Source: Spelaeicoccus albus
GTDB lineage: Bacteria > Actinomycetota > Actinomycetes > Actinomycetales > Brevibacteriaceae
Assembly: GCF_013409065.1 (NCBI RefSeq)
Contig: NZ_JACBZP010000001.1
Coordinates: 1,922,001 to 1,986,000, forward strand
Length of the DNA: 64,000 bases
Direction: 5' to 3'
The translations under genes and the position numbers were made by a program. Below, piece after piece: positions 1-64,000 of this stretch. A model generated the notes under the pieces. The model saw only the letters and a list, made by a program, of their open reading frames with translations, was not told the origin of the DNA and ran no database searches. Every line of letters starts with the position of its first letter. Position 1 is the stretch's first letter.

Positions 1-169
1 CTAAAGTATTTGGACGGTAACCAATACGCTGTGCCGCAGCGAGGACGTTAGCACGCGTCTTCTCGCTTACCGACCCGTATCCGCCGAGTGATCGGGCGAC
101 TGTTGCTCGTCCGACACCGGCAGCGGTTGCTACGTCCGAGATTGTTGGTGAAGATTTGGGCTTTGTCAA
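1..169 (-). CDS. LacI-family transcriptional regulator, N-terminal part only
   Basis: Reading the minus strand from a TTG at 169 gives a LacI-type helix-turn-helix: PTISDVATAAGVGRATVARS, then LGGYGSVSEKTR and the hinge-side IGYRPNTL. The gene runs off the left window edge, so the sugar-binding domain is not visible. A purine-rich ribosome site (GGGGGAG) lies about 5 nt before the TTG; no better start is seen upstream in frame. It lies 82 bp downstream of, and in the same direction as, the kinase at 252-1136, so it may be the last gene of that operon. Its likely job is repressing the adjoining sugar-amine genes through the TGATATCGGTATCA-type sites near 2.2-2.4 kb; that link is inference. Confidence 0.8.
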   Translation of the reverse strand, partial: MTKPKSSPTISDVATAAGVGRATVARSLGGYGSVSEKTRANVLAAAQRIGYRPNTL

Positions 170-251
170 CCTCTCTCCCCCCTCAGACGGTTCAGTAGTC
201 TCTTTCGTGTGGCGCGTGGTCGGCCCGAACTTTTGCCCGTATGTGTTGGCC

Positions 252-1136
252 TCACTGGTCCGCGGGGATGGCTCTGCCGTACCCGAAAGCACCCTCGACT
301 GTGCATTGATCTGCTGCGGCTTGCGCCGCAATGCTCATGCTTCGCCGGAGAACCGTGCCGTCGGGACGATACTTACGGCTCCAGCCTGCCCTAAGCAATT
401 CAACCACGAAAGCTGCGAGATAGGCGTCGCCGCATCCCATAGTGTCGACGAACTCGCCCTCCACTTTGGTGGCAGGCACTCGGATCACACTGCCACCGTC
501 GTACAGCAGAGCGCCCGATGCGCCCATGGTGGCAAGGACGAGAGACGGGCCGAACTCGGCGATCCGGGGCAGTTCGCTTGCCGGATCGACACCGCTATCG
601 TCGGCGGAGGAGAGCAGGGCTAAATCTATCGACGGCCCCACGACTGACAGATACTCGTCCGTGCGGAACTCGCTCTCCGACGAGAAGTCATACGACACGA
701 GGCTACCCGTGGCTTTGAGCTTATCGAGTTCGTTGGTGCTCTGTGAGTAGACGCTTGAATGGACGAGGTCGAAGCCAGCCGCGAATTCAATATCAACAGG
801 TTCCAGCACGTACGCGTCAGACACAGTCACGCCACCGTCATTTCCGCCGAGGAATCTGCGATCTCCGTCAATCGTCTCGATCTCAGTCAAGCCGGTGGGA
901 CCGTGCCGCGAGGTGACATGTGAGGTGTCGATCCCGCAATCGGCGATTGCTGAACTCAGAAATCGCCCGCGTTCGTCGTTGCCGATCACGCCCATGTAAG
1001 CACAATCGGCTCCCAGTGAACGGGCTAGGACGGCAACGTTGACGCAGTTTCCACCGGGATATTCAACGAATCTGTCGACGAATCGGTCAACGATGTTGTC
1101 CCCGAAGCCGAGGATTCTCGGCGTGCTGTGTTCCAT
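252..1136 (-). CDS. PfkB-family sugar kinase, FrlD-like (paralogue 1)
   Basis: 294 aa ribokinase-fold kinase. The N-terminus ILGFGDNIVDRFVD and the substrate motif YPGGNCVNVAVLARSLGA resemble E. coli fructoselysine 6-kinase FrlD; the C-terminal anion-hole/catalytic motif reads DTMGCGDAYLAAF, with the catalytic Asp kept and the usual GAGD Ala replaced by Cys. Expected role is ATP-dependent phosphorylation of the sugar C6 of an imported Amadori-type sugar-amine in the cytosol. It starts 5 bp after the deglycase gene at 1142-2143, so kinase and deglycase are co-transcribed as a pathway pair. The exact substrate cannot be read from sequence; fructosyl-amino acids are the family precedent. It is one of three such kinases in 9 kb. 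Confidence 0.82.
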   Translation of the reverse strand: MEHSTPRILGFGDNIVDRFVDRFVEYPGGNCVNVAVLARSLGADCAYMGVIGNDERGRFLSSAIADCGIDTSHVTSRHGPTGLTEIETIDGDRRFLGGNDGGVTVSDAYVLEPVDIEFAAGFDLVHSSVYSQSTNELDKLKATGSLVSYDFSSESEFRTDEYLSVVGPSIDLALLSSADDSGVDPASELPRIAEFGPSLVLATMGASGALLYDGGSVIRVPATKVEGEFVDTMGCGDAYLAAFVVELLRAGWSRKYRPDGTVLRRSMSIAAQAAADQCTVEGAFGYGRAIPADQ

Positions 1137-1141
1137 GGCGC

Positions 1142-2143
1142 TCAGTACGAGACCACGCGGTAGTAGCGTCGCAGGTCAAGCGAGTGGTCGCGCACCTTTG
1201 CGAGGTGGTGGCTGAACCGGTCCATCACTGCGCTGGCGATCATCGGGGCGAGAAGAGCCCGGTTTTCCCTGCTGACGCCGGGCAAATCGTATCCGGCCGT
1301 GTCGATCACTGTGACGTCGTCGCTATATGACGTGACAAAGTTCTCCACGCGATCCATGAGAGGGCGCGTCTCGTCCTCGCCCAAGAAGAGAAGGACGCTG
1401 GTGTCCTTCTCGAGGAGTTCGAGCGAGCCGTGGAAAAATTCAGCTCCATGCACGCGCGTGGTTTTCAACCATTGCATCTCTTCGAGGATGCACATGGAAT
1501 AGAGGTAGGTGAATCCCCAGAGGTAACCCGTGCCCGTCAAGAAGTGGTAGTCGGTCTCCGTGTGCTTTTCGGCGAATGCCTGGCCGATCGGATCGGCCGC
1601 ACGAGCCACCGCGGTGAGTGCTTCGGGGAGCGCATCCAGATCGGTGCTCAGGCGCTCATAGGAGTCGAACTCGCCGCGGCGATGCAACAAATTCGCGGAA
1701 AGCGTGAGGTACGGAACGTCTATAGGCCATGCTCCCGGCTCCGTCAGCAGAACGCGATCGACGGCTTTCGCGAAGGGGTTCTCGGCGCGTCCCGTCACGC
1801 CGATAGTCAGCGCGCCTTTGGATTTGGCGAAGTCGATGCACTCGAGAATGTCGGGCGTCGTGCCCGATTCCGAGCCGAACACCGCCACGGAGTCCGCGCC
1901 GAAGTCCGGATCGGGCGCGAGGATGAATTCCTTGCCGATCACCGCACGCGCCGGAAAGCTCGACCGGGTCTGGAAGAGGCGTTCAAAGGGGAGTGCCGCC
2001 GCGTACGTGCCGCCAGCTCCGACGAAGTAGAGGTTCTTGTATGGGCCCTCGTGGATCAGCGCCGCGATTTCCTCGATCTGTGGACGGAGCGCGACGAGAC
2101 TCCGCTGTTCGTTGAGGTGTTTGTCCAAGTCGTAATCGAGCAT
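1142..2143 (-). CDS. SIS-domain sugar-amine 6-phosphate deglycase, FrlB-like (paralogue 1)
   Basis: 333 aa from an ATG at 2143 preceded by GAGAGGAA; a TTG at 2176 is in frame but lies in an operator-like palindrome, so I prefer the ATG. Two SIS domains are visible: the first with FVGAGGTYAA and the phospho-sugar loop SESGTTPD, the second with LEEMQW and GAEFFHGSLELLE. Glu222 and His238 are 16 residues apart, as are the catalytic Glu/His I recall for Salmonella FraB (E214/H230) and seen in E. coli FrlB. The C-terminus RRYYRVVSY is like FrlB. Expected reaction: splitting a fructosamine 6-phosphate to glucose 6-phosphate plus amine. First gene of the leftward operon with the kinase; divergent from the transporter operon at 2528. 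Confidence 0.82.
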   Translation of the reverse strand: MLDYDLDKHLNEQRSLVALRPQIEEIAALIHEGPYKNLYFVGAGGTYAAALPFERLFQTRSSFPARAVIGKEFILAPDPDFGADSVAVFGSESGTTPDILECIDFAKSKGALTIGVTGRAENPFAKAVDRVLLTEPGAWPIDVPYLTLSANLLHRRGEFDSYERLSTDLDALPEALTAVARAADPIGQAFAEKHTETDYHFLTGTGYLWGFTYLYSMCILEEMQWLKTTRVHGAEFFHGSLELLEKDTSVLLFLGEDETRPLMDRVENFVTSYSDDVTVIDTAGYDLPGVSRENRALLAPMIASAVMDRFSHHLAKVRDHSLDLRRYYRVVSY

Positions 2144-2161
2144 GAGTTGTTCCTCTCGGTG

Positions 2162-2175
2162 TGATATCGGTATCA
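2162..2175. promoter_or_regulatory. Operator-like palindrome O1, TGATATCGGTATCA
   Basis: Fourteen-bp inverted repeat with 6 of 7 half-site positions symmetric. It lies just after the leftward promoter candidate and 19 bp before the ATG of deglycase 1, a classic repressor position. It shares 12 of 14 bases with the site at 2364-2377. The spacing and central CG fit LacI-family operators; the adjoining LacI gene at the left edge is the natural candidate reader. Confidence 0.5.
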
Positions 2176-2187
2176 AGACGTATCAGA

Positions 2188-2216
2188 ATAATGTCACGCC
2201 AAGTCGCTTAAGACAA
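2188..2216 (-). promoter_or_regulatory. Candidate sigma-70-type promoter for the deglycase 1-kinase 1 operon
   Basis: On the minus strand TTGTCT (2211-2216) and CATTAT (2188-2193) are separated by 17 bp, each with 4 of 6 consensus matches. The expected transcript start falls at the edge of O1, so a bound repressor would block initiation or early elongation. Based on sequence match only. Confidence 0.35.
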
Positions 2217-2250
2217 CACAGACCGCAATGTCGAAGCGCGCAAGCGGATC

Positions 2251-2279
2251 TTGACGTGACCTGAATCACGTGCTAAAAC
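2251..2279 (+). promoter_or_regulatory. Candidate promoter for the first importer operon
   Basis: TTGACG (2251-2256), 17-bp spacer, TAAAAC (2274-2279). The -35 match is strong and the -10 moderate. If real, the leader is about 240 nt and contains O2 at 2364-2377, which would make O2 a roadblock site. Confidence 0.3.
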
Positions 2280-2363
2280 AGACGAGATCCGCGAGAGAAC
2301 GAGGACGCACAAAGGAGGCTAACGGACTCGTGGTCGGCACGTACCCAGAAAAACGTCGGATAA

Positions 2364-2377
2364 AGAGATCGGTATCA
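2364..2377. promoter_or_regulatory. Operator-like site O2, AGAGATCGGTATCA
   Basis: Shares 12 of 14 bases with O1 including the whole right half ATCGGTATCA; its left half is more degenerate (4 of 7 symmetric). The two sites are 202 bp apart in the same orientation, so DNA looping by a LacI-family tetramer is conceivable but unproven. Confidence 0.4.
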
Positions 2378-2527
2378 ATAAATTGAGAGGCAACCATCCG
2401 ATGCCTCCATGACTCGATAGTCCGCGAGGACGCGAGGTAAGCCCACTTCATCATTCCGAACGTGCACAGGCATGAATCCGATAGTTGCCAGCCAGTGCAC
2501 GGCGGCGATACAAGGAGGTAATCGATC

Positions 2528-3850
2528 GTGCGAAGCAGACGAGTAATGGTATTTAGCGCACTCGCGTGCGTGAGTCTTTCACTGAGTGCTTGCGGCGGCT
2601 CCAGCAATGCAAGCGCTAAGACCGAGCAGTCACTGAAGGGCAAGCCCGACTACTCCGGAACGTTGACACTGTTGACCAAGTTCGGGACTCCTGAGCTAAG
2701 TCCCTACTTCAAAACTGTGACCAAGGAGTATAAGAAGCTGCATCCGAAGGTGAAGTTCGAGTTGGATCAGCAGAATGACGAATCGATCAAAGCGAAGACC
2801 AAGAGTCTGGTTTCATCGAATTCCCTACCTGACATCTACTTTACGTGGACCGGGGACTGGCAAAAGCAATTCATCCGCGGGCACCGCGCGATCGACCTGT
2901 CGAAGGTGATCGCGCCGAACACCAAATGGGGAAAGACTTTCGGCAAGGCTGCACTGGATTCGTTCAAATATCACGGCAAATACTACACCATGCCTTTGTA
3001 TACCGACGGAAAATTCATGGGCTACAACAAAACCTTGTTCAAACGTGCGGGTGCTAAGGTTCCGAAAACGTTCGACGGTTTGCTGACAGCCTGCGACAAG
3101 CTCAAGCAACACGACATTACTCCCGTGTCGCTGGGCAACAAGGAAGGGTGGCCAGTACTGCATTACGAAGGCCAACTCGTCGGATATACAGTGCCGCATA
3201 ACGTACTGAAAAAAGACTACGATCCAAAGACTGCAAAATATAGTAACTCGGGATACGTCAAAAGCTTGAGTGTATTGAAGAAATTCGTCAATCACTGTAC
3301 CAAAGGTGCAAGTATGAATGGTGTTTCGTATACAAATGCCATTCAAGAGACAATTAACGGTGACGCTGCGATGTATTACCAGGAGATTCTCGAATTCGAT
3401 CAGAGCAACGCAAAGGGAACGCAGCTGCGTAAGGACGGCTTCGGATACTTCCAACTGCCGGCTCCAGCCGGCGATCAACAGCGCCAAGGTGTGCTGGAGG
3501 GGGCTCCCGAAGGGTACATGATCAGCTCGGCGTCCAAGCATCCGAAGCTCGCGTTGGACTTCCTCAAATTCTTAACAAACCGGAAGAATGCGCGGCTTCT
3601 ATCCGCACCGCCTTACGGTCAGCCGAGTGCGGTGAAGGGCGTCGTATCGACCGACATTGCATCCAAATACGTCACGCAGGCAACGAAGGACATCAACAAC
3701 GCTACGTACCTCGTTCCGTGGCTTGACACCGCGAATACTCCCGATGTTGCGAATACGTGGAAGAGCAGTCTGCAGAAATTCGTCTCCGGAAGCATATCGG
3801 CAAAAGACGTCATGGAACAAGTACGGAAAGCCGCCAAGGAAGCAGAATGA
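2528..3850 (+). CDS. ABC importer substrate-binding lipoprotein (first set)
   Basis: 440 aa. GTG start with AAGGAGG about 10 nt upstream. The signal peptide ends in a lipobox, LSLSACGG, with the lipidated Cys at about residue 22. The mature part has the extracellular solute-binding family 1 (CUT1-type) look: TLTLLTKFGTPELSPYFKTV near the N-terminus and a C-terminal DFLKFLTNRKNARLLS. It should capture a sugar or sugar-amine outside the membrane for the two permeases that follow; the next gene overlaps by 4 bp (ATGA). Codon use is more AT-rich (many Lys, Asn) than the surrounding genes. Specificity is inferred from the deglycase/kinase genes in the same operon. Confidence 0.88.
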   Translation: MRSRRVMVFSALACVSLSLSACGGSSNASAKTEQSLKGKPDYSGTLTLLTKFGTPELSPYFKTVTKEYKKLHPKVKFELDQQNDESIKAKTKSLVSSNSLPDIYFTWTGDWQKQFIRGHRAIDLSKVIAPNTKWGKTFGKAALDSFKYHGKYYTMPLYTDGKFMGYNKTLFKRAGAKVPKTFDGLLTACDKLKQHDITPVSLGNKEGWPVLHYEGQLVGYTVPHNVLKKDYDPKTAKYSNSGYVKSLSVLKKFVNHCTKGASMNGVSYTNAIQETINGDAAMYYQEILEFDQSNAKGTQLRKDGFGYFQLPAPAGDQQRQGVLEGAPEGYMISSASKHPKLALDFLKFLTNRKNARLLSAPPYGQPSAVKGVVSTDIASKYVTQATKDINNATYLVPWLDTANTPDVANTWKSSLQKFVSGSISAKDVMEQVRKAAKEAE

Positions 3851-4824
3851 CGGTCAACGCCGAAGATAGAAGCGGGATTTCCGGAGTGGCTCGGCGAAAT
3901 CGAGCCACTCCGGGATCGCCTCGTCTCAAACCTCAGCCTCGCGGCGTATTACGGGCGCTTGCAGACTACAAATGGATAATACTTGCCGTTATAGTCGTTC
4001 TGGCTTTTGTCTACTATCCAATCGCAGTCAATATCGGCCAGAGCTTCACGGATCATGACATCTTCACGCAAGAAACAAAGTTTGTCGGGCTAAAGAATTA
4101 CCGAATATTGTTTGCTGACCCGATATTCTGGCGTGCGGTAATCAATAATATTCTTTATGCCGTCTTATCGATTGTCGGCCAAGTGTTTTTCCCTCTTCTC
4201 GTCGCTTCTTGTATCGAGTCGTTGCGAAGTGATGGTTGGCGGAAGTTTTGGCGGGCGCTGTACTTCGTGCCGTCGGCTACCTCGATTCCGGTATCCGGGC
4301 TGCTTTTCTACTTCATTTATCAGCCTAATATCGGCATCTTAAATCGATTCTTGGACGCTGTCGGGCTTAGCGACTTGGCGCTGCCTTGGCTCGGCAATTC
4401 AAGTACCGCCATCTTTGCGATCATTCTGATGAGCCAATGGCAGGGCTTTGGTTACTCGACGTTGCTCCTATCGATAGCGATCCGGCGTGTGCCACAGGAG
4501 TACTTCGACGCAGCCAAAGTCGATGGCGCGGGGGCGGTGCGGCGCGCGTTCTCGGTGACCTTCCCTTTGGTACGTGAGATGACCGGATTCGTGGCGTTGT
4601 TTACCGCGACGATGGCGTTCCAGGTATTCACGGAGGTCCAAGTCATGACCGCAGGCGGCCCGGGAAACAGTTCGCACGTCCTAGGTACGTGGCTCTATCA
4701 CCAAGCGTTTGAGGCGAACGATTTCGGGGCGGCAACGGCAATCGGCGTCGTGATCTTCGTGTTGAGCTTCGGGATCGGCGTTATCCAACAAATGTATGCA
4801 CGACGAACCCGAGTGGAGTACTGA
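3847..4824 (+). CDS. ABC sugar importer permease, MalF-like (first set)
   Basis: 325 aa from an ATG overlapping the lipoprotein stop (ATGA). After a basic 35-residue head come about six membrane segments, the first WIILAVIVVLAFVYYPIAV. The cytoplasmic coupling loop is EYFDAAKVDGAGAVRRAFSV (EAA motif), placed as in CUT1 inner-membrane subunits; AGGPGNSSHVLGTWLY follows. It forms the transmembrane pore with the next gene. No ATPase gene is found in this operon or elsewhere in the window. Confidence 0.88.
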   Translation: MTVNAEDRSGISGVARRNRATPGSPRLKPQPRGVLRALADYKWIILAVIVVLAFVYYPIAVNIGQSFTDHDIFTQETKFVGLKNYRILFADPIFWRAVINNILYAVLSIVGQVFFPLLVASCIESLRSDGWRKFWRALYFVPSATSIPVSGLLFYFIYQPNIGILNRFLDAVGLSDLALPWLGNSSTAIFAIILMSQWQGFGYSTLLLSIAIRRVPQEYFDAAKVDGAGAVRRAFSVTFPLVREMTGFVALFTATMAFQVFTEVQVMTAGGPGNSSHVLGTWLYHQAFEANDFGAATAIGVVIFVLSFGIGVIQQMYARRTRVEY

Positions 4825-4857
4825 AGCTCATGCCTCGTTCGGTGATCGGGACTTAAA

Positions 4858-5685
4858 ATGCAAAAATTCCTTTCGACAACTTCCAAGGCTACGCTCTACA
4901 CGTTCCTGATTTGTCTCGGCTTTATCGTCGTCTATCCACTGTTCTGGATGCTCAGCAGTGCGTTCAAAGACAATGCCGGAATCTTTGGAAATCCGTTCGC
5001 TCTTCCAACGTCGCTAAATTGGCAGAACTTCTTCGATGCGTGGAACGACGGCGCTCGGAACTTCGTGCTCGTCAGTGTTGTGGTGACTGTCGTCACTACT
5101 GTCACGACGGTATTAATCAGTGCATGGGCAGCCTACGGGCTGACACGGGTGCGGCTCAAGGGCAATACGGTAATTCTCGGGATCGTGCTGGGCGGACTGA
5201 TGATTAGTCCGATCGCGGCGCTTCTGCCGCTGGTCGACGAATTTCAAGCCATCGGACTGTACAACACCATTTGGGCACTGATAGTCGTCTATACGGCATT
5301 CCGGATACCGTTCACGACATTCCTACTCCGGTCGTACATGATCACGCTGCCGCGAGAGTTAGACGAAGCAGCGCTGATCGACGGGGCATCAAAGGGGCTC
5401 GTCTTCTGGCGAATCATCTTTCCACTGTGTCGTCCGATTCTGTACTCCGCGGGAGTTCTGCATGTCCTGTTCGCGTGGAACGAGTATGCGATGGCGCTGG
5501 TATTGACAAGCAGCACCAAAGTCGAGCCGCTTCCTGTCGGCTTGACGTCGTTGATGGGACGGGTTAACTCGAACTTCGGCGAGATTTTCGCCGCTATGTG
5601 TATCGCTGCGGCTCCGATAATCATTCTGTTCTTCGTGTCGCAACGGTTGTTTGTTCGTGGTCTGGCCGAAGGAAGCGGTAAATGA
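4858..5685 (+). CDS. ABC sugar importer permease, MalG-like (first set)
   Basis: 275 aa, MalG-type length. It opens with a membrane segment (TFLICLGFIVVYPLFWMLSS) and carries the coupling loop ELDEAALIDGASKGLVFWRI followed by FPLCRPIL. Partner of the 3847-4824 permease. The ribosome site is weak. The next gene (epimerase) starts 37 bp downstream, so transport and catabolism are in one unit. Confidence 0.88.
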   Translation: MQKFLSTTSKATLYTFLICLGFIVVYPLFWMLSSAFKDNAGIFGNPFALPTSLNWQNFFDAWNDGARNFVLVSVVVTVVTTVTTVLISAWAAYGLTRVRLKGNTVILGIVLGGLMISPIAALLPLVDEFQAIGLYNTIWALIVVYTAFRIPFTTFLLRSYMITLPRELDEAALIDGASKGLVFWRIIFPLCRPILYSAGVLHVLFAWNEYAMALVLTSSTKVEPLPVGLTSLMGRVNSNFGEIFAAMCIAAAPIIILFFVSQRLFVRGLAEGSGK

Positions 5686-5722
5686 CCAATTCAATTCGTA
5701 TGATCGTGAAAGGCAACGCACT

Positions 5723-6550
5723 ATGGCACTGATGACGGTGGTCGGCTCCAATTTCGCTTTTGATCGCTATTCGCTCGACTATTTCTCTTCAGCGATGGCC
5801 AAACGCGGTATCCACTCGATCGAATTGTGGGGCATCGCACCACATCTAAATCTATTCGCTCGTGATCTCGGTGCCGAAACGGATCGAATTCGCGCATGCC
5901 TGGATCAATGGTCGCTGTCCGTGCGGTGCGTAACCCCAGAACAAGTCATCTACCCGGTAAACGTTGCTGCTTCGGATGAACAACTTCGGGCGCAGAGCAT
6001 CGAATACTTCCGGCGTGCAGCAGCAGTTGCCGAACACCTAGAAAGCCCTTACTTGTTTCTGACGTCGGGCTGGGGCCTCGAAGACGAACCGAAGGAAGCT
6101 GCGTGGCGTCGGTCTGTCTCGTCGTTGACGGAAATTGTTGCTTTCGCTGAGTCCCTTGGCGTGGCGTGCTTGATCGAACCCCTGCAACGCGCCGAGAGCA
6201 ACCTCGTCAATACTGTCGCCGATGTGGAACGCATGCTGTCGGAGATCGGCAAGGACAGTGTAGGCGTGACACTCGATACTGTCGCAGCGTCGGCAAACGG
6301 CGACTCGATCGGCACCTACTTGGCGCGCCTTGGCAGCCGTATCCGGCACATTCAGATTGTCGACGGCACCCCGACCGGCCACCTGGCATGGGGCGATGGC
6401 AACCTGCCGCTCGATGCGTGGATGAAGGAACTCGCGGAGTCCGTCGTCGACGCGTCATTGACGTTCGAACCATTCGGCGATGGCCGATACGCGCTCAATC
6501 CCGAATCGGTTTGGGATAAAGGGCTACCGCAGGTTCGGCGTTGGCTCTAG
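5723..6550 (+). CDS. Sugar-phosphate isomerase/epimerase, FrlC-like TIM barrel
   Basis: 275 aa. I place the start at ATG 5723 (AAAGG upstream) rather than further upstream, since the family begins near MTVVGSNFAFDRYSLDYFSS. Xylose-isomerase-like TIM-barrel features are present: GIHSIELWGIAPHLN, the metal-ligand Glu in CLIEPLQRAESN, Asp in GVTLDTVAAS, the IRHIQIVDGTPTGHLAWGDG stretch and Glu in LTFEPFGDG. E. coli FrlC interconverts psicoselysine and fructoselysine at C3; the same kind of C3 epimerisation of a ketosamine is the best guess here. It is the only epimerase in the locus, so the first cluster likely handles a broader substrate set than the second. Confidence 0.78.
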   Translation: MALMTVVGSNFAFDRYSLDYFSSAMAKRGIHSIELWGIAPHLNLFARDLGAETDRIRACLDQWSLSVRCVTPEQVIYPVNVAASDEQLRAQSIEYFRRAAAVAEHLESPYLFLTSGWGLEDEPKEAAWRRSVSSLTEIVAFAESLGVACLIEPLQRAESNLVNTVADVERMLSEIGKDSVGVTLDTVAASANGDSIGTYLARLGSRIRHIQIVDGTPTGHLAWGDGNLPLDAWMKELAESVVDASLTFEPFGDGRYALNPESVWDKGLPQVRRWL

Positions 6551-6613
6551 TCAACTCGCCGCCAACTGAAAATGTACTGACCACCCGCACGTACGCAGGA
6601 ACGAGAGGAAGCA

Positions 6614-7630
6614 ATGCTTACATCGACGTCCAATGATCTCGAAGCCGTCTATCGACAACCGCTGTCGCATTCACGGCAAATATTCGAAGTTGTCAGTCAA
6701 CACCTTCAGAATCACCCAGATGCAAATATATTTATCCTCGGCGCTGGCGGGGTGCAATTTCTGACACAGCCTGCATACGATCTCATACGCACACGGAGCA
6801 GAGTGCCGGTCTTCTATGAAATGGGGGCGGAACTCGTTAAACGCGGGAACATCAATCTCGGCTACAGGTCACTCGTATTCATGCCATCTGTATCGGGCAC
6901 GACATCGGAGGCCATTGAGGCGCTTCGGCATGCTGAAAACCAAGGTGCCAGCGTCGTCACATTCACAGGAAATCCCGACTCGCCGATAGCGACCGAGGCT
7001 GACTTCAACTATGCAATGTCGCTCGATGACTCGACGTCGTCGGAAATATTCTATTTAGCTTTTCTTGTCGTCGCTCAAGCCGTCGTCAGCGCCAGCGGAT
7101 CCGGAAGGCCGTTTAGTACTTTCGCCGAGGAAATCGAAGCGGTGCCAAGCGCGCTCATGGATATTCGAGACTCGTACGACGACCAGGCGCTCAGCGTCGC
7201 GCATTGGCTGTCTCGCCGTGACTACGTGATGTTTACCGGTGCTGGAAATGTTTGGCCGGAAACACACTACTACGCCATGTGCATCCTCGAAGAGATGCAG
7301 TGGATCCGAACTCGCCCCGTCCATGCCTCCGACTTTTTTCACGGAGCCTTGGAACTTCTGGAGGACGATACCCCAGTCGTCATCATGAAAGGGCAGGATG
7401 CTGCGCGCCCAATAGCAGATCGTGCTGAGAATTTCGCACACCGGATCAGTTCGGAAGTGATAACACTCGACTCGGGAGCAGCGTTGGTACCGAGTCTAAG
7501 CACTGAAATGCAGGCAGATGTCTCCCCAATAGTCTTAGCGACGATGCTGGAGCGCGTGAGCTCCCACCTGGAAGTAATTCGTGACCATCCTCTGACTACC
7601 CGCCGGTACTACAAAGTAATTGACTATTAG
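6614..7630 (+). CDS. SIS-domain sugar-amine 6-phosphate deglycase, FrlB-like (paralogue 2)
   Basis: 338 aa, ATG with GAGAGGAA upstream. N-terminal SIS domain has FILGAGGVQFL and the loop PSVSGTTSEA; the second has CILEEMQW and ASDFFHGALELLE. Glu227 and His243 keep the 16-residue spacing of the FraB/FrlB catalytic pair. C-terminus RRYYKVIDY. Rightward operon position after importer and epimerase and before kinase 2. It is clearly divergent from paralogue 1, so the pairs probably serve different amine moieties; this is inference. Confidence 0.82.
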   Translation: MLTSTSNDLEAVYRQPLSHSRQIFEVVSQHLQNHPDANIFILGAGGVQFLTQPAYDLIRTRSRVPVFYEMGAELVKRGNINLGYRSLVFMPSVSGTTSEAIEALRHAENQGASVVTFTGNPDSPIATEADFNYAMSLDDSTSSEIFYLAFLVVAQAVVSASGSGRPFSTFAEEIEAVPSALMDIRDSYDDQALSVAHWLSRRDYVMFTGAGNVWPETHYYAMCILEEMQWIRTRPVHASDFFHGALELLEDDTPVVIMKGQDAARPIADRAENFAHRISSEVITLDSGAALVPSLSTEMQADVSPIVLATMLERVSSHLEVIRDHPLTTRRYYKVIDY

Positions 7631-7676
7631 GGCGGCGCATGAGCAAGTGGTTGATCCAAGCGTCAAGGAGTGGTGA

Positions 7677-8465
7677 ATGTTCGACGTAGCGTCTGTCGGC
7701 GACAATACAATCGATAGCTACTCGGACTCTCACATGTACGTCGGCGGAAATGCGCTGAACGTGGCGGTCCACCTAGCTACAGCTGGAGCGAGGTCGATGT
7801 ACGCGGGGGCCGTCGGCACCGACAGACTCGGCGTCTTGACGACCGACGCTCTCGCCAGGGCTGGGGTGTCGACTGAGCACGTGTTGCAGTTACCTGGGAG
7901 GACGTCCTATTCAGCGATCGCGCTTCACCACGACGGCGACCGAGAATTCGTGGAGGAATTTTTCGGCGTATCCGACGACTATTTTCCCGACTCACGAACT
8001 ATCGATGAACTCGCCAGGAGAGACTGGGTTCACATCGGCATGCTCCGAGATGCCACGGAACTCCGCCGTGACCTTGCAGAACGTGGATGCCGTGTCAGCC
8101 AAGACTGCGCGGTTAGCACGGGGTTCGACAATCTTGAAATCGCGTTCTGCTCGCGCGACAGTCCCGCAGACGAGGATGCTCTGGCACTGGCGAAAACCGC
8201 GATTACAGGCGGAGCCAAACTCGCGGTCGTCACGCGCGGCGCATTCGGCAGTGTCGCCTTCGACGGCACGAACTTGTGGCGGCAGGAGGCCATACCAGTC
8301 AAAGTAGTCGACACTACCGGAGCCGGCGACACGTTCATCGCCGCCTTTCTCGCTTCGTACGTGAATGGCCGGCCAATTACCGATTGTATTCAGTCTGCAT
8401 CAGTCGCGTCGGCTAGGACGTGTACCCATCGGGGAGGATGGAGGCAAGACCCCTTGTCGAAGTGA
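7677..8465 (+). CDS. PfkB-family sugar kinase, FrlD-like (paralogue 2)
   Basis: 262 aa, a length close to E. coli FrlD. ATG with AAGGAGTGG upstream. N-terminus DVASVGDNTIDSYSDSHMYV then GGNALNVAVHLATAGARS; catalytic motif VVDTTGAGDTFIAAFLA with the Asp base intact. Last gene of the rightward cluster 1 operon, 46 bp after deglycase 2. It ends only 17 bp from the end of the convergent kinase 3 gene, leaving almost no room for a separate terminator. Confidence 0.83.
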   Translation: MFDVASVGDNTIDSYSDSHMYVGGNALNVAVHLATAGARSMYAGAVGTDRLGVLTTDALARAGVSTEHVLQLPGRTSYSAIALHHDGDREFVEEFFGVSDDYFPDSRTIDELARRDWVHIGMLRDATELRRDLAERGCRVSQDCAVSTGFDNLEIAFCSRDSPADEDALALAKTAITGGAKLAVVTRGAFGSVAFDGTNLWRQEAIPVKVVDTTGAGDTFIAAFLASYVNGRPITDCIQSASVASARTCTHRGGWRQDPLSK

Positions 8466-8482
8466 CAATCTTCGAATCTCGC

Positions 8483-9364
8483 TCAACGCGGTTGCATCTG
8501 ATCGTTGCGGTCGGCCGCTGTGCCAGCTGCGGCGGGAACTAGTTCTGATTCGCTGATAGCACGCCCGAACGCGCCGTTGAATCTGCATGCGCGGGCCGCC
8601 CCTGCGGTACCGGCTGCGGCGGCCTCGCACAGCGTGGCGCCCGTGTAGTGCGCGACGAGGAAACCAGCGATGAAACCGTCGCCCGCGCCGAGAGTGTCCA
8701 CGATCTCGACCGCCTCAGTAGGCACAGCGAATGCTTCGCCGGAGTCGGCCGTCACCCAAGCCCCGTCCGACCCCAATGTAACGACAGCCGTCGCGCATCC
8801 TGCGTTCAGTGCCGAAGTGGCAAGCGCCTGGACTTCGGCACCATCGAGTCCGGAGCCGGAGAAGAAGGCATGTTGCACGTGAGGCGCGACCTTGCCGACG
8901 TACGCGGGATCACGTTCGTCGGAGAAATCAAACGACACAGGAGCCACCGCGGCCAGGTCGGGGAGAGCATCCTCCAGGGCTGAGTAAACCGAGGTGTGCA
9001 CGACATTGGCCGCGGAGGCAAGTGACACATCCTCGTCGGTAAGGCGTAGACGCAGGCCGTGCTGGACGCCTCCCTTGTTCGAGCCAACGAACACGCGGTT
9101 GCCGGTAGCGTCGATCGAGACTTTCGGGGATCCGGTCGGTCCGATGGCGCGGCGGACCTGCGCCAGATCGAGTCCCTCGGCGTCCAGGGCAGACATCAAA
9201 TGGTCGCCCATCGCGTCGCTGCCGACGATTCCAACGTATCCTGCGGCGTCCGCGCCGAGCTGAGCCGCGTAGACCGAGACATTGACGGCGTTGCCTCCGG
9301 GATAAAGCATCCCGATATTCATGTAGTGGTCCAGAACGTTGTCGCCGATGCCGAGCAGTCGCAT
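8483..9364 (-). CDS. PfkB-family sugar kinase, FrlD-like (paralogue 3)
   Basis: 293 aa from ATG 9364 (MRLLGIGDNVLDHYMNIGML); an upstream in-frame start at 9409 would add a basic tail with no family counterpart. Substrate motif YPGGNAVNVSVYAAQLGA and catalytic motif IVDTLGAGDGFIAGFLV are intact. It belongs to the leftward second cluster, 172 bp after the stop of deglycase 3, with a strong hairpin in the gap. Expected to phosphorylate the substrate imported by the 10.7-13.9 kb importer. Confidence 0.83.
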   Translation of the reverse strand: MRLLGIGDNVLDHYMNIGMLYPGGNAVNVSVYAAQLGADAAGYVGIVGSDAMGDHLMSALDAEGLDLAQVRRAIGPTGSPKVSIDATGNRVFVGSNKGGVQHGLRLRLTDEDVSLASAANVVHTSVYSALEDALPDLAAVAPVSFDFSDERDPAYVGKVAPHVQHAFFSGSGLDGAEVQALATSALNAGCATAVVTLGSDGAWVTADSGEAFAVPTEAVEIVDTLGAGDGFIAGFLVAHYTGATLCEAAAAGTAGAARACRFNGAFGRAISESELVPAAAGTAADRNDQMQPR

Positions 9365-9462
9365 GCGTGGGTAATTCTTTCTTCTCAATGTGTTCCGCGT
9401 CCCGCGCACGCCCAGGGTACGGGGATGTCTTGTGGATTAGTCGGGTACAGGATGTCGCGAAT

Positions 9463-9487
9463 GCGGCCGATCGGTTCGATCGGCCGC
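9463..9487 (-). other. Intercistronic hairpin between deglycase 3 and kinase 3
   Basis: GCGGCCGATCG, loop GTT, CGATCGGCCGC: a perfect 11-bp stem with a 3-nt loop. No U-run follows on the minus strand, so it is not a standard intrinsic terminator. It may stabilise the upstream message or set the kinase-to-deglycase ratio. Confidence 0.55.
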
Positions 9488-9536
9488 ACCTGCGGACGAA
9501 GATGAGGGAAGGTACCTTCGCTGATTCGCCGGGGAA

Positions 9537-10523
9537 TCAGTATTCCATGCGCCACATGTACCGACGTACCGAGAGCGGGTGTCCTCGGTAGTCGGCGAGG
9601 GCATCGGCGTACAGCCGCAGCCATTTGCCGAAGATGATTACTGCCAAGTACCCCCTCAGTGATTCGTCGACGCCGGTGAGCTCCATCTCGTCGGCGTCGA
9701 GCACCACGACGTCGTCCGAGTACTTCGCCACAAAGTCGATTGCACGGGTATCCAGCGGGCGGGTCTCGCCAATGCCGGCAAGCACGATGAACGGTACATC
9801 CTTGTCGGTGATCTCAAAGGGGCCGTGGAAGTACTCCCCGGCATGGATGGCCGCCGAGTGTACCCACTGCATTTCTTGTAGCAAGCAGATCGAAAACGCA
9901 TAAGCCTCATGGAAGTTCGACCCTGACGCCATCGTGTAGACCAGTTCATGCTTCTTGTGCGCAGCTGCCCACGTGTCGGCAGCGCCGGCGTTGTCGTCGC
10001 GGGTCTTCTTCAACGTGCCGTTGAGGGCGCTTAGCGACGCATCGATATTTTTGCCGGCGGTGTTGCCTTCGCGAGCGGCGAGGTAGCCAAAGACGACACG
10101 GTAGAGGACGCCTTCGGAGGAGTCGTGCAGGTCGATGTCCGGTCCGTGCACGTATGTGACGACGTGATCGGCGTTCTGGGCTAGGGGAGACTCGCCGTCG
10201 TTGGTGATTGCGATGACTAGTGCTCCGTGATCGCGCCCGTACGCGGCGGCGTCGACCGTCTCCGGGGTTGTGCCTGAGTGTGAGGCAGCGATGACGACCG
10301 AGCCCTTGCCGAGACTCTTGGGCGCGCGGTGGGTGAACTCGCGGGCGTTCAAGTGATGTGCGGCGGTGTCGGCCGATTCATGATCCAGGACGTACTTGGC
10401 TGGTCCGAGCATGGCGAACGAGCCTCCGCACGCGGCAAGGAACACGGTGTGTACGGCCTCTCGGGCCGCGATGGCGTCGACTGCGTCTTGAACCTGGATG
10501 GTGATTGTGTCGTTTACGGACAT
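9537..10523 (-). CDS. SIS-domain sugar-amine 6-phosphate deglycase, FrlB-like (paralogue 3)
   Basis: 328 aa from ATG 10523 with AAAGGAACCC upstream. First SIS domain: FLAACGGSFAMLGP and loop ASHSGTTPETVD; second: CLLQEMQW and HAGEYFHGPFEITD. Glu217 and His233 (16 apart) match the FraB/FrlB catalytic pair. The GEYFHGPFEI stretch is closer to E. coli FrlB (GEFRHGPLEI) than the other two copies. C-terminus RRYMWRMEY. Leftward cluster 2, after the two permeases and before kinase 3. Confidence 0.84.
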   Translation of the reverse strand: MSVNDTITIQVQDAVDAIAAREAVHTVFLAACGGSFAMLGPAKYVLDHESADTAAHHLNAREFTHRAPKSLGKGSVVIAASHSGTTPETVDAAAYGRDHGALVIAITNDGESPLAQNADHVVTYVHGPDIDLHDSSEGVLYRVVFGYLAAREGNTAGKNIDASLSALNGTLKKTRDDNAGAADTWAAAHKKHELVYTMASGSNFHEAYAFSICLLQEMQWVHSAAIHAGEYFHGPFEITDKDVPFIVLAGIGETRPLDTRAIDFVAKYSDDVVVLDADEMELTGVDESLRGYLAVIIFGKWLRLYADALADYRGHPLSVRRYMWRMEY

Positions 10524-10571
10524 GGGTTCCTTTCGGTAATGATCTGCCGCCCCCATCGGGGGTCGGCGGGG

Positions 10572-10591
10572 CCCGCGTGCGCTGACGCGGG
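10572..10591 (-). other. Intercistronic hairpin between permease and deglycase 3
   Basis: CCCGCGT, 6-nt loop, ACGCGGG: a 7-bp GC-rich stem in the 162-bp gap between the second permease and deglycase 3. It has no U-run. A candidate for partial termination or mRNA stability control separating high-level transport genes from enzyme genes. Confidence 0.45.
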
Positions 10592-10685
10592 TGGTCTTGT
10601 GTTTAAGCGGGGTGCTGGGAATCTTGCGGGGTGTGGATTCGACCCCGTGCTGCCGAGCTGGAGCCGGAATCGGTGGAGCCTAGTG

Positions 10686-11594
10686 TCATTTGTTGGATCC
10701 GGCTGTGAGGCCACGGACGAACTGCTTCTGCCCGATGACGAACGTGATGATCACAGGAAGGGCAGCGATAACCAGGGCCGCAAAGAGCGCCGGCCAGTCG
10801 GTAGTGAGCTTGCCTTCCATCTGGTCCAGCCCTACTGGGAGGGTCAGCTTCGAAGGCGAGTCGATGAAAACCAGCGCGAAGGCATATTCGTTCCAGGCAA
10901 AGATAACTTGGAGTACTGCAGCTGCGGCGATGATCGGTTTACACAGTGGCATGATGATCTGCCAAAAGGCCCGCCAGGCCCCGGCACCATCGATGGTGGC
11001 TGCTTCTTCGATGTCGTTGGGCAGGTCGACCATGTACGAGCGGATCAAGAACGTGGTGAACGGAATACGGAAGGCTACGTAAAGGATGACCAGTGCGGTG
11101 CGCGTGTCGTACAGGCCGATAGCTGCCATAAGGTTGAATAGCGGGACAAGCGCCACAGTCGGGGCGAGCATGAGCCCACCAAGAATAAACATGAGCAGGG
11201 GGCCCGAGAACGGGATATGCAGCCTGCACAGGGCATAGGCGGCGAACGAACTGATCAGCACGACTAGAACGATGGACGTGACAGTAACTATCAATGAGTT
11301 GCCGAAGAACCCGATCACGCCCTGATCGATCGCGGAGCGGTACGCGTCGAAGTTGAACTGCGTGGGGAGTGCGAACGGATCGCCGAAGATCTGCCGGGAG
11401 GTCTTGAAACTGGATAAGATCATCCAGATCAGCGGGTACAGCACTGCCACGACCAAGGCTGCGAGAATGATCCAGATCGCCGGACGGATGACGTACTTGC
11501 TCACTGGGGAAAGCTGGTGTTTGTGCCGATCCTGACCCGTAAATTCGGGCGTCTTCTCGGCCGCCTTGGCTGGCAATGATTTTGTGATGCTCAT
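10686..11594 (-). CDS. ABC sugar importer permease, MalG-like (second set)
   Basis: 302 aa from ATG 11594, overlapping the previous permease stop (ATGA) with AAGGTGG upstream. A roughly 40-residue cytoplasmic head precedes six membrane segments; the coupling loop is DIEEAATIDGAGAWRAFWQI followed by IMPLCKPII. Pairs with the 11591-12481 permease; forms the transmembrane part of the second importer. Paralogous to the 4858-5685 gene, e.g. shared FRIPFTTFL(I/L)RSYM. Confidence 0.88.
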   Translation of the reverse strand: MSITKSLPAKAAEKTPEFTGQDRHKHQLSPVSKYVIRPAIWIILAALVVAVLYPLIWMILSSFKTSRQIFGDPFALPTQFNFDAYRSAIDQGVIGFFGNSLIVTVTSIVLVVLISSFAAYALCRLHIPFSGPLLMFILGGLMLAPTVALVPLFNLMAAIGLYDTRTALVILYVAFRIPFTTFLIRSYMVDLPNDIEEAATIDGAGAWRAFWQIIMPLCKPIIAAAAVLQVIFAWNEYAFALVFIDSPSKLTLPVGLDQMEGKLTTDWPALFAALVIAALPVIITFVIGQKQFVRGLTAGSNK

Positions 11595-12481
11595 ACCAGT
11601 TCCACCTTTTTCTTGTTGGCGCGCAGAATCTGGAAGAGTCCGGCACCGAACGTGATGATGAAGATGATTGTCGCGATTGTTGCTGCATAACCCATGCGAT
11701 CGGCAGTGAACGCGTTGTAGTACAGCCAAGTGCCCAATACTTGCGTGGTATTATTCGGCCCGCCTCCGGTCATCACTTGGACTTCATTGAATACGAGGAA
11801 GGCGCCGGAGATGGTCACGATCATCATCAGCGTGGTCATCTGGCGTACCAATGGCAAAGTGATCGTGAAGAAGGCGCGGACGGGGCCGGCGCCCTCGATT
11901 TCCACTGCCTCATAGAGTTCGCGGGGGACTTTTTGCATGGCAACCACGAACAACATAGTGGTGTAGCCGAAGTTCATCCATTGGCTCATCGCGATGATTG
12001 AGCCCATTGCTGTGTTTCCGTCGCCCAGCCAGGCTCTTTGTAGGTCTCCAAGTCCGATGACATCCAGGAACGAGTTGAACACGCCGATATTCGGGTCGAG
12101 CATGAAGGTGAACAGGATGCCACCGACCGTGATGGAGACAGTGGCCGGTACGAAATACAGGATTCGCAACACTCCGGAGAGCCTGCGTCCCACGAAGGTT
12201 TCGAGGCACGCGGCAAGGGCAAGCGCCCCGAAGACCTGCACCAACAACGACACGGCGGCGAACGCCACATTGTTGAGCAGTGCCCGCAAAAATACCGGAT
12301 CATGGAAAGCCCTGGAATAGTTGCCCAGACCGACGAATTTAGGGCTGTGAAACGCCCCCCAATCGTACGTGGACATCACGAAATTGGACACGATAGGGTA
12401 GTAGACAAAGATCGCCACCAGCAACAAGCCGGGCGCGAGCCATGCCAGGTTTTTCATTCTCGCTTTTCGGGAGGACCTCAT
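11591..12481 (-). CDS. ABC sugar importer permease, MalF-like (second set)
   Basis: 296 aa from ATG 12481 (GCGAGGT upstream). Membrane segments include LAWLAPGLLLVAIFVYYPIV; the coupling loop is ELYEAVEIEGAGPVRAFFTI; a glycine-rich TGGGPNNTTQVLGTWLYYN follows, parallel to AGGPGNSSHVLGTWLYHQ in the first set. The similarity suggests the two importers are ancient duplicates. Located directly after the lipoprotein gene. Confidence 0.88.
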   Translation of the reverse strand: MRSSRKARMKNLAWLAPGLLLVAIFVYYPIVSNFVMSTYDWGAFHSPKFVGLGNYSRAFHDPVFLRALLNNVAFAAVSLLVQVFGALALAACLETFVGRRLSGVLRILYFVPATVSITVGGILFTFMLDPNIGVFNSFLDVIGLGDLQRAWLGDGNTAMGSIIAMSQWMNFGYTTMLFVVAMQKVPRELYEAVEIEGAGPVRAFFTITLPLVRQMTTLMMIVTISGAFLVFNEVQVMTGGGPNNTTQVLGTWLYYNAFTADRMGYAATIATIIFIITFGAGLFQILRANKKKVELV

Positions 12482-12550
12482 GGGTTGACCTCGCAGGCGG
12501 TGAAAGCGTAACGGCACGATTGTGGATGGCCTGGTTGGTGAGTGCGTGAG

Positions 12551-13909
12551 TTAGTTCTCGGGGGATGCATCGCCGTCTCCTTTGGCCGCGCTCTTGACAT
12601 TTTTCATGACGCCCGTGGCGCTGAGGTTGCCGCTCAGCATGCCCTCGACGCCGGCTAGGTAGGCCTGCGCGATGTCGGGGTCGGCGGCGGTGTCGAGCCA
12701 GACTGCCATGGTGTCGGTATGGTCGATCAGGTTCGACAGCTTTTGCTGCTGGGGAATGGTGTCTGCGGCCGCGGCGCTGCCGTCAATCGGCGAGAGCCAG
12801 CCGAGCTCCTCGATCATCTTGGTGCCGTTTTTCCGGCTCGTCATGAACTTCAGGAAATCGACTGCCAGCGCCTTGTTTTTCGACTGCGAGTTGACCATGA
12901 AAGTGTCCGGCGCACCGGCGAGAATCTTCTGGTTGCCGTTGGCCCCTTGAATTGGGGGATTGCGGAAAAAGCCCCACTTTTTCTCGAAGCCTTTTGGTGC
13001 GCCGCCGGCTTCGGAGAATTGCCCGAAGGCTAGAGATTCCGTGTAATACATTGCTGCCTTCTGATTGAGGAAGTTCGCAGTCGCAGTCTGATCGGAAATT
13101 GCGTTGGACCCTTTAGTCATGCAGCCCTGGTTAACTTTCTTGAAGTCCTTAAGAGCCTTGACATATCCGGGGTCGGAGAAGTCCGCACCCTGTCCACCCG
13201 CGTAATCCTTCTGCAGTGTTTGGTAGGGCACGCGTTGCGGGTTGAGCTGCGTGAGGTACTGGATGGCCGGCCAACCGTCCTGGTTCCCGAACGCCACCGG
13301 CTGATAACCGGCCTTGCGCAGGGCAGAGCACGAACCGATGAGGTCTTGGAAAGTCTTGGGCTGCTGGAGGCCGGCTTTGCGAAAGGCCTCCTTGTTGTAA
13401 ATCCAGACTTTGGCATCCAGCGTGATCGGAACGCCGTAGATCTTGCCGTCATGCTTAGTGGCTCGTAAGGCAGCCGGTGCGAAAGACTTACCCCACTTGG
13501 TGCCCTTCAACACTGACGACAGGTCAGCGGCATAACCGGCGTCGATAAATTGCTCGGCGAAAGCACCGGGCCAGGAGAAGTAGATGTCCGGAAGCTTTTT
13601 TCCGGCAGCGAGGACCTTGACCTTGTCCTTGTAGGCCTGATCGCCTGCGTTTTGTATCGTCACGTCGACACCGGGGTTTGCCTTCTCGTAGGCCTTCACA
13701 ATCCCGTTGAAATAAGGAGAGTACTTCGCGTTGCCGTACTTGGTGATGATCGACAGCTCGCCCTTCTTAGGGCCGTCAGGGAGCTGGAAATCGGCGGCTG
13801 AGGCTTTGGCGGCTTCCGGGCCAGGGGGAGTGGAGCATGCGCCAAGAGCGAGCAAGGATGCTGCGACCGTCACGACGAGAGCCGACCTTGTCGGGCGTGG
13901 CATGTGCAT
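12551..13909 (-). CDS. ABC importer substrate-binding lipoprotein (second set)
   Basis: 452 aa, ATG at 13909 with AGGAGAAG 3-4 nt upstream. Signal peptide with lipobox LLALGACS. CUT1-type solute-binding protein: GELSIITKYGNAKYSPYFN near the start of the mature domain, echoing LTLLTKFGTPELSPYF of the first set, and AVDFLKFMTSRKNGTKMI near the end. First gene of the leftward second importer operon; two LacI-type palindromes lie 85-157 bp upstream. Confidence 0.88.
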   Translation of the reverse strand: MHMPRPTRSALVVTVAASLLALGACSTPPGPEAAKASAADFQLPDGPKKGELSIITKYGNAKYSPYFNGIVKAYEKANPGVDVTIQNAGDQAYKDKVKVLAAGKKLPDIYFSWPGAFAEQFIDAGYAADLSSVLKGTKWGKSFAPAALRATKHDGKIYGVPITLDAKVWIYNKEAFRKAGLQQPKTFQDLIGSCSALRKAGYQPVAFGNQDGWPAIQYLTQLNPQRVPYQTLQKDYAGGQGADFSDPGYVKALKDFKKVNQGCMTKGSNAISDQTATANFLNQKAAMYYTESLAFGQFSEAGGAPKGFEKKWGFFRNPPIQGANGNQKILAGAPDTFMVNSQSKNKALAVDFLKFMTSRKNGTKMIEELGWLSPIDGSAAAADTIPQQQKLSNLIDHTDTMAVWLDTAADPDIAQAYLAGVEGMLSGNLSATGVMKNVKSAAKGDGDASPEN

Positions 13910-13990
13910 ATACTTCTCCTAAAGAGAGAATCCGTGAACTGTGGTGGCCTGTCCCGGTCCGTGCCGGAGCAACATCGCGCTTTCCGTTGT

Positions 13991-14010
13991 GACTGAGATC
14001 GATCCCAGTC
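13991..14010. promoter_or_regulatory. LacI-type operator, GACTGAGATCGATCCCAGTC
   Basis: Twenty-bp inverted repeat with a single mismatched pair and the central CG typical of LacI/GalR operators. It matches the 14-bp consensus TGRGATCGATCYCA shared with the sites at 14053 and 17693. Confidence 0.68.
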
Positions 14011-14052
14011 ATTGAATCTACAGACGGTGAACTTCGAGTGTCAAGAGGTTTC

Positions 14053-14066
14053 TGAGATCGATCTCA
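14053..14066. promoter_or_regulatory. LacI-type operator, TGAGATCGATCTCA
   Basis: Perfect 14-bp palindrome in the divergent region 226 bp before the regulator start. Second member of the three-site set. Confidence 0.68.
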
Positions 14067-14291
14067 CATGGTGGGCTGGTGGCTTAGTTTCATGCGGGTG
14101 GGCTTTCGGGATCCACCGGGCCGCGGCCGTAGACTCAATTGTGGAACCCTCGATTTCCGGTGTGTGCGCCGAAAATCCTAGGAGACCGCTTTGCTGGAGC
14201 AATGCATGGCTTGGCCCTGCATCTATTGGCGTCGCAGCGCCATAGTTATCAGCGCCCGGTACCGACGGCGCACGATTGCGAGGAGAGAGAC

Positions 14292-15350
14292 GTGAGCATG
14301 AGCGAGACCCAGGCGGCGCCGACCATTGATGACGTTGCCACGGAGGCTGGCGTCTCCCGTTCCACTGTCTCGCGTGCTCTCGGCGGGTACGGACAGGTCT
14401 CGGCCAAGGCTCGCGAGAAAGTGCTCGATGCCGCTCAGCGCCTAGACTACCGAGTGAACCAGATCGCACGATCCACCCGCACCGGACGTTCCGAAGCATT
14501 GGGACTGGTCGTCGCCGACGTGGGAGAGCGATTCTTCTCAGCGGTTGCACGAGGGGTCAGCGACGTCGCACACGCGGCAGGCTACCAAGTCATCATCGCC
14601 AACACCGACGACGACGCCGAGGTCGAATCCGAAGCATTCAAGGTTCTGCAGCAGGGGCGTGTCGACGGGCTGGTGGTCGCTCCTGCGCAGAACGGCGCCA
14701 GTGCGTCCCTTTTCACGGCACAGAGCGTCCACGTGCCGATTGTGACTATCGACCGCAGGATCGCCGATACGACAGTCGACAGCATTGTGTTCGACTCCGT
14801 TCATGCCGCGTTCGAGGCAGTCTCGCACTTGACTGTAGCCGGGCACCGCAACATCGCGATCATCACCGGTAGCAGCGCCCACTTACATCAGCCCGAGGGG
14901 TCTGAGGTCATTACCCCGGGCACCGAGCGCATCCGCGGCTACGTCGATGCGCTCAATTCCGTCGGCATCGACGTATACCCGCCCAACGTGCTTCGGAACT
15001 CGCGCGAGTTCGACGAAGTCGCCGCGGACGTCGCACAGCTCCTGTCCCATCGAAATCGTCCGACCGCGTTGTTTGCCACAGACGAACAGCATGCTCTGGG
15101 AACCTTAATGGGTGTTCAACAGGCTGGCCTCTCCGTGCCCGAGGACGTCTCGGTCGTCGCCATCGACGACCCGGAATGGGCGAGCGTAGTACGCCCGGGA
15201 TTATCGGTAGTCGCCCAGCCCTCCCAGGAAGTCGGAGAGTTGGCGGCGAAACGACTGCTCGCCCGACTCTCCGGCGGAGTTACCCCTGAGAACTTCGTCA
15301 TGGACTATCGGTGGATTCCACGCGGCTCCATTGCTCGGCCGCCAGGTTAA
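14292..15350 (+). CDS. LacI-family transcriptional regulator (regulator 2)
   Basis: 352 aa. I choose GTG 14292 because AGGAG lies 6 nt upstream; the ATG at 14298 is the alternative. N-terminal HTH PTIDDVATEAGVSRSTVSRA and LGGYGQVSAKAREKVLDAAQ, hinge region DYRVNQIARSTRTGRSEALG, then a periplasmic-binding-like effector domain (ALGLVVADVGERFFSAVARG, VVAIDDPEWA near the C-terminus). Transcribed away from importer 2. Likely represses importer 2-deglycase 3-kinase 3 and, from shared sites, the Gfo/Idh-oxidase operon at 15.4-17.7 kb. The inducer is probably the sugar-amine or its phosphate; not deducible here. Confidence 0.9.
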   Translation: MSMSETQAAPTIDDVATEAGVSRSTVSRALGGYGQVSAKAREKVLDAAQRLDYRVNQIARSTRTGRSEALGLVVADVGERFFSAVARGVSDVAHAAGYQVIIANTDDDAEVESEAFKVLQQGRVDGLVVAPAQNGASASLFTAQSVHVPIVTIDRRIADTTVDSIVFDSVHAAFEAVSHLTVAGHRNIAIITGSSAHLHQPEGSEVITPGTERIRGYVDALNSVGIDVYPPNVLRNSREFDEVAADVAQLLSHRNRPTALFATDEQHALGTLMGVQQAGLSVPEDVSVVAIDDPEWASVVRPGLSVVAQPSQEVGELAAKRLLARLSGGVTPENFVMDYRWIPRGSIARPPG

Positions 15351-15422
15351 TCACTAAGCTGGATCCGCGTAGAAGCTGTTCGACGCTGCAGTAGCGGCGA
15401 GATCTGATGACTTGCTCCGGAT

Positions 15423-16538
15423 TCAGGCAGTTAGTCGGCCTGGGCGGAACGGCTCTGTGAGCGGGTCAATGCTGCCATCAATGACTTCCGCCGCGATGAG
15501 TGCGCCCATCAGGAGTCCCTGTGTCGCACCGGAGTGGCTGAAGGCGACGTAGAGGCCGCTTACGGAGTCTATTGCCCCAATGCACGGCTCACCGTCGCCC
15601 GGGATCGGTTTTTCACCCATGCCGATGTGGTCGAGCTCGAGCGAGGGATGTGCGGCAAGAACCTTGGTGGCTTCGGCTAGTAGTCGTTCAATTACCTGGT
15701 CCGCGACGTGCGTGGTGCCACCGTCATCGACAGTGATGGAGCGCTCAGACCACCCCGAATCCATGGCAAGGCCGCCGTCTACTGTCGGGCGAATCGCCAC
15801 CAGCGGGGTGTTCAGCACGGTGCTCAGTCCGTGATCGAGAGGTTGAGTGAAGGCCACGAACGCGGCGGGAGAATCGTCGCTGATTGTTACGTCGATATCG
15901 CGCAGAACTCCTGGAGATTGGGGACCGGCAGCGACAACTACAGCGTCGGCAGGCAGCACGCCTCCGGCTCCGGTACGCACGGCGGTCGCTCTGCCGTTTT
16001 CGACCACAGGCACACAGCGTCCGGCGTCTTCGATGACAGTGCCGCCAAAGATCTCGAACTCGCGGCGGAGGACAGAGATGACGCTCGGTAGGTCCACCCA
16101 GCCGTCGTTGGCATTGAAGATGGCGCCCTCGGACGCAACAGCAGCGGGGTCGACAGCCGGAGCGACCTCGGAGATCGCATCGCGGGGCACCCACGCCGAA
16201 GGGTAGTCCAACGCCCGCTCGTGCCGAAAGCGTTCCTTGTGGGACAAACCAGGCTTGGCCCAAGTAAGGCCCCCGTCGAAGCGAAGAAAAGACTCCGAGC
16301 CCGGGATTCGGTTGGCAAAGTCACGCCAACGAGAGATTCCCTCGACTCGGATACGATGGTAGGCCTCGGTACGGAATCCTGCGGAGTTGAGCCACGCCAG
16401 GGACCGGCCGGACGCGCCATCGGCCAGACGGCCCTTCGTGACCCATGTGGTGGTTATACCGCGACGTGCGAGTTCAGTAGCGGAAGAAGCTCCGAAGATA
16501 CCACCGCCGACGACGACGACGTGCTCAGGAATTCTCAT
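15423..16538 (-). CDS. FAD-dependent oxidoreductase of the D-amino-acid oxidase/glycine oxidase family
   Basis: 371 aa; ATG 16538 with AAAGGATC upstream. The N-terminus VVVGGGIFGASSATELARRG is a Rossmann FAD-binding motif; GDGEPCIGAIDSVSGLYVAF and the C-terminal SHSGATQGLLMGALIAAEVI fit the DAO fold. Members oxidise amines or amino acids with release of H2O2 or transfer to quinone. Bacterial fructosyl-amino-acid oxidases belong to the same superfamily, so oxidative deglycation is possible, but I cannot tell it from other amine oxidases by eye. Second gene of a leftward operon with the Gfo/Idh gene, 56 bp downstream of it. Confidence 0.78.
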   Translation of the reverse strand: MRIPEHVVVVGGGIFGASSATELARRGITTTWVTKGRLADGASGRSLAWLNSAGFRTEAYHRIRVEGISRWRDFANRIPGSESFLRFDGGLTWAKPGLSHKERFRHERALDYPSAWVPRDAISEVAPAVDPAAVASEGAIFNANDGWVDLPSVISVLRREFEIFGGTVIEDAGRCVPVVENGRATAVRTGAGGVLPADAVVVAAGPQSPGVLRDIDVTISDDSPAAFVAFTQPLDHGLSTVLNTPLVAIRPTVDGGLAMDSGWSERSITVDDGGTTHVADQVIERLLAEATKVLAAHPSLELDHIGMGEKPIPGDGEPCIGAIDSVSGLYVAFSHSGATQGLLMGALIAAEVIDGSIDPLTEPFRPGRLTA

Positions 16539-16594
16539 GATCTGATCCTTTCGGGGGAGCGGTGCCAGAAGTGTTACGGCACTATGGCGTGGTG

Positions 16595-17650
16595 TTACGG
16601 GACAGCAACGGTGTGCAGGCGTTCGATGAGCGCGATGACTGCGACAGCGTCCTCCGGGTCGACTGGCGCGGGTCCGTCGCGAAGGATCCAGTCGGCAACT
16701 GCCTCGTAATAGCCTGCATAGTCGCCGGCCAGAGTCGGAACGGGCTCCGAGACGGCGTCGGTGCCGAGGACTCCGTAGTTCTGCGGAGCGATTTCTGCGA
16801 AGCCCACATCGCCGGGTCGCTTTCCCGACTTAAGCTGCGCCTCCTGCGGATCCAAGCCCCACGAAGTATATCCACTGGTCGGCGTCAGAACTCGATAACG
16901 CGGCCCCACCTGCGCTGCGAGCGTATTCATCCACAAGTGCGAGATCGTGCCGGTAGCGTGGCGTAACGCGACGAACGCGTCGTCCGGCGCCACTGCCCCC
17001 TTGCGCCGCGAGGCCAGTTCGATATAGGGGGCGGCAGAGACTTCGAGGGGTCCGAAAAGTTCGATCGCCTGGTCTATTAGATGGGAGCCGATATCGAAAA
17101 GGACGCCACCGCCGTTCGTCATCCGGGTCGCGGTCTTCCAGGAGTGTCTCGGGGCCGGATTATAGACCTCGAAACGCGACTCGAAACGGCTAACACCGGT
17201 CAACCGTCCGCTCTGAAGAAGCGACTTGAGTGTGAGAAAGTCGCCGTCGCGACGGCGGTTTTGAAAGACCGTCAACCGTCGGCCGGCGTCTCGGGCGGCG
17301 GCGATCAAATCGCGGCCCTCGTCGGATGTGGTGGTGAACGGCTTATCGACAATGACGTCGAGTCCGGACGCCAGAGTCTCGGTAGCCAACGTCGCGTGGG
17401 TCTCGGGCGGACTCCCCACAATAACCAAATCGAATTCACGCGCACGTGCAAAGAGTTCGTCGGCGCCGGCGATGATTTCGGTGTTGGGGTACTCATTGCG
17501 TACTTGGGCACTGCGATCAGTACTCGAGGTTACGACCGCGGCCAGCTCGAATTCCGGGCTTCGCTCGATGAACGGTGCATGAAAGTAGTGCCCGGACGTT
17601 CCAAACCCGATCACTGCAGTCCGGATACGCCGATTGTCTTCTGAGGACAT
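16595..17650 (-). CDS. Gfo/Idh/MocA-family NAD(P)-dependent sugar oxidoreductase
   Basis: 351 aa from ATG 17650 (TGGAAA upstream); longer starts enter the operator at 17693-17706. Rossmann domain AVIGFGTSGHYFHAPFIE, the conserved Lys in DVIVDKPFTTTSDEG, and the C-terminal substrate-domain stretch NGGGVLFDIGSHLIDQAIEL. Family members oxidise a sugar or inositol hydroxyl; the ligand is unknown here. It carries a TGGGATCGATCTCA site 43 bp before its start, the same as the importer 2 control sites, which places it in the regulator 2 regulon by inference. Confidence 0.82.
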   Translation of the reverse strand: MSSEDNRRIRTAVIGFGTSGHYFHAPFIERSPEFELAAVVTSSTDRSAQVRNEYPNTEIIAGADELFARAREFDLVIVGSPPETHATLATETLASGLDVIVDKPFTTTSDEGRDLIAAARDAGRRLTVFQNRRRDGDFLTLKSLLQSGRLTGVSRFESRFEVYNPAPRHSWKTATRMTNGGGVLFDIGSHLIDQAIELFGPLEVSAAPYIELASRRKGAVAPDDAFVALRHATGTISHLWMNTLAAQVGPRYRVLTPTSGYTSWGLDPQEAQLKSGKRPGDVGFAEIAPQNYGVLGTDAVSEPVPTLAGDYAGYYEAVADWILRDGPAPVDPEDAVAVIALIERLHTVAVP

Positions 17651-17692
17651 GTTATTTTCCATTCTGCGCCGAAATTTGCTGACTTTTTCTAC

Positions 17693-17706
17693 TGGGATCG
17701 ATCTCA
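17693..17706. promoter_or_regulatory. LacI-type operator, TGGGATCGATCTCA
   Basis: Third member of the TGRGATCGATCYCA set, 43 bp upstream of the Gfo/Idh start and more than 2 kb from the regulator gene. Differs from the perfect site at 14053 by one base. Confidence 0.68.
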
Positions 17707-18080
17707 TTCTAAGTCACCGAATCACGATGCCCAAGGGCGACATACCAGCCTCTTCGGATGCCAGCTCAGTATGTGGGATTGCAAGGTGAAGCCTGCGGAA
17801 TGATGGTGCTTGGAGCCGAGGATGGCTTTGTTGGAAATGGTCGGCGGTGTCCGCTGGAAACCGAATTTGCCGGTATTCGGGTTGTTCGCGACCTCGACGA
17901 TGCTCAAGCCGCCGGTCGGAATCGGCTCTCTGGCCGCGGGACTTGGACCCGGAACCCATTGTTAAAGGCAGCCCGATTTTCAGCAGCTGTCGAGACTTTG
18001 CACGAACGCGTTACTTCCCTGCAACCCGCGGGTTGTAGAGCGGTCACGGCAGCTTTCATCCGCATGCCCGGATAGATGCG

Positions 18081-18113
18081 TTTTTTCAACGAAAATGCGG
18101 AGTAAATACGGGC
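18081..18113 (-). repeat. Dispersed repeat, copy A (inverted)
   Basis: Read on the minus strand: CCCGTATTTACTCCGCATTT then TCGTTGAAAAAA. It aligns with copies B (18730) and C (20145) over about 33 bp with a few mismatches. The block-like form (CCCCGTA-TTTA-CCCCGTA) is not coding and has no hairpin. Confidence 0.6.
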
Positions 18114-18729
18114 TTGAGCGCCACTTGAACACCCTGCCGTCAGTCGGGAATGACTGCGCCCGGGGAGGCAGAATCATCGAGCCTTTGCAGGGGGTACTCC
18201 CACATGTTTGCTGCCCAATGCCCAACTTAAACGTTGCCGGCTGCGACCTCGCAGCGAGGGATGTGACGTTGCGGTGCGTTTCGAGCTGGTCAGCACATCG
18301 ACGCTTTAGCTTGCGTGATCCCCTAGCCCGTATCTGACTTTTACTCTGTCCGGATCAGGTCCTCGATGCGCGAATCCGGCGCGTCGTTCACATCCACGTT
18401 ATGTAGACCCCGAATGTTGGGCGTGCTTCTATTAGCGATCCGCCACCGCCAGACCAGTCCCGGTGACTACACCCCCGGATCATGAACGACTGGGGGTAAC
18501 AATCATGCCGGGACCGGTTGGCTACCTGTCCTCAATCATCGCTCAATCAAGGACCACGAAAAAGATAACGGGGCATTCCGTTTTTCGCGAGTGGCGGGCG
18601 ATGCGCGGCTGTATTGAAATAATTCAGGTGAGTCGACACTTCGCTCGGGCCGAAGCTGCGCGGATGCGCGTCCAAACTTATATCTACCTATACTCGCCGA
18701 TGCGACTCGAATGCAGAGCGCCGCGGCGC

Positions 18730-18770
18730 ACCCCGTATTTACCCCGTACTTTGGTTGAAAAATGGCCCGT
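18730..18770 (+). repeat. Dispersed repeat, copy B
   Basis: ACCCCGTATTTACCCCGTAC followed by TTTGGTTGAAAAATGGCCCG. Its first 22 bp are identical to copy C. It lies 290 bp before the CHAT start, and with copy C it brackets the CHAT gene as a direct repeat. Confidence 0.7.
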
Positions 18771-19020
18771 ATTTGGCGCAAACCGATGCAACGCGCTGAC
18801 CCCGCCCCATCCGCGTAATTCGGGGAGAATTGACGGTTCATGCACACAGCTTACGGCTATCGAAAAATGCTTAAACCATATCTGTTCAGTGTGGGTTCGA
18901 GTCGTGCTTAGGCAAGGCTGTGACCAACTCAGGCTATTTGATCCGCTTACGTCAGTGCTGACCGGTACTGTATCCACGACCGCCACGACTGACGTGGGTA
19001 TGAAGTTGAGGAGGCACGCC

Positions 19021-20109
19021 ATGACTCGCAGTGACCAGATTAAATCAGAGATAGGACGACTGGATGGCTCGATCGCAGCCCTGAGGAAGGAACTGGCGAG
19101 GCAGCAAAAGAAAGCCGACGACGCGGCAGCGAAGGCTCGCCATGAGCGTGACCGAGCACATAAGACGAAAAGTGATTCGACTAAACGTTCCGCAATGGCG
19201 ACGGCGGAAAGGAAAGACAAGGAAGCATCCACGGGGATGAAGAAGGTTGGCGACATCAGCGTCAAAATCGCTGCGAAAGAGAAGTCGGTCAATGCTAAGC
19301 GGACCTCGCTGGCCGCGGCTGAACGGAGCGAGCAGAGAACGAAGGACCACGAGGACGATCGTCGCCGGCGGAAGGAGAAGAGCCATGCGCAGGAGATCGC
19401 CAGGTTGAGTCATCCTCCCGCGCGCGTGCGCTTCGTGGAGGTGCAACCACCGGACCCCGAACCATTGCGGGTGCTCTATCTCACGGCAAATCCACACGCC
19501 ACCGAGACCACTGTAGAGCACCCGGATGGGACGGTTGAGACGAACGGCGTCTGGCTTCGGGTTGACCAGGAAGTCCGTAAGGTCAACCAGGCGCTAAAGA
19601 AGTCGAAGTTTCGGGATCTGGTGACCGTCGAGCATCTGCCCGCTGCTACGGGCCAGGACCTGATGGACGGCCTGAACGATCATCGCCCGCATGTTGTCCA
19701 TTTCTCGGGTCATGCGTCTGAGCTGGGCGTCCTGCTGGAGGACGACGAAGGATCCCGGGACGGTAACGGGATGGAGTTTGCGCTTTTGGCGCGTGTCCTG
19801 GGGGCGACTGACGAGCCGCCACGCTTAGTTGTCTTGAACGCCTGTGAAAGTCTTGAAGGGGCCGGTGACCTCTTGAGGACCGTGCCGACCATCATTGGAA
19901 TGTCGGAATCGATTAGCGACCTTGCTGCCATGAACTTCGCCACTCAGTTCTATGCCGCCATCGCCTCCGCACAATCAGTCGCCTCGGCGGTCGAACAAGC
20001 GAAGACGCAAATGCAGATGGCGATGCTTGAAGACTTCGATCTACCTGAAATCCGCACACGGGAGGGTGTGGACGGGCACTCCCTCGTGCTGGTCAATCCT
20101 TCTGAATGA
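19021..20109 (+). CDS. Coiled-coil CHAT-domain (caspase-like) protein
   Basis: 362 aa from ATG 19021, with GAGGAGGC 5-7 nt upstream. Residues 1-130 are Lys/Arg/Glu/Ala-rich and predicted coiled coil. Residues about 148-360 form a CHAT domain: LRVLYLTANP, then VDQEVRKVNQAL, then HVVHFSGHASELG with the likely catalytic His231, and LVVLNACESLEGAG with Cys275. IIGMSESISDLAAMNFATQF follows as in CHAT families. CHAT proteins are clan CD cysteine proteases; characterised bacterial ones act in defence (bacterial gasdermin activation, Craspase). No partner (gasdermin, TPR-CHAT, nuclease) is visible next to it. It sits alone between direct repeats in gene-poor DNA, which suggests horizontal acquisition. 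Function unproven. Confidence 0.8.
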   Translation: MTRSDQIKSEIGRLDGSIAALRKELARQQKKADDAAAKARHERDRAHKTKSDSTKRSAMATAERKDKEASTGMKKVGDISVKIAAKEKSVNAKRTSLAAAERSEQRTKDHEDDRRRRKEKSHAQEIARLSHPPARVRFVEVQPPDPEPLRVLYLTANPHATETTVEHPDGTVETNGVWLRVDQEVRKVNQALKKSKFRDLVTVEHLPAATGQDLMDGLNDHRPHVVHFSGHASELGVLLEDDEGSRDGNGMEFALLARVLGATDEPPRLVVLNACESLEGAGDLLRTVPTIIGMSESISDLAAMNFATQFYAAIASAQSVASAVEQAKTQMQMAMLEDFDLPEIRTREGVDGHSLVLVNPSE

Positions 20110-20144
20110 ACCTAGAGGCCAGCGCGATGGCGTACTTAACGTCG

Positions 20145-20185
20145 ACCCCGTATTTACCCCGTACTTAAATTGAAAAGCCGGCCGC
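20145..20185 (+). repeat. Dispersed repeat, copy C
   Basis: ACCCCGTATTTACCCCGTAC then TTAAATTGAAAAGCCGGCCG. Identical to copy B for 22 bp and similar beyond (TTGAAAA shared). It is 36 bp after the CHAT stop and about 110 bp before the tRNA remnant. Confidence 0.7.
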
Positions 20186-20295
20186 ATCTGGAGCAAAACG
20201 TTGTAAAGCAGCAAACCACTCCATGCGCGCCGTTGCAAGGAAGTAGGGGGCTAACGCAAGCCGCAAACGAACGGCACAAAATGCCTGATCCAGAA

Positions 20296-20329
20296 CAGAA
20301 GGTTGGGGGTTCGAATCCCTCCAGGGGCC
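20296..20329 (+). repeat. tRNA 3'-end fragment, probable attachment-site remnant
   Basis: CAGAAGGTTGGGGGTTCGAA then TCCCTCCAGGGGCC: a full T-arm (GGGGG/TTCGAAT/CCCTC) with the 3' acceptor strand, as in actinobacterial tRNA-Arg genes. The 5' half (a GCCCCTG acceptor strand, D-arm and anticodon stem) is absent upstream, so this is not a functional tRNA. Integrases that target the 3' end of a tRNA leave exactly this kind of duplicate at the distal end of an island. Confidence 0.65.
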
Positions 20330-20596
20330 CTTTCGTAACTGTCTTGAGGCCTCACAGGTACACGCCGACGGCGGCACGCAGCGGGACGACTTCCACGTCG
20401 TCGCCATCGTGGACACCGGGCAGGGCCATGCGCGCGTCGACCGAGGGTTGCCGGCTGGGACCGCGCACGGATGTTTGGACCCTGTCGGGTGCAGTCCATT
20501 GGTGGGACCAGCGTCGAGTTGCAATTCGGTGATTATCGCGACGCGCGCCATCACGCCGATACCTTGGGACACGCGCCGGCGACGTCCCCACTCGTT

Positions 20597-21343
20597 CTAC
20601 GCGGCGTAGCCGCCGTCGATCCTTAGTACTGCGCCGGTGACGTACGAGGCCTGTGGGCTAACGAGGAAGGCCACGCCTGCGGCGATCTCCTCCGGTCTGC
20701 CGTAACGTCCCATCGCTGTTGTGGGCAGGAAAACCTGCGCGGCCGGACCGTCTGCAGGGTTCATCTCGGTGTCGATGAACCCTGGCTCGATGACGTTGAC
20801 CGTGATGCCCCGATGGGCCAGGTCGCGCGCCGCGCCACGACTATAGCCCTCAAGGGCCGCCTTGGTGCCGGCGTAGTCGGTCAGTCCCGGGAAGCCAACC
20901 CGCGTCGCCACGCCCGAGGTGATGCTGACGATCCGACCCCCTTCGGGCATGAGCGGGAATGCGGCCCGGATCGCGGCGACCACGCTGGTGTAGTTCACGG
21001 CCAGCTGGCGGTCGACGGCGGAAGCGTCGTCCGACTCCGAGTCGATCGGTCCGCGGACGCTGATACCCGCGTTGTTGACGAGGACGTCCAGCCTGCCGAA
21101 GCGCTGTGCGACGCTGTTGATCAGACCGACAGCCTGCCTAGCGTCCGCCTGGTCGGCGCGGAAGGCCGCCGCGCGCACCCCCTTCGCCTCCATCTCGGCG
21201 ACTATGGCCTCGGCTCGGTCGGTGGAGGAGGAGTAGCTGATTGCGACATTGGCGCCTTCCTCGGCCAGTGCCAGTGCAGTCGCTGCCCCCACGCCCCGGG
21301 ACCCGCCAGTTACGATCGCCACCTTGTTGTCCAGCTTGCTCAT
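20597..21343 (-). CDS. SDR-family NAD(P)-dependent oxidoreductase
   Basis: 248 aa from ATG 21343. Classical short-chain dehydrogenase: cofactor motif VTGGSRGVGAATAL, NNAGIS, catalytic Ser in SITSGVATRVG and the YxxxK pair in LTDYAGTKAALEGYS; C-terminus YVTGAVLRIDGGYAA. FabG-like, but such stand-alone copies beside a TetR gene usually act on small carbonyl compounds. Divergent from the TetR gene at 21444 across a double operator, so the TetR protein very likely controls it. Substrate unknown. Confidence 0.87.
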   Translation of the reverse strand: MSKLDNKVAIVTGGSRGVGAATALALAEEGANVAISYSSSTDRAEAIVAEMEAKGVRAAAFRADQADARQAVGLINSVAQRFGRLDVLVNNAGISVRGPIDSESDDASAVDRQLAVNYTSVVAAIRAAFPLMPEGGRIVSITSGVATRVGFPGLTDYAGTKAALEGYSRGAARDLAHRGITVNVIEPGFIDTEMNPADGPAAQVFLPTTAMGRYGRPEEIAAGVAFLVSPQASYVTGAVLRIDGGYAA

Positions 21344-21377
21344 GTGCATCCCATCACTAGGTTCGGCGTCAAGAGAG

Positions 21378-21427
21378 TTCTTGACCGTTCGGTCCAGAAT
21401 AGAAATTCTGGACTGAACAGTCAAGAA
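21378..21427. promoter_or_regulatory. Double TetR-type operator in the SDR/TetR divergent region
   Basis: A 50-bp imperfect inverted repeat (23-bp arms, 3 mismatches, 4-bp spacer). Each arm contains its own perfect 12-bp palindrome: GACCGTTCGGTC (21383-21394) and GACTGAACAGTC (21411-21422), 28 bp apart. Two nested dyads suggest two TetR dimers binding on successive helical turns. Confidence 0.7.
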
Positions 21428-21443
21428 CCGCTAGTCTGGGTGC

Positions 21444-22055
21444 ATGGCACGTCCGCGAGCGTTCGACGAGGAGTCGGTGGTCAGCGCCGTCCGGGACCAG
21501 TTCTGGGACGCGGGCTACGCCGCGACCTCGGTCGAGGACCTGATGCGCGTGAGCGGGCTGGGCAAGGGCAGTCTCTATGCGGCCTATGGCGACAAGCACC
21601 AACTCTTCCTCCGAGCCCTGCAGGACTACACCGACACCAGCCACGACTTCCTTCGTCGGGCGCTCACCGAAGCACGCCGGGCCATTGACGCGCTGCGCAT
21701 GCTCCTTGAGGCACCGATCGGCGATCACGCCCGCCGCCCGGCTGACAGCGGTGTGCGACGCGGTTGCCTGCTGGCCAACAGCACCTGTGAGCTCGGCAAT
21801 TCCGATGCGGACGTTCTCGCCCACGCCCGTCGCGCGTACGAGACGTCCACTGCACTAATCAGTAACTGCGTCGATCGGGCCCAACGCGAAGGCGACGTCC
21901 CTGCCGATGCGGATCCGGTCCTCCTCGCGCGTGCACTCCTGGCCGCGCAACAAGGGATCGTCTTCATGGGCCGAACCGGAATGGACACCGCTACTCTCAC
22001 CGCTACCGCACGATCACTTGCGACTCAGCTCCTGCCGGACCATTCCGCGGACTAA
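21444..22055 (+). CDS. TetR-family transcriptional regulator
   Basis: 203 aa. N-terminal HTH: ARPRAFDEESVVSAVRDQFW, then GYAATSVEDLMRVSGLGKGS and LYAAYGDKHQLF, typical of TetR/AcrR. The C-terminal part has the TetR_C shape with RRGCLLANSTCELG. Divergent from the SDR gene; together they form a local sensor-enzyme pair. The ATG at 21444 has only a weak ribosome site. Confidence 0.88.
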   Translation: MARPRAFDEESVVSAVRDQFWDAGYAATSVEDLMRVSGLGKGSLYAAYGDKHQLFLRALQDYTDTSHDFLRRALTEARRAIDALRMLLEAPIGDHARRPADSGVRRGCLLANSTCELGNSDADVLAHARRAYETSTALISNCVDRAQREGDVPADADPVLLARALLAAQQGIVFMGRTGMDTATLTATARSLATQLLPDHSAD

Positions 22056-22080
22056 CCATTCCTACCCAGTCCGGCCCGTC

Positions 22081-22135
22081 GAGTGGTGGCGAATGGTGGC
22101 AAAATCGCCGATTTTGCCACCATTCGCCACCACTC
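22081..22135. repeat. 55-bp near-perfect palindrome (REP-like)
   Basis: Arms of 27 bp, GAGTGGTGGCGAATGGTGGC-AAAATCG and its exact complement, with a single C at the centre. It follows the TetR stop (22055), between genes that converge here, and ends exactly where the IS110-family element begins. The right-arm segment CCATTCGCCACCACTC recurs at 23486-23501 beyond the element. It could act as a bidirectional terminator or be a REP-type element. Confidence 0.8.
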
Positions 22136-22408
22136 CTTTACTGGTGTGTGGCTGGCCTGGTTGTTAGCTGGCAGGCTGGTAACTGGTCTCTTGTGGCGTG
22201 TCTCTCCACCACTCGGCCCCTCTGTTGAGGTGTCTTTGCGTCGACTTGACCACGATAAGAGGCCGGTGCCGGCCTGACCGTGTCGAAGGCTTGATAGAAG
22301 TATGCCCACCCCGTATGTGGGGGTGTGGCCCTTAAAGGAGATGCCTCCACACACTATTTCCAGACCGGCACCGTGACAGTCACGAACCGTGAAGGAGACG
22401 TAACCATC
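22136..22408 (+). ncRNA. Candidate bridge RNA region of the IS110-family element
   Basis: IS110-group elements encode a bridge RNA in the non-coding segment before the recombinase. This 273-bp segment has several stem-loops, e.g. GGCCGG-TG-CCGGCC (22261-22274) and CACCCC/GGGGGTG near 22306-22326. It holds CCACCACTCGGC (22206-22217), a 12-nt match to the rebuilt insertion target, as a target guide would, and GCGTCGAC (22238-22245), complementary to GTCGACGC at the right end (23468-23475), a possible donor guide. RNA ends and fold are not determined. Confidence 0.5.
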
Positions 22409-23452
22409 ATGACTATCGTCGCAGACACCTACGATCATGTCATCGGCGTGGACACCCACGCCCGCACGCACACCTATGCCCTCGTCAACGCCCGCACCGG
22501 CGGCATTGAGAAAACGAAAACGTTCCCGACCCACCCGGCCGGACTAGCCCGAGCCCTGACCTGGATCAGCCAAGTCACCGGCACCGTGTTGATCGCCTGC
22601 GAGGGAACCGGCTCCTACGGGCGCCAACTGGCCCTCCTGCTGGCCGACGCCGGCCTGCAAGTGACCGAAGTGCGCCCACCAGCCAAAACCAGCCGAGTCG
22701 GTACCGGTAAGACCGACAACATCGACGCCCGCACCGCTGCCCGCGGGATTCTGGGCACCGACACCGACCAGCTCATCACACCCCGCGCGCCAGGCGCCCG
22801 CCACGCCCTGGCAGTGCTCCTCGCCGCCCGCCTACGCCTCGACGCCCACCGCACCCGGCTGAAAAACTCACTCACCGCGCTATGCCGCGACACCAACCTC
22901 GGCATCGACGCCCGCACCGGCATCACCAACGCTCAAATCACCACCATCGCCGCCTGGCGAACCCGAACCACCGACGACCTCGACACCACCACCTGCCGCG
23001 ACGAAGCCCGCCGCATAGCCAAAGAAATCCACCACCTCACCGCCGAACTCGCCGCCAACCGAGAACGCCTGGCCACCATCATCACCGACACCACGCCAGC
23101 CCTCCTCGACATCAACGGCGTCGGCCCCATCAACGGCGCGAAAATCCTCAACGCCTACTCCCACCACGGCCGCATCCGCACCGAAGCCGCATTCGCCAAA
23201 CTCGCCGGCACCGCCCCATTACCAGCATCCTCCGGCAACACCACCCGACACCGGCTATCACGCTACGGCGACCGGCAACTCAACTCAGCACTCCACCGCA
23301 TCGCCATGACCCGACTCGCCCACGACCCCGCCACCCAGGCATACCGCGACAAACGCACCACCCACGACGCCAGCAACCGCGACATCCACCGAAGCCTCAA
23401 ACGCTACATAGCCCGAGAAATCTACCGAAACCTCGAACACATCACCGCTTGA
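22409..23452 (+). CDS. IS110-family transposase (DEDD recombinase)
   Basis: 347 aa from ATG 22409 with GAAGGAG upstream. N-terminal RuvC-like domain: YDHVIGVDTHARTHTYALVN with the first Asp, IACEGTGSYGRQLALLLADA with Glu, and TGKTDNIDARTAARG with the Asp pair. C-terminal transposase_20 domain: LLDINGVGPINGAKILNAYS and KLAGTAPLPASSGNTTRHRL, with the Ser used in catalysis in this family probably in the PASSGN segment. Appears full length and intact, so the element may be active. The base composition is strongly C-rich at third positions, unlike its neighbours. Confidence 0.93.
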   Translation: MTIVADTYDHVIGVDTHARTHTYALVNARTGGIEKTKTFPTHPAGLARALTWISQVTGTVLIACEGTGSYGRQLALLLADAGLQVTEVRPPAKTSRVGTGKTDNIDARTAARGILGTDTDQLITPRAPGARHALAVLLAARLRLDAHRTRLKNSLTALCRDTNLGIDARTGITNAQITTIAAWRTRTTDDLDTTTCRDEARRIAKEIHHLTAELAANRERLATIITDTTPALLDINGVGPINGAKILNAYSHHGRIRTEAAFAKLAGTAPLPASSGNTTRHRLSRYGDRQLNSALHRIAMTRLAHDPATQAYRDKRTTHDASNRDIHRSLKRYIAREIYRNLEHITA

Positions 23453-23529
23453 CACAACCATAGAAGTGTCGACGCGGCGGTAAAGCCATTCGCCACCACT
23501 CGGCGGAAGGGTCAGCGGTGCCGGGCTAC

Positions 23530-24006
23530 TCAAGCGCCGTATTCGCGCCCGCCGGCCGCTCGGGGCCCCTCGTCGAGGGTGATCTCCAGGCCGACGGCCG
23601 GGCCACCGTATTGACGGGACGCGCCGATGAGGAGCATCAGACGGAACAGGTGAAATTGATTGCCGTACTTGGCCGTCATGGCGCGCGCGGCCGTGCATAG
23701 TTCCGCTCTGGGCAGGACGCGTGCGCGCCCTGAGTGCCATCGTCCGAGCGGTTCGCCGTGGAACGTGGCTGCTGCAACTCCGACGCGGTCGTTGTGGCGA
23801 ATGCGTCTGACTTTCCACGACCGGCCGGGTGTCACGGCGTACCATCGCCCGTTCGCCGGCGCGAACCAGATCGGCGTCGACTTGGCGGACCCGTCACGTC
23901 GGAAAGTTCGAAGTGCGAAGAAGCGATCCTTGTGCGGATCAGTTCGAAACTGCAGGCCGGCCAAGCTCCGCGTGAGCGTCCTGCGGACTATCTGACCGAT
24001 GCGCAC
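23530..24006 (-). CDS. PPOX-class (split beta-barrel) F420/flavin-dependent family protein
   Basis: 158 aa from GTG 24006 with AAAGGAGC upstream. FFALRTFRRDGSAKSTPIWF then APANGRWYAVTPGRSWKVRR match the pyridoxamine 5'-phosphate oxidase-like fold of actinobacterial Rv2061-type proteins; GGPAVGLEITLDEG closes the barrel. Such proteins bind F420 or FMN; the physiological substrate is unknown. Last gene of a leftward TetR-led operon and convergent with the IS/TetR side. The previous, frameshifted frame overlaps its start by 68 bp. Confidence 0.8.
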   Translation of the reverse strand: MRIGQIVRRTLTRSLAGLQFRTDPHKDRFFALRTFRRDGSAKSTPIWFAPANGRWYAVTPGRSWKVRRIRHNDRVGVAAATFHGEPLGRWHSGRARVLPRAELCTAARAMTAKYGNQFHLFRLMLLIGASRQYGGPAVGLEITLDEGPRAAGGREYGA

Positions 24007-24371
24007 CGTTCGTGCTCCTTTCTGGCGTGTCGTCGGAGGTTGGGTCGGCAGACGGCGGGTGCGCCCCTCGCCGGTCGGACGATGCCGGCCGCGAATCGAT
24101 CGGGCGGTGGTTGAGGGCGATGATCAAGACCGCCTCGAGCAGAGCGAACACCGCAAGGGTGATGAGCTCGGCCGGGTTGGTCAGTGCGAAAAGGGAGGCG
24201 CCGACAACGGTGTGTGCCAACAGGGCACTGCCGGCGACTGCGACACTGTGGTGCCGACTCCATCCCGTGCGCAACGACGAACGCCACAAAACCGCGAGTA
24301 CGACGACGGCGACGGCAAGAGAGCACGATCAGGACCACGACCGGCAGCATTGCACGGGGCCGCTCAGACAC
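23939..24371 (-). pseudogene. Small membrane protein gene with an apparent frameshift
   Basis: From GTG 24371 (overlapping the preceding stop) the frame reads MSERPRAMLPVVVLIVL and then turns into Arg-rich nonsense. Moving one base at about 24317-24322 (GTGCTCTCTTGCC) joins it to LAVAVVVLAVLWRSSLRTGW, then GASLFALTNPAELITLAVFA and a polar tail ending at 23939. The repaired product has three or four membrane segments, about 143 aa. One extra base would account for it: true inactivation or a sequencing slip. Function unknown; the operon position suggests a partner of the next membrane gene. Confidence 0.5.
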
Positions 24372-25080
24372 CGAGACCTCCTATTTCGCCCGTTCGCGTG
24401 AGCGGGGCGGGGTTGGGACGGTAAAGCGCCGATGTTGGGTTCTGCGCACCGGCGGCGCGATAGTAGACGTTTGTCACGACGATGAGGACGGCCGAGGTGA
24501 TCGCGTACATTGCAGTACTCAGGGCGGGGACGACGTCGACGGGAAGGGTATACGCCATGATCACCCGGGCGGCGGAATCGAGTAGTGTGCCGAGTCCCCA
24601 GAGTGCCGTGGAGATTTGCCACATTCGCCGAAAGCGCGGCGCGCGGTCCCAGGTGGCGTCCCAATTGGCCGGCCAGCCGAGCCGCCCTTCGAGTAGTGGG
24701 CGAGAGAACTGATAGGCCAGCGGCCGTCGCGCCCCGAGAGAGCCGAGGAACCAGATCCCCGTGACGGCGGTCAGCCAGCCTTCTTTGGCCAGTAGGAACC
24801 GGGCGCTGCCGGTCAGCAGCGACACCCCGACGCTCAACAGCATCGTGCTCATCACGAATACCGCGATACCGTCCAGCCGGTGTTGCGTCGCCACTATGAC
24901 GACCGCGGTGATCCCGGAGGCGAGTGTACCCGCAAGCAGTGCGAGGTAGATGCTCGCTCCGGCGCCGCGCAGCACGTAGAACAGTGTGAGTGGAACTACC
25001 AAGTCGAATACCATTCGTGCCGCCGCGAGCAATGCGCGACCGGTGCGGCGATCCTGCTCCTGTGTCGTCGACTGGTTCAC
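24364..25080 (-). CDS. VC0807-like integral membrane protein
   Basis: 238 aa with about six membrane segments (LVVPLTLFYVLRGAGASIYL, GIAVFVMSTMLLSVGVSLLT and others). The segment GSARFLLAKEGWLTAVTGIW and RPLLEGRLGWPANWDATWDR resemble the VC0807/DUF3159-type membrane proteins of actinobacteria; function of the family is unknown. Overlaps the TetR gene by 4 bp (ATGA), so the two are translationally coupled. Confidence 0.7.
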   Translation of the reverse strand: MNQSTTQEQDRRTGRALLAAARMVFDLVVPLTLFYVLRGAGASIYLALLAGTLASGITAVVIVATQHRLDGIAVFVMSTMLLSVGVSLLTGSARFLLAKEGWLTAVTGIWFLGSLGARRPLAYQFSRPLLEGRLGWPANWDATWDRAPRFRRMWQISTALWGLGTLLDSAARVIMAYTLPVDVVPALSTAMYAITSAVLIVVTNVYYRAAGAQNPTSALYRPNPAPLTRTGEIGGLGV

Positions 25081-25679
25081 GGCAGAGTCCGGGTAGTGCC
25101 GGCGTCGAACAGTGCTACGAGCTCGCGGGCGTAGTGGGCGCAGTCCAGGTCCGGCTCCGAGTCCAGCAGGAACGGCAGCCCATCCACCGCCCGTTGCACG
25201 ACGGCGGCCATGATGACCGGGTCGAACTCGCCGAACTCGCCGGCCGCCTGCCCGTCGCGCAAGATCTGCTCGACCGGGGAAATCACCTTGCGGTCGGTAT
25301 CGGCGTCGTAATTCAGACCTCCCCCGAGCAAGATGGCCATCAGCGCCTTCATCTGTGTCCGATGGGAGTCGATAAAGCCCACTATTCCCTCGATATAGGC
25401 ATGTAAACGCGCCGGAGCGGCGTGCCGGTCGCGCATCTGCTCGGCCATGAAGGTCCCGATCGTACTCATCACGTCATTTGCCGCGGCAGTGATCAACTCG
25501 TCCTTGCCGGCGAAATGGTACGAGATCAGCCGGGTGCTGGACAGGCCCGCACGCTTTGCGATCCGCGCGAACGACGCCCGGCCGTACCCCTCTTCAGCGA
25601 TCACGGTGATAGTGGCAGCCACGATCTGCGCGCGCCGAGCACTTGCCGCGGCAGATTTATCCGCATTCGTTACTCGCAC
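25077..25679 (-). CDS. TetR-family transcriptional regulator, operon leader
   Basis: 200 aa, GTG start at 25679. HTH region RRAQIVAATITVIAEEGYGR, then ASFARIAKRAGLSSTRLISY and HFAGKDELI. First gene of the leftward unit that includes the VC0807-like, small membrane and PPOX genes. A 16-bp inverted repeat lies 10 bp upstream of the start, so autoregulation is likely. Ligand unknown. Confidence 0.88.
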   Translation of the reverse strand: MRVTNADKSAAASARRAQIVAATITVIAEEGYGRASFARIAKRAGLSSTRLISYHFAGKDELITAAANDVMSTIGTFMAEQMRDRHAAPARLHAYIEGIVGFIDSHRTQMKALMAILLGGGLNYDADTDRKVISPVEQILRDGQAAGEFGEFDPVIMAAVVQRAVDGLPFLLDSEPDLDCAHYARELVALFDAGTTRTLP

Positions 25680-25689
25680 AAGTAAAAAA

Positions 25690-25705
25690 TTACTTGGTTA
25701 AGTAA
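25690..25705. promoter_or_regulatory. TetR-type operator, TTACTTGGTTAAGTAA
   Basis: Inverted repeat with 6-bp perfect arms (TTACTT/AAGTAA) and a 4-bp centre, placed directly before the TetR gene; a third TTACTT half-site lies at 25682-25687 in reverse. AT-rich island in otherwise GC-rich DNA, consistent with a promoter overlap. Confidence 0.6.
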
Positions 25706-25776
25706 AATAACGCAACCCACTTTGTGCGATCTCGCCGTGTTGAAGTCGCCGTTGCTCGCGGCTCGGCGGCCGACCC

Positions 25777-26925
25777 TCAGGCCGCGGCGGATCGCGTGCG
25801 CCGCCGAGTCGGCTTGTGCAAGAACAATCGGTACACCACGATGACCATGAACAGCAGCAGCGCCACTTCGTTGAGGATGCCGCCCCACTGCCACGCCACC
25901 GTGTTGTCGACGGCGTCGCCGAGGATCAGCCGCAGCAACAAGGAAAGATGGAGAAGGGCCAACGGCACGTAAAGTACCGGGTGATACGGAAGGGGCCGAC
26001 CCAGCACGGAGGGGATGATGATCGGCGCATGCGCAAAAATCATCGAGATCACAAAACCCAAGAACAACGCGTGCAGCATGGCGTCGTAGGACGCTTGGTG
26101 GGAAACGGCAGCCGTCAGGCGTCCGAAGACGATCCACAAAATTCCGGCCACGGCCATCCATGCGTAGCCGGTTAACAGTGCCGCGGCCATGTATCGGGTG
26201 AGTCCCTTGGTGCGCACGGTCCGCCGCGCGATGTCGTAGCGGCCCAGCCAGAGCGCCAGGCACAGGAGACCGATGCCGGCCAAGCGTACTCCGGCGTCTT
26301 CGGTCACCGTCGAGACGACAAGCCCCGCCGCAAAAACTGCCGCCGCGACCATGAACAGCCGCCTGCCGGTCGTCGACGTGCCCGTCAGCCTGGACAATTC
26401 GAGGCGTTCACCCGTGATCGTGAGAACCAGGAATCCGGCCATCCACGGCAGGAACTCGTAGACTTCCCATCCGCTGAGCCACAGACAGCCGGCCACTACC
26501 CAACACACGGCACCGGAGGCCAGTACGAAATTGTGCAGCGACCGCTGAATCCGATCGACTGCGACGAACACTCCGACCAGTGCCAGCCCGCCGACGGTGA
26601 CGAGCATTTGCGGGACGCCGTCCGGCACTGCGAACAAGACACCGAGTCCGCCGAGCGCCGCCGCGGCAGGTCCGATGTACGCCCATCGGGCACCAAGCGC
26701 CACGGCGCGCTCCAGTGCGATGACCGTGCCGAGGAAACCGAGGATCATCATCGGCCCGTGCCCCTTGTGCAGGCTGACTCCGCCGCTCGGAAGCGGCAGC
26801 CCCAAATGCACGAGCCCCGACCACAACGCGGCCAAGAGGATGACCACGGCTCCGATCATCAACGGAGCAACCCAGCCGCCGCGCCGCCGACGGGCAGTCG
26901 TCAGACCAATGGACTGCCCCGTCAC
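25777..26925 (-). CDS. NnrS-family membrane protein
   Basis: 382 aa polytopic protein with about 11-12 membrane segments. LPSGGVSLHKGHGPMMILGF near the N-terminus, MLHALFLGFVISMIFAHAPI and GRPLPYHPVLYVPLALLHLS are NnrS signatures with conserved His residues. NnrS is a haem- and copper-containing membrane protein that protects cells from nitric oxide stress in proteobacteria. Here it is the last gene of a four-gene leftward operon (hypothetical, DUF2249, DUF59, NnrS), overlapping the DUF59 gene by 4 bp. Confidence 0.85.
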   Translation of the reverse strand: MTGQSIGLTTARRRRGGWVAPLMIGAVVILLAALWSGLVHLGLPLPSGGVSLHKGHGPMMILGFLGTVIALERAVALGARWAYIGPAAAALGGLGVLFAVPDGVPQMLVTVGGLALVGVFVAVDRIQRSLHNFVLASGAVCWVVAGCLWLSGWEVYEFLPWMAGFLVLTITGERLELSRLTGTSTTGRRLFMVAAAVFAAGLVVSTVTEDAGVRLAGIGLLCLALWLGRYDIARRTVRTKGLTRYMAAALLTGYAWMAVAGILWIVFGRLTAAVSHQASYDAMLHALFLGFVISMIFAHAPIIIPSVLGRPLPYHPVLYVPLALLHLSLLLRLILGDAVDNTVAWQWGGILNEVALLLFMVIVVYRLFLHKPTRRRTRSAAA

Positions 26926-27254
26926 CGGATCCAGCCGAGCTCGCGTTTAGCCTGAACGCTCATCATGGAGGTATCCCACGGTGGGTCCCACACGATCTGC
27001 AAGTCGACCGAGTTGATACCCGGCGCGCCCCACAAGACGTCGTGGACGGCGTCGTCCATATAGCCGCTCAACGGGCAGCCCGGCGTCGTGAGCGTCATGC
27101 GAATCGTCGCCGCGCCGTCCGGCGACACGGACAAGCCGTATATCAGCCCCAAATTCACGATGTCGACTCCCACTTCGGGGTCGATCACCCCGCGGAGAAG
27201 ATCCTGGATCATCCAGACGTCGGCGTCTCCGTGTAGCCATTCGGTTACGGACAT
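26922..27254 (-). CDS. DUF59/MIP18-family iron-sulphur assembly-like protein
   Basis: 110 aa. IDPEVGVDIVNLGLIYGLSV then MTLTTPGCPLSGYMDDAVHD are the family core, with the conserved Cys in TPGCP, and IVWDPPWDTSMMS near the end. It is a single-domain relative of PaaD/SufT proteins that help mature Fe-S clusters. It overlaps the DUF2249 gene by 10 bp and NnrS by 4 bp, so it probably supports a metal centre in the same nitric-oxide-related process. Confidence 0.88.
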   Translation of the reverse strand: MSVTEWLHGDADVWMIQDLLRGVIDPEVGVDIVNLGLIYGLSVSPDGAATIRMTLTTPGCPLSGYMDDAVHDVLWGAPGINSVDLQIVWDPPWDTSMMSVQAKRELGWIR

Positions 27255-27487
27255 ACGATGCGTCCGATACGCACGCGCCAGGCTTCCGGACCCTCTTCGA
27301 GGTAGTCCCAGGTGAACTCGCCGGTGTGCTCGGCTTCGAACTGGTAGTAGAGCGGCTTCGGATCGTGATCATTGATCAGCACAAACGCCTCACCGTCGCC
27401 GAGGCCCTGATACGTCTCAAAAATCAGTTGATGGCGCCTGGCCGGAACCTCTGAACGGACATCGAGCTGCAAGTCTGCTGCCGGCAT
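27245..27487 (-). CDS. DUF2249-domain protein
   Basis: 80 aa from ATG 27487, with GAAGGAG upstream. LQLDVRSEVPARRHQLIFET and GEAFVLINDHDPKPLYYQFE followed by FTWDYLEEGPEAWRVRIGR is the DUF2249 fold (TusA-like). Such domains often accompany hemerythrin and NnrS genes in nitric oxide or low-oxygen response loci. Function not established. Confidence 0.85.
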   Translation of the reverse strand: MPAADLQLDVRSEVPARRHQLIFETYQGLGDGEAFVLINDHDPKPLYYQFEAEHTGEFTWDYLEEGPEAWRVRIGRIVCP

Positions 27488-27489
27488 AG

Positions 27490-27783
27490 TTAGTCTCCTT
27501 CGTGCGTGAATGCCCGGACCGAGTGGTCCGAGTGCGGGGTATCGACGGGATCGGGCAGCCGAGCAAGATAATGCATGGTTCCGTTGATCTTTTCGGCAAT
27601 GGCGGGATCGCTGTGTCTCATCGCCGACCACGCCCCTGCAGCAAGTCTGCTGGCTTGGTCGGCACGGCCGGCTTCGCCCAGTGCCCGCAGCGCGCGCACA
27701 AGTACTTTCGTGAGAGCGTCGGACGTCGAGCCGGCATCGTGAGTGCGCTCGACCGGGTCGGTGTGGGCCGGGTCTCGTTCCAC
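27490..27783 (-). CDS. Conserved hypothetical protein, first gene of the NnrS operon
   Basis: 97 aa. The helical core ALTKVLVRALRALGEAGRAD and ASRLAAGAWSAMRHSDPAIA, then EKINGTMHYLARL, resembles short proteins found beside DUF2249 genes in actinobacteria. No domain name is known to me. It ends 2 bp before the DUF2249 start. An AT-rich segment with TTATTTAGGTGATAATCTCC (minus strand, about 27822-27841) lies upstream and may hold the promoter. Confidence 0.65.
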   Translation of the reverse strand: MERDPAHTDPVERTHDAGSTSDALTKVLVRALRALGEAGRADQASRLAAGAWSAMRHSDPAIAEKINGTMHYLARLPDPVDTPHSDHSVRAFTHEGD

Positions 27784-27859
27784 GTGTCACCGCCTTTGTC
27801 GTTCAATACCGAATTACGCAAGGAGATTATCACCTAAATAAGGCGGTTCAATCGGGCAA

Positions 27860-27886
27860 CGGCCGACTAATCAAATTAGTCGGCCG
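27860..27886 (-). terminator. Strong hairpin at the end of the small gene at 27876-28061
   Basis: CGGCCGACTAAT, loop CAA, ATTAGTCGGCCG: a perfect 12-bp stem that includes the stop codon of the upstream minus-strand gene. It has no long U-run. The position between two leftward units makes a terminator or boundary element likely. Confidence 0.55.
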
Positions 27887-28061
27887 GCGGCGGCATCACT
27901 GATACGTAACCGACGGACGGACCGCACGTAGTCATCGGCAGCGTGGCGATCAGATACGTGATCAAGCCGAGATAACCGAGGATGGCTCCGAGCGAACAGA
28001 GGTAACCGGTAATTCTCTTGATCACCCGTGGCCGGGTCCGGCGGTCAACGGCGAGAATCAT
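27876..28061 (-). CDS. Small membrane protein, hypothetical
   Basis: About 61 aa from ATG 28061 (a TTG at 28157 would give 93 aa but overlaps the previous gene). A basic head (AVDRRTRPRVIKR) is followed by one membrane segment (ITGYLCSLGAILGYLGLITY) and a short Pro-rich tail ending PPPAD. No family recognised. The hairpin at its stop codon supports it as a real gene; the start is doubtful. Confidence 0.4.
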   Translation of the reverse strand: MILAVDRRTRPRVIKRITGYLCSLGAILGYLGLITYLIATLPMTTCGPSVGYVSVMPPPAD

Positions 28062-28122
28062 CCGCCGGGCATAACGCTCCAGCGACTTTTCTCGCTGCCG
28101 CCGCTGAGGTTTCCACCGATGA

Positions 28123-28347
28123 TCAGCGCAGCCGATTGCGGGGATGATTCTTGGCAACTCGCTCGTTGCCGCGTTTGTAATTGCCCGTGATGCGCGCCAT
28201 CAGTTCCTGCGGGTCGTCATATTCGAGGTCAGCAAGGAATTGACGTGCTGCCGCATGTCGCAGCGTTGACGCTCGTCGCCCATTGTGGGTGATGAGCACG
28301 TCATTGCCGACCACTGCGTATTCGAATCCGCGAGGTTGATGAGCCAT
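28123..28347 (-). CDS. Conserved small actinobacterial hypothetical protein
   Basis: 74 aa. AHQPRGFEYAVVGNDVLITH then NGRRASTLRHAAARQFLADL and DPQELMARITGNYKRGNER resemble a short, conserved actinobacterial protein family seen with the pattern HGRRA-LR-AA-FL. It is soluble and basic at the C-terminus. Function unknown. Confidence 0.7.
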   Translation of the reverse strand: MAHQPRGFEYAVVGNDVLITHNGRRASTLRHAAARQFLADLEYDDPQELMARITGNYKRGNERVAKNHPRNRLR

Positions 28348-28377
28348 CGTCGAATTATATGGGAGCGCACTTCCGGA

Positions 28378-29023
28378 TCACTCGTGGTCGATCTTGTTCC
28401 AGAACTGATGGACAAGACCACTCGGCGACGTAACGGATTCGACGGCAAAACCGCTTTCGACGCCGTCCAGCCCGTCCCACAGCGAGACTCCATGCCCGAT
28501 CGTGATCGGCACGATCACGAGGTGCATGAAGTCGACGAGGCCCGCCTGCAGGAATTGACGCACCATCGACGGGCCGCCGCCGATACGGACGTCGCCGCCG
28601 TCTGCGGCCTCGTAGGCACGGTCGAGAATCTCGCGCGGAGACCCGGACACGAAGTGGAAGCTTGTCCCGTTGGCGAACTCGATCGTTTCGTGCGGATAGT
28701 GGGTCATCACAAATACCGGCGTGCGGAACGGCGGTTCGTCGCCCCCACCAGCCTCGCCAATCATCGTCGGGCCAATCGCCGACCGCGGGACCGAACTTAC
28801 GTCGTCCCATGATCTCGGCACCGATGCCTTGGCCCCAGGTGCTGGTGAGGGCCCGATCGATGGTGATGGCGTCGTCGACTGCATCGACCCCGTGAATCAC
28901 GCGGCCGTCGTACATGCTGAATAAGCGCTCGGCGCCGCCGATTGGGGCGTCGAACGTGACGTCCGCGCCGGCGGCGTAGCCGTCGAGCGAAACGTTCAGG
29001 CTGTGGATTCTGGCGCGGGCCAT
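28378..29023 (-). pseudogene. RibD C-terminal/dihydrofolate-reductase-like protein gene with a frameshift
   Basis: From ATG 29023: RIHSLNVSLDGYAAGADVTF ... GAEIMGRRKFGPAVGDWPDD-DWRGWWG, then the frame breaks. Dropping one base of the five-G run (28742-28746) continues as DEPPFRTPVFVMTHYPHETI, GGDVRIGGGPSMVRQFLQAG, ending FWNKIDHE. Repaired length is about 214 aa, normal for these NADPH-dependent reductases. A homopolymer of five G is a common place for both slippage mutation and sequencing error, so the gene may be intact in the cell. Substrate unknown. Confidence 0.75.
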
Positions 29024-29115
29024 GGCGACTCCTCGATGAGCGGGTGGATGACGTTCCGCTTGGTAAGACGAGCCGAGACGGGCGAACTCATCGCACGAAG
29101 AGGAAATCGATTGGA

Positions 29116-29799
29116 CTAATCGGCAAGTGCGCCGGTAAACCACGACGTGATGGTGGTCGGGTGCGTGATGGCCGTTCCGACCACGACGGCGTGTGCGCCC
29201 GCCCTTTTGGCCGCGGCTGCCTGGGCCGGCGTGTGAATTCGACCTTCGGCAATCACCGGAACCGATAGGCTGCCCGCGATCTGCTCGATCAACTCCAGGT
29301 CGGGCCCGTCCAGTTTCGGGCGCTCGCCGGAATAGCCCGACAGCGTGGTGCCGACGCAATCCGCGCCGGCCTGCTCGGCCGCCATCGCGTCGTCCAAGCT
29401 TCCGCAATCGGCCATGATCAGCGCGTTCGTCTCCGTGCGCAGCCTGGTCAGAGTCTCGGCGAGCGTGAGCCCGTCCGGACGGCGCCGTCGTGTGCCGTCG
29501 AGCGCCACCACCTCGGCGCCGGCCTCGGCGACCGCCAGAGCGTGACGCAGGGTGGGTGTGATGAAGACGTCGTCGTTCCCGTCCTTCCACAGTCCGATCT
29601 GCGGTAAACGCACGCGCTCGTGGATGAGCGCGATATCGGCGAGCCCTTGTGCGCGAATCCCGACCGCACCACCGGCGACCGCTGCCTCGGCCACCTGCGT
29701 CATGGTCTCGGCATGCCGCATCGGTTCGCCCGGGTAGGCCTGGCACGACACGATCAGGCCGCCGCGAAGCGACTCGAAGACCGTTGTCGATTCCGTCAT
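29116..29799 (-). CDS. nanE: N-acetylmannosamine-6-phosphate 2-epimerase
   Basis: 227 aa from ATG 29799 with AAAGGG upstream. NanE signatures: GGLIVSCQAYPGEPMRHAET, VGIRAQGLADI, LIMADCGSLDDAMAAEQAGA-DCVGTTLSGY and VPVIAEGRIHTPAQAAAAKR. Converts ManNAc-6-phosphate to GlcNAc-6-phosphate in the cytosol. It overlaps the ROK kinase gene by 4 bp, forming a nanK-nanE pair under the divergent GntR gene. No sialic-acid lyase or transporter is in the window, so ManNAc rather than sialic acid may be the entry substrate. Confidence 0.9.
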   Translation of the reverse strand: MTESTTVFESLRGGLIVSCQAYPGEPMRHAETMTQVAEAAVAGGAVGIRAQGLADIALIHERVRLPQIGLWKDGNDDVFITPTLRHALAVAEAGAEVVALDGTRRRRPDGLTLAETLTRLRTETNALIMADCGSLDDAMAAEQAGADCVGTTLSGYSGERPKLDGPDLELIEQIAGSLSVPVIAEGRIHTPAQAAAAKRAGAHAVVVGTAITHPTTITSWFTGALAD

Positions 29800-30755
29800 G
29801 AGCGAGCCCTTTCGTCGAATACGAGTTTGGCGGCGCCGATCAGTGCCGCGTTCGAGCCGAGCGTTGCGGGCCGAAGCGGGCAGTCGCGCACGATGTCCAT
29901 CAATTCGTCGTCGAAGGCTGCATGCAACGGGTTCCACCAGGTCGGTCCGGCGTCGGCCATTCCGCCGGTCACTACGACGAGCGACGGATCGAGTGAGTTG
30001 ACGAGGCCTGCCACGGCGCGGCCGAGTGCACCGGCGCCCGCGGCGACGGCCTCTGCAGCCGTGGCGTCGCCTTCGGCGGCGAGGCGGACGACGTCCTGGG
30101 TCGTTGACGGGTACGTGAACCGGCCGTCCGTGGGCGCGCCGGGCGCGGTCGGCGCGGTGGCCGCGCGTTCGTAGGCCTGCAGGATGGCCGGCCCCGAGGC
30201 GATGACTTCGAGATGGCCGGTGCGCCCGCAGGTGCAGGGCAGGCCCGCGGCTTCGGGGGAGGGGATGTGGCCGAAGTGGCCGGCGGCGGCGTGGGCGCCG
30301 ATCGTGGGTCCGTCGCCGGTGACGTACGCGCCGCCGATTCCGGTTCCCGCAGCAATCAACAACATCGATTCGGCACCCTCGCCGGCCCCGAGCCAGGCTT
30401 CGCCGAGCGCATGCACGCGGACGTCGTTATCGCAGGCCACCGGCAGTCCGGTGGCCGCTTGCAGGTCACTGCCGAGAGCCGTGCCGGCCCAATTGCGCAA
30501 TGAACTCGTTGCGGCGATGACGCGCCCGGTGACGGGGTCGATCACGCCCGCCGCGCCGATACCGATACCGGCGACCGGCTCGCGGGCATGGCCGGCGATA
30601 GCGGCAACTAGTTGGGCAGCGGCAGTGATGATTGCTGCGGGGCCGTCGTCGGCAGGGGTGGGCACCGACGCGGTCGCGCTCACGCTGCCGGACGGCGACA
30701 CGAGACCTCCGGCGATTTTCGTACCGCCGAGATCCAGGCCGACTGCCAATGTCAT
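29796..30755 (-). CDS. nanK: ROK-family kinase, probable N-acetylmannosamine kinase
   Basis: 319 aa. ATP motif AVGLDLGGTKIAGGLVSPSG at the N-terminus; catalytic Asp in ACDNDVRVHALGE; ROK signature LLIAAGTGIGGAYVTG; zinc motif GHFGHIPSPEA..LPCTCGRTGHLE, in which the usual third Cys is His. Phosphorylates an N-acyl hexosamine; pairing with nanE points to ManNAc. Divergent from the GntR regulator across an 18-bp perfect palindrome. Confidence 0.85.
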   Translation of the reverse strand: MTLAVGLDLGGTKIAGGLVSPSGSVSATASVPTPADDGPAAIITAAAQLVAAIAGHAREPVAGIGIGAAGVIDPVTGRVIAATSSLRNWAGTALGSDLQAATGLPVACDNDVRVHALGEAWLGAGEGAESMLLIAAGTGIGGAYVTGDGPTIGAHAAAGHFGHIPSPEAAGLPCTCGRTGHLEVIASGPAILQAYERAATAPTAPGAPTDGRFTYPSTTQDVVRLAAEGDATAAEAVAAGAGALGRAVAGLVNSLDPSLVVVTGGMADAGPTWWNPLHAAFDDELMDIVRDCPLRPATLGSNAALIGAAKLVFDERARS

Positions 30756-30777
30756 GGGAGGACTCCGCTCGTTCTAG

Positions 30778-30795
30778 ACATATGACGTCATATGT
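30778..30795. promoter_or_regulatory. GntR-type operator, ACATATGACGTCATATGT
   Basis: Perfect 18-bp palindrome in the 82-bp gap between nanK and gntR. It would block both promoters when occupied. The form fits FadR-subfamily dimers, and its AT-rich arms stand out from the surroundings. Confidence 0.7.
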
Positions 30796-30837
30796 TTGAT
30801 AATCAAATTACCAGTCTTCGACGAGAGGTCAAACACG

Positions 30838-31560
30838 ATGCAGCATCCCACGGACGCCGTCTTCGCGCAGCACTCGCGACGTGGCCGGTCGGTAACTGCC
30901 GAGCTGAAAGACTATATTCTCTCGCACGAATTGCGGCCCGGCGACCCTTTCCCGCCGGAATCGACGCTTGTCGAACAGCTCGACGTCAGCCGGTCGAGTT
31001 TGCGCGAGGCCATTCGCACTCTCGTAGCTCTCGACATCATCGAAGTGCGGCACGGGTACGGCACGATCGTCGGGAAGATGTCGATGGCGCCACTCGTCGA
31101 GGGTCTCGCGTTCAAGGCCGTGATGAACGCGTCGGGCGATATGTCCGCGCTGCGCGAGGTCGTCGAGATCCGGCAAGCGCTCGATCTTGCGATGGCACGC
31201 GACGTCGTGGCCGCACTGGACGGCACGGAGGATTCCGAACTTGCCGAACTTGTCGGCGCGATGCAGGAAAAGGCGCGTCGCGGGCGCACGTTCGCCGACG
31301 AGGACGGCGCATTTCACTCCCGTCTCCTCGCCCGTGTCGGCAACAGCCTTGCCGGTCAACTCATCTCCGCGTTGTGGGAAGTGCACACGATAGTGACCCC
31401 GCGGCTCGGCATCGCCCCGCCGGACGACATTGCCGATACTGCCGCCGCTCACGGGGAAATGCTCCGGTGCGCGCAGGCCGGCGACCTTGACGGCTACCGG
31501 TCGGCCGTCGTCGCACACTATGCGCCGCTGCGCCGCGTGCTCGATGCGCTCGAGGATTAG
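30838..31560 (+). CDS. GntR/FadR-family regulator of the nanK-nanE operon
   Basis: 240 aa from ATG 30838 (GAGAGG upstream); an in-frame start at 30796 exists but abuts the operator. Winged helix: LRPGDPFPPESTLVEQLDVS, RSSLREAIRTLVALDIIEVR, HGYGTIV. C-terminal FCD domain: LREVVEIRQALDLAMARDVV and FHSRLLARVGNSLAGQLISA with the His expected for metal or ligand binding. Divergent from nanK; likely ligand is an aminosugar phosphate. Confidence 0.87.
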   Translation: MQHPTDAVFAQHSRRGRSVTAELKDYILSHELRPGDPFPPESTLVEQLDVSRSSLREAIRTLVALDIIEVRHGYGTIVGKMSMAPLVEGLAFKAVMNASGDMSALREVVEIRQALDLAMARDVVAALDGTEDSELAELVGAMQEKARRGRTFADEDGAFHSRLLARVGNSLAGQLISALWEVHTIVTPRLGIAPPDDIADTAAAHGEMLRCAQAGDLDGYRSAVVAHYAPLRRVLDALED

Positions 31561-31632
31561 CGAGCAACATCGGCGTCCGGCTTGTCCTCCATGGGTTGAC
31601 GGCCGTGCTGTGAAACACTTCACCGAGTGGTC

Positions 31633-32730
31633 ATGTTGCTGACGGCGGGAGTAATCTCGCTGATTTTTTCCCTGGTGCTCACCCCGAGCTTCGTCAAGCT
31701 GTTCCGGAAACTCGAGTGGGGACAGTTCATCCGGGACGATGGTCCGCGATCTCACCACGTGAAGCGCGGGCTGCCCACAATGGGCGGCATCATCTTCGTG
31801 CTGGCGACGCTGGTCGGCGTCTTCGGCTCGGCCCTCATCTTTCGCTCGACCGTGCCGGTATCGGTGCTGCTCGTCCTTTTCATGATGGTGGGCATGGCAT
31901 TTGTGGGATTTCTCGACGACTTTCTGAAGGTCCACAAAAAGCGCAGTTTGGGATTGACCGAGTGGCCCAAAGTCATTGGGCAGGCAGCGGTCGGGACCGC
32001 ATTTGCGTTGCTTGCCGTGTTTTATCGGGATGAGTCCGGCACCCCGGCGGCGACGCAAGCGGTCTCGCTCGACCGGGATATTCCGTGGGCGAATTTCGCG
32101 CAGTGGACTGCCGTTCCGGCTATCGGGCTCATACTCTATTTGATTTGGGTCAATCTGTTGGCAATATCGGCGACGAACGGGGTCAACCTTGCCGACGGGC
32201 TCGACGGTTTGGCCACCGGCGCAGCAATCTTTTCGCTCAGTGCCTACGTTTTGATAGGCGTCTGGCAGTTCAACCAATCGTGCTTCAGCGCCGCGATCGC
32301 CCCCGAAAATCTCAGCGCGTGCTACACAAGCCAATCCCCGCTGGGGTTGGCCACGGCCGCAGCGGCGTTGTGCGGAGCGTTGATCGGCTTTCTCTGGTGG
32401 AATACGAACCCCGCCAAGATCATCATGGGCGACACCGGCGCTCTCGGCATTGGAGGGGCAATAGCGGCGCTGGCGATTCTCACTCGCACCGAGTTGCTGC
32501 TCATCCTGGTCGGCGGGCTCTTTGTGATGGAAACGGCGTCCGTGCTCATTCAGCGCGGTTATTTCAAGGCAACGCACGGCAGGCGAGTTTTCCGCATGGC
32601 GCCGATTCACCATCATTTCGAGTTGAAGGGCTGGCCGGAGGTCACAATAGTCGTCCGGTTCTGGTCCATCATGGCGGTGTGCAATGCGGTGGCCATCGGA
32701 GTCTTTTACGCGTTGTGGGTCGCCCGCTAG
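31633..32730 (+). CDS. mraY: Phospho-N-acetylmuramoyl-pentapeptide transferase (MraY), stand-alone copy
   Basis: 365 aa from ATG 31633 (GTG 31627 also possible; no clear ribosome site). About ten membrane segments. MraY hallmarks: GQFIRDDGPRSHHVKRGLPT, MGGIIF, GFLDDFLKVHKKRSLGLTEW with the Asp pair, NLADGLDGLATG, MGDTGALGIGGAIAALAI and APIHHHFELKGWPE. Transfers phospho-MurNAc-pentapeptide to undecaprenyl phosphate (lipid I). It is not in a division/cell-wall cluster here: neighbours are gntR and a selenium-binding protein gene. NGVNLADGLDG differs slightly from the more usual NAVNLTDGLDG. It could be a second copy or a displaced only copy. Confidence 0.93.
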   Translation: MLLTAGVISLIFSLVLTPSFVKLFRKLEWGQFIRDDGPRSHHVKRGLPTMGGIIFVLATLVGVFGSALIFRSTVPVSVLLVLFMMVGMAFVGFLDDFLKVHKKRSLGLTEWPKVIGQAAVGTAFALLAVFYRDESGTPAATQAVSLDRDIPWANFAQWTAVPAIGLILYLIWVNLLAISATNGVNLADGLDGLATGAAIFSLSAYVLIGVWQFNQSCFSAAIAPENLSACYTSQSPLGLATAAAALCGALIGFLWWNTNPAKIIMGDTGALGIGGAIAALAILTRTELLLILVGGLFVMETASVLIQRGYFKATHGRRVFRMAPIHHHFELKGWPEVTIVVRFWSIMAVCNAVAIGVFYALWVAR

Positions 32731-32745
32731 CCCACTGTGCCGTGC

Positions 32746-32766
32746 GGGCGGCCCGCCCTCGGTTTT
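32746..32766 (+). terminator. Candidate intrinsic terminator after mraY
   Basis: GGGCGG-C-CCGCCC (32746-32758) followed by TCGGTTTT, 15 bp after the mraY stop. The loop is very short, so the real fold may open the innermost pairs. Modest support. Confidence 0.4.
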
Positions 32767-32844
32767 CGCACGATGGACAGGCGCCGGCCCGTCGTTCCGG
32801 ACATAAAATAGAAGCTGTCACCAAAATCAAAGGGGGCGGCGACA

Positions 32845-34245
32845 ATGGCGCAGACAGATGACTCAGGACGCCGGACCACAACCTTGTACCGCACGGTGGA
32901 CGACGCGATCGCCGCACCGGCCGAGAAACTGGCCTACGTGGCGTTATTGAATCCGGACGCCATCGCGGTGGTCGACACCGACGAAGCGTCCCCGGACTAC
33001 GGCTCCGTCGTGGGCAGGTGGGATCCGCCGCCGCACGACACTCCCGACGAGTTCCATCACTACGGGTGGAGCACATGCAGTTCGGCGCTGGCCGGCAACC
33101 ACGCCGGTCATGAGGACGTCGACAGACGTTACCTGTTGGTGCCCGGTATTCGGTCGTCGCGGATCTACGTGCTCGACACCGGGCCGGATCCGCGCAATCC
33201 GAAGTTGATCCGCACGGTCGAGGCAAGCGAAGTGATGGCGTCCGGATACAGCCGGCCGCACACGATCCATTGCGGGCCGGACGGCGTGTTCGTCAGCGGG
33301 CTGGGCTCGGGAACCGACGACGGGAACGACGGGCCGGCGGGCATCTTCACGATGGATCATTCCGATTTCTCCGTCACGGGGGCATGGGAGGTCGATCGGG
33401 GCACGCAGTCGATGGCCTACGACTTCTGGTGGCATCAGGACGCCGGAGTGCTGATTTCGAGCGAATGGGGCCCGCCGCGATTGTACGAGGACGGTCTCGT
33501 GCCGGAGGCGCTGTTGGGCCGCGAGTACGGTCATCGGCTGCACTTTTTCGACATGAAATCTCGCTCGCGGATCCAGGAAATCGATTTGGGCGACCAGAAC
33601 CAGATGGTGCTCGAGCTGCGGCCGTCGCACAATCCGATGAAGACGTTCGGATTCGCCGGCGTCGTCATCGATGTGTCGGACCTCTCCGGATCGGTGTGGA
33701 CGTGGTACCTCGACGGCGAGACGTGGAAAGCCGAAAAGACGATCACGATTCCGGCCGTGCCGATGGAATCCGACGACCTGCCGGAGCTCCTTGCCGGGTT
33801 TGGAGCCGCCCCGCCGGTGATCACGGATATCGGGCTGTCGCTTGACGACCACTATCTGTACGTTGCCTGCTGGGGGACCGGGGAACTGCGTCAATACGAT
33901 GTGAGCGATCCATTGCATCCGGTGCTGGCCGGGACCGTCGAGATCGGCGGAATCGCCCATCGAGCCGATCATGCGTCCGGCAAACCCTGGGCAGGCGGAC
34001 CGCAAATGGTCGAAGTCAGCAGGGACGGGCGACGCGTTTATTCGACGAATTCGCTCTATAGCACGTGGGACGACCAGTTCTACCCGGAAGGCATCCCGGG
34101 AGCCATGCTGAAAATCGACGTCGATTCGACGAGCGGCGCAATGACTCTCGATCCGAACTTCCACGTCGAATTTCCCGGCGCCCGGGCGCACCAAGTGAGG
34201 CTGGAAGGCGGCGATTGCTCGACCGACACGTTCTGCTTCGTGTGA
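32845..34245 (+). CDS. Selenium-binding protein (SBP56) / methanethiol oxidase family
   Basis: 466 aa, the usual family length. EFHHYGWSTCSSALAGNHAG, SGYSRPHTIHCGPDGVFVSG, MAYDFWWHQDAGVLISSEWG, HNPMKTFGFAGVVIDVSDLS, and ARAHQVRLEGGDCSTDTFCF at the C-terminus are family hallmarks, including the His residues proposed to bind copper in the bacterial enzyme. Bacterial members oxidise methanethiol to formaldehyde, H2S and H2O2. ATG start with AAAGGGGGCGGC just upstream. Transcribed alone; no sulphur genes adjoin. Confidence 0.9.
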   Translation: MAQTDDSGRRTTTLYRTVDDAIAAPAEKLAYVALLNPDAIAVVDTDEASPDYGSVVGRWDPPPHDTPDEFHHYGWSTCSSALAGNHAGHEDVDRRYLLVPGIRSSRIYVLDTGPDPRNPKLIRTVEASEVMASGYSRPHTIHCGPDGVFVSGLGSGTDDGNDGPAGIFTMDHSDFSVTGAWEVDRGTQSMAYDFWWHQDAGVLISSEWGPPRLYEDGLVPEALLGREYGHRLHFFDMKSRSRIQEIDLGDQNQMVLELRPSHNPMKTFGFAGVVIDVSDLSGSVWTWYLDGETWKAEKTITIPAVPMESDDLPELLAGFGAAPPVITDIGLSLDDHYLYVACWGTGELRQYDVSDPLHPVLAGTVEIGGIAHRADHASGKPWAGGPQMVEVSRDGRRVYSTNSLYSTWDDQFYPEGIPGAMLKIDVDSTSGAMTLDPNFHVEFPGARAHQVRLEGGDCSTDTFCFV

Positions 34246-34381
34246 GGGCGCCGCCCCGGCAGGGGCTGCGGGGGCGACAATGAATGTTGCAGTTTTCCTT
34301 GACCGTGTGACTGGCCGCATGTGACTGTTACGAGGTCAGCCGGTTCCGTCGCTCCCCGTCGGCGGCCGGCCAGGAGGACCG

Positions 34382-35536
34382 ATGAACGAGTCGCACTATC
34401 CCATTTCGAGACGCGCTGCTCTCCGCACCGGAAGCATAGCGGTCGCCGGCGCGGCGCTTGCCGGCACGCAGTTCATTCAACCGGCGCACGCGGCAACGAC
34501 GCAGCGAGGCGGGCCGCCCGCGCACGTCCGGCTGACGCCGTCCCAGCAGGCCGGCCAGCGCGTGATTTTCTCGTACCCGGGACTGACGCCGCCCGAAAGA
34601 CTGCTCAAAAAGATCCGGGCCGGCGAAGTCGGTGGAGTCATCTTCTTTGGTGAGAACATTTCCAGCCTGACTCAGATCGCCGAAGTCGTGCGCGAGTTGA
34701 AGAAAGCGCATGCAAAGAGTGATGTGCGAGCCCCGCTGATCCTCACCACGGATCAAGAAGGCGGCGTCGTCCGCAGGCTTCCCGGCGCACCGGAAAAGTC
34801 GGAAAAGGAAGTCGGCGAGTCGGCCGACCCGCTCGCCGAGGCGGCAAAAGCCGGAACCGGAGCGGGCGAGAATCTTGCCGGCGTCGGAATGAATTTGAAC
34901 TTGGCGCCGGTGCTGGACGTGTTCCGGACGCCGGGAAACTTCGACGATCAGTGGGGTCGCTCCTACAGCTCGGACCCGGCTGTGGCAGGAAAATTGGGTG
35001 CGGCGTTCGTCCGCGCGCAACAAGGCGTCGGCGTTGCCGCGACAGCCAAGCATTTTCCGGGACTCGGCGCGGCCACCCGCGAACAGAACACGGATCTGAA
35101 GGTCGTGACCTTGGATCAGCCGCTGTCGGAAATCCGGGACGTCGACGAATCGGCGTTCGCGCCGTCCATCGCCGCAGGCGTTGATCTCGTGATGACGTCA
35201 TGGGCCGTGTACCCGGCGCTCGACGCGAAGTACCCGGCCGGATTGTCGCAGCGGATCGTGCAAGGAGAGTTGCGCGATCGGCTTCATTTCCGCGGCGTGA
35301 CGATGACGGACGCCATTGAAGCCGGGGCGTTGAAACCATTCGGATCCTATGCGCAGCGCGGCGTCTTGGCAGCGCAGGCAGGTATGGACCTCTTACTGTG
35401 CTCCGCACGCGACGTGAGCCAAGGAGAGAACACCGTTGCGGCAGTGACCAAGGCGTATGAAAGCCATCGGCTGAACCCGGGTCATTTCAAGAATGCGCTG
35501 CGGCGGGTGATTCGGCTACGGGGCAGCCTCGGGTAG
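34382..35536 (+). CDS. Exported GH3-family beta-N-acetylhexosaminidase (NagZ-like)
   Basis: 384 aa. Tat signal: ISRRAALRTGSIAVAGAALA, processing near AHA-AT at about residue 38. GH3 domain: GEVGGVIFFGENISSLTQIA, LTTDQEGGVVRRLPGAP, AKHFPGLGAATREQNTDLKV, VDLVMTSWAVYPALDAKYPA and the nucleophile region GVTMTDAIEAGALKPFGSYA. The classical NagZ loop KHFPGHGDT is replaced by KHFPGLGAAT, a variant I recall from actinobacterial members. Expected to release GlcNAc or similar from cell-wall or glycan material outside the membrane. Ribosome site AGGAGG overlaps the start region at 34374-34379. Confidence 0.85.
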   Translation: MNESHYPISRRAALRTGSIAVAGAALAGTQFIQPAHAATTQRGGPPAHVRLTPSQQAGQRVIFSYPGLTPPERLLKKIRAGEVGGVIFFGENISSLTQIAEVVRELKKAHAKSDVRAPLILTTDQEGGVVRRLPGAPEKSEKEVGESADPLAEAAKAGTGAGENLAGVGMNLNLAPVLDVFRTPGNFDDQWGRSYSSDPAVAGKLGAAFVRAQQGVGVAATAKHFPGLGAATREQNTDLKVVTLDQPLSEIRDVDESAFAPSIAAGVDLVMTSWAVYPALDAKYPAGLSQRIVQGELRDRLHFRGVTMTDAIEAGALKPFGSYAQRGVLAAQAGMDLLLCSARDVSQGENTVAAVTKAYESHRLNPGHFKNALRRVIRLRGSLG

Positions 35537-35539
35537 GTG

Positions 35540-35992
35540 TCAATCGTCTACTGACGTTTTCTCCCCGAATTTTTCATCGAGCTCAATGAATGCTGCCGCC
35601 GACAAACGCGTGAAGTCGTCGACGCTCAAGTGAATTGTGTCGCCCGGCGCGAGTTTCACGATTGACGCGCCCTGCGAATACTTGATGACTGTGCCAGTGT
35701 CGAACACTCCGTTATTCGTCATGAGCGATTGGCAGATCAGTTCGAGTTCGTTGAGCGGGTTCCCGTCGGTTCCCGTCACGGCGCGGACCCGGTGGACGAA
35801 GAAGCGGTCGAGCGCAAGCGCCAGATTGTTGAAGAACACGGAATTGAAGTCGTCCACTGCCGCGTTGAGATCTTCATCGTTCGGGTTGATCTCGGCGGCG
35901 TCCGCCACCGCTCGGTAGGCCTTCAGCTGAGCATCGATAGTTGTTTTCGCGTGCTCGATTTCTGCGGCTGTGAAATTCGTCCGGCCAAGCAT
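35540..35992 (-). CDS. Conserved hypothetical protein
   Basis: 150 aa from ATG 35992 with AAAGGGAC upstream. Helical N-terminal part (LGRTNFTAAEIEHAKTTIDA), then FNSVFFNNLALALDRFFVHR, VTGTDGNPLNELELICQSLM and VIKYSQGASIVKLAPGDTIH. Soluble. It resembles a short actinobacterial family of unknown function with the same NGNPLNE and DTI core. Convergent with the GH3 gene, with only 3 bp between the stop codons. Confidence 0.7.
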   Translation of the reverse strand: MLGRTNFTAAEIEHAKTTIDAQLKAYRAVADAAEINPNDEDLNAAVDDFNSVFFNNLALALDRFFVHRVRAVTGTDGNPLNELELICQSLMTNNGVFDTGTVIKYSQGASIVKLAPGDTIHLSVDDFTRLSAAAFIELDEKFGEKTSVDD

Positions 35993-36200
35993 GAATTGTC
36001 CCTTTCGTCGTCTCCGAGCGCCTGGCACGATCCTCGCATGTTTCGTGCCGGAATCGGCATTTGAAGCAAACCCGAAGGCGCCGCTTCACGTGGTTGAAGG
36101 GCGTGCGTTTCGTTGTCGGGAGGGCGTTGTCGGTGGTGGCGTTTAGGGTGTTTGTAGATGGATTTTTAGCGGTAGGCGGTCAGCGCGGGAGGTGATCGGG

Positions 36201-37691
36201 ATGGCGGCGATTCAGCCGGAGGACCCGGCACCGGATCGGCACTCCGAGCACGCGCCAGCGCTGACTCCGGTATCAGAATCGGCTGCCGGCTCTGCTCCCG
36301 CGTCGATTGTTGAGCGTACTGAGGTTCTGGAACGTGAGGTGCGGTCGTTGCTGGCTGATGCCCGGCCTGGCGTGGTGAGAGGGCTGACGCGTCAGGAGCG
36401 CCGGCAGGCGATGCATGCGGTGAACACGATTGCCGGCGGGGTGAAGTTACTCACGACTCGCCTGGTCGGCGCGGAGGCTGCTTCCGGGGATTGGGCCGCG
36501 GACGGAGACAAAACGCTCGAATCGTGGCTCGGCCACCACACCGGCACCGGGTACGGGCCGGCGAAATCCGACGTGGATATGGCCACGACTCTCGAAGACC
36601 TTCCCGCTCTCGGCCAGGCACTCGAAGACGGCGAGGTGACGGTCGAACACGTGAGAGTCACGTCCAGGAAGTACTCGCGCGGGTCCGACGCGCAAAAAGA
36701 GGCCTTGTCGAGCGCGGAGGGGCAGGCGGACCTGGTCCACAAGGCCGGTCGGGCCGACGCCGGCGCGTTCGGTAAACAACTCGACCAAGACCTCGCCCGT
36801 ATCGACGCGGCGAAGCTTGAACGCGACCGGGACGCGGTGCGCCGGCGCCGGTTTGTGAAGCTGTCCGATCGGAACGGCGGGGTCCAGATCGACGGGTTCG
36901 TCGACCCGGTCGCCGGCGAACACCTGCGGGCGGCCCTGGACGCCGCGACACCCCGGCCGTCGGCCGAGGACACGCGCACTCCCGGCAACCGGCGCGCCGA
37001 CGCACTGACCGCGATCGCCAGGCACGCGCTCGACTCCGGTGACTACAAGACCGGCGGGAACGTCCGCCCCCACGTGATGGCCACCCTGTCCGCGAGCGAA
37101 TGGGCCGACTGGCAACGGTCCGGCAAGGCCCCCACCCGGGCGCCGGGCGCGACCATCGGCGATAATATTCCACTCGCCCCGTCCGAAATCGACACACTAC
37201 TGTGTGACTGCACGCTCATGCGCGCCGTCCTCGACCCGGACGGCCAACCCGTCGATCTCGGCCGGAACAAGCGCACCTTCACCGCCTACCAGCGCAAAGC
37301 ACTCCTGCTCCGCGACAGGCACTGCACGTGGCCCGGCTGCACCATGCCCGGCACCTACACCGAAGACCACCACGTCGACGAATGGGCCGCCGACAACGGA
37401 ACCACCAGTATCGACAACGGCGTTCTGGTCTGCTCCTTCCACCACCACTACATCCACTCCCACGACATCACCATCAGCCCCATCCAAGGCGGCTTCCAAT
37501 TCACCCACCCCGACGGCCGACTCATCGGCGAACACCTGTTCACACGCCACGACCCACCACCCGCGTGGGCAGTCGGAGACGACACACAACCCCACGGGGA
37601 CACCTACACCCACGCGGACAAGACCACCCACGCCGACGAGGACCCTACCGGCCGACCACCAGATCCACCACCACAACTCCCACTCGAATAA
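36201..37691 (+). CDS. DUF222/HNH endonuclease-domain protein (13E12 type)
   Basis: 496 aa from ATG 36201, GGGAGG 9 nt upstream. N-terminal DUF222 helical region (about 60-300) with RQERRQAMHAVNTIAGGVKL and GNRRADALTAIARHALDSGD. C-terminal HNH: RDRHCTWPGCTMPGTYTEDH then HVDEWAADNGTTSIDNGVLV and CSFHHHYIHSHDI, with the two Cys and the His/Asn of an HNH core. Such genes are multicopy in many actinobacteria and often embedded in repeat regions; their role is not settled. Third-codon C richness near the 3' end is marked. No other mobile genes adjoin. Confidence 0.88.
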   Translation: MAAIQPEDPAPDRHSEHAPALTPVSESAAGSAPASIVERTEVLEREVRSLLADARPGVVRGLTRQERRQAMHAVNTIAGGVKLLTTRLVGAEAASGDWAADGDKTLESWLGHHTGTGYGPAKSDVDMATTLEDLPALGQALEDGEVTVEHVRVTSRKYSRGSDAQKEALSSAEGQADLVHKAGRADAGAFGKQLDQDLARIDAAKLERDRDAVRRRRFVKLSDRNGGVQIDGFVDPVAGEHLRAALDAATPRPSAEDTRTPGNRRADALTAIARHALDSGDYKTGGNVRPHVMATLSASEWADWQRSGKAPTRAPGATIGDNIPLAPSEIDTLLCDCTLMRAVLDPDGQPVDLGRNKRTFTAYQRKALLLRDRHCTWPGCTMPGTYTEDHHVDEWAADNGTTSIDNGVLVCSFHHHYIHSHDITISPIQGGFQFTHPDGRLIGEHLFTRHDPPPAWAVGDDTQPHGDTYTHADKTTHADEDPTGRPPDPPPQLPLE

Positions 37692-37808
37692 CTCTCGCCC
37701 GGGCGAACGATCCCGCGGGTCTCCCTGCGCGCGGCCGGCAGAATAGATAAGCTGACGCAGCAGGCGGAACGGACCGCCAATGTACTGCGCGAGACGGGAA
37801 GGGGCCGC

Positions 37809-38870
37809 ATGGAAACCACCGTGCTGGACCGTACCCGCTCGGCTGTCGCATCATTATCGCCCGGATACTTCGCACTCGTCATGGCCAGCGGAATCATCTC
37901 CACCGGTCTGTTCATGGCCGGAGTGCCGCTACTGTCGATGGCGCTCTTGATCGTGTGCATTGCTGCTTTCATCATCATTCTTGCGCTGACGATCTGGCGT
38001 CTTATCAAATTCCGGGCAGAAGCACGCGCGGACTTCGAAAACCCGAAGATTGCGTTCGCGTTCAACACCTACGTGGCGGGAGCGAACGTTCTGGCGGTCC
38101 GGCTCGCTCTGCAAGGGCTTGTCGGCATTTCGATCGTGCTGTTGGCCTTGGCGGTCGTGACGTGGCTGATTTTCGCTTATACGATGCCGTGGACGACGTT
38201 GCTCGGCCGGAAAAAGACGACACTGCTGAAATCCGTCAACGGCACCTGGTTCGTCTGGGTGGTCGCCAGTCAGTCCGTTGCCGTTGCCTCCGCCACCGTC
38301 GAGCCGTCAATGAGCCAATGGCGCGACGGGCTGGCGATTCTCGCGGTTGGGGCCTGGTCGGTCGGCGTGATCTGGTACGTGGCTGTCGGCATCTTCGTCG
38401 CCGTTCGTCTTTTGCTCTACGACCTCACGCCGGAGGAGCTGAACCCGCCCTACGCCGTATCGATGGGCGCGCTGGCCATCACAATTTTGGCCGGCACCAA
38501 GATCGTCGATATGGAACAAGCCCCGATGGTCGATGCGACTCAGCATTTGATTGCCGGCGTCACAGTGGTCTTCTGGGCATTCACGACCGGGCTGATACCC
38601 ATGCTGCTCATCGCAGTATGGTGGCGGCACGTCATCCACCGGGTCTCGAAGGCGTATGAGCCCTCGATCTGGAGTGCGATCTTTCCGCTCGGCATGTACG
38701 CGGTCGCCAGTATGTCGCTCGGACGGGCGGATAAGCTTCCGATGATCGAAGCTATCGGACACTCGGAGTTGTGGTTCGCGTTCGCGTGCTGGCTGGTCAC
38801 TCTTGTCAGCATGCTGATTCACCTATGGCGCACCCTGGCCCGCACCAACGCGGTTGGAGGTACTGCATGA
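37809..38870 (+). CDS. TDT-family (TehA/SLAC1-like) transporter
   Basis: 353 aa, ATG with GGAAGGGGCC upstream. Ten membrane segments expected. SPGYFALVMASGIISTGLFM at the N-terminus, NGTWFVWVVASQSVAVASAT, then IFPLGMYAVASMSLGRADKL are typical of the tellurite-resistance/dicarboxylate (voltage-dependent anion channel) family. Substrates range over malate, sulfite, nitrate and chloride. It overlaps the formylglycine-generating-enzyme gene by 4 bp, so transport of a sulphur-containing anion such as sulfite is an attractive but unproven role. Confidence 0.85.
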   Translation: METTVLDRTRSAVASLSPGYFALVMASGIISTGLFMAGVPLLSMALLIVCIAAFIIILALTIWRLIKFRAEARADFENPKIAFAFNTYVAGANVLAVRLALQGLVGISIVLLALAVVTWLIFAYTMPWTTLLGRKKTTLLKSVNGTWFVWVVASQSVAVASATVEPSMSQWRDGLAILAVGAWSVGVIWYVAVGIFVAVRLLLYDLTPEELNPPYAVSMGALAITILAGTKIVDMEQAPMVDATQHLIAGVTVVFWAFTTGLIPMLLIAVWWRHVIHRVSKAYEPSIWSAIFPLGMYAVASMSLGRADKLPMIEAIGHSELWFAFACWLVTLVSMLIHLWRTLARTNAVGGTA

Positions 38871-39835
38871 CACCGCATTGCTGCGCGCCGTCATTTGACG
38901 GCGGAGGAGCGCGGGGCAGTGAACCTGAACATGATTGCGAGGCTGACGGGGCGGGCGTCCGGCAGGATGGTGTTCACCCGATCGAACAAGCGACGATACC
39001 GGCCGGCAAGTTTGCCATGGGAGACGCATTTGCCGAGGGGTACCCGGCCGACGGCGAATTGCCCGTGCATGACGTGACGGTGTCGGAATTCTCCATCGAC
39101 GTCACGACAGTCACCAACGCGGCGTTTGCCGCCTTCGTCCGGGACACGGGGTACAGGACGGAATCGGAGAACTTCGGGTATTCGGCGGTTTTCCACCATT
39201 TGTTCCGCGGCTCGGGCGAAGACGAACTCGGCCATGTGGCGGATGCGCCATGGTGGCTCGGTATCGCCGGAGCCGATTGGCGTCACCCCGGCGGTCGCAA
39301 GACGAGCATCGACGGGCTGGATGACCACCCCGTCGTGCACGTCAGCTGGAACGACGCGCAGGCGTACTGCCGTTGGGCCGGACGGCGATTGCCGACCGAG
39401 GCCGAATGGGAGTACGCCTCACGCGGCGGTCTGGCAGGCGCCCGGTTCCCGTGGGGGGACGAGCTCGGCGCAGACGATGCCGGCAACGGGGCCTGGCCCT
39501 GCAATATCTGGCAGGGAGACTTCCCGCGATCCAACACGGTGGCCGACGGGTGGGAATCGACTGCCCCGGTGCGTACCTTCGCCCCGAACGGATACGGCCT
39601 GTGGCAGACCACCGGCAACGTGTGGGAGTGGTGCGCCGACAACTTCGATCCGGGGTATTACCGTGAGTCGCCGGACGTGGACCCGGCCGGCCCCGCCGAA
39701 TCGCCGGTCAAAGTGATGCGCGGCGGATCCTTCCTTTGCCACGCGTCGTACTGCTATCGGTACCGCAATGCTGCGCGCTCGTCGAACACGCCGGATTCGG
39801 CAACCTGCAATATGGGATTTCGCACCGTCGCCTGA
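38867..39835 (+). CDS. Formylglycine-generating enzyme family protein
   Basis: 322 aa from ATG 38867 within ATGA, GGAGG 6 nt upstream. FGE-sulfatase domain: IPAGKFAMGDAFAEGYPADG, HDVTVSEFSIDVTTVTNAAF, RLPTEAEWEYASRGGLAGAR, TTGNVWEWCADNFDPGYY and RGGSFLCHASYCYRYRNAAR. The two Cys of LCHASYC match the paired copper-binding/active-site cysteines of true FGEs. These oxidise a Cys in type I sulfatases to formylglycine. No sulfatase gene is in the window, so the client is elsewhere. The N-terminal 40 residues (with CC, Gly/Asp-rich) are not part of the domain. Confidence 0.9.
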   Translation: MTPHCCAPSFDGGGARGSEPEHDCEADGAGVRQDGVHPIEQATIPAGKFAMGDAFAEGYPADGELPVHDVTVSEFSIDVTTVTNAAFAAFVRDTGYRTESENFGYSAVFHHLFRGSGEDELGHVADAPWWLGIAGADWRHPGGRKTSIDGLDDHPVVHVSWNDAQAYCRWAGRRLPTEAEWEYASRGGLAGARFPWGDELGADDAGNGAWPCNIWQGDFPRSNTVADGWESTAPVRTFAPNGYGLWQTTGNVWEWCADNFDPGYYRESPDVDPAGPAESPVKVMRGGSFLCHASYCYRYRNAARSSNTPDSATCNMGFRTVA

Positions 39836-39841
39836 CGCGAT

Positions 39842-40345
39842 CTACCGAGGCAGGAGACCGCGAACGTAGGCGGCCTGGCCGGCGTGTTGCATATCGTCGC
39901 CGATTACGCTGACCAACCGGACGCCGAGCGTGACCGGCGGATTCCAATTTTCGTCGATGACGCGGGACAAGTCGTCATCGTTCAGCGTTTTCAGGTATTC
40001 GACGGTGCGGTCGTACACCGCGTCGTGGTATCCCAACAGGTTCGACGCCGTCGCCGTGACCGCCGCGACGTCCGACGAGGAATGCCCAAAGCCCGTTGAC
40101 TCCGCGGGAAGAGGCAGGTCGAATCGCTCGGCCCACCCGTCCGCCGTCCAGACCTGAGGGGTGCCGGCGGCGTCGTTGATGTGGTCGTCTTGAACCCGGG
40201 TGAGGTGCCAGACCAGCCAAGCGATGGAGTTGGCGTCGGGGGTGGGACGGTACGTGAGCTGCTCCGTGGAAAGCCCTCGGGCGGCTTCGTGCGCGTTTTC
40301 GCGGATCCTGCCGAATGCGTCGGTCAGCAAGTCGAAAGTCGTCAT
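39842..40345 (-). CDS. DinB/mycothiol-dependent transferase-like protein
   Basis: 167 aa. TEQLTYRPTPDANSIAWLVW-HLTRVQDDHIND, TASNLLGYHDAVYDRTVEYL and VSVIGDDMQHAGQAAYVRGL carry the three His of the DinB metal site. This DUF664 branch is common in mycothiol-producing actinobacteria. Role is probably thiol transfer in detoxification; substrate unknown. Ends 6 bp from the convergent FGE gene. Confidence 0.82.
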   Translation of the reverse strand: MTTFDLLTDAFGRIRENAHEAARGLSTEQLTYRPTPDANSIAWLVWHLTRVQDDHINDAAGTPQVWTADGWAERFDLPLPAESTGFGHSSSDVAAVTATASNLLGYHDAVYDRTVEYLKTLNDDDLSRVIDENWNPPVTLGVRLVSVIGDDMQHAGQAAYVRGLLPR

Positions 40346-40557
40346 ACCCTCACGTCCTTAAGATTGAGCCGTTCATGAGTTCAACGTTGCAGCGGGTGGC
40401 GATTGTTCCGGCTTCCCCCGCCCTCACTTGCGAGCATACTCGGCCGGTCCGCTGCCCCGAATGCGGCGGAAAGGGCCCGTGAGCGTTAAAGTTCAGTTGG
40501 ATACCGGCGGGTTCGAACGGACCGGCCGGACGAGATCGTCAAGGCCAGAGGGAGACC

Positions 40558-42045
<1,488 letters not shown>

Positions 42046-42098
42046 CACTGCGGCCCGAACCCAAAACGCTCGAGCGGACCCACGCGAGGAGTAAGGCT

Positions 42099-43316
42099 TT
42101 GAAACGACAACTACCCAAATGGTCGGACCTGCAGCCGTTGCTGCAATTCAAGACGCCGGATCTGAACCGCCGACGAGCACGCGTGAACTCCGCGGCCGAT
42201 GTGTGGGACCTGCGCCGCATCGCCAAACGGCGCACGCCGACGGGGCCGTTCGACTACACCGACGGCGCCGCCGAACTCGAACTCGGATTGTCGAATGCGC
42301 GGCAGGCGTACCGGAACGTCGAATTCATCCCCGGAGTGCTGCGCGACGTGTCGGACGTCGACATGTCGACCACTATCGCCGGGGCGCCGAGCGCGCTTCC
42401 GTTCGGCATCGCCCCGACCGGGTTCACCCGGATGATGCAGGCCGAAGGCGAGATTGCCGGCGTCCAGGCCGCCCATGCCGCCGGCATCCCGTTCAGCCTC
42501 TCCACCATGGGCACGACGTCGCCCGAGCGGGTGGCTGCGGCTGCGCCGGGATCGCGGCGCTGGTTCCAGCTGTACCTGTGGAACGACCGGGACGCGAGCC
42601 TTGAGCTGATCCGACGCGCCGCAGCGTCCGGATTCGACACGCTCATGGTCACCGTCGACTGCGCCGTCGCCGGCGCACGGCTGCGGGACGTGCGCAACGG
42701 GCTGACCGTGCCGCCGCAGCTGACGGTGAAGACGGTGCTCGACGCGTCGTACCGGCCGGAATGGTGGATCAACTTCTTGACCACCGAGCCGTTGACCTTT
42801 GCCAGCTTCAACCATTTCGACGGCACGGTGGCCGAGCTGATGAACAAGATGTTCGACCCCACCTTGAGCTTCGACGATCTTGAGTGGCTGCGTGAGATCT
42901 GGAAGGGCAAGCTCTTCGTCAAGGGAGTCCAGACGGTCGATGATGCGCAAAAGGCAGTCGATCACGGCGCGGACGGCGTCGTGCTGTCCAACCACGGCGG
43001 CCGCCAACTCGACAGGGCACCGATTCCGCTGCACGTGCTGCCGGCGGTGCGCGAAAAGCTCGGAAAGAGCGCCGAGATCATCCTCGACACCGGCATCATG
43101 AACGGTGGCGACGTGGTGGCTGCCATTGCGGCAGGCGCCGACTTCACGCTCGTCGGACGCGCCTATTTGTACGGACTGATGGCCGGCGGCCGACTCGGCG
43201 TCGATCGGATGATCGACATTCTTTCTGCCGAAACAAAGCGGACAATGGCATTGCTCGGGGTGAGCAGTGTCGGGGAGCTGACTCCCGACCACGTGAAGCT
43301 GCACGCCCGGGCCTGA
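42099..43316 (+). CDS. lldD: FMN-dependent L-lactate dehydrogenase (LldD-type)
   Basis: 405 aa. TTG start with GAGGAGTAAGG 5 nt upstream. Alpha-hydroxyacid dehydrogenase fold: [110 protein letters not shown] with the catalytic His, and [20 protein letters not shown]. Oxidises L-lactate to pyruvate feeding the quinone pool. Adjacent mqo and the small GntR gene 6 bp downstream suggest one respiratory unit. Other 2-hydroxyacids are possible substrates. Confidence 0.87.
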
Positions 43317-43322
43317 GCTTCG

Positions 43323-43679
43323 ATGGACTTCACGCTCGACAACGACTCGTCCGAGCCGCCGTATGAACAACTGCGACGGCAGGTTCTGGCCGGCGTGAAC
43401 TCCGGCGACATGGTCGTCGGCCACAAGCTGCCGACGGTCCGCGCGCTCGCCGATCAATTGGGGTTGGCAGTCAACACCGTCGCCAAGACCTACCGCGAGC
43501 TGGAAAAGTCCGGAATCATCGAAACGAGGGGCCGCCGCGGAACGTTCATTGCGGCGTCCGGCGGAATTGACGTCAAGGGACGCCGGGCCGCAGACCGGTT
43601 CGCTGCGACAATGCACGACCTCGGCGTGGATGACGCCACGGCGTTGAAGATGGCTGAAGCGGCACTACGGTCACGATGA
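43323..43679 (+). CDS. GntR-family regulator, YtrA-type short form
   Basis: 118 aa. Winged helix FTLDNDSSEPPYEQLRRQVL, GHKLPTVRALADQLGLAVNT, VAKTYRELEKSGIIETRGRR-GTFI. Only a short C-terminal helix region follows, as in YtrA-type members. Six bp after lldD, so probably co-transcribed. Target genes cannot be inferred with confidence. Confidence 0.88.
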   Translation: MDFTLDNDSSEPPYEQLRRQVLAGVNSGDMVVGHKLPTVRALADQLGLAVNTVAKTYRELEKSGIIETRGRRGTFIAASGGIDVKGRRAADRFAATMHDLGVDDATALKMAEAALRSR

Positions 43680-43705
43680 GCGGCCGCGGCAGGGACGGCT
43701 GTATT

Positions 43706-43727
43706 ACTGACCGAATAGTCGGTTAAG
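43706..43727. promoter_or_regulatory. PaaR/TetR-type operator upstream of the thiolase-paaFHZ unit
   Basis: TGACCG-AATAGT-CGGTTA within ACTGACCGAATAGTCGGTTA: inverted half-sites with one mismatch and a 6-bp spacer, 36 bp before the GTG of the thiolase. It resembles, from memory, the ACTnACCGnnCGnnCGGTnAGT site of corynebacterial PaaR. Confidence 0.6.
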
Positions 43728-43762
43728 ATGGGCGAAATGCCGTCGAAGTGAAGGATTATCCA

Positions 43763-44941
43763 GTGGCTGAAGCGTTCATCGTGTCCGGCGTCCGTACACC
43801 GATCGGTCGCTATGGAGGCGCGCTGGCCGGCGTCCGACCCGACGATATGGCTGCTGCGGTGATAGCCGAAGCCGTCTCCCGTGCCGGAATCGATCCGTCG
43901 CGGATCGACGAAGTGATTTTCGGTGCGGCCAATCAGGCCGGCGAGGACAACCGCAACGTCGCCCGGATGGCGTCCCTCTTGGCCGGGCTGCCCGACAGCG
44001 TGCCGGGATTCACGGTGAACCGTTTATGCGCCTCGGGCTTGACGTCGATCGCCACTGCCCGGCAAATGATCGCGGCCGGCGACGCGGACGTCGTCGTGGC
44101 CGGCGGCGTCGAATCAATGACCCGTGCGCCGTGGGTGACCGAGAAGCCGGCACGTCCGTGGGCGCGCCCCGGAGCCTCGTTCGACACATCGATCGGCTGG
44201 CGATTCGCCAACCCCCGCTTCGGCTCATCCACCACGTTTTCGATGCCCGAGACCGCCGAAGAAGTCGCCGACCGCGAAAAGCTCTCTCGCGAAGAGCTTG
44301 ACCGGTTCGCATTGGAGTCGCACGAGGCGGCGATTGCGGCGATCCGGGCCGGTCGATTTGCCGACGAGATCCTTCCGGTCGACACGAAAGCCGGGGCCGT
44401 CGACACCGATGAGGGGCCCCGAGCCGATACATCGGCCGAGAAACTCGCCAAGCTGCGTCCGGTGGTGCGCCCGGACGGCGTCATCACGGCCGGCAACTCC
44501 AGCTCGCTGAACGACGGCGCGTCCGCCACGGTAGTCGTCAGCGAGCGGGCCGTGCAGGAGTTCGGCCTGACGCCGCGCGCCCGGATCGTGGCGTCGGCAA
44601 ACGCCGGGGTAGCACCGGAGGTGATGGGGCTCGGGCCGATCCCGGCGACCCGGAAAGTGATGGAACGGTCCGGCTGGTCCACCGGCGATCTTGACGCAGT
44701 GGAACTCAATGAGGCATTTGCCTCGCAGTCCATCGCCTGCATTCGCGCCCTCGAACTCGACCCGGCCACGGTGAACGCGGACGGCGGTGCCATCGCTTTG
44801 GGGCACCCGCTGGGCTGCTCGGGCAACCGGCTCGTCGTGACGCTGCTGGGTCGGCTCGAACGGGCAGGAGCCAAGCGCGGGCTCGCAACAATGTGCGTGG
44901 GAGTCGGGCAGGGCAGTGCGCTCTTAGTCGAGCGCCCGTGA
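43763..44941 (+). CDS. paaJ: 3-oxoadipyl-CoA/3-oxo-5,6-dehydrosuberyl-CoA thiolase-type acetyl-CoA acyltransferase
   Basis: 392 aa from GTG 43763 (AAGGA 7 nt upstream; GTG 43748 is less likely). N-terminus AEAFIVSGVRTPIGRYGGAL; nucleophile Cys in VNRLCASGLTSIATARQMIA; VVVAGGVESMTRAPWV; GGAIALGHPLGCSGNRLVVT with the His, and CVGVGQGSAL with the second Cys. PcaF/PaaJ-type thiolase that cleaves the C8 and C6 intermediates of phenylacetate breakdown to give acetyl-CoA. Leads the first paa unit. Confidence 0.9.
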   Translation: MAEAFIVSGVRTPIGRYGGALAGVRPDDMAAAVIAEAVSRAGIDPSRIDEVIFGAANQAGEDNRNVARMASLLAGLPDSVPGFTVNRLCASGLTSIATARQMIAAGDADVVVAGGVESMTRAPWVTEKPARPWARPGASFDTSIGWRFANPRFGSSTTFSMPETAEEVADREKLSREELDRFALESHEAAIAAIRAGRFADEILPVDTKAGAVDTDEGPRADTSAEKLAKLRPVVRPDGVITAGNSSSLNDGASATVVVSERAVQEFGLTPRARIVASANAGVAPEVMGLGPIPATRKVMERSGWSTGDLDAVELNEAFASQSIACIRALELDPATVNADGGAIALGHPLGCSGNRLVVTLLGRLERAGAKRGLATMCVGVGQGSALLVERP

Positions 44942-44996
44942 CCCCGAGCCACCGCACCGGCGACACGCGACGACAGCCACGGAAAGGTTGACAGCA

Positions 44997-45776
44997 ATGA
45001 CAGATCCACCGTTCGGCCCGGCGACGGCGCCCGGATTCAACACGCTCATCATGCGTGAGTCCGACCGTGATGTGAGCATCCGGTTGAACCGTCCGGACGT
45101 GCGTAACGCGATCGACGAGGAAATGGTCGACGAGCTGCACGCGGTGTGCGACCAGCTGGACGAGCATCCGAGAATCCTCTCCATCCACGGCGCGTCCGGC
45201 ATCTTTGCAGCCGGCGCCGATATCCGGCAGCTGCGCGAGCGTGGAAGAGCGGATGCGCTGCGCGGGATCAACTCGAAGCTATTCGATCGCATTGCAGCGC
45301 TGCCGATGCCGACCATCGCCGTGATCGACGGGCACGCGCTCGGCGGCGGCGCTGAACTTGCCTATGCTTGCGATTTTCGGATCGGCAGCCCCAAAACCAG
45401 GTTCGGCAACCCCGAGACGGGGCTGGGCATCATCGCCGGCGCCGGCGCGACCTGGCGGCTCATGGAGCTGGTGGGCCGGCCGGTGGCCAAAGAAGTACTG
45501 CTGGCCGGCCGGATCCTGGACGGCCGCGAAAGCCTGGACGTTCATTTGCTGACCGAGCTCGTCGAATCGGACGAACTCGAAGACGCCGCCGAACGGCTCA
45601 TCGAGAAGATCGCGAAACAAGGCGACCTCGCACTGCAGCTGACGAAAAACGTGATGCACGCTCCGGAGGGCTCGCATCCGGTGATCGAGCAGATTGCGCA
45701 AGCCGTGTTGTTCGAGACCGATGAGAAACACGAGCGGATGACGCGGTTCCTGGACAAGAAGGGCGGCAAATCATGA
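44997..45776 (+). CDS. paaF: 2,3-dehydroadipyl-CoA hydratase-type enoyl-CoA hydratase
   Basis: 259 aa from ATG 44997 with GGAAAGG upstream. Crotonase fold: VSIRLNRPDVRNAIDEEMVD, SGIFAAGADIRQLRERG, LGGGAELAYACDFRIGSPKT. Both hydratase glutamates appear present (FGNPETGLGIIAGAGATWRL and KEVLLAGR), so it should hydrate an enoyl-CoA, fitting PaaF rather than PaaG. Overlaps the next gene by 4 bp. Confidence 0.86.
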   Translation: MTDPPFGPATAPGFNTLIMRESDRDVSIRLNRPDVRNAIDEEMVDELHAVCDQLDEHPRILSIHGASGIFAAGADIRQLRERGRADALRGINSKLFDRIAALPMPTIAVIDGHALGGGAELAYACDFRIGSPKTRFGNPETGLGIIAGAGATWRLMELVGRPVAKEVLLAGRILDGRESLDVHLLTELVESDELEDAAERLIEKIAKQGDLALQLTKNVMHAPEGSHPVIEQIAQAVLFETDEKHERMTRFLDKKGGKS

Positions 45777-46630
45777 CGGACGTGCCGGCAGTCGTCGGCG
45801 TATTCGGCGGCGGCCGAATGGGCGCCGGCATTGCGCATGCGTATTTGCTGGCCGGCGCCGAAGTGAGAGTCATCGAAGCGGACGCCGCAGCCGGAGCCGC
45901 CGCACGCGAGCGAGTTCACACCGATGTGGTGCGTAGCGACGAACGCGGCAAGCTGCCGTCGGGCACCGGGATCGACGCGACAATGGCCAGGCTCACCGTC
46001 ACCGAAGACGTCGGCGCGCTCGCTGCCGCCGAGCTCGTCATCGAGGCGGTGCCGGAAAACCCGGGTCTGAAAGCCGAAGTGCTGGGTCGCGCCGCCGGCG
46101 TCCTCAATGACTCTGCAGTGCTGGCCAGCAACACCAGCTCGCTGTCGATCGACGAACTCGCCGCAGTGCTTCCCGCTCCGGAGCGCTTTCTCGGCATGCA
46201 TTTCTTCAACCCGGTGCCGGCCAGTGGCCTTGTCGAGATCGTGACGGGCGCGCGCACGGACGACGCGGTCGTCGGCGCCGCACGCGGATGGGTGTCGGGC
46301 ATCGGCAAGACGCCCGTCACGGTGCGCAATTCGCCCGGGTTTGCCAGCTCCCGGCTGGGCGTGGCTCTCGGCCTCGAAGCGATCCGGATGGTCGAAGAAG
46401 GCGTGGCGTCGGCCGACGACATCGATGCGGCGATGACGCTCGGGTACAAGCACCCGGTCGGGCCGCTCAAACTCACCGACATCGTCGGCCTCGATGTGCG
46501 GTTGGCCATCAGCGAGTACTTGCAATCGGAGCTTGGCGACCGGTTCAGGCCGCCGCAATTGATGCGGGACATGGTCGAAGCCGGCACGCTCGGCAAAAAG
46601 ACGGGTCGCGGCTTCTACGACTGGAGCTGA
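45773..46630 (+). CDS. paaH: 3-hydroxyadipyl-CoA dehydrogenase-type enzyme
   Basis: 285 aa. NAD motif VVGVFGGGRMGAGIAHAYLL; AELVIEAVPENPGLKAEVLG; SNTSSLSIDELAAVLPAPER; FLGMHFFNPVPASGLVEIVT with the catalytic His; then NSPGFASSRLGVALGLEAIR. Standard single-domain 3-hydroxyacyl-CoA dehydrogenase length. Next step after PaaF in the phenylacetate lower pathway. Start overlaps the paaF stop (ATGA). Confidence 0.88.
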   Translation: MTDVPAVVGVFGGGRMGAGIAHAYLLAGAEVRVIEADAAAGAAARERVHTDVVRSDERGKLPSGTGIDATMARLTVTEDVGALAAAELVIEAVPENPGLKAEVLGRAAGVLNDSAVLASNTSSLSIDELAAVLPAPERFLGMHFFNPVPASGLVEIVTGARTDDAVVGAARGWVSGIGKTPVTVRNSPGFASSRLGVALGLEAIRMVEEGVASADDIDAAMTLGYKHPVGPLKLTDIVGLDVRLAISEYLQSELGDRFRPPQLMRDMVEAGTLGKKTGRGFYDWS

Positions 46631-46654
46631 CCCCAACCGACAGTGGAGGAATTT

Positions 46655-48700
46655 GTGACAACGGACGTCCTGCCCAGCTACGTCACGGGCCGCTGGGTCA
46701 CCCCGGCAGCCGACGGCAAAGCGGTTGCCGACGCCTCGACCGGGCGCGAACTGTGCCGGGTGAGCTCGGACGGCATCGACCTGGCCGAGGTCTTCGACTA
46801 CGCGCGTACCGTCGGAGGGCCGGCCGTGCGTGCGCTGACGTTCCACCGGCGCGCGCTGAAGCTCAAGGAGCTTGCCGGCTATCTGAACGACCGCGTGGCC
46901 AAATACCACGACCTCTCGTATGCCACCGGCACCACGAAACGAGACGCCGTTGTCGATATCGACGGCGGCATCTCGACAACGTTCGTGTACGGGTCGAAGG
47001 GACGTCGCGAGATGCCCAACGACACCGTGTACCTGGACGGGCCCACCGAGCCTCTGGGGCGGGCCGGCACTTTCGCGGGCCAGCACATCTACACGTCGCT
47101 GACCGGCGTGGCAGTGCAAATCAACGCCTTCAACTTTCCCGTATGGGGCATGCTGGAAAAGTTGGCCCCGACGTTCCTGTCCGGGCTGCCCACGGTCGTC
47201 AAGCCTGCCACCTCGACGGCGCATCTGACCCGCGCGGTCGTGGCCGACATCATCGAGTCCGGGATCCTGCCCGAGGGGGCGCTCCAACTCGTGTGCGGAT
47301 CGCTGCCGGACTTTCTCGACCACCTGGGCGAGCAGGACGTCGTGGCCTTCACCGGCTCGGCGGCCACCGCCACGGCACTGCGCAGCCACCGCAACGTGGT
47401 GGCCGGCGGCGTGCGGTTCACGGCCGAGGCCGACTCGCTGAACTTCTCGATCCTCGGCCCCGACGCGGTAGCAGGCACCGAAGAATTCGATCTCTTCGTG
47501 CGCGGCCTCGTCACCGAGCTGAGCGTTAAAGCCGGACAGAAATGCACTGCCATCCGCCGGGCACTCGTGCCCGCAGCACTCATGGACGACGTCGCGAGCG
47601 CGGTGCGCGAGCGGATCGAGTCGAAGGTCGTCGTCGGTGATCCGCGCGCCGACGGCGTCACCATGGGGCCGGTCGTGTCAATTGCGCAGCGCGACGAGGT
47701 GCTCCGGTCGCTGAAATCCCTTGCCGTGCACGCGACATTCGTGGTGGGGGATGCGACGGCGAGCGTCGACCCGGTCGGCGCGGACGCCGAGTCGGGGGCC
47801 TTCGTGCCGCCGACGGTGCTGCGGTTCGACGATCCGTGGTCGGACGCGGCGCACGACGTCGAAGCGTTCGGCCCCGTCACATCGCTATTGCCATACGACG
47901 ACACGGACCAGGCCGTCCGGCTCGCCGCACGCGGGAAGGGATCGCTGGTCGGCTCGGTCGTCAGCCACGACCCGGCTTTCGTCCGCGCCGTAGTGCTGGG
48001 AACGGCGCCGTGGCACGGGCGGGTTCTCGTGCTTGACCGGGACGACGCCAAGGAGTCGACGGGACACGGTTCGCCGCTGCCGCACCTGGTGCACGGCGGG
48101 CCCGGGCGCGCCGGAGGCGGCGAGGAGCTCGGTGGCATCCGCGGCGTCCTTGCCCATATGCAGCGTACGGCCGTCCAGGCATCGCCGGCCATGCTCACCG
48201 CCATCACGGGCCGGTGGACGACCGGCGCCGAGCGGAACGAAGCGGAGCATCCGTTCTCGAAATCGCTTGCCGAGCTGCGCATTGGCGACGCCGTGACCGC
48301 GGGGCCTCGCGTCATCACGGCCGACGACGTCGCGCACTTCGCCGAATTCACCGGCGACACGTTTTACGCCCATACCAACCCCGAAGCGGCGGCCGCCAAT
48401 CCGTTCTTCCCGGGGATAGTGGCGCACGGGTATTTGGTCGTGTCGATCGCGGCCGGCCTGTTCGTGTGGCCCGAGCCCGGGCCGGTTCTGGCCAATTACG
48501 GCTTGGAAAATCTACGGTTCATCACCCCGGTGAGCCCGGGCGACTCGGTGACAGTGACCTTGACGGCCAAGCAGATCACGCCCCGCGAGACCGACGACTA
48601 CGGCGAGGTGCGCTGGGACGCCGATGTGCGCAACCAGGACGGCGATCAGGTTGCCGCGTACGACGTCCTGACACTTGTGGAGAAGACGAAGCACCGCTAA
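46655..48700 (+). CDS. paaZ: Bifunctional oxepin-CoA hydrolase / 3-oxo-5,6-dehydrosuberyl-CoA semialdehyde dehydrogenase
   Basis: 681 aa from GTG 46655 (GGAGG 6 nt upstream). N-terminal aldehyde dehydrogenase domain (about 1-510): GVAVQINAFNFPVWGMLEKL, PTVVKPATSTAHLTRAVVAD, VAFTGSAATATALRSHRNVV, SVKAGQKCTAIRRALVPAAL with the catalytic Cys. C-terminal MaoC-type hotdog (about 530-680): ADDVAHFAEFTGDTFYAHTN and NPFFPGIVAHGYLVVSIAAG. Opens the oxepin ring and oxidises the resulting aldehyde. Length and domain order match E. coli PaaZ. Last gene of the first paa unit, convergent with the TetR gene. Confidence 0.94.
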   Translation: MTTDVLPSYVTGRWVTPAADGKAVADASTGRELCRVSSDGIDLAEVFDYARTVGGPAVRALTFHRRALKLKELAGYLNDRVAKYHDLSYATGTTKRDAVVDIDGGISTTFVYGSKGRREMPNDTVYLDGPTEPLGRAGTFAGQHIYTSLTGVAVQINAFNFPVWGMLEKLAPTFLSGLPTVVKPATSTAHLTRAVVADIIESGILPEGALQLVCGSLPDFLDHLGEQDVVAFTGSAATATALRSHRNVVAGGVRFTAEADSLNFSILGPDAVAGTEEFDLFVRGLVTELSVKAGQKCTAIRRALVPAALMDDVASAVRERIESKVVVGDPRADGVTMGPVVSIAQRDEVLRSLKSLAVHATFVVGDATASVDPVGADAESGAFVPPTVLRFDDPWSDAAHDVEAFGPVTSLLPYDDTDQAVRLAARGKGSLVGSVVSHDPAFVRAVVLGTAPWHGRVLVLDRDDAKESTGHGSPLPHLVHGGPGRAGGGEELGGIRGVLAHMQRTAVQASPAMLTAITGRWTTGAERNEAEHPFSKSLAELRIGDAVTAGPRVITADDVAHFAEFTGDTFYAHTNPEAAAANPFFPGIVAHGYLVVSIAAGLFVWPEPGPVLANYGLENLRFITPVSPGDSVTVTLTAKQITPRETDDYGEVRWDADVRNQDGDQVAAYDVLTLVEKTKHR

Positions 48701-48728
48701 CCCGCCCGCCGGAAAGAAAGAGTCGAAC

Positions 48729-49337
48729 CTACCGGGCCAGGCCGTCGAACGCGATCAGCGCAATGGCTCCGGCGATCCGGGAGGGGTCCCCGGACTCGTC
48801 CTTGCGGTACCACTCGGTGAGCGAATTGACCATGCCGAAGAGGAGCCTGGATACGAGGGCCGGGTCGATGTCCCGGCGAATCGCATCGTCCCGGGCCGCG
48901 GCGCGCACCATGTCGGCCAGCCGGTGGTCGAGTTCGCGACGCCTGCGCAATGCTTCGATCTCGACCGGCGAATTGCCGTGCACGCGCAACAGCAACGTCA
49001 CCGACGGCAGGTGCTCGAGAAGTACCTCGACGCTGCGTTCGATCACGCGGCGGAGCCGGGTGATCGAATCGCCCGGAGACGATTCGACGTCGTCCATCAT
49101 CGCTGTGAGCGCGTCCAGGCTCGTCGAAAGGGCGTGGTGCAGCAGTTCCTCTTTGCTGTCGACATGATGGTAAATCGCCGATTTGCTCAAGTGCAGTTCT
49201 TTGGCCAGATGATCCATCGACGTGCCCTCGTACCCGCGCCGATTGAACACATCGGTGGCGATCCGCAGCACGCTTGCCTGATCGTAGCCGGGCCGTCCGC
49301 GTCTCGACCGGGCCCCGCCGGCTGCTTCCGGCGTCAC
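48729..49337 (-). CDS. TetR-family regulator, PaaR-like
   Basis: 202 aa from GTG 49337, which overlaps the paaK stop (GTGA). HTH: YDQASVLRIATDVFNRRGYE, GTSMDHLAKELHLSKSAIYH, HVDSKEELLHHALSTSLDAL. C-terminus SRLLFGMVNSLTEWYRKDES. Placed directly behind paaK, as regulators of phenylacetate genes in corynebacteria-type clusters are. Likely binds the TGAACG/CGGTCA-type sites at 43.7 and 51.15-51.27 kb; phenylacetyl-CoA is the known inducer for PaaR. Confidence 0.82.
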   Translation of the reverse strand: MTPEAAGGARSRRGRPGYDQASVLRIATDVFNRRGYEGTSMDHLAKELHLSKSAIYHHVDSKEELLHHALSTSLDALTAMMDDVESSPGDSITRLRRVIERSVEVLLEHLPSVTLLLRVHGNSPVEIEALRRRRELDHRLADMVRAAARDDAIRRDIDPALVSRLLFGMVNSLTEWYRKDESGDPSRIAGAIALIAFDGLAR

Positions 49338-50653
49338 CGGAGGTTGCGCCGATCGATGATGCGTTTGAGTTTGCCGACCGAACGCTCCAAGGTCTCGGGC
49401 GCCACGACCACAACGGTCGCCGTCACGCCTACCCGCTCCTTGAGGGCATGCTCGGTGTCGGCCGCCACCCGATCCCACGACTTCGAGTCGAGGTCGGCGC
49501 GTGCTTCGACCTGCACCGTGAGCTCGTCCATCCGGCCCGGACGGGTGAGGATCAGTTGGAAGTGCGGGCTGAGACCGTCGAGGGTGAACAGCACTTCCTC
49601 GACCTGGGTGGGGAACACGTTGACGCCGCGCACTATGACAAGGTCGTCGGTGCGGCCCGTGACCCGGCTCATCCGGCGGAAGTTCGGTCGTGCCGTGCCG
49701 GGCAGCAGCTTGGCCAGATCGTGCGTGCGATATCGGATGATCGGCATGGCCTCCTTGGTCAGCGATGTGAACACCAACTCGCCCTCTTCGCCGTCGGGCA
49801 GCACGTCGCCCGTGAACGGGTCGAGGATCTCCGGGTAGAAATGGTCTTCCCAAATATGCAGGCCGTCCTTCGTCTCGACGCACTCGTTGGCCACGCCCGG
49901 CCCCATCACCTCGGACAGGCCGTAAATGTCGACGGCGTCGACGTCGAGTTTCTCTTCGAGTTCGCGGCGCATTCCGTCGGTCCACGGCTCGGCCCCGCAT
50001 ACGGCGGTCGTCAGCGACGTCGACGCCGGGTCGATGCCTTGCCGGACGAACTCGTCAATGATGGTGAGCAGGTAGGTGGGCGTGCAGCTGATCAGGCTGG
50101 GCCGGAAATCCTGGATCAATTGCACCTGGCGCGCAGTCTGACCGCCCGATACCGGCACCACGGTGTAGCCGCACCGCTCGGCGCCGCCCAGTCCGAGGCC
50201 TCCGGTGAACAGGCCGTAGCCGTACGCGTTGTGGACCAGGGCTCCCGGCGCGGCTCCGGCAGCGCGGAAGCACCTGCCGATCAAGGTAGCCCACGTGTCG
50301 AGGTCGTTCTTGGTGTAGCCGACGACCGTGGCACGGCCGGTAGTTCCGGACGACGCGTGAATGCGTGCCACCTGTTCGCGCGGCACCGCGAACATGCCGA
50401 ACGGATAATTCTCGCGCAATTCGGCCTTGCTCGTGGTCGGGAACTTCGCCAAATCCTCCAGCGTGTGCAAATCGCCCGGCGCGACGCCGAGCTCGTCGAA
50501 CGCTTTTCCGTAGTGCGGAACGTTCTCGTACGCGGTTCGCACGGTGGCCTTCAGCCGCGACAGCTGTAAATCCTTCAACTCGTCGGCGCCGAGCCGCTCG
50601 CCGTCGTCGAGATACTCGTCTGGCAGGGCCGTGCCGGTCCGCTGCGATGTCAT
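49334..50653 (-). CDS. paaK: Phenylacetate-CoA ligase
   Basis: 439 aa. LEDLAKFPTTSKAELRENYP, HASSGTTGRATVVGYTKNDL (ATP loop), SGGQTARQVQLIQDFRPSLI, CTPTYLL, AEPWTDGMRRELEEKLDVDA, DIYGLSEVMGPGVANECVET and YRTHDLAKLLPGTARP. C-terminal small domain with SVGKLKRIIDRR, holding the catalytic Lys. Activates phenylacetate to phenylacetyl-CoA with ATP to AMP: the entry step. Downstream of paaI and coupled to the TetR gene. Confidence 0.94.
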   Translation of the reverse strand: MTSQRTGTALPDEYLDDGERLGADELKDLQLSRLKATVRTAYENVPHYGKAFDELGVAPGDLHTLEDLAKFPTTSKAELRENYPFGMFAVPREQVARIHASSGTTGRATVVGYTKNDLDTWATLIGRCFRAAGAAPGALVHNAYGYGLFTGGLGLGGAERCGYTVVPVSGGQTARQVQLIQDFRPSLISCTPTYLLTIIDEFVRQGIDPASTSLTTAVCGAEPWTDGMRRELEEKLDVDAVDIYGLSEVMGPGVANECVETKDGLHIWEDHFYPEILDPFTGDVLPDGEEGELVFTSLTKEAMPIIRYRTHDLAKLLPGTARPNFRRMSRVTGRTDDLVIVRGVNVFPTQVEEVLFTLDGLSPHFQLILTRPGRMDELTVQVEARADLDSKSWDRVAADTEHALKERVGVTATVVVVAPETLERSVGKLKRIIDRRNLR

Positions 50654-50707
50654 GTCTTCACCCTTCGTCGTGGTCGTCCTTGACTTCGGTTTTCCTGATT
50701 CGGGCGA

Positions 50708-51133
50708 CTACTTCGGTGCCGGCAGCGTGCGGCTGCGTCCACGGAATTCCGCGACGGGCTCGCCGTTCCTGCTCACGTGCACGTCGTAGATGCCGCTGCG
50801 GCCGTTCTTGGTGACGCAGCGGCCCTCGGCCACCAGTACGTCGCCGAGCCGGGTGGGCTTGAGGAAGTTGATGTCTGCGCCTGCGGCCACCGTGACCGAA
50901 CCGATCTCGTTGCAGGTCATGGCAAACGTCGTGTCGGCAAGCACGAAGACGTAGCCGCCGTGCGTGATGAGGTGGCCGTTGACCATGTCCTCGCGCACCG
51001 TCATCGAACAACGGGCAAAGCCCGGGCCGAAGTCGTCAAGTGTGATACCGGCGGCCTGTGAGGCCTTGTCCTCGGCGTACATGGCTTCGGGGCCGGTCGT
51101 GCCGGCGGATCCGACGGGCGAGCGAGAGTCCAA
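50708..51133 (-). CDS. paaI: Phenylacetyl-CoA pathway hotdog thioesterase
   Basis: 141 aa from TTG 51133 with GGAGG 5 nt upstream; the in-frame TTG at 51145 coincides with that ribosome site. Hotdog fold: DMVNGHLITHGGYVFVLADT-TFAMTCNEIG and GADINFLKPTRLGDVLVAEG. The HGG turn and the Asp/Thr in LADTTF are PaaI features. Hydrolyses stalled ring-hydroxylated CoA esters to free CoA. Divergent from paaA. Confidence 0.9.
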   Translation of the reverse strand: MDSRSPVGSAGTTGPEAMYAEDKASQAAGITLDDFGPGFARCSMTVREDMVNGHLITHGGYVFVLADTTFAMTCNEIGSVTVAAGADINFLKPTRLGDVLVAEGRCVTKNGRSGIYDVHVSRNGEPVAEFRGRSRTLPAPK

Positions 51134-51149
51134 GGTTGCCTCCAATAAG

Positions 51150-51163
51150 TGACCGGTCGTTCA
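51150..51163. promoter_or_regulatory. PaaR/TetR-type site on the paaI side
   Basis: TGACCGGTCGTTCA, whose complement TGAACGACCGGTCA differs at one base from the site at 51257. It lies 17 bp before the paaI start. Confidence 0.6.
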
Positions 51164-51256
51164 GATAATCAATACACCGTGCACGGCCGGCGATGTCAAG
51201 GGGCCCGCCGCCGGCGGATTTTCAAGCGTCGGAAGATCCGCTACCATGTGAATATA

Positions 51257-51270
51257 TGAACGATCGGTCA
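51257..51270. promoter_or_regulatory. PaaR/TetR-type site on the paaA side
   Basis: TGAACGATCGGTCA, 6 of 7 symmetric, 38 bp before the paaA start and inverted relative to the 51150 site; the two sites are 107 bp apart. Both use a 2-bp spacer between TGAACG and CGGTCA, unlike the 6-bp spacer at 43706. Confidence 0.62.
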
Positions 51271-51307
51271 GTTATTGTCTGATCGCCAAGCAGCGAGGGA
51301 GCCCGCA

Positions 51308-52276
51308 ATGACCAGTTCAGCCACACAGGCGCCCGTCAGTGCCGCGGACCGGGATCGGCAGGATCGGTTCGACGAGACTGTCGCGGCCGAATCGAGGATC
51401 GAACCGCGCGATTGGATGCCGGATGCGTATCGGAAGACGCTGGTGCGGCAAATGGCCCAGCACGCGCACTCCGAGATCATCGGCATGCAGCCCGAGGGCA
51501 ACTGGATCACGCGAGCACCGAGCCTGAAGCGTAAGGCGATCCTCATGGCGAAGGTGCAAGACGAGGCCGGTCACGGCCTGTACCTGTACTCGGCGGCCGA
51601 AACCCTCGGCGTCGACCGCGAGGACCTGACCGAACAGCTCATCGACGGCAGCGCCAAGTACTCGTCGATCTTCAACTATCCCACGCCGACGTGGGCCGAT
51701 ATGGGCGCCATCGGCTGGCTCGTCGACGGCGCGGCCATCGTCAACCAGGTGCCGCTCACCCGCTGCTCGTACGGGCCGTACGCCAGGGCGATGGTGCGGA
51801 TCTGCAAAGAGGAGTCGTTCCACCAACGGCAGGGCTTCGAAATCCTGTACGAGCTTTCCCACGGCACGGACGCCCAGCATGAGATGGCCCAGCAAGCCAT
51901 CAATCGGTGGTGGTGGCCGAGCCTGATGATGTTCGGGCCGCCCGATGACCAGTCGCCCAATTCGGCCCGCTCGATGGCCTGGAAGATCAAGCGATTCTCC
52001 AACGACGAACTGCGTCAGCGGTTCATCGATATGTGCGTGCCGCAAGCGGAGATCCTCGGCCTCGACATTCCCGACCCGGAGCTCAACTGGAATGCCGAGC
52101 GCGGCCACTATGACTTCGGCCCGATCGACTGGGACGAATTCTTCCAGGTCCTGAAGGGACACGGGCCGTGCAACGCGTTGCGCGTGTCGCATCGCCGCCG
52201 GGCGCACGAGGACGGCGCGTGGGTGCGCGAAGCCGCGGCCGCCCACGCTGAGAAACAAGCCCGCACCGCCGCCTAG
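51308..52276 (+). CDS. paaA: 1,2-phenylacetyl-CoA epoxidase, catalytic subunit A
   Basis: 322 aa from ATG 51308 with GAGGGAG upstream. Di-iron carboxylate oxygenase: [40 protein letters not shown] with the ExxH iron ligands, [20 protein letters not shown] with the second ExxH set, then [20 protein letters not shown]. Forms the PaaABCE monooxygenase that epoxidises phenylacetyl-CoA. Leads the paaABCDEG operon. Confidence 0.96.
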
Positions 52277-52286
52277 GAGACCGACG

Positions 52287-52634
52287 ATGACCAACGAGAA
52301 GAACGGCGCCCCCGCGGCGTCCGGCGCAAAAACCGGCGGCAAGTCCGCTGCCCGGGCCGATTGGCCGTTGTGGGAGGTGTTCGTGCGCAGCTCGCGCGGC
52401 TTGTCGCACGTGCACGCCGGATCATTGCACGCCCCGGACGCCGAATTGGCGTTGCAGAACGCGCGCGATGTGTACACGCGCCGAAGTGAAGGCGTCTCGA
52501 TCTGGGTGGTGCCGGCGGCGGACATCGTTGCCTCGGACCCGTTCGACAAGGACGCGTTCTTCGAGCCGGCTTCCGACAAGGTGTACCGGCACCCGACCTT
52601 TTACACCCGCTCCGAGGGGGTGCCGCACCTGTGA
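52287..52634 (+). CDS. paaB: 1,2-phenylacetyl-CoA epoxidase, subunit B
   Basis: 115 aa. WPLWEVFVRSSRGLSHVHAG, SLHAPDAELALQNARDVYTR, RSEGVSIWVVPAADIVASDP is the PaaB signature. Small structural subunit bridging PaaAC. An N-terminal 25-residue Ala/Lys-rich extension precedes it. Starts 10 bp after paaA and overlaps paaC by 4 bp. Confidence 0.95.
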   Translation: MTNEKNGAPAASGAKTGGKSAARADWPLWEVFVRSSRGLSHVHAGSLHAPDAELALQNARDVYTRRSEGVSIWVVPAADIVASDPFDKDAFFEPASDKVYRHPTFYTRSEGVPHL

Positions 52635-53440
52635 CGAACTCACCGCACGACGCCGCCCCGGCCGTGGACGACGTCTTTCCCGACTTCGACGAGGTGCCGA
52701 GCGCAAGCGTCGCACGCTATGCGTTGGTGCTGGGCGACGACGCGTTGATCGCGGCCCAGCGCCTCGGCGAGCTGATCTCGTCGGCGCCGGAACTCGAAGA
52801 AGACGTCGCGCTTGCCAATATCGGCCTGGACGAACTCGGGCAGGCACGCGCGCTCTTGCAATACGCCGGACGCGCGGACGGACGCAGCGAAGACGATCTG
52901 GCGTATCTGCGCGATGAAGCCGAATTCCGCAGCGCGCACCTCGTTGAACAGCCGAACGGCGATTTCGCCGGCGTCATTGCCAAGCTGTTGCTCTTTTCCC
53001 TGTATCAGCGCGAACTGTACGCGGCGCTGACCGGGTCGACGGACAACTACCTGGCGGCCGTCGCAGCCAAGGCCGTCAAGGAAGTGCGCTACCACGTCGA
53101 ACACGCCGTCACCTGGACCATTCGCTTGGGCGACGGTACGGACGAGAGCCACCGCCGGATGCAGGGCGCCCTCGACGCTGTCTGGCCGTATCTCGACGAA
53201 CTGTTCGAGGTCGCCGACTTCGCAGACCTGGCCGCGGACGGCACAGCTGTCGATGCGTCAGCTCTCCGCACGGCTTTCGACACGGCGCTGGACGTCGTGC
53301 TGGACGAGGCCACGCTGACCCGGCCGGACGTGCCGGCGATCCGTGCTCGCGGACGGTACGGCGAACACTCTCAACATCTGGGCTACCTGCTTGCCGAAAT
53401 GCAAGTGCTCGCCCGCAAACATCCCGGAGCGGCCTGGTGA
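52631..53440 (+). CDS. paaC: 1,2-phenylacetyl-CoA epoxidase, subunit C
   Basis: 269 aa, GTG start in a GTGA overlap. ALVLGDDALIAAQRLGELIS, ANIGLDELGQARALLQYAGR, YRHV-type helix KAVKEVRYHVEHAVTWTIRL. Ferritin-like fold related to PaaA but lacking the full iron site; structural partner of PaaA. C-terminus HLGYLLAEMQVLARKHPGAA. Confidence 0.95.
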   Translation: MTNSPHDAAPAVDDVFPDFDEVPSASVARYALVLGDDALIAAQRLGELISSAPELEEDVALANIGLDELGQARALLQYAGRADGRSEDDLAYLRDEAEFRSAHLVEQPNGDFAGVIAKLLLFSLYQRELYAALTGSTDNYLAAVAAKAVKEVRYHVEHAVTWTIRLGDGTDESHRRMQGALDAVWPYLDELFEVADFADLAADGTAVDASALRTAFDTALDVVLDEATLTRPDVPAIRARGRYGEHSQHLGYLLAEMQVLARKHPGAAW

Positions 53441-53952
53441 CGACCATGACGACGACAATCGACAAGCAATCAATGACCGATTCGGCGCGGCGGGCCGCCG
53501 CACGCGTTCCGGATCCGGAGATCCCCGTCCTTTCCATCGAGGACTTGGGGATCTTGCGCGACGTGCAAGTCGAGGACGACGTCGTGCACGTGTTCATCAC
53601 GCCGACCTATTCGGGGTGCCCGGCCATGGACGCGATCCGAACCGATATCGACGCCGAGTTGCGCGAGGCCGGATTCCCCGCCGTCCGGGTCCATACCGTG
53701 CTGTCGCCGGCGTGGACGACCGATTGGATGTCCGACGAGGGTAAGCGGAAGCTCGCCGAATACGGGATCGCCCCGCCATCCGGGCATTCGGCAGTCCATT
53801 CGGGGCCGATCCCGGTAGCGCTCAGCGTGAAATGCCCGCACTGCGGATCGCTGAAGACCCGTGAGCTCTCCCGCTTCGGCTCCACCGCGTGCAAGGCCCT
53901 GTACCGGTGCACCGATTGCCGCGAACCGTTCGACTACTTCAAGGTGCATTGA
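53437..53952 (+). CDS. paaD: Phenylacetate pathway Fe-S/di-iron maturation protein PaaD
   Basis: 171 aa, GTG start overlapping paaC. DUF59 core VPDPEIPVLSIEDLGILRDV and HVFITPTYSGCPAMDAIRTD with the conserved Cys; C-terminal zinc ribbon CPHCGSLKTRELSRFGSTAC-KALYRCTDC. Needed for maturation of the epoxidase reductase/di-iron centre. Two residues before paaE, so tightly coupled. Compare the stand-alone DUF59 gene at 26922. Confidence 0.94.
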   Translation: MTTMTTTIDKQSMTDSARRAAARVPDPEIPVLSIEDLGILRDVQVEDDVVHVFITPTYSGCPAMDAIRTDIDAELREAGFPAVRVHTVLSPAWTTDWMSDEGKRKLAEYGIAPPSGHSAVHSGPIPVALSVKCPHCGSLKTRELSRFGSTACKALYRCTDCREPFDYFKVH

Positions 53953-53953
53953 T

Positions 53954-55066
53954 ATGGCCCCGGCCACCGACGCGCCGGCCCGCCGCCGGCTGAAATTCCA
54001 CCCGCTCACCGTCGCCGGCATCCGCCAGCTGACGGCCGACTCCGTCGAGATCGCGTTCGCCGTTCCGCCGGAGCTGCAGGACGAGTTCTCCTATGTGCCC
54101 GGGCAACACGTGGCGGTACGCACCACCATTGACGGCGTGGACGTGCGCCGTAGCTATTCGCTGTGCGCCGTGCCCGACGGCCGGACCGTCAAAATCGGGG
54201 TGAAGGAGACGCCGGGCGGCATTTTCTCGTCCTTCGTTCAAGACAAGCTCGAGCCCGGCGCCACGCTCGAGGTGATGAACCCGCAAGGCACCTTCACCTC
54301 GCATGTGCCGGGCGGCACGGCCGCCAGAATCGTGGCCATCGCGGCAGGCAGCGGCATCACCCCGGTGATGGCGCTGGCGTCATCACTGCTGGCCGGCAAC
54401 GAGAAAGCGTCGTTCACGCTCATCTACGCCAACCGGACAGTCGCCGACGTCATGTTCTTGGAAGAGATCGCCGACTTGAAGGATCTCTACCCGGGCCGGT
54501 TCGACGTGCACCACGTGCTCTCCCGAGAGGGGAGGTCGGCCGATCTCTACAGCGGCCGGATCGATGGGGAGAAACTCGAGCGGCTGTTCGAGTACATCGT
54601 GCCGCCCGAGATCATCGACGAATGGTTCCTGTGCGGCCCGCTCGAACTCGTCGACCTGTGCCGGGACGCGCTCGACGGCCGGGACGTCGACAGGTCGCGC
54701 GTGCATTTCGAACTCTTCACGACGGGAGACAGCCCGTCGCGGTCGGCGCCGAGGAAACTCACGAAGGAAGAGATCAAGGGGCCGCAACGGCAGATCACGT
54801 TCCGGTTGGACGGCCGCAGCGCGACCGTCGAGACACCGGCGGAGGCGCCCGAGACGGTGCTGGCCGCCGCGTTGCGCAGCCGTTCCGACGTGCCGTTCGC
54901 GTGCGCCGGTGGAGTTTGCGGCACGTGCAAGGCAGTGCTGACCAAGGGAAACGTGTCCATGGCGGACAATTTCGCGCTCGAACCGGACGAGATCGAGGCC
55001 GGGTACGTGCTGACGTGCCAATCGACGCCGACCACCGACGCGGTCGAAGTCGACTACGATCGATAA
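53954..55066 (+). CDS. paaE: 1,2-phenylacetyl-CoA epoxidase, reductase subunit E
   Basis: 370 aa from ATG 53954. FNR-like module: YVPGQHVAVRTTIDGVDVRR-SYSLCAVP (FAD), VAIAAGSGITPVMALASSLL (NADPH). C-terminal 2Fe-2S ferredoxin: PFACAGGVCGTCKAVLTKGN and YVLTCQSTP supply the four Cys. Passes electrons from NADPH to the PaaAC di-iron centre. Start is 1 bp after the paaD stop. Confidence 0.95.
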   Translation: MAPATDAPARRRLKFHPLTVAGIRQLTADSVEIAFAVPPELQDEFSYVPGQHVAVRTTIDGVDVRRSYSLCAVPDGRTVKIGVKETPGGIFSSFVQDKLEPGATLEVMNPQGTFTSHVPGGTAARIVAIAAGSGITPVMALASSLLAGNEKASFTLIYANRTVADVMFLEEIADLKDLYPGRFDVHHVLSREGRSADLYSGRIDGEKLERLFEYIVPPEIIDEWFLCGPLELVDLCRDALDGRDVDRSRVHFELFTTGDSPSRSAPRKLTKEEIKGPQRQITFRLDGRSATVETPAEAPETVLAAALRSRSDVPFACAGGVCGTCKAVLTKGNVSMADNFALEPDEIEAGYVLTCQSTPTTDAVEVDYDR

Positions 55067-55096
55067 CCTCGCCCCGACACGACGAAAGCGGACATC

Positions 55097-55888
55097 ATGA
55101 GCACCGATATCCACCTGGGCCGGGACGGCTCGGTCGCCGAACTCGTCCTCGACGGCCCGAAAACGCGCAATGCCGTCGGCGAGTCGGCGCTGGCGTTGCT
55201 GCGCACGCGGGTCGAGCAAGTGCACGCACTCGCCGATGCCGGGGACGTGCGCGCCGTGGTGTTCCGCGGCGAAGGCACCGTCTTCTGCTCGGGCCGCGAC
55301 ATTGCCGGCGTCGACCCGCAGGCCGATGACGCCATCCGGTACCTCGACGGGGAACTCACGCCAACGGTTCAGGCGCTGCGCGGCTTGAACGTTCCGACGA
55401 TCGCAGCTGTGCAAGGCGCGGCTCTCGGAGTCGGATTCGGCCTGGCCGCGGCCTGTGATGTGGTGTATGCCGGGCAAAACGCCAAGTTCGGTTCGCCGTT
55501 CCTGCATCTGGGCGCCGCGCCCGATTCGGGGGCGCACGCCTACTTCGTCGACCGGCTCGGGATACATCGCACGCTCGATCTCATTTACACGGGCGAATTC
55601 CTGACCGGCGCGGACGCCGCGGCCGCCGGCCTGGTGTCCCGGGCTCTTCCCGATGATGAGGTGCTGGACGTCGTCCGTGCGGCCGCGACAAAAATGGCGA
55701 ACGGGCCCACCCTTGCCTTTGCGGCGTCCAAACGTATTGCCCAGTCGTATTTCGACTCGCGGCAGTCACTGATTGAACTGATGAGCATTGAGGCAAGTGC
55801 GCAAGAAGGCCTGCGCACTACCGCCGACTACGCCGAGGGGTTCGGCGCGTTTGCGGACAAGCGTGCGCCGAAATTCACGGGGCACTGA
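55097..55888 (+). CDS. paaG: 1,2-epoxyphenylacetyl-CoA isomerase (crotonase family)
   Basis: 263 aa. Crotonase fold: VAELVLDGPKTRNAVGESAL, GTVFCSGRDIAGVDP, QGAALGVGFGLAAACDVVYA. Where hydratases have Glu (FGxPE) it has FGSPFLHLGAAPDSGAHAYF, with the single Asp used by PaaG-type isomerases. It therefore fits ring-epoxide to oxepin-CoA isomerisation. Thirty bp after paaE, completing the upper pathway. Confidence 0.9.
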   Translation: MSTDIHLGRDGSVAELVLDGPKTRNAVGESALALLRTRVEQVHALADAGDVRAVVFRGEGTVFCSGRDIAGVDPQADDAIRYLDGELTPTVQALRGLNVPTIAAVQGAALGVGFGLAAACDVVYAGQNAKFGSPFLHLGAAPDSGAHAYFVDRLGIHRTLDLIYTGEFLTGADAAAAGLVSRALPDDEVLDVVRAAATKMANGPTLAFAASKRIAQSYFDSRQSLIELMSIEASAQEGLRTTADYAEGFGAFADKRAPKFTGH

Positions 55889-55908
55889 GACGGCGACCGT
55901 CTTTCACC

Positions 55909-57162
55909 ATGACCTCGTCGATACCGCCGCGCCCGCCGCAACAGCCCGGCCGGCCGCCGGCGTCCCCGCGTGTCTATCAGCCGGCGCCGATCCCGCGGCC
56001 GTCCGTCCCGCAACATCCGGCCTGGAACGCCCCCGTCATGCCCGGCATCGCCGGTACCGTCATCACCATCGTCGGCGTCGTGCTGCTGTCCATCCTTGCC
56101 GCAATCGTCGCCGTGCTGCTTGCGGCGGCAATCGGCCCGGGGAGCTTTCTGGGAATGGGATTGCTGGCGTTGATACCGCTGGGCATCGTGCTGTTGACGG
56201 TGCGGTGGATCGACAGGTGGCTGCCGCAGCCGAAAACCGGCATGTGGCTGGGGTTCCTCTGGGGGTCCGCCGCCGCCGTCGTCGTGACGCTGGTGCTCAC
56301 ATTCGCCGAGAACTTCACGATGTCCGTGGCCAGCGGCGGGGCAGTGAAGATGTCGAGCGCTTTCGCCACCACGATTCAAGCACCGTCCATTGAAGAATTC
56401 GCCAAGGGACTCGGCCTGCTGGTCCTGCTGTGGGTACAGCGCCGCCACTTCAACGGGCCGCTGGACGGGCTCGTTTACGCGGCAATCATTGCGGGAGGCT
56501 TCGCCTTCACCGAGAACATCTTGTACTTCGCGCGGGCCTTGGATTCGGCCTCGCCCGGTCAATCGCTGATCCTCACGTTCGTCTTGCGCGGGATCATGGG
56601 CCCGTTCGCGCACATCACGTTCACGTCCGTGACCGGCTTGTTCCTCGGAATCGCCGCCCGTAAGACCGGGCCGTTCGGTGCGATAGGGTTCTTCGTCATC
56701 GGCCTCATCCCGGCAATGATCCTGCACGGCGTCTGGAATAGCGCGTCGCTGTTCAGCAACGGTCTCGTCGGCTATCTGAGCTTTTATCTGGTCGTCGAAG
56801 TGCCGTTGTTCGCTTTGTGGATCGTTGCCGTGTCGCTGTTCCGGCGCGCAGAGATCACCATGACCCGGCGCCGGCTCGGCGAATACGTGCCGTATGGATG
56901 GCTCAGCCCGGCCGAAGTCGGCATGTTCTCCAGCTGGAACGGGCGCCGACAAGCACTGGCATGGGCGAAGTCGTTCCCCGGGGCCAAGCGGAAGATGCGC
57001 CGGCTGATCTACGATGCCGGGACGCTGGCGGCGCTGCGTCACCAGATGATGATCGGCCGCGGCAATGCCAAAGTCGCGGCGGCCGAACGTGCCCAGCTGG
57101 CGGCGCTGAGCCGTCATCGGATCGAGTTGTTGCAGACGGCGAGCCCGCCGCACGCCCTTTGA
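55909..57162 (+). CDS. PrsW-family intramembrane metalloprotease-like protein
   Basis: 417 aa. A Pro-rich cytoplasmic head (about 40 residues) is followed by about eight membrane segments. PrsW motifs are in order: APSIEEFAKGLGLLVLLWVQ (EExxK), AGGFAFTENILYFARALDSA (FxxxEN), GPFAHITFTSVTGLFLGIAA and MILHGVWNSASLFSNGL (HxxWN). In Bacillus PrsW starts release of an ECF sigma factor by cutting its anti-sigma; the client here is unknown. A long C-terminal cytoplasmic helical tail follows. Lies after paaG with a 20-bp gap, possibly by chance. Confidence 0.88.
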   Translation: MTSSIPPRPPQQPGRPPASPRVYQPAPIPRPSVPQHPAWNAPVMPGIAGTVITIVGVVLLSILAAIVAVLLAAAIGPGSFLGMGLLALIPLGIVLLTVRWIDRWLPQPKTGMWLGFLWGSAAAVVVTLVLTFAENFTMSVASGGAVKMSSAFATTIQAPSIEEFAKGLGLLVLLWVQRRHFNGPLDGLVYAAIIAGGFAFTENILYFARALDSASPGQSLILTFVLRGIMGPFAHITFTSVTGLFLGIAARKTGPFGAIGFFVIGLIPAMILHGVWNSASLFSNGLVGYLSFYLVVEVPLFALWIVAVSLFRRAEITMTRRRLGEYVPYGWLSPAEVGMFSSWNGRRQALAWAKSFPGAKRKMRRLIYDAGTLAALRHQMMIGRGNAKVAAAERAQLAALSRHRIELLQTASPPHAL

Positions 57163-57199
57163 CCCTTTCGCCGGCGAGGGGGAAAGCGGGCGGCGCCGG

Positions 57200-57955
57200 T
57201 CAGGTCATTGCGGCAAAGGCGTCGTGGCCGGCCGCGGTGACGCGGACCTCGCGCGGCCGGCCCGATGCTTCAACCCACCCGGCATTACGAAACGACGCGA
57301 GGACTTCCGCGCCAAGACCGCCGGCAAGGTGATGCGACTGCTCGGTCCAATCGACGCACACCTTGATGAGCGGCCGGTGCCGGCGGCTGATCACGTCGAG
57401 ATCGATATGCCACTGCGCAAAGATCTCGTCGGCACGCGGCCCGGGACGGTAGGGCGCGTTCCTGACCGGCTTACTGAGCTCGTCGCCGGGCGCCCGCTCG
57501 GTGGAGGACATGCCGTCGGTACGGATGAGCGCTCCCGATCGATGAAGCCACGCAAGGACCTGCACGCCGAGCTTTCCGGCCAAATGGTCATAACAGGTCC
57601 GCGCCGTGCGCAGCCGGTTCAACCGGTTGTACGCGGCCAGCCCCGTCACGTTGCGGGTCGGCGCCAGGGCCGTGAGTGATTCGAGAGCTTCCGCCGCCGA
57701 CGGATCGGCCAGGCGAAAATACCGGAATCGGCCGTGACGTTCGACGGCTATCAGCCGGCCGTCGACGAGTTTCTTCAAATGCTCGCTAACCGTCGACGCG
57801 GACACTCCGGCCTCGACCGCCAGCACACTTGCGGGCAGGGCTCGTCCGTCGAACAACGCGAACATGATGCGGGCGCGCGACGAATCAGCGAACAAGCCGG
57901 CAATCGACGCGACGTCCGGGTGATCCGACGCGGAGGTTTGCGGTGACACGCTCAT
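57200..57955 (-). CDS. ArsR-type winged-helix regulator
   Basis: 251 aa from ATG 57955. N-terminal wHTH: DVASIAGLFADSSRARIMFA, LPASVLAVEAGVSASTVSEH, LKKLVDGRLIAVERHGRFRY-FRLAD. A roughly 150-residue C-terminal half (CVDWTEQSHHLAGGLGAEVL, WVEASGRPREVRVTAAG) is longer than minimal ArsR proteins and common in actinobacterial members. No obvious metal-binding Cys pair. Divergent from the MFS gene by 65 bp, so it likely controls that exporter. Confidence 0.87.
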   Translation of the reverse strand: MSVSPQTSASDHPDVASIAGLFADSSRARIMFALFDGRALPASVLAVEAGVSASTVSEHLKKLVDGRLIAVERHGRFRYFRLADPSAAEALESLTALAPTRNVTGLAAYNRLNRLRTARTCYDHLAGKLGVQVLAWLHRSGALIRTDGMSSTERAPGDELSKPVRNAPYRPGPRADEIFAQWHIDLDVISRRHRPLIKVCVDWTEQSHHLAGGLGAEVLASFRNAGWVEASGRPREVRVTAAGHDAFAAMT

Positions 57956-58020
57956 GACTCCATTGTGCGCCGACGACGATTCGGCGCCGGCCGAACCTTT
58001 CGGCAAATAACTTGTCGGGT

Positions 58021-59229
58021 ATGCCCGATTTTCGCCAGGAGACTGCCGGGGCGCCCGCTGAAGCGGACGGCCCCAACCATGCGGCAATGACTTTGGCAAT
58101 CATTTGCGCGCCGATGTTTCTGGTACTTCTGGACGTGACGGTCGTCAACGTGGCCCTGCCGAGCATCGGATCGGGGGTGCGCCTGCCGCCCGGCCGATGG
58201 GCATGGATAGTCGATGCCTATACCGTGCCCCTGGCGGTCACCTTGTTGCTTGGCGGCGTGTTGACGGACAAGTGCGGATTTCGCACCGTGCTGCTGGGTG
58301 GGATCGGCGCATTCACTGTCGGATCGATCGGCTGTGCCGACGCGGGGACCTGGCAAGCGATCGTGACCTTCCGGGCGCTGCAAGGACTCGGCGCTGCCGC
58401 AATGCTTCCGGCCGGTCTGTCGGCGTTGACGACCGTGTGGACGGACCGCGTCCGGCGTGCCCGGGCGCTGGGGATCTGGTCCGCAGTATCGGCGGCGGCA
58501 ACTGCACTGGGCCCGGTCATCGGCGGCCTACTGCTTGCCTGGGGGAGTTGGCGGCTCGTGTTTGCTCTGAACGTGCCGGTGTGCGCTCTAGCCGCAGCAG
58601 GAGCCGCCGTCGTACTGCCGCGATGCCGGGGGGCGTCCCGCCCGGCATCGCCGATGCCGGCGCGGCGTCGACCGCTCGCCGGGGCGACGCTGACGGCTTT
58701 TCTCATGACGACGGTCGGGAACGGCACCTTGATCGCCGTGACGGTGTATCTGCAGCACGGATTGAAGTTCTCGCCGCTGGACACCGGGCTGATGATGCTG
58801 GTGGCAACGGTTCCGTTCGCCGGCCTCGGGCCGATCACCGGGCGGCTGATGGCCCGGTTCGGGCGGCGTGTCGTCGCGTGTTCCGGCTTCACTGCCGGTG
58901 CCGTTTTGATAGCCGCTCTTGCACGGGTCGACGGCGCCGGCCCATGGCTTGTCGCGGGACTGCTGGGGATCGGCATCGGTCTCGGGCTCATGACGGCGCC
59001 GATCGTCGGGGAGGGAATGGCTGGTCTTCCGGGGGCGCCCGGCCTCGCCGGCGGGATCAACAACACGGCGCGGCAGCTGGGTACGAGTACCGGCGTTGCC
59101 GCTGCCGGAACCGTGATGGTTGCCGGCACGCTCGGCGAAGGCTTGCGCGTCGTCGGCCTTGCCGAGTGCGTGCTGTGGCTTGCCGGCGGTGCAATCGCGT
59201 GGACGATGTTTGCTCGCCGGAGCGACTAA
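58021..59229 (+). CDS. MFS transporter, drug-efflux type
   Basis: 402 aa from ATG 58021 (TTG 58012 possible). IICAPMFLVLLDVTVVNVAL-PSIG is the typical first helix of DHA2-type exporters; WIVDAYTVPLAVTLLLGGVL, FRALQGLGAAAMLPAGLSAL and WSAVSAAATALGPVIGGLLL (antiporter motif C) follow. About 12 segments. Proton-coupled export of an unknown compound; regulated probably by the adjacent ArsR-type protein. Convergent with the aminotransferase gene. Confidence 0.88.
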   Translation: MPDFRQETAGAPAEADGPNHAAMTLAIICAPMFLVLLDVTVVNVALPSIGSGVRLPPGRWAWIVDAYTVPLAVTLLLGGVLTDKCGFRTVLLGGIGAFTVGSIGCADAGTWQAIVTFRALQGLGAAAMLPAGLSALTTVWTDRVRRARALGIWSAVSAAATALGPVIGGLLLAWGSWRLVFALNVPVCALAAAGAAVVLPRCRGASRPASPMPARRRPLAGATLTAFLMTTVGNGTLIAVTVYLQHGLKFSPLDTGLMMLVATVPFAGLGPITGRLMARFGRRVVACSGFTAGAVLIAALARVDGAGPWLVAGLLGIGIGLGLMTAPIVGEGMAGLPGAPGLAGGINNTARQLGTSTGVAAAGTVMVAGTLGEGLRVVGLAECVLWLAGGAIAWTMFARRSD

Positions 59230-59261
59230 TGCGGGCTCGTGCCGCGCGGAACGACTACACC

Positions 59262-60347
59262 CTAGGCCCGCTCCGCCGCCGCCCATTCCCGGGCAGCCGA
59301 CAAGAACGCGTCATTGTCGGCAGGGGTCGAGATCGTCACGCGCGCGCCGTCTGCGGCGAATGCCCGCACGATCACCTTGCGCTCGGTCATGAACTCGTCG
59401 AACCGGGGAGTGTCGTCGCCCAGCGGCAGCCAGACGAAATTGGCCTGTGAATCGACGACCTCGATACCTGCCGCGCGCAATTCGTCGATGACGCGGCCGC
59501 GCTCGGCCACGACGTCCGCCACCCGCTCGGCAAGCTCCGCCTCGGCATCGAGCGACGCTTCGGCAGCGGCCAGGGCCAGCGAGTTGACAGTGAACGGCAC
59601 GTGGACGGCGCGGACGGCATCCAAAAGTCGCGGATGCCCGATCGCGTAGCCGACGCGCAGCCCGGCCAGGCCGTACGCCTTGGAGAACGTGCGCAGAACC
59701 ACGACGTTGTCGCGCGGATTGCCGTGCGCATCGGTGAGGAACCGGGTGCCGTCCGGGCTGCCGTCGACGGCGAATTCACGGTACGCCTCGTCGAGTACCA
59801 CTGTCACGTGCGAGGGCACTGCGGCCACGAACTCCTCGATCTCGTCGGCGCCCAGGGTGGTTCCGGTCGGATTGTTGGGCGTGCAGACGAACACCAGGCC
59901 CACCGACTCGGCGTCGGCGTTGATGGCTTCGGCCAGTGACCGGAGGTCGAGCGCGTGGGATGCCGTATTCGGCACCATGACCGGCTCGGCGCCAATGGTG
60001 CGGGCAAGCAGCGGATAGGCCTCGAACGACCGCCAGCCGAATGCGACGCGCTGCTCGGCAGTGCACACGGCTTGAATGAGCTCTTGGCACAGCATGACCG
60101 AGCCGCAGCCGACGACTACGTTCCGGGGGTCGACGCCGAATTTGGCGGCGAGCTTGCCGGTCAGGCTCGTCGCATTGTTGTCGGGGTACCTGTTGATCAG
60201 TTCACCGGCCGATTCGAGCGCCTTTGCGACGCTGGGCAGCGGCCCGACACCCGACTCGTTGCTGGCCAGCTTGATTGCCCCCGGAATGGTCCGGCCCGGC
60301 ACATATCCCGGGATGCCTTCGAGATCTGCGCGAATTCGCACGGACAT
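59262..60347 (-). CDS. Histidinol-phosphate/aromatic aminotransferase (HisC/Pat-like)
   Basis: 361 aa from ATG 60347 with CAGGAG upstream. PLP fold type I: IKLASNESGVGPLPSVAKAL, VVVGCGSVMLCQELIQAVCT, VFVCTPNNPTGTTLGADEIE, VVLDEAYREFAVDGSPDGTR and the Schiff-base Lys in LRTFSKAYGLAGLRVGYAIG. Not in a his operon; its place 32 bp behind the E2 gene of a 2-oxoacid dehydrogenase suggests it makes 2-oxo acids from aromatic or branched amino acids for that complex. Actinobacterial Pat is the closest description; HisC activity cannot be excluded. Confidence 0.83.
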   Translation of the reverse strand: MSVRIRADLEGIPGYVPGRTIPGAIKLASNESGVGPLPSVAKALESAGELINRYPDNNATSLTGKLAAKFGVDPRNVVVGCGSVMLCQELIQAVCTAEQRVAFGWRSFEAYPLLARTIGAEPVMVPNTASHALDLRSLAEAINADAESVGLVFVCTPNNPTGTTLGADEIEEFVAAVPSHVTVVLDEAYREFAVDGSPDGTRFLTDAHGNPRDNVVVLRTFSKAYGLAGLRVGYAIGHPRLLDAVRAVHVPFTVNSLALAAAEASLDAEAELAERVADVVAERGRVIDELRAAGIEVVDSQANFVWLPLGDDTPRFDEFMTERKVIVRAFAADGARVTISTPADNDAFLSAAREWAAAERA

Positions 60348-60379
60348 GTCTACTCCTGACGTTGAAAAGGATTGCGGCG

Positions 60380-61777
60380 TCACACGTCGGCCAAAAACGA
60401 CATCGGATCCTCGATGCAGCCCGCCACATAGGTGAGGAAACCGCTCGGATCCGCGCCGTCACACACCCGATGGTCGAACACCAACGAGAGGTATACCACT
60501 TTACGCACTGCGAGTTCGCCGTCGACGACCCAGGGCCGGTCCATGATTCGGCCCACGCCGAGCATTGCGGCTTCCGGGAAATTGATGATGGGAGTCGAAC
60601 CATCGGTGCCGAGAGGGCCGTAATTGTTCAGTGTGAACGTACCGCCGGAGAGAGTTTCCGGCGCGAATTTCCCGTCGGCGGCCTTGTCGACGACCCCTGC
60701 GATCTTGTCGCGCAACCCGCGAAGGGTCTCGTCGCCGGCGTCCGGCACGACCGGAACCATCAACCCGCGCGGGGTCTGCGCCGCGAGACCGAGGTTGATC
60801 CGTCCGTGCTGGACGATCTCGCCGCGTGCAGTGTCGACCGACGAGTTGAGCACGGGGAACTTCTGCAGACCGGCGACAACGAACCGGGCGATAAGCGCGA
60901 CCACGCTGAAGCGCTCGCCGGTGGACTTTTGCAGGCGCGCCTTGGCGTTCAAGAGCTCGGTGGCGTCCACGTCCATCCAGATGGTCGCCTCCGGGATTTC
61001 CCGGCGCGACCTGCTCATTTGCTCGGCCACGACCTTGCGCAAGCCGGCGATCGGGATACGCCGGTCACCGGGAGTCGTCGGGTCGGCCTGCGGTGTGGCG
61101 CCGGACGTCGCCGGGTCGGCTCGGGCAGCACCGGACTCGGCAATGTACCGGGTGACATCGGCGCGCATGACGACATCGCCCGGTCCGCTTCCGGGCAAAT
61201 GCCTGGCATTGAATCCATGATCGGCGGCCAGCCGGCGTACCAGCGGGGACACGACGGGCGAGTTGCGCGTCGGATCGAGTGCCGTCATCGTCCCCAAGCC
61301 GGGGGAGCCGGAGGCAGCCGTCGCGGCGGCTGCCGCCGGCACGGCGTCCGGCGCGGGTTTCCTGCCGAATCGTCCGGTCGGACGGACGGCGCGATGCTTG
61401 GACGGGCGCGTGCCGTAGCCGACGAGCACTGCCCCGGAACCTTCGTCCGCGTCCTCGCGCAGTGCGGTCCCGGGGACCGGCTCGGGAGCCGTACTCGCGG
61501 GCACGCCGCCGCCGGAGCCGGCAGGCTCGGCCCCGACCGCTTCGGTGTCGATGGTGATCAGGGGGTCGCCCGAATGCACTGTCGCGCCTTCGGCCGCGTG
61601 CACGGTGCGCACGACGCCCGGGAACGGGCACGGCAGGGACACGACCGATTTTGCCGACTCGACCTCGACGACCATCTGGTCGACGTCCACCTGGTCGCCG
61701 GCGGCCACGAGCCACGAGACGACCTCGGCCTCGGTGAGTCCCTCGCCCAGATCGGGCAACAGGAATTCCTGACTCAT
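60380..61777 (-). CDS. 2-oxoacid dehydrogenase complex E2 (dihydrolipoyl acyltransferase)
   Basis: 465 aa. N-terminal lipoyl domain: FLLPDLGEGLTEAEVVSWLV, DQMVVEVESAKSVVSLPCPF with the lipoylated Lys. After a Pro/Ala linker comes the E1/E3-binding domain (VVSPLVRRLAADHGFNARHL, GPGDVVMRADV), then the catalytic domain ending VYLSLVFDHRVCDGADPSGF with the HRxxDG active site (His; here HRVCDG). Branched-chain type by its E1 partners. Start overlaps the E1beta stop by 1 nt. An E3 gene is not present. Confidence 0.9.
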   Translation of the reverse strand: MSQEFLLPDLGEGLTEAEVVSWLVAAGDQVDVDQMVVEVESAKSVVSLPCPFPGVVRTVHAAEGATVHSGDPLITIDTEAVGAEPAGSGGGVPASTAPEPVPGTALREDADEGSGAVLVGYGTRPSKHRAVRPTGRFGRKPAPDAVPAAAAATAASGSPGLGTMTALDPTRNSPVVSPLVRRLAADHGFNARHLPGSGPGDVVMRADVTRYIAESGAARADPATSGATPQADPTTPGDRRIPIAGLRKVVAEQMSRSRREIPEATIWMDVDATELLNAKARLQKSTGERFSVVALIARFVVAGLQKFPVLNSSVDTARGEIVQHGRINLGLAAQTPRGLMVPVVPDAGDETLRGLRDKIAGVVDKAADGKFAPETLSGGTFTLNNYGPLGTDGSTPIINFPEAAMLGVGRIMDRPWVVDGELAVRKVVYLSLVFDHRVCDGADPSGFLTYVAGCIEDPMSFLADV

Positions 61778-62796
61778 TACGCCTCCCAATCCCACGTGTC
61801 GAGCGCGTCCAGAATCCGTTCGGCGGTAGGAAGGTGGAATTCCTCCAGCTTCGGCGAGGGGTACGGGATGTCGAATCCGGTCACGCGCAACACGGGTGCT
61901 GCCAAATAGTAAAAGTTGCGTTCGGTGACACGGGCGGCGACTTCGGCGCCGTAGCCGACGAATTTCGACGCCTCGTGCACGACGGCGGCCCGCGACGTCT
62001 TTCGCACCGACTTGTCGACGGTCTCGTCGTCGAACGGCGACAGGCTGCGCAAATCGATCACCTCGACGTCGAGCCCCTCCTGTCCGCCGAGCTCCGCGGC
62101 TTCCAACGCCGTCTTGACGGTGGCGCCGTAGGCCAGCAACGTCACATCGGCGCCTTCGCGCACGACGCGCGCCGTGCACATCGGCTCGGTGCGCACCGGC
62201 AACGCCAGCTCCTCTTTCGGCCAGTACCGGCTCTTCGGCTCCAGGAAGATCACCGGGTCGTCGCTGGCGATCGCTTCGCGGAGCATCGAATACGCGTCGG
62301 ACGGCGTCGAGGGCGTGACGACGGTCAGCCCCGGCGTGTGCGTCCAGTACGCTTCGGACGAATCGGAGTGGTGCTCGACTCCGCCAACGCCCCCGGCATA
62401 AGGGATCCGGACGACGACGGGCATCGACACGGCGCCCTTCGTCCGGTTGCGCATCTTGGCCAGATGCGAGACGACCTGCTGGAACGCCGGATAACTGAAG
62501 GCGTCGAACTGCATTTCGACGACGGGGCGCATCCCGTACATCGCCATGCCGATGGCGGTGCCGACGATCCCGGCTTCGGCCAACGGCGAGTCCCAGACCC
62601 GCTCCTGGCCGAATTCGCCGGCCAAGCCGTCGGTCACCCGGAACACGCCGCCCAGCGGGCCGACGTCCTCGCCGTAAACGACTACCGACGGGTCCTCGGT
62701 CAGCGCATCGCGCAGGGCGGCGTTCAACGCGGCCTGCATACTCGTCGGCGTGGCGGCTACTCCCGGTTCGGCCGGCGCATCGATGTGGGCGCTCAT
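61777..62796 (-). CDS. 2-oxoacid dehydrogenase E1 beta subunit (branched-chain type)
   Basis: 339 aa. VVVYGEDVGPLGGVFRVTDG, FGQERVWDSPLAEAGIVGTA, EMQFDAFSYPAFQQVVSHLA, VRIPYAGGVGGVEHHSDSSE and AYWTHTPGLTVVTPSTPSDA identify the transketolase-like beta subunit. With E1alpha it decarboxylates 2-oxo acids of Val/Leu/Ile (or pyruvate). Overlaps E1alpha by 4 bp. Confidence 0.92.
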   Translation of the reverse strand: MSAHIDAPAEPGVAATPTSMQAALNAALRDALTEDPSVVVYGEDVGPLGGVFRVTDGLAGEFGQERVWDSPLAEAGIVGTAIGMAMYGMRPVVEMQFDAFSYPAFQQVVSHLAKMRNRTKGAVSMPVVVRIPYAGGVGGVEHHSDSSEAYWTHTPGLTVVTPSTPSDAYSMLREAIASDDPVIFLEPKSRYWPKEELALPVRTEPMCTARVVREGADVTLLAYGATVKTALEAAELGGQEGLDVEVIDLRSLSPFDDETVDKSVRKTSRAAVVHEASKFVGYGAEVAARVTERNFYYLAAPVLRVTGFDIPYPSPKLEEFHLPTAERILDALDTWDWEA

Positions 62797-63920
62797 GCGT
62801 TGGCCCCTGTGGCCTCGTCGCTTCGGGCAAGTTCGGCTGCCAGGAAGTCGCGCTGACGGCGCATTTCGGGTCGCTCGGCCGCATAGACGTGGTCGAACAT
62901 TTCAAGCGGATCGAGTGTCGTCTCGGCGCTCACTGCGTCGCGGGTGCGGGCAGCCAAGTCCTCGGCCTCGGCCGCGATGGACCGGCGATCGTCTTCGCCC
63001 AACAATCCCGTCGAGAGCAAATACTTCTCGAGTCGCTCGATCGGATCGCGAGTCTTCCACGTCGCCACGTCGGCGTCGTCCCGATAGCGCGACGGATCAT
63101 CGGAGTTCGTGTGTGCCTCGATCCGGTACGTCAACCCCTCCACAAGCGTCGGGCCGCCGCCGGCGCGGGCACGGCCCAGCGCCGATTTCACGACCGCGTA
63201 GACGGCCGCGACGTCATTGCCGTCCACACGGTATCCCGGCATTCCGTAGCCGACGGCTTTGTCCGCAAGCATGCGGGCATGCGATTGCTTGGCCAGCGGC
63301 ACACTGATGGCGAACTGGTTGTTTTGCAGCATGAACACCGTGGGCGCCTGCCAGACCGCCGCAAAGTTGAACGCCTCGTGCGTCTCGCCCTCGCTGGACG
63401 CTCCGTCGCCCAAGAACGCCAACGTTGCCACGTCGTCGTGCTTCAGCTTGGCTGCCGTGGCCGCGCCGACGGCGTGCAACGCCTGAGTGGCCAGCGGGGT
63501 GGCCTGCGGCGCCGTCCGGTGCGCGGACGGGTCGTAACCGCAATGCCAATCACCGCGGAACGACGGGAAGATGTCGACCGGGTCGATGCCGCGCGTGAGC
63601 AGGGCAATTGTGTCGCGATAAGTCGGGAACAGCCAGTCGGCCGCGCGCAGAGCCGCAGTGGCACCGATTTCACATGCTTCTTGACCCAGCGCCGACGGGT
63701 ACGTGGCCATGCGCCCCTGCCGCGTCAACGTCGTGACCTGCACGTCGAAGCGACGGGCCACCACCATCTTGCGATACAGCGACTTCAGCTCGTCCGCGCC
63801 GGGAAAATCAAAGCCGCCGTCGCGTGCGTCCGCTGCACGATGTCCTTCATCGTCGATCAAGGTCACCGGGGCCGAGTCGGGCAACGTCGGTAGGTCTCCA
63901 CGCCGAAAATCTACGCTCAT
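62793..63920 (-). CDS. 2-oxoacid dehydrogenase E1 alpha subunit (branched-chain type)
   Basis: 375 aa from ATG 63920 (MSVDFRRGDLPTLPDSA). TPP-binding: LFPTYRDTIALLTRGIDPVD, TLAFLGDGASSEGETHEAFN then FAAVWQAPTVFMLQNNQFAI (GDG-N motif), RIEAHTNSDDPSRYRDDADV with the phosphorylation-loop-like Ser region. First gene of the bkd-type operon E1alpha-E1beta-E2-aminotransferase. The upstream 80 bp to the window end hold no recognisable regulator. Confidence 0.92.
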   Translation of the reverse strand: MSVDFRRGDLPTLPDSAPVTLIDDEGHRAADARDGGFDFPGADELKSLYRKMVVARRFDVQVTTLTRQGRMATYPSALGQEACEIGATAALRAADWLFPTYRDTIALLTRGIDPVDIFPSFRGDWHCGYDPSAHRTAPQATPLATQALHAVGAATAAKLKHDDVATLAFLGDGASSEGETHEAFNFAAVWQAPTVFMLQNNQFAISVPLAKQSHARMLADKAVGYGMPGYRVDGNDVAAVYAVVKSALGRARAGGGPTLVEGLTYRIEAHTNSDDPSRYRDDADVATWKTRDPIERLEKYLLSTGLLGEDDRRSIAAEAEDLAARTRDAVSAETTLDPLEMFDHVYAAERPEMRRQRDFLAAELARSDEATGANA

Positions 63921-64000
63921 CCCACCATCGTGTGTGACGTCGCACACCCCCGACAAGCGCGGAGGAAAAGTCGTGACAGATGGGCGTCTTTACCCCTCAG

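Follow-up and report, generated by a model that had tools for sequence, protein, structure and literature searches.

A solitary gene joining a helical hairpin to a CHAT protease domain in a tRNA-Arg island of Spelaeicoccus albus, a candidate one-gene antiviral system

Gene and domain organization

The DNA analysed here, referred to as the window, is a 64,000-nt stretch of the Spelaeicoccus albus genome (contig NZ_JACBZP010000001.1, positions 1,922,001 to 1,986,000); unless another source is named, coordinates are window positions, and the features described lie on the forward strand. At 19021..20109 it carries an intact ORF of 362 amino acids plus stop, present as a single copy in the 4.03-Mb source genome and with full-length relatives in several phyla. 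On sequence reading, an AGGAGG placed 6 nt 5' of the ATG (19009..19014) is its likely ribosome-binding site; a search for a sigma-70-type promoter at the gene found none, and actinobacterial promoters differ from that type. Pfam assigns residues 172-335 to the caspase-like CHAT family (PF12770) with an E-value of 1e-14 and 55.1 bits, against a curated cut-off of 24, which bears out the initial annotation of a CHAT domain with His231 and Cys275 (codons at 19711..19713 and 19843..19845) as its catalytic pair.

The structure prediction called for at the outset gave a confident model of hairpin plus CHAT (AlphaFold2, 50-sequence alignment, modelled as a monomer; mean pLDDT 91.6, pTM 0.59), with a helix at residues 3-48, a tight turn at 49-51, a second helix at 52-129, a disordered linker at 131-147 and the CHAT domain at 148-362. 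The 130-residue charged coiled coil proposed earlier is thus present, in the refined form of an antiparallel two-helix hairpin that occupies residues 1-130 (19021..19410). The linker (19411..19461) is flexible, with pLDDT below 50 at residues 131-141, and the CHAT domain runs from 19462 to 20106. Around the turn lies the motif (K)TKSxST..S (residues 48-57, 19162..19191), which is among the best-kept parts of the hairpin, with S51 retained in 72, T54 in 66 and S57 in 67 of 88 aligned sequences.

In fold comparisons (VIA-align), the CHAT part is closest to activated SAVED-CHAT (8tl0; Z 26.3 over 199 residues, rmsd 2.3, 29% identity), and the remaining caspase-fold proteases rank below it, at Z 16 and lower; the fold matches also include the anti-sigma factor DdvA, separase and, weakly, 8eey. 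When the whole protein was searched, its N-terminus matched generic helical hairpins only (Vipp1, ESCRT-III). The window protein is a CHAT domain preceded by a two-helix coiled-coil hairpin, its catalytic pair is intact, and proteolysis is its predicted activity.

The island and its attachment site

The gene is flanked by two 65-nt direct repeats (18730..18794 and 20145..20209) that are 78% identical to each other, the right copy lying just 5' of a tRNA-Arg(ACG) 3' remnant (20293..20328). This remnant is 94% identical over 36 nt to the 3' part of an intact tRNA-Arg(ACG) 22.7 kb upstream, outside the window (source genome G000, positions 1919539-1919614), and marks the right end, attR, of a 22.7-kb island that was inserted at this tRNA gene (G000:C1:1919539 to window 20328) and of which the CHAT gene is the last gene before the right end. 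An exact 17-nt core of the repeats occurs three times genome-wide, beside the intact tRNA-Arg and on either side of the CHAT gene; the reversed pattern, used as a control, has no copies, and the exact core is absent from the loci of the other genomes compared.

The solitary position between repeats and near a tRNA remnant, remarked on in the initial annotation, is therefore real, but the repeats and the remnant do not appear to belong to the system. We considered the repeats as functional parts of it and rejected this, since the intact tRNA has a copy next to it and further copies occur at other places in the genome; repeats and remnant are best explained as attachment-site debris of the tRNA-Arg island, in which the repeats may have served as integrase arm sites. 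Diverged repeat copies were seen in the window at 18082-18112 and 18730-18901 and in the source genome at about 3298158, 3308308 and 3357289. The copy at 3357289 and window positions 18863-18901 have a second short block in common, which contains the tRNA T-loop-like GGTTCGAGTC; a second, older attachment site may possibly lie immediately left of the CHAT gene.

The immediate neighbours of the CHAT gene are sugar-catabolism genes and an insertion sequence, not defence genes. By eye, the island cargo resembles two sugar-amine catabolism clusters (SIS, PfkB-type kinase and ABC transporter; sugar transport), and reading of the ORF lists, for the part of the island that was covered, brought no integrase to light. 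The downstream insertion sequence (22325-23452) encodes, again by eye, an IS110-type transposase; next to this gene is a perfect inverted repeat of 27 nt whose loop is 1 nt (22081-22135), and a partial copy is found at the gene's other end (23486-23506).

Conservation and distribution

Relatives were gathered from plasmids, genomes and viral contigs. The family is a common one: an alignment-based scan of the genome contigs returned 217 relatives, a single-sequence scan of the same contigs none; the window protein had no match in the phage collection, although viral contigs do contain relatives. His231 and Cys275 are both retained in all 88 full-length relatives, so that loss of the pair in most of the family, which had been named as a sign against the reading, is not seen. 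Cys275 lies outside the search patterns by which relatives were collected, and the pattern of the genome scan, PH[VI]VHFSG, fixes the residues just before His231 but neither His231 nor Cys275.

The distribution is patchy, with the gene found in 5 of 60 genomes of the family and 6 of 394 of the class. In the tree, host families are mixed: the window copy clusters with sequences from Kocuria palustris, K. soli and Brevibacterium yomogidense (support 100/98), and rhizobial, plasmid and viral sequences fall among or beside the actinobacterial ones. Transfer of hairpin-CHAT genes across phyla is suggested by this pattern; we grade it no higher because the titles of a few genomes are open to doubt (metagenome bins, and one Rhodococcus record labelled Cyanobacteriota).

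Between the window gene and its nearest kin (L053), dN is 0.218 and dS 1.712, the latter near saturation. At non-synonymous sites the hairpin has changed about twice as fast as the CHAT domain (0.340 vs 0.149), which would suit a part that faces a changing trigger and is also usual for coiled coils. Some relatives are frameshifted (L064, L069). Among the variants encountered, a Mesorhizobium hairpin-CHAT protein (L066:10001-11665) has a C-terminal extension of about 195 residues, in which Pfam, run on the full 555 residues, reports nothing beyond the CHAT domain, and a staphylococcal plasmid (L210:5040-5519) carries a truncated CHAT piece that lacks the hairpin, with similar matches, likely relics, on other staphylococcal plasmids.

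Genomic neighbourhoods

Among the 99 loci analysed, 23 belong to one family of conjugative elements, recognized by a TraG/VirD4 coupling protein and by weaker matches for other transfer genes. The CHAT gene sits in 17 of these elements alone and antisense between two transfer genes, its stop codon and the convergent stop of one of them being 9-48 nt apart. Thirty related elements, found through that transfer gene, have no CHAT gene within the 1.5 kb read, and in about half of them the next transfer genes come within ~600 nt and have the same orientation. In two Cryobacterium elements, extra genes separate the CHAT gene from the transfer gene. The site, which follows a 489-aa transfer gene, looks like a cargo hotspot: a few kin elements carry other cargo at or near it, for instance genes that by eye are alkyltransferase-like (L163) or of von Willebrand type (L164). 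Two viral contigs, read as prophage inserts, show a like pattern, the gene being antisense and adjoining terminase genes in one (L136) and directly after an integrase gene in the other (L134). The insertable unit thus appears to be one gene.

For the loci outside the conjugative element family we sampled up to two genes per side at 42 loci (140 genes after very long ones were trimmed) and compared them with 130 genes picked by identical rules at arbitrary places in related genomes. At an E-value of 1e-20, 105 PADLOC models were matched by the neighbours against 3 by the control genes, a contrast that is informative even if the figure of 105 is inflated, because many models match the same few proteins (methyltransferases), and if neighbours of mobile genes are a biased sample. 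The matches include DpdE, DpdF, HamB of Hachiman, IetS, AriA of PARIS and type I methyltransferases, and named plasmid loci have reverse transcriptase, helicase, caspase, S8 peptidase, TIR, HNH and restriction-type genes nearby. No Pfam family recurs more than five times among the 140 neighbour genes, the commonest being phage integrase. The absence of a partner gene, as initially annotated, is upheld by the conjugative elements and by these neighbour genes alike; and instead of standing always beside an unrelated housekeeping operon, homologues have neighbours that vary and are rich in defence genes. The hairpin-CHAT gene needs no conserved neighbour, and conjugative elements, plasmids, prophages and islands all carry it as a cargo of one gene, often with other defence genes adjacent. 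On one Sphingomonas plasmid (L014:5407-9705), genes for a caspase, an S8 peptidase, a hairpin-CHAT protein and a TIR protein are co-directional and closely packed, a possible multi-effector operon.

The N-terminal hairpin

The PADLOC model of PDC-S66 matches residues 4-128 of the window protein with an E-value of 1.1e-12, that is, its N-terminus and not the CHAT domain, and is matched by 49 of 50 relatives; the rest of PDC-S66 is a TIR domain. Because coiled coils match each other by composition, we put this match to a profile and shuffle test. A hairpin profile built from CHAT proteins only scored 68.4 bits on a TIR protein of Niallia, 58.0 on one of a Klebsiella phage, 42.8 on an actinobacterial one (L018) and 31.7 on one of an Enterococcus phage, whereas the best of 2000 shuffles of the L018 N-terminus that preserved heptad positions reached 14 bits, and unrelated coiled-coil-like ORFs in the loci, few of them scorable, scored below zero. 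A tblastn search of plasmids with the hairpin alone gave no match, probably due to low-complexity masking. By sequence comparison, the hairpin of the CHAT proteins is homologous to the N-terminus of PDC-S66, in keeping with the early suggestion that the coiled coil is more than filler. The model of a TIR protein, whose underlying alignment included CHAT-family hairpin rows, repeats the plan of the window protein, with a helix at residues 2-42, a turn, a helix at 46-116, a linker and the TIR domain.

In the Klebsiella phage, the hairpin-TIR gene is a lone antisense insert amid tail-region genes, and in the Enterococcus phage it lies between the lysis genes and the integrase. A third architecture is a 1709-aa Streptomyces protein (L160:174-5303) with ResIII and Helicase_C domains, a trypsin-like stretch (by eye), the hairpin and then an AAA ATPase. 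Among the matches listed for 296 surveyed genomes (E-value 1e-6), each of the six positive ones has one hairpin protein.

Relationship to known systems

PDC-S66 (PADLOC PDLC05062), a one-gene defence candidate, resembles the window protein in the position of its homologous hairpin, its similar size, its linker and its lone-gene habit, and it too is carried by phages. It differs in its effector, which is TIR where the window protein has CHAT and no TIR, and it is itself a computed candidate only. SAVED-CHAT of type III CRISPR, the nearest solved CHAT protein, has SAVED as a sensor that binds a cyclic nucleotide, whereas the window protein has a helical hairpin and no CRISPR partner was seen; the corresponding PADLOC model covers only the CHAT part of the window protein (profile positions 307-451 of 498), and a SAVED sensor is not found. 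Csx29 (TPR-CHAT) of the type III-E Craspase likewise uses a CHAT protease in immunity, and its structure is the weak fold match 8eey, but it has TPR repeats and a guide-RNA complex, neither of which is found with the window protein (no TPR match in Pfam).

A CHAT protease is also listed for Borvo (PMC10952713), whose original form has BovA as its single subunit and for which a two-gene Borvo-like system of unknown mechanism is listed as well (PMC12322248). The window gene shares with Borvo the plan of a single gene with a CHAT domain, a likeness drawn from the description of Borvo (PADLOC has no family named BovA), and it could be a distant Borvo relative. Another comparison is offered by effector-associated domains (EADs), small N-terminal modules that occur on several effector types (PMC7159879). 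An EAD is proposed to draw in its effector by binding a copy of itself that sits on a different protein, whereas the hairpin occurs on one protein per genome among the matches listed. The window protein is neither a SAVED-CHAT nor Csx29-like, nor is it PDC-S66 itself. The initial statement that it matches no named system is correct only in part, given that its hairpin is that of the candidate PDC-S66 and that a one-gene CHAT system, Borvo, had already been named.

Proposed mechanism and alternatives

We consider it likely that the window gene is a stand-alone antiviral protease, a one-gene system in which the hairpin activates a swappable effector, here CHAT; its antiviral action would probably be abortive. 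The earlier proposal of a one-gene defence system is plausible on these data; defence itself we infer. Because the hairpin is constant while the effector varies, sensing, assembly or both are most likely the hairpin's task. It may hold the protein idle and sense a trigger that appears in phage infection, whereupon it would gather protomers into a dimer or filament; proximity would then activate the CHAT protease, as the activated SAVED-CHAT filament suggests, and the protease would cleave a phage protein or at least one essential host protein, so that the infected cell would stop before phage release. The TIR relatives would do likewise with an NAD-type effector. TIR domains are generally activated by assembly. 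Since SAVED-CHAT is activated in a filament (8tl0) and TIR by assembly, hairpin-driven assembly is the simplest single cause that would activate both effectors. The trigger sensed, the activation by oligomerisation and the substrate are the least certain parts of this scheme, and we infer them. Some points count against this explanation: long hairpins are a widespread type of fold, coiled coils normally change fast, and in this genome the gene has no defence genes directly beside it.

Apparent solitude could also mean that the protein is half of a split system, its partner being encoded elsewhere in the genome as substrate or trigger. Such an arrangement would fit SAVED-CHAT, which acts downstream of a type III CRISPR signal, and some relatives adjoin caspase, S8 peptidase, TIR or second CHAT genes (Sphingomonas; pTi; L133). 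We regard it as unlikely, given that in 17 conjugative elements the CHAT gene stands by itself at a shared site and that no family recurs among the adjacent genes beyond the five occurrences given above; a homotypic hairpin partner is unlikely too, as the six genomes have one hairpin protein each among the matches listed. Quite improbable, in our judgement, is a protease that serves its mobile element by tuning transfer, excluding related elements or stabilising the element. Nearly a quarter of the loci (23 of 99) do fall in a single conjugative element family, but there the gene runs antisense to the transfer operon and related elements do without it at that site, and prophages, plasmids and tRNA islands that have no conjugative machinery contain it as well; excluding competing elements would, in any case, overlap with defence.

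That the window copy is a decaying, functionless passenger of an old island would agree with the lack of an integrase in the island part read and with the frameshifted and truncated relatives, the latter on staphylococcal plasmids. The full-length ORF, the ribosome-binding site, the catalytic residues and a dN far below dS, with dS near saturation, make this very improbable. A cellular regulator or stress protease, akin to the CHAT-like proteases that cut anti-sigma factors or cohesin, might be read from the fold matches to DdvA and separase; we give it hardly any credence in view of the patchy distribution, the want of a conserved neighbourhood and the mixing of host families in the tree.

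Beyond the stand-alone antiviral protease that we prefer, we put forward more tentatively, and at somewhat less than even chances, that the hairpin forms a one-gene immune chassis not named before, sensor and oligomeriser at once, to which bacteria, conjugative elements and prophages fit interchangeable effectors (CHAT, TIR, the Streptomyces helicase-ATPase protein), with hairpin-CHAT as a distinct, widespread type of protease immunity. If so, one small helical hairpin would power two forms of killing with unrelated chemistry, by proteolysis and (presumably) by NAD chemistry, without a second protein; the CHAT version could reveal what PDC-S66 senses, and a one-gene CHAT effector would offer an easy way of finding what bacterial caspase-like proteases cut. 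As a side observation on phages, the N-terminus of phrog_15646, a PHROG family of 293 positions with function unassigned, also matches the hairpin and probably represents phage hairpin-TIR proteins.
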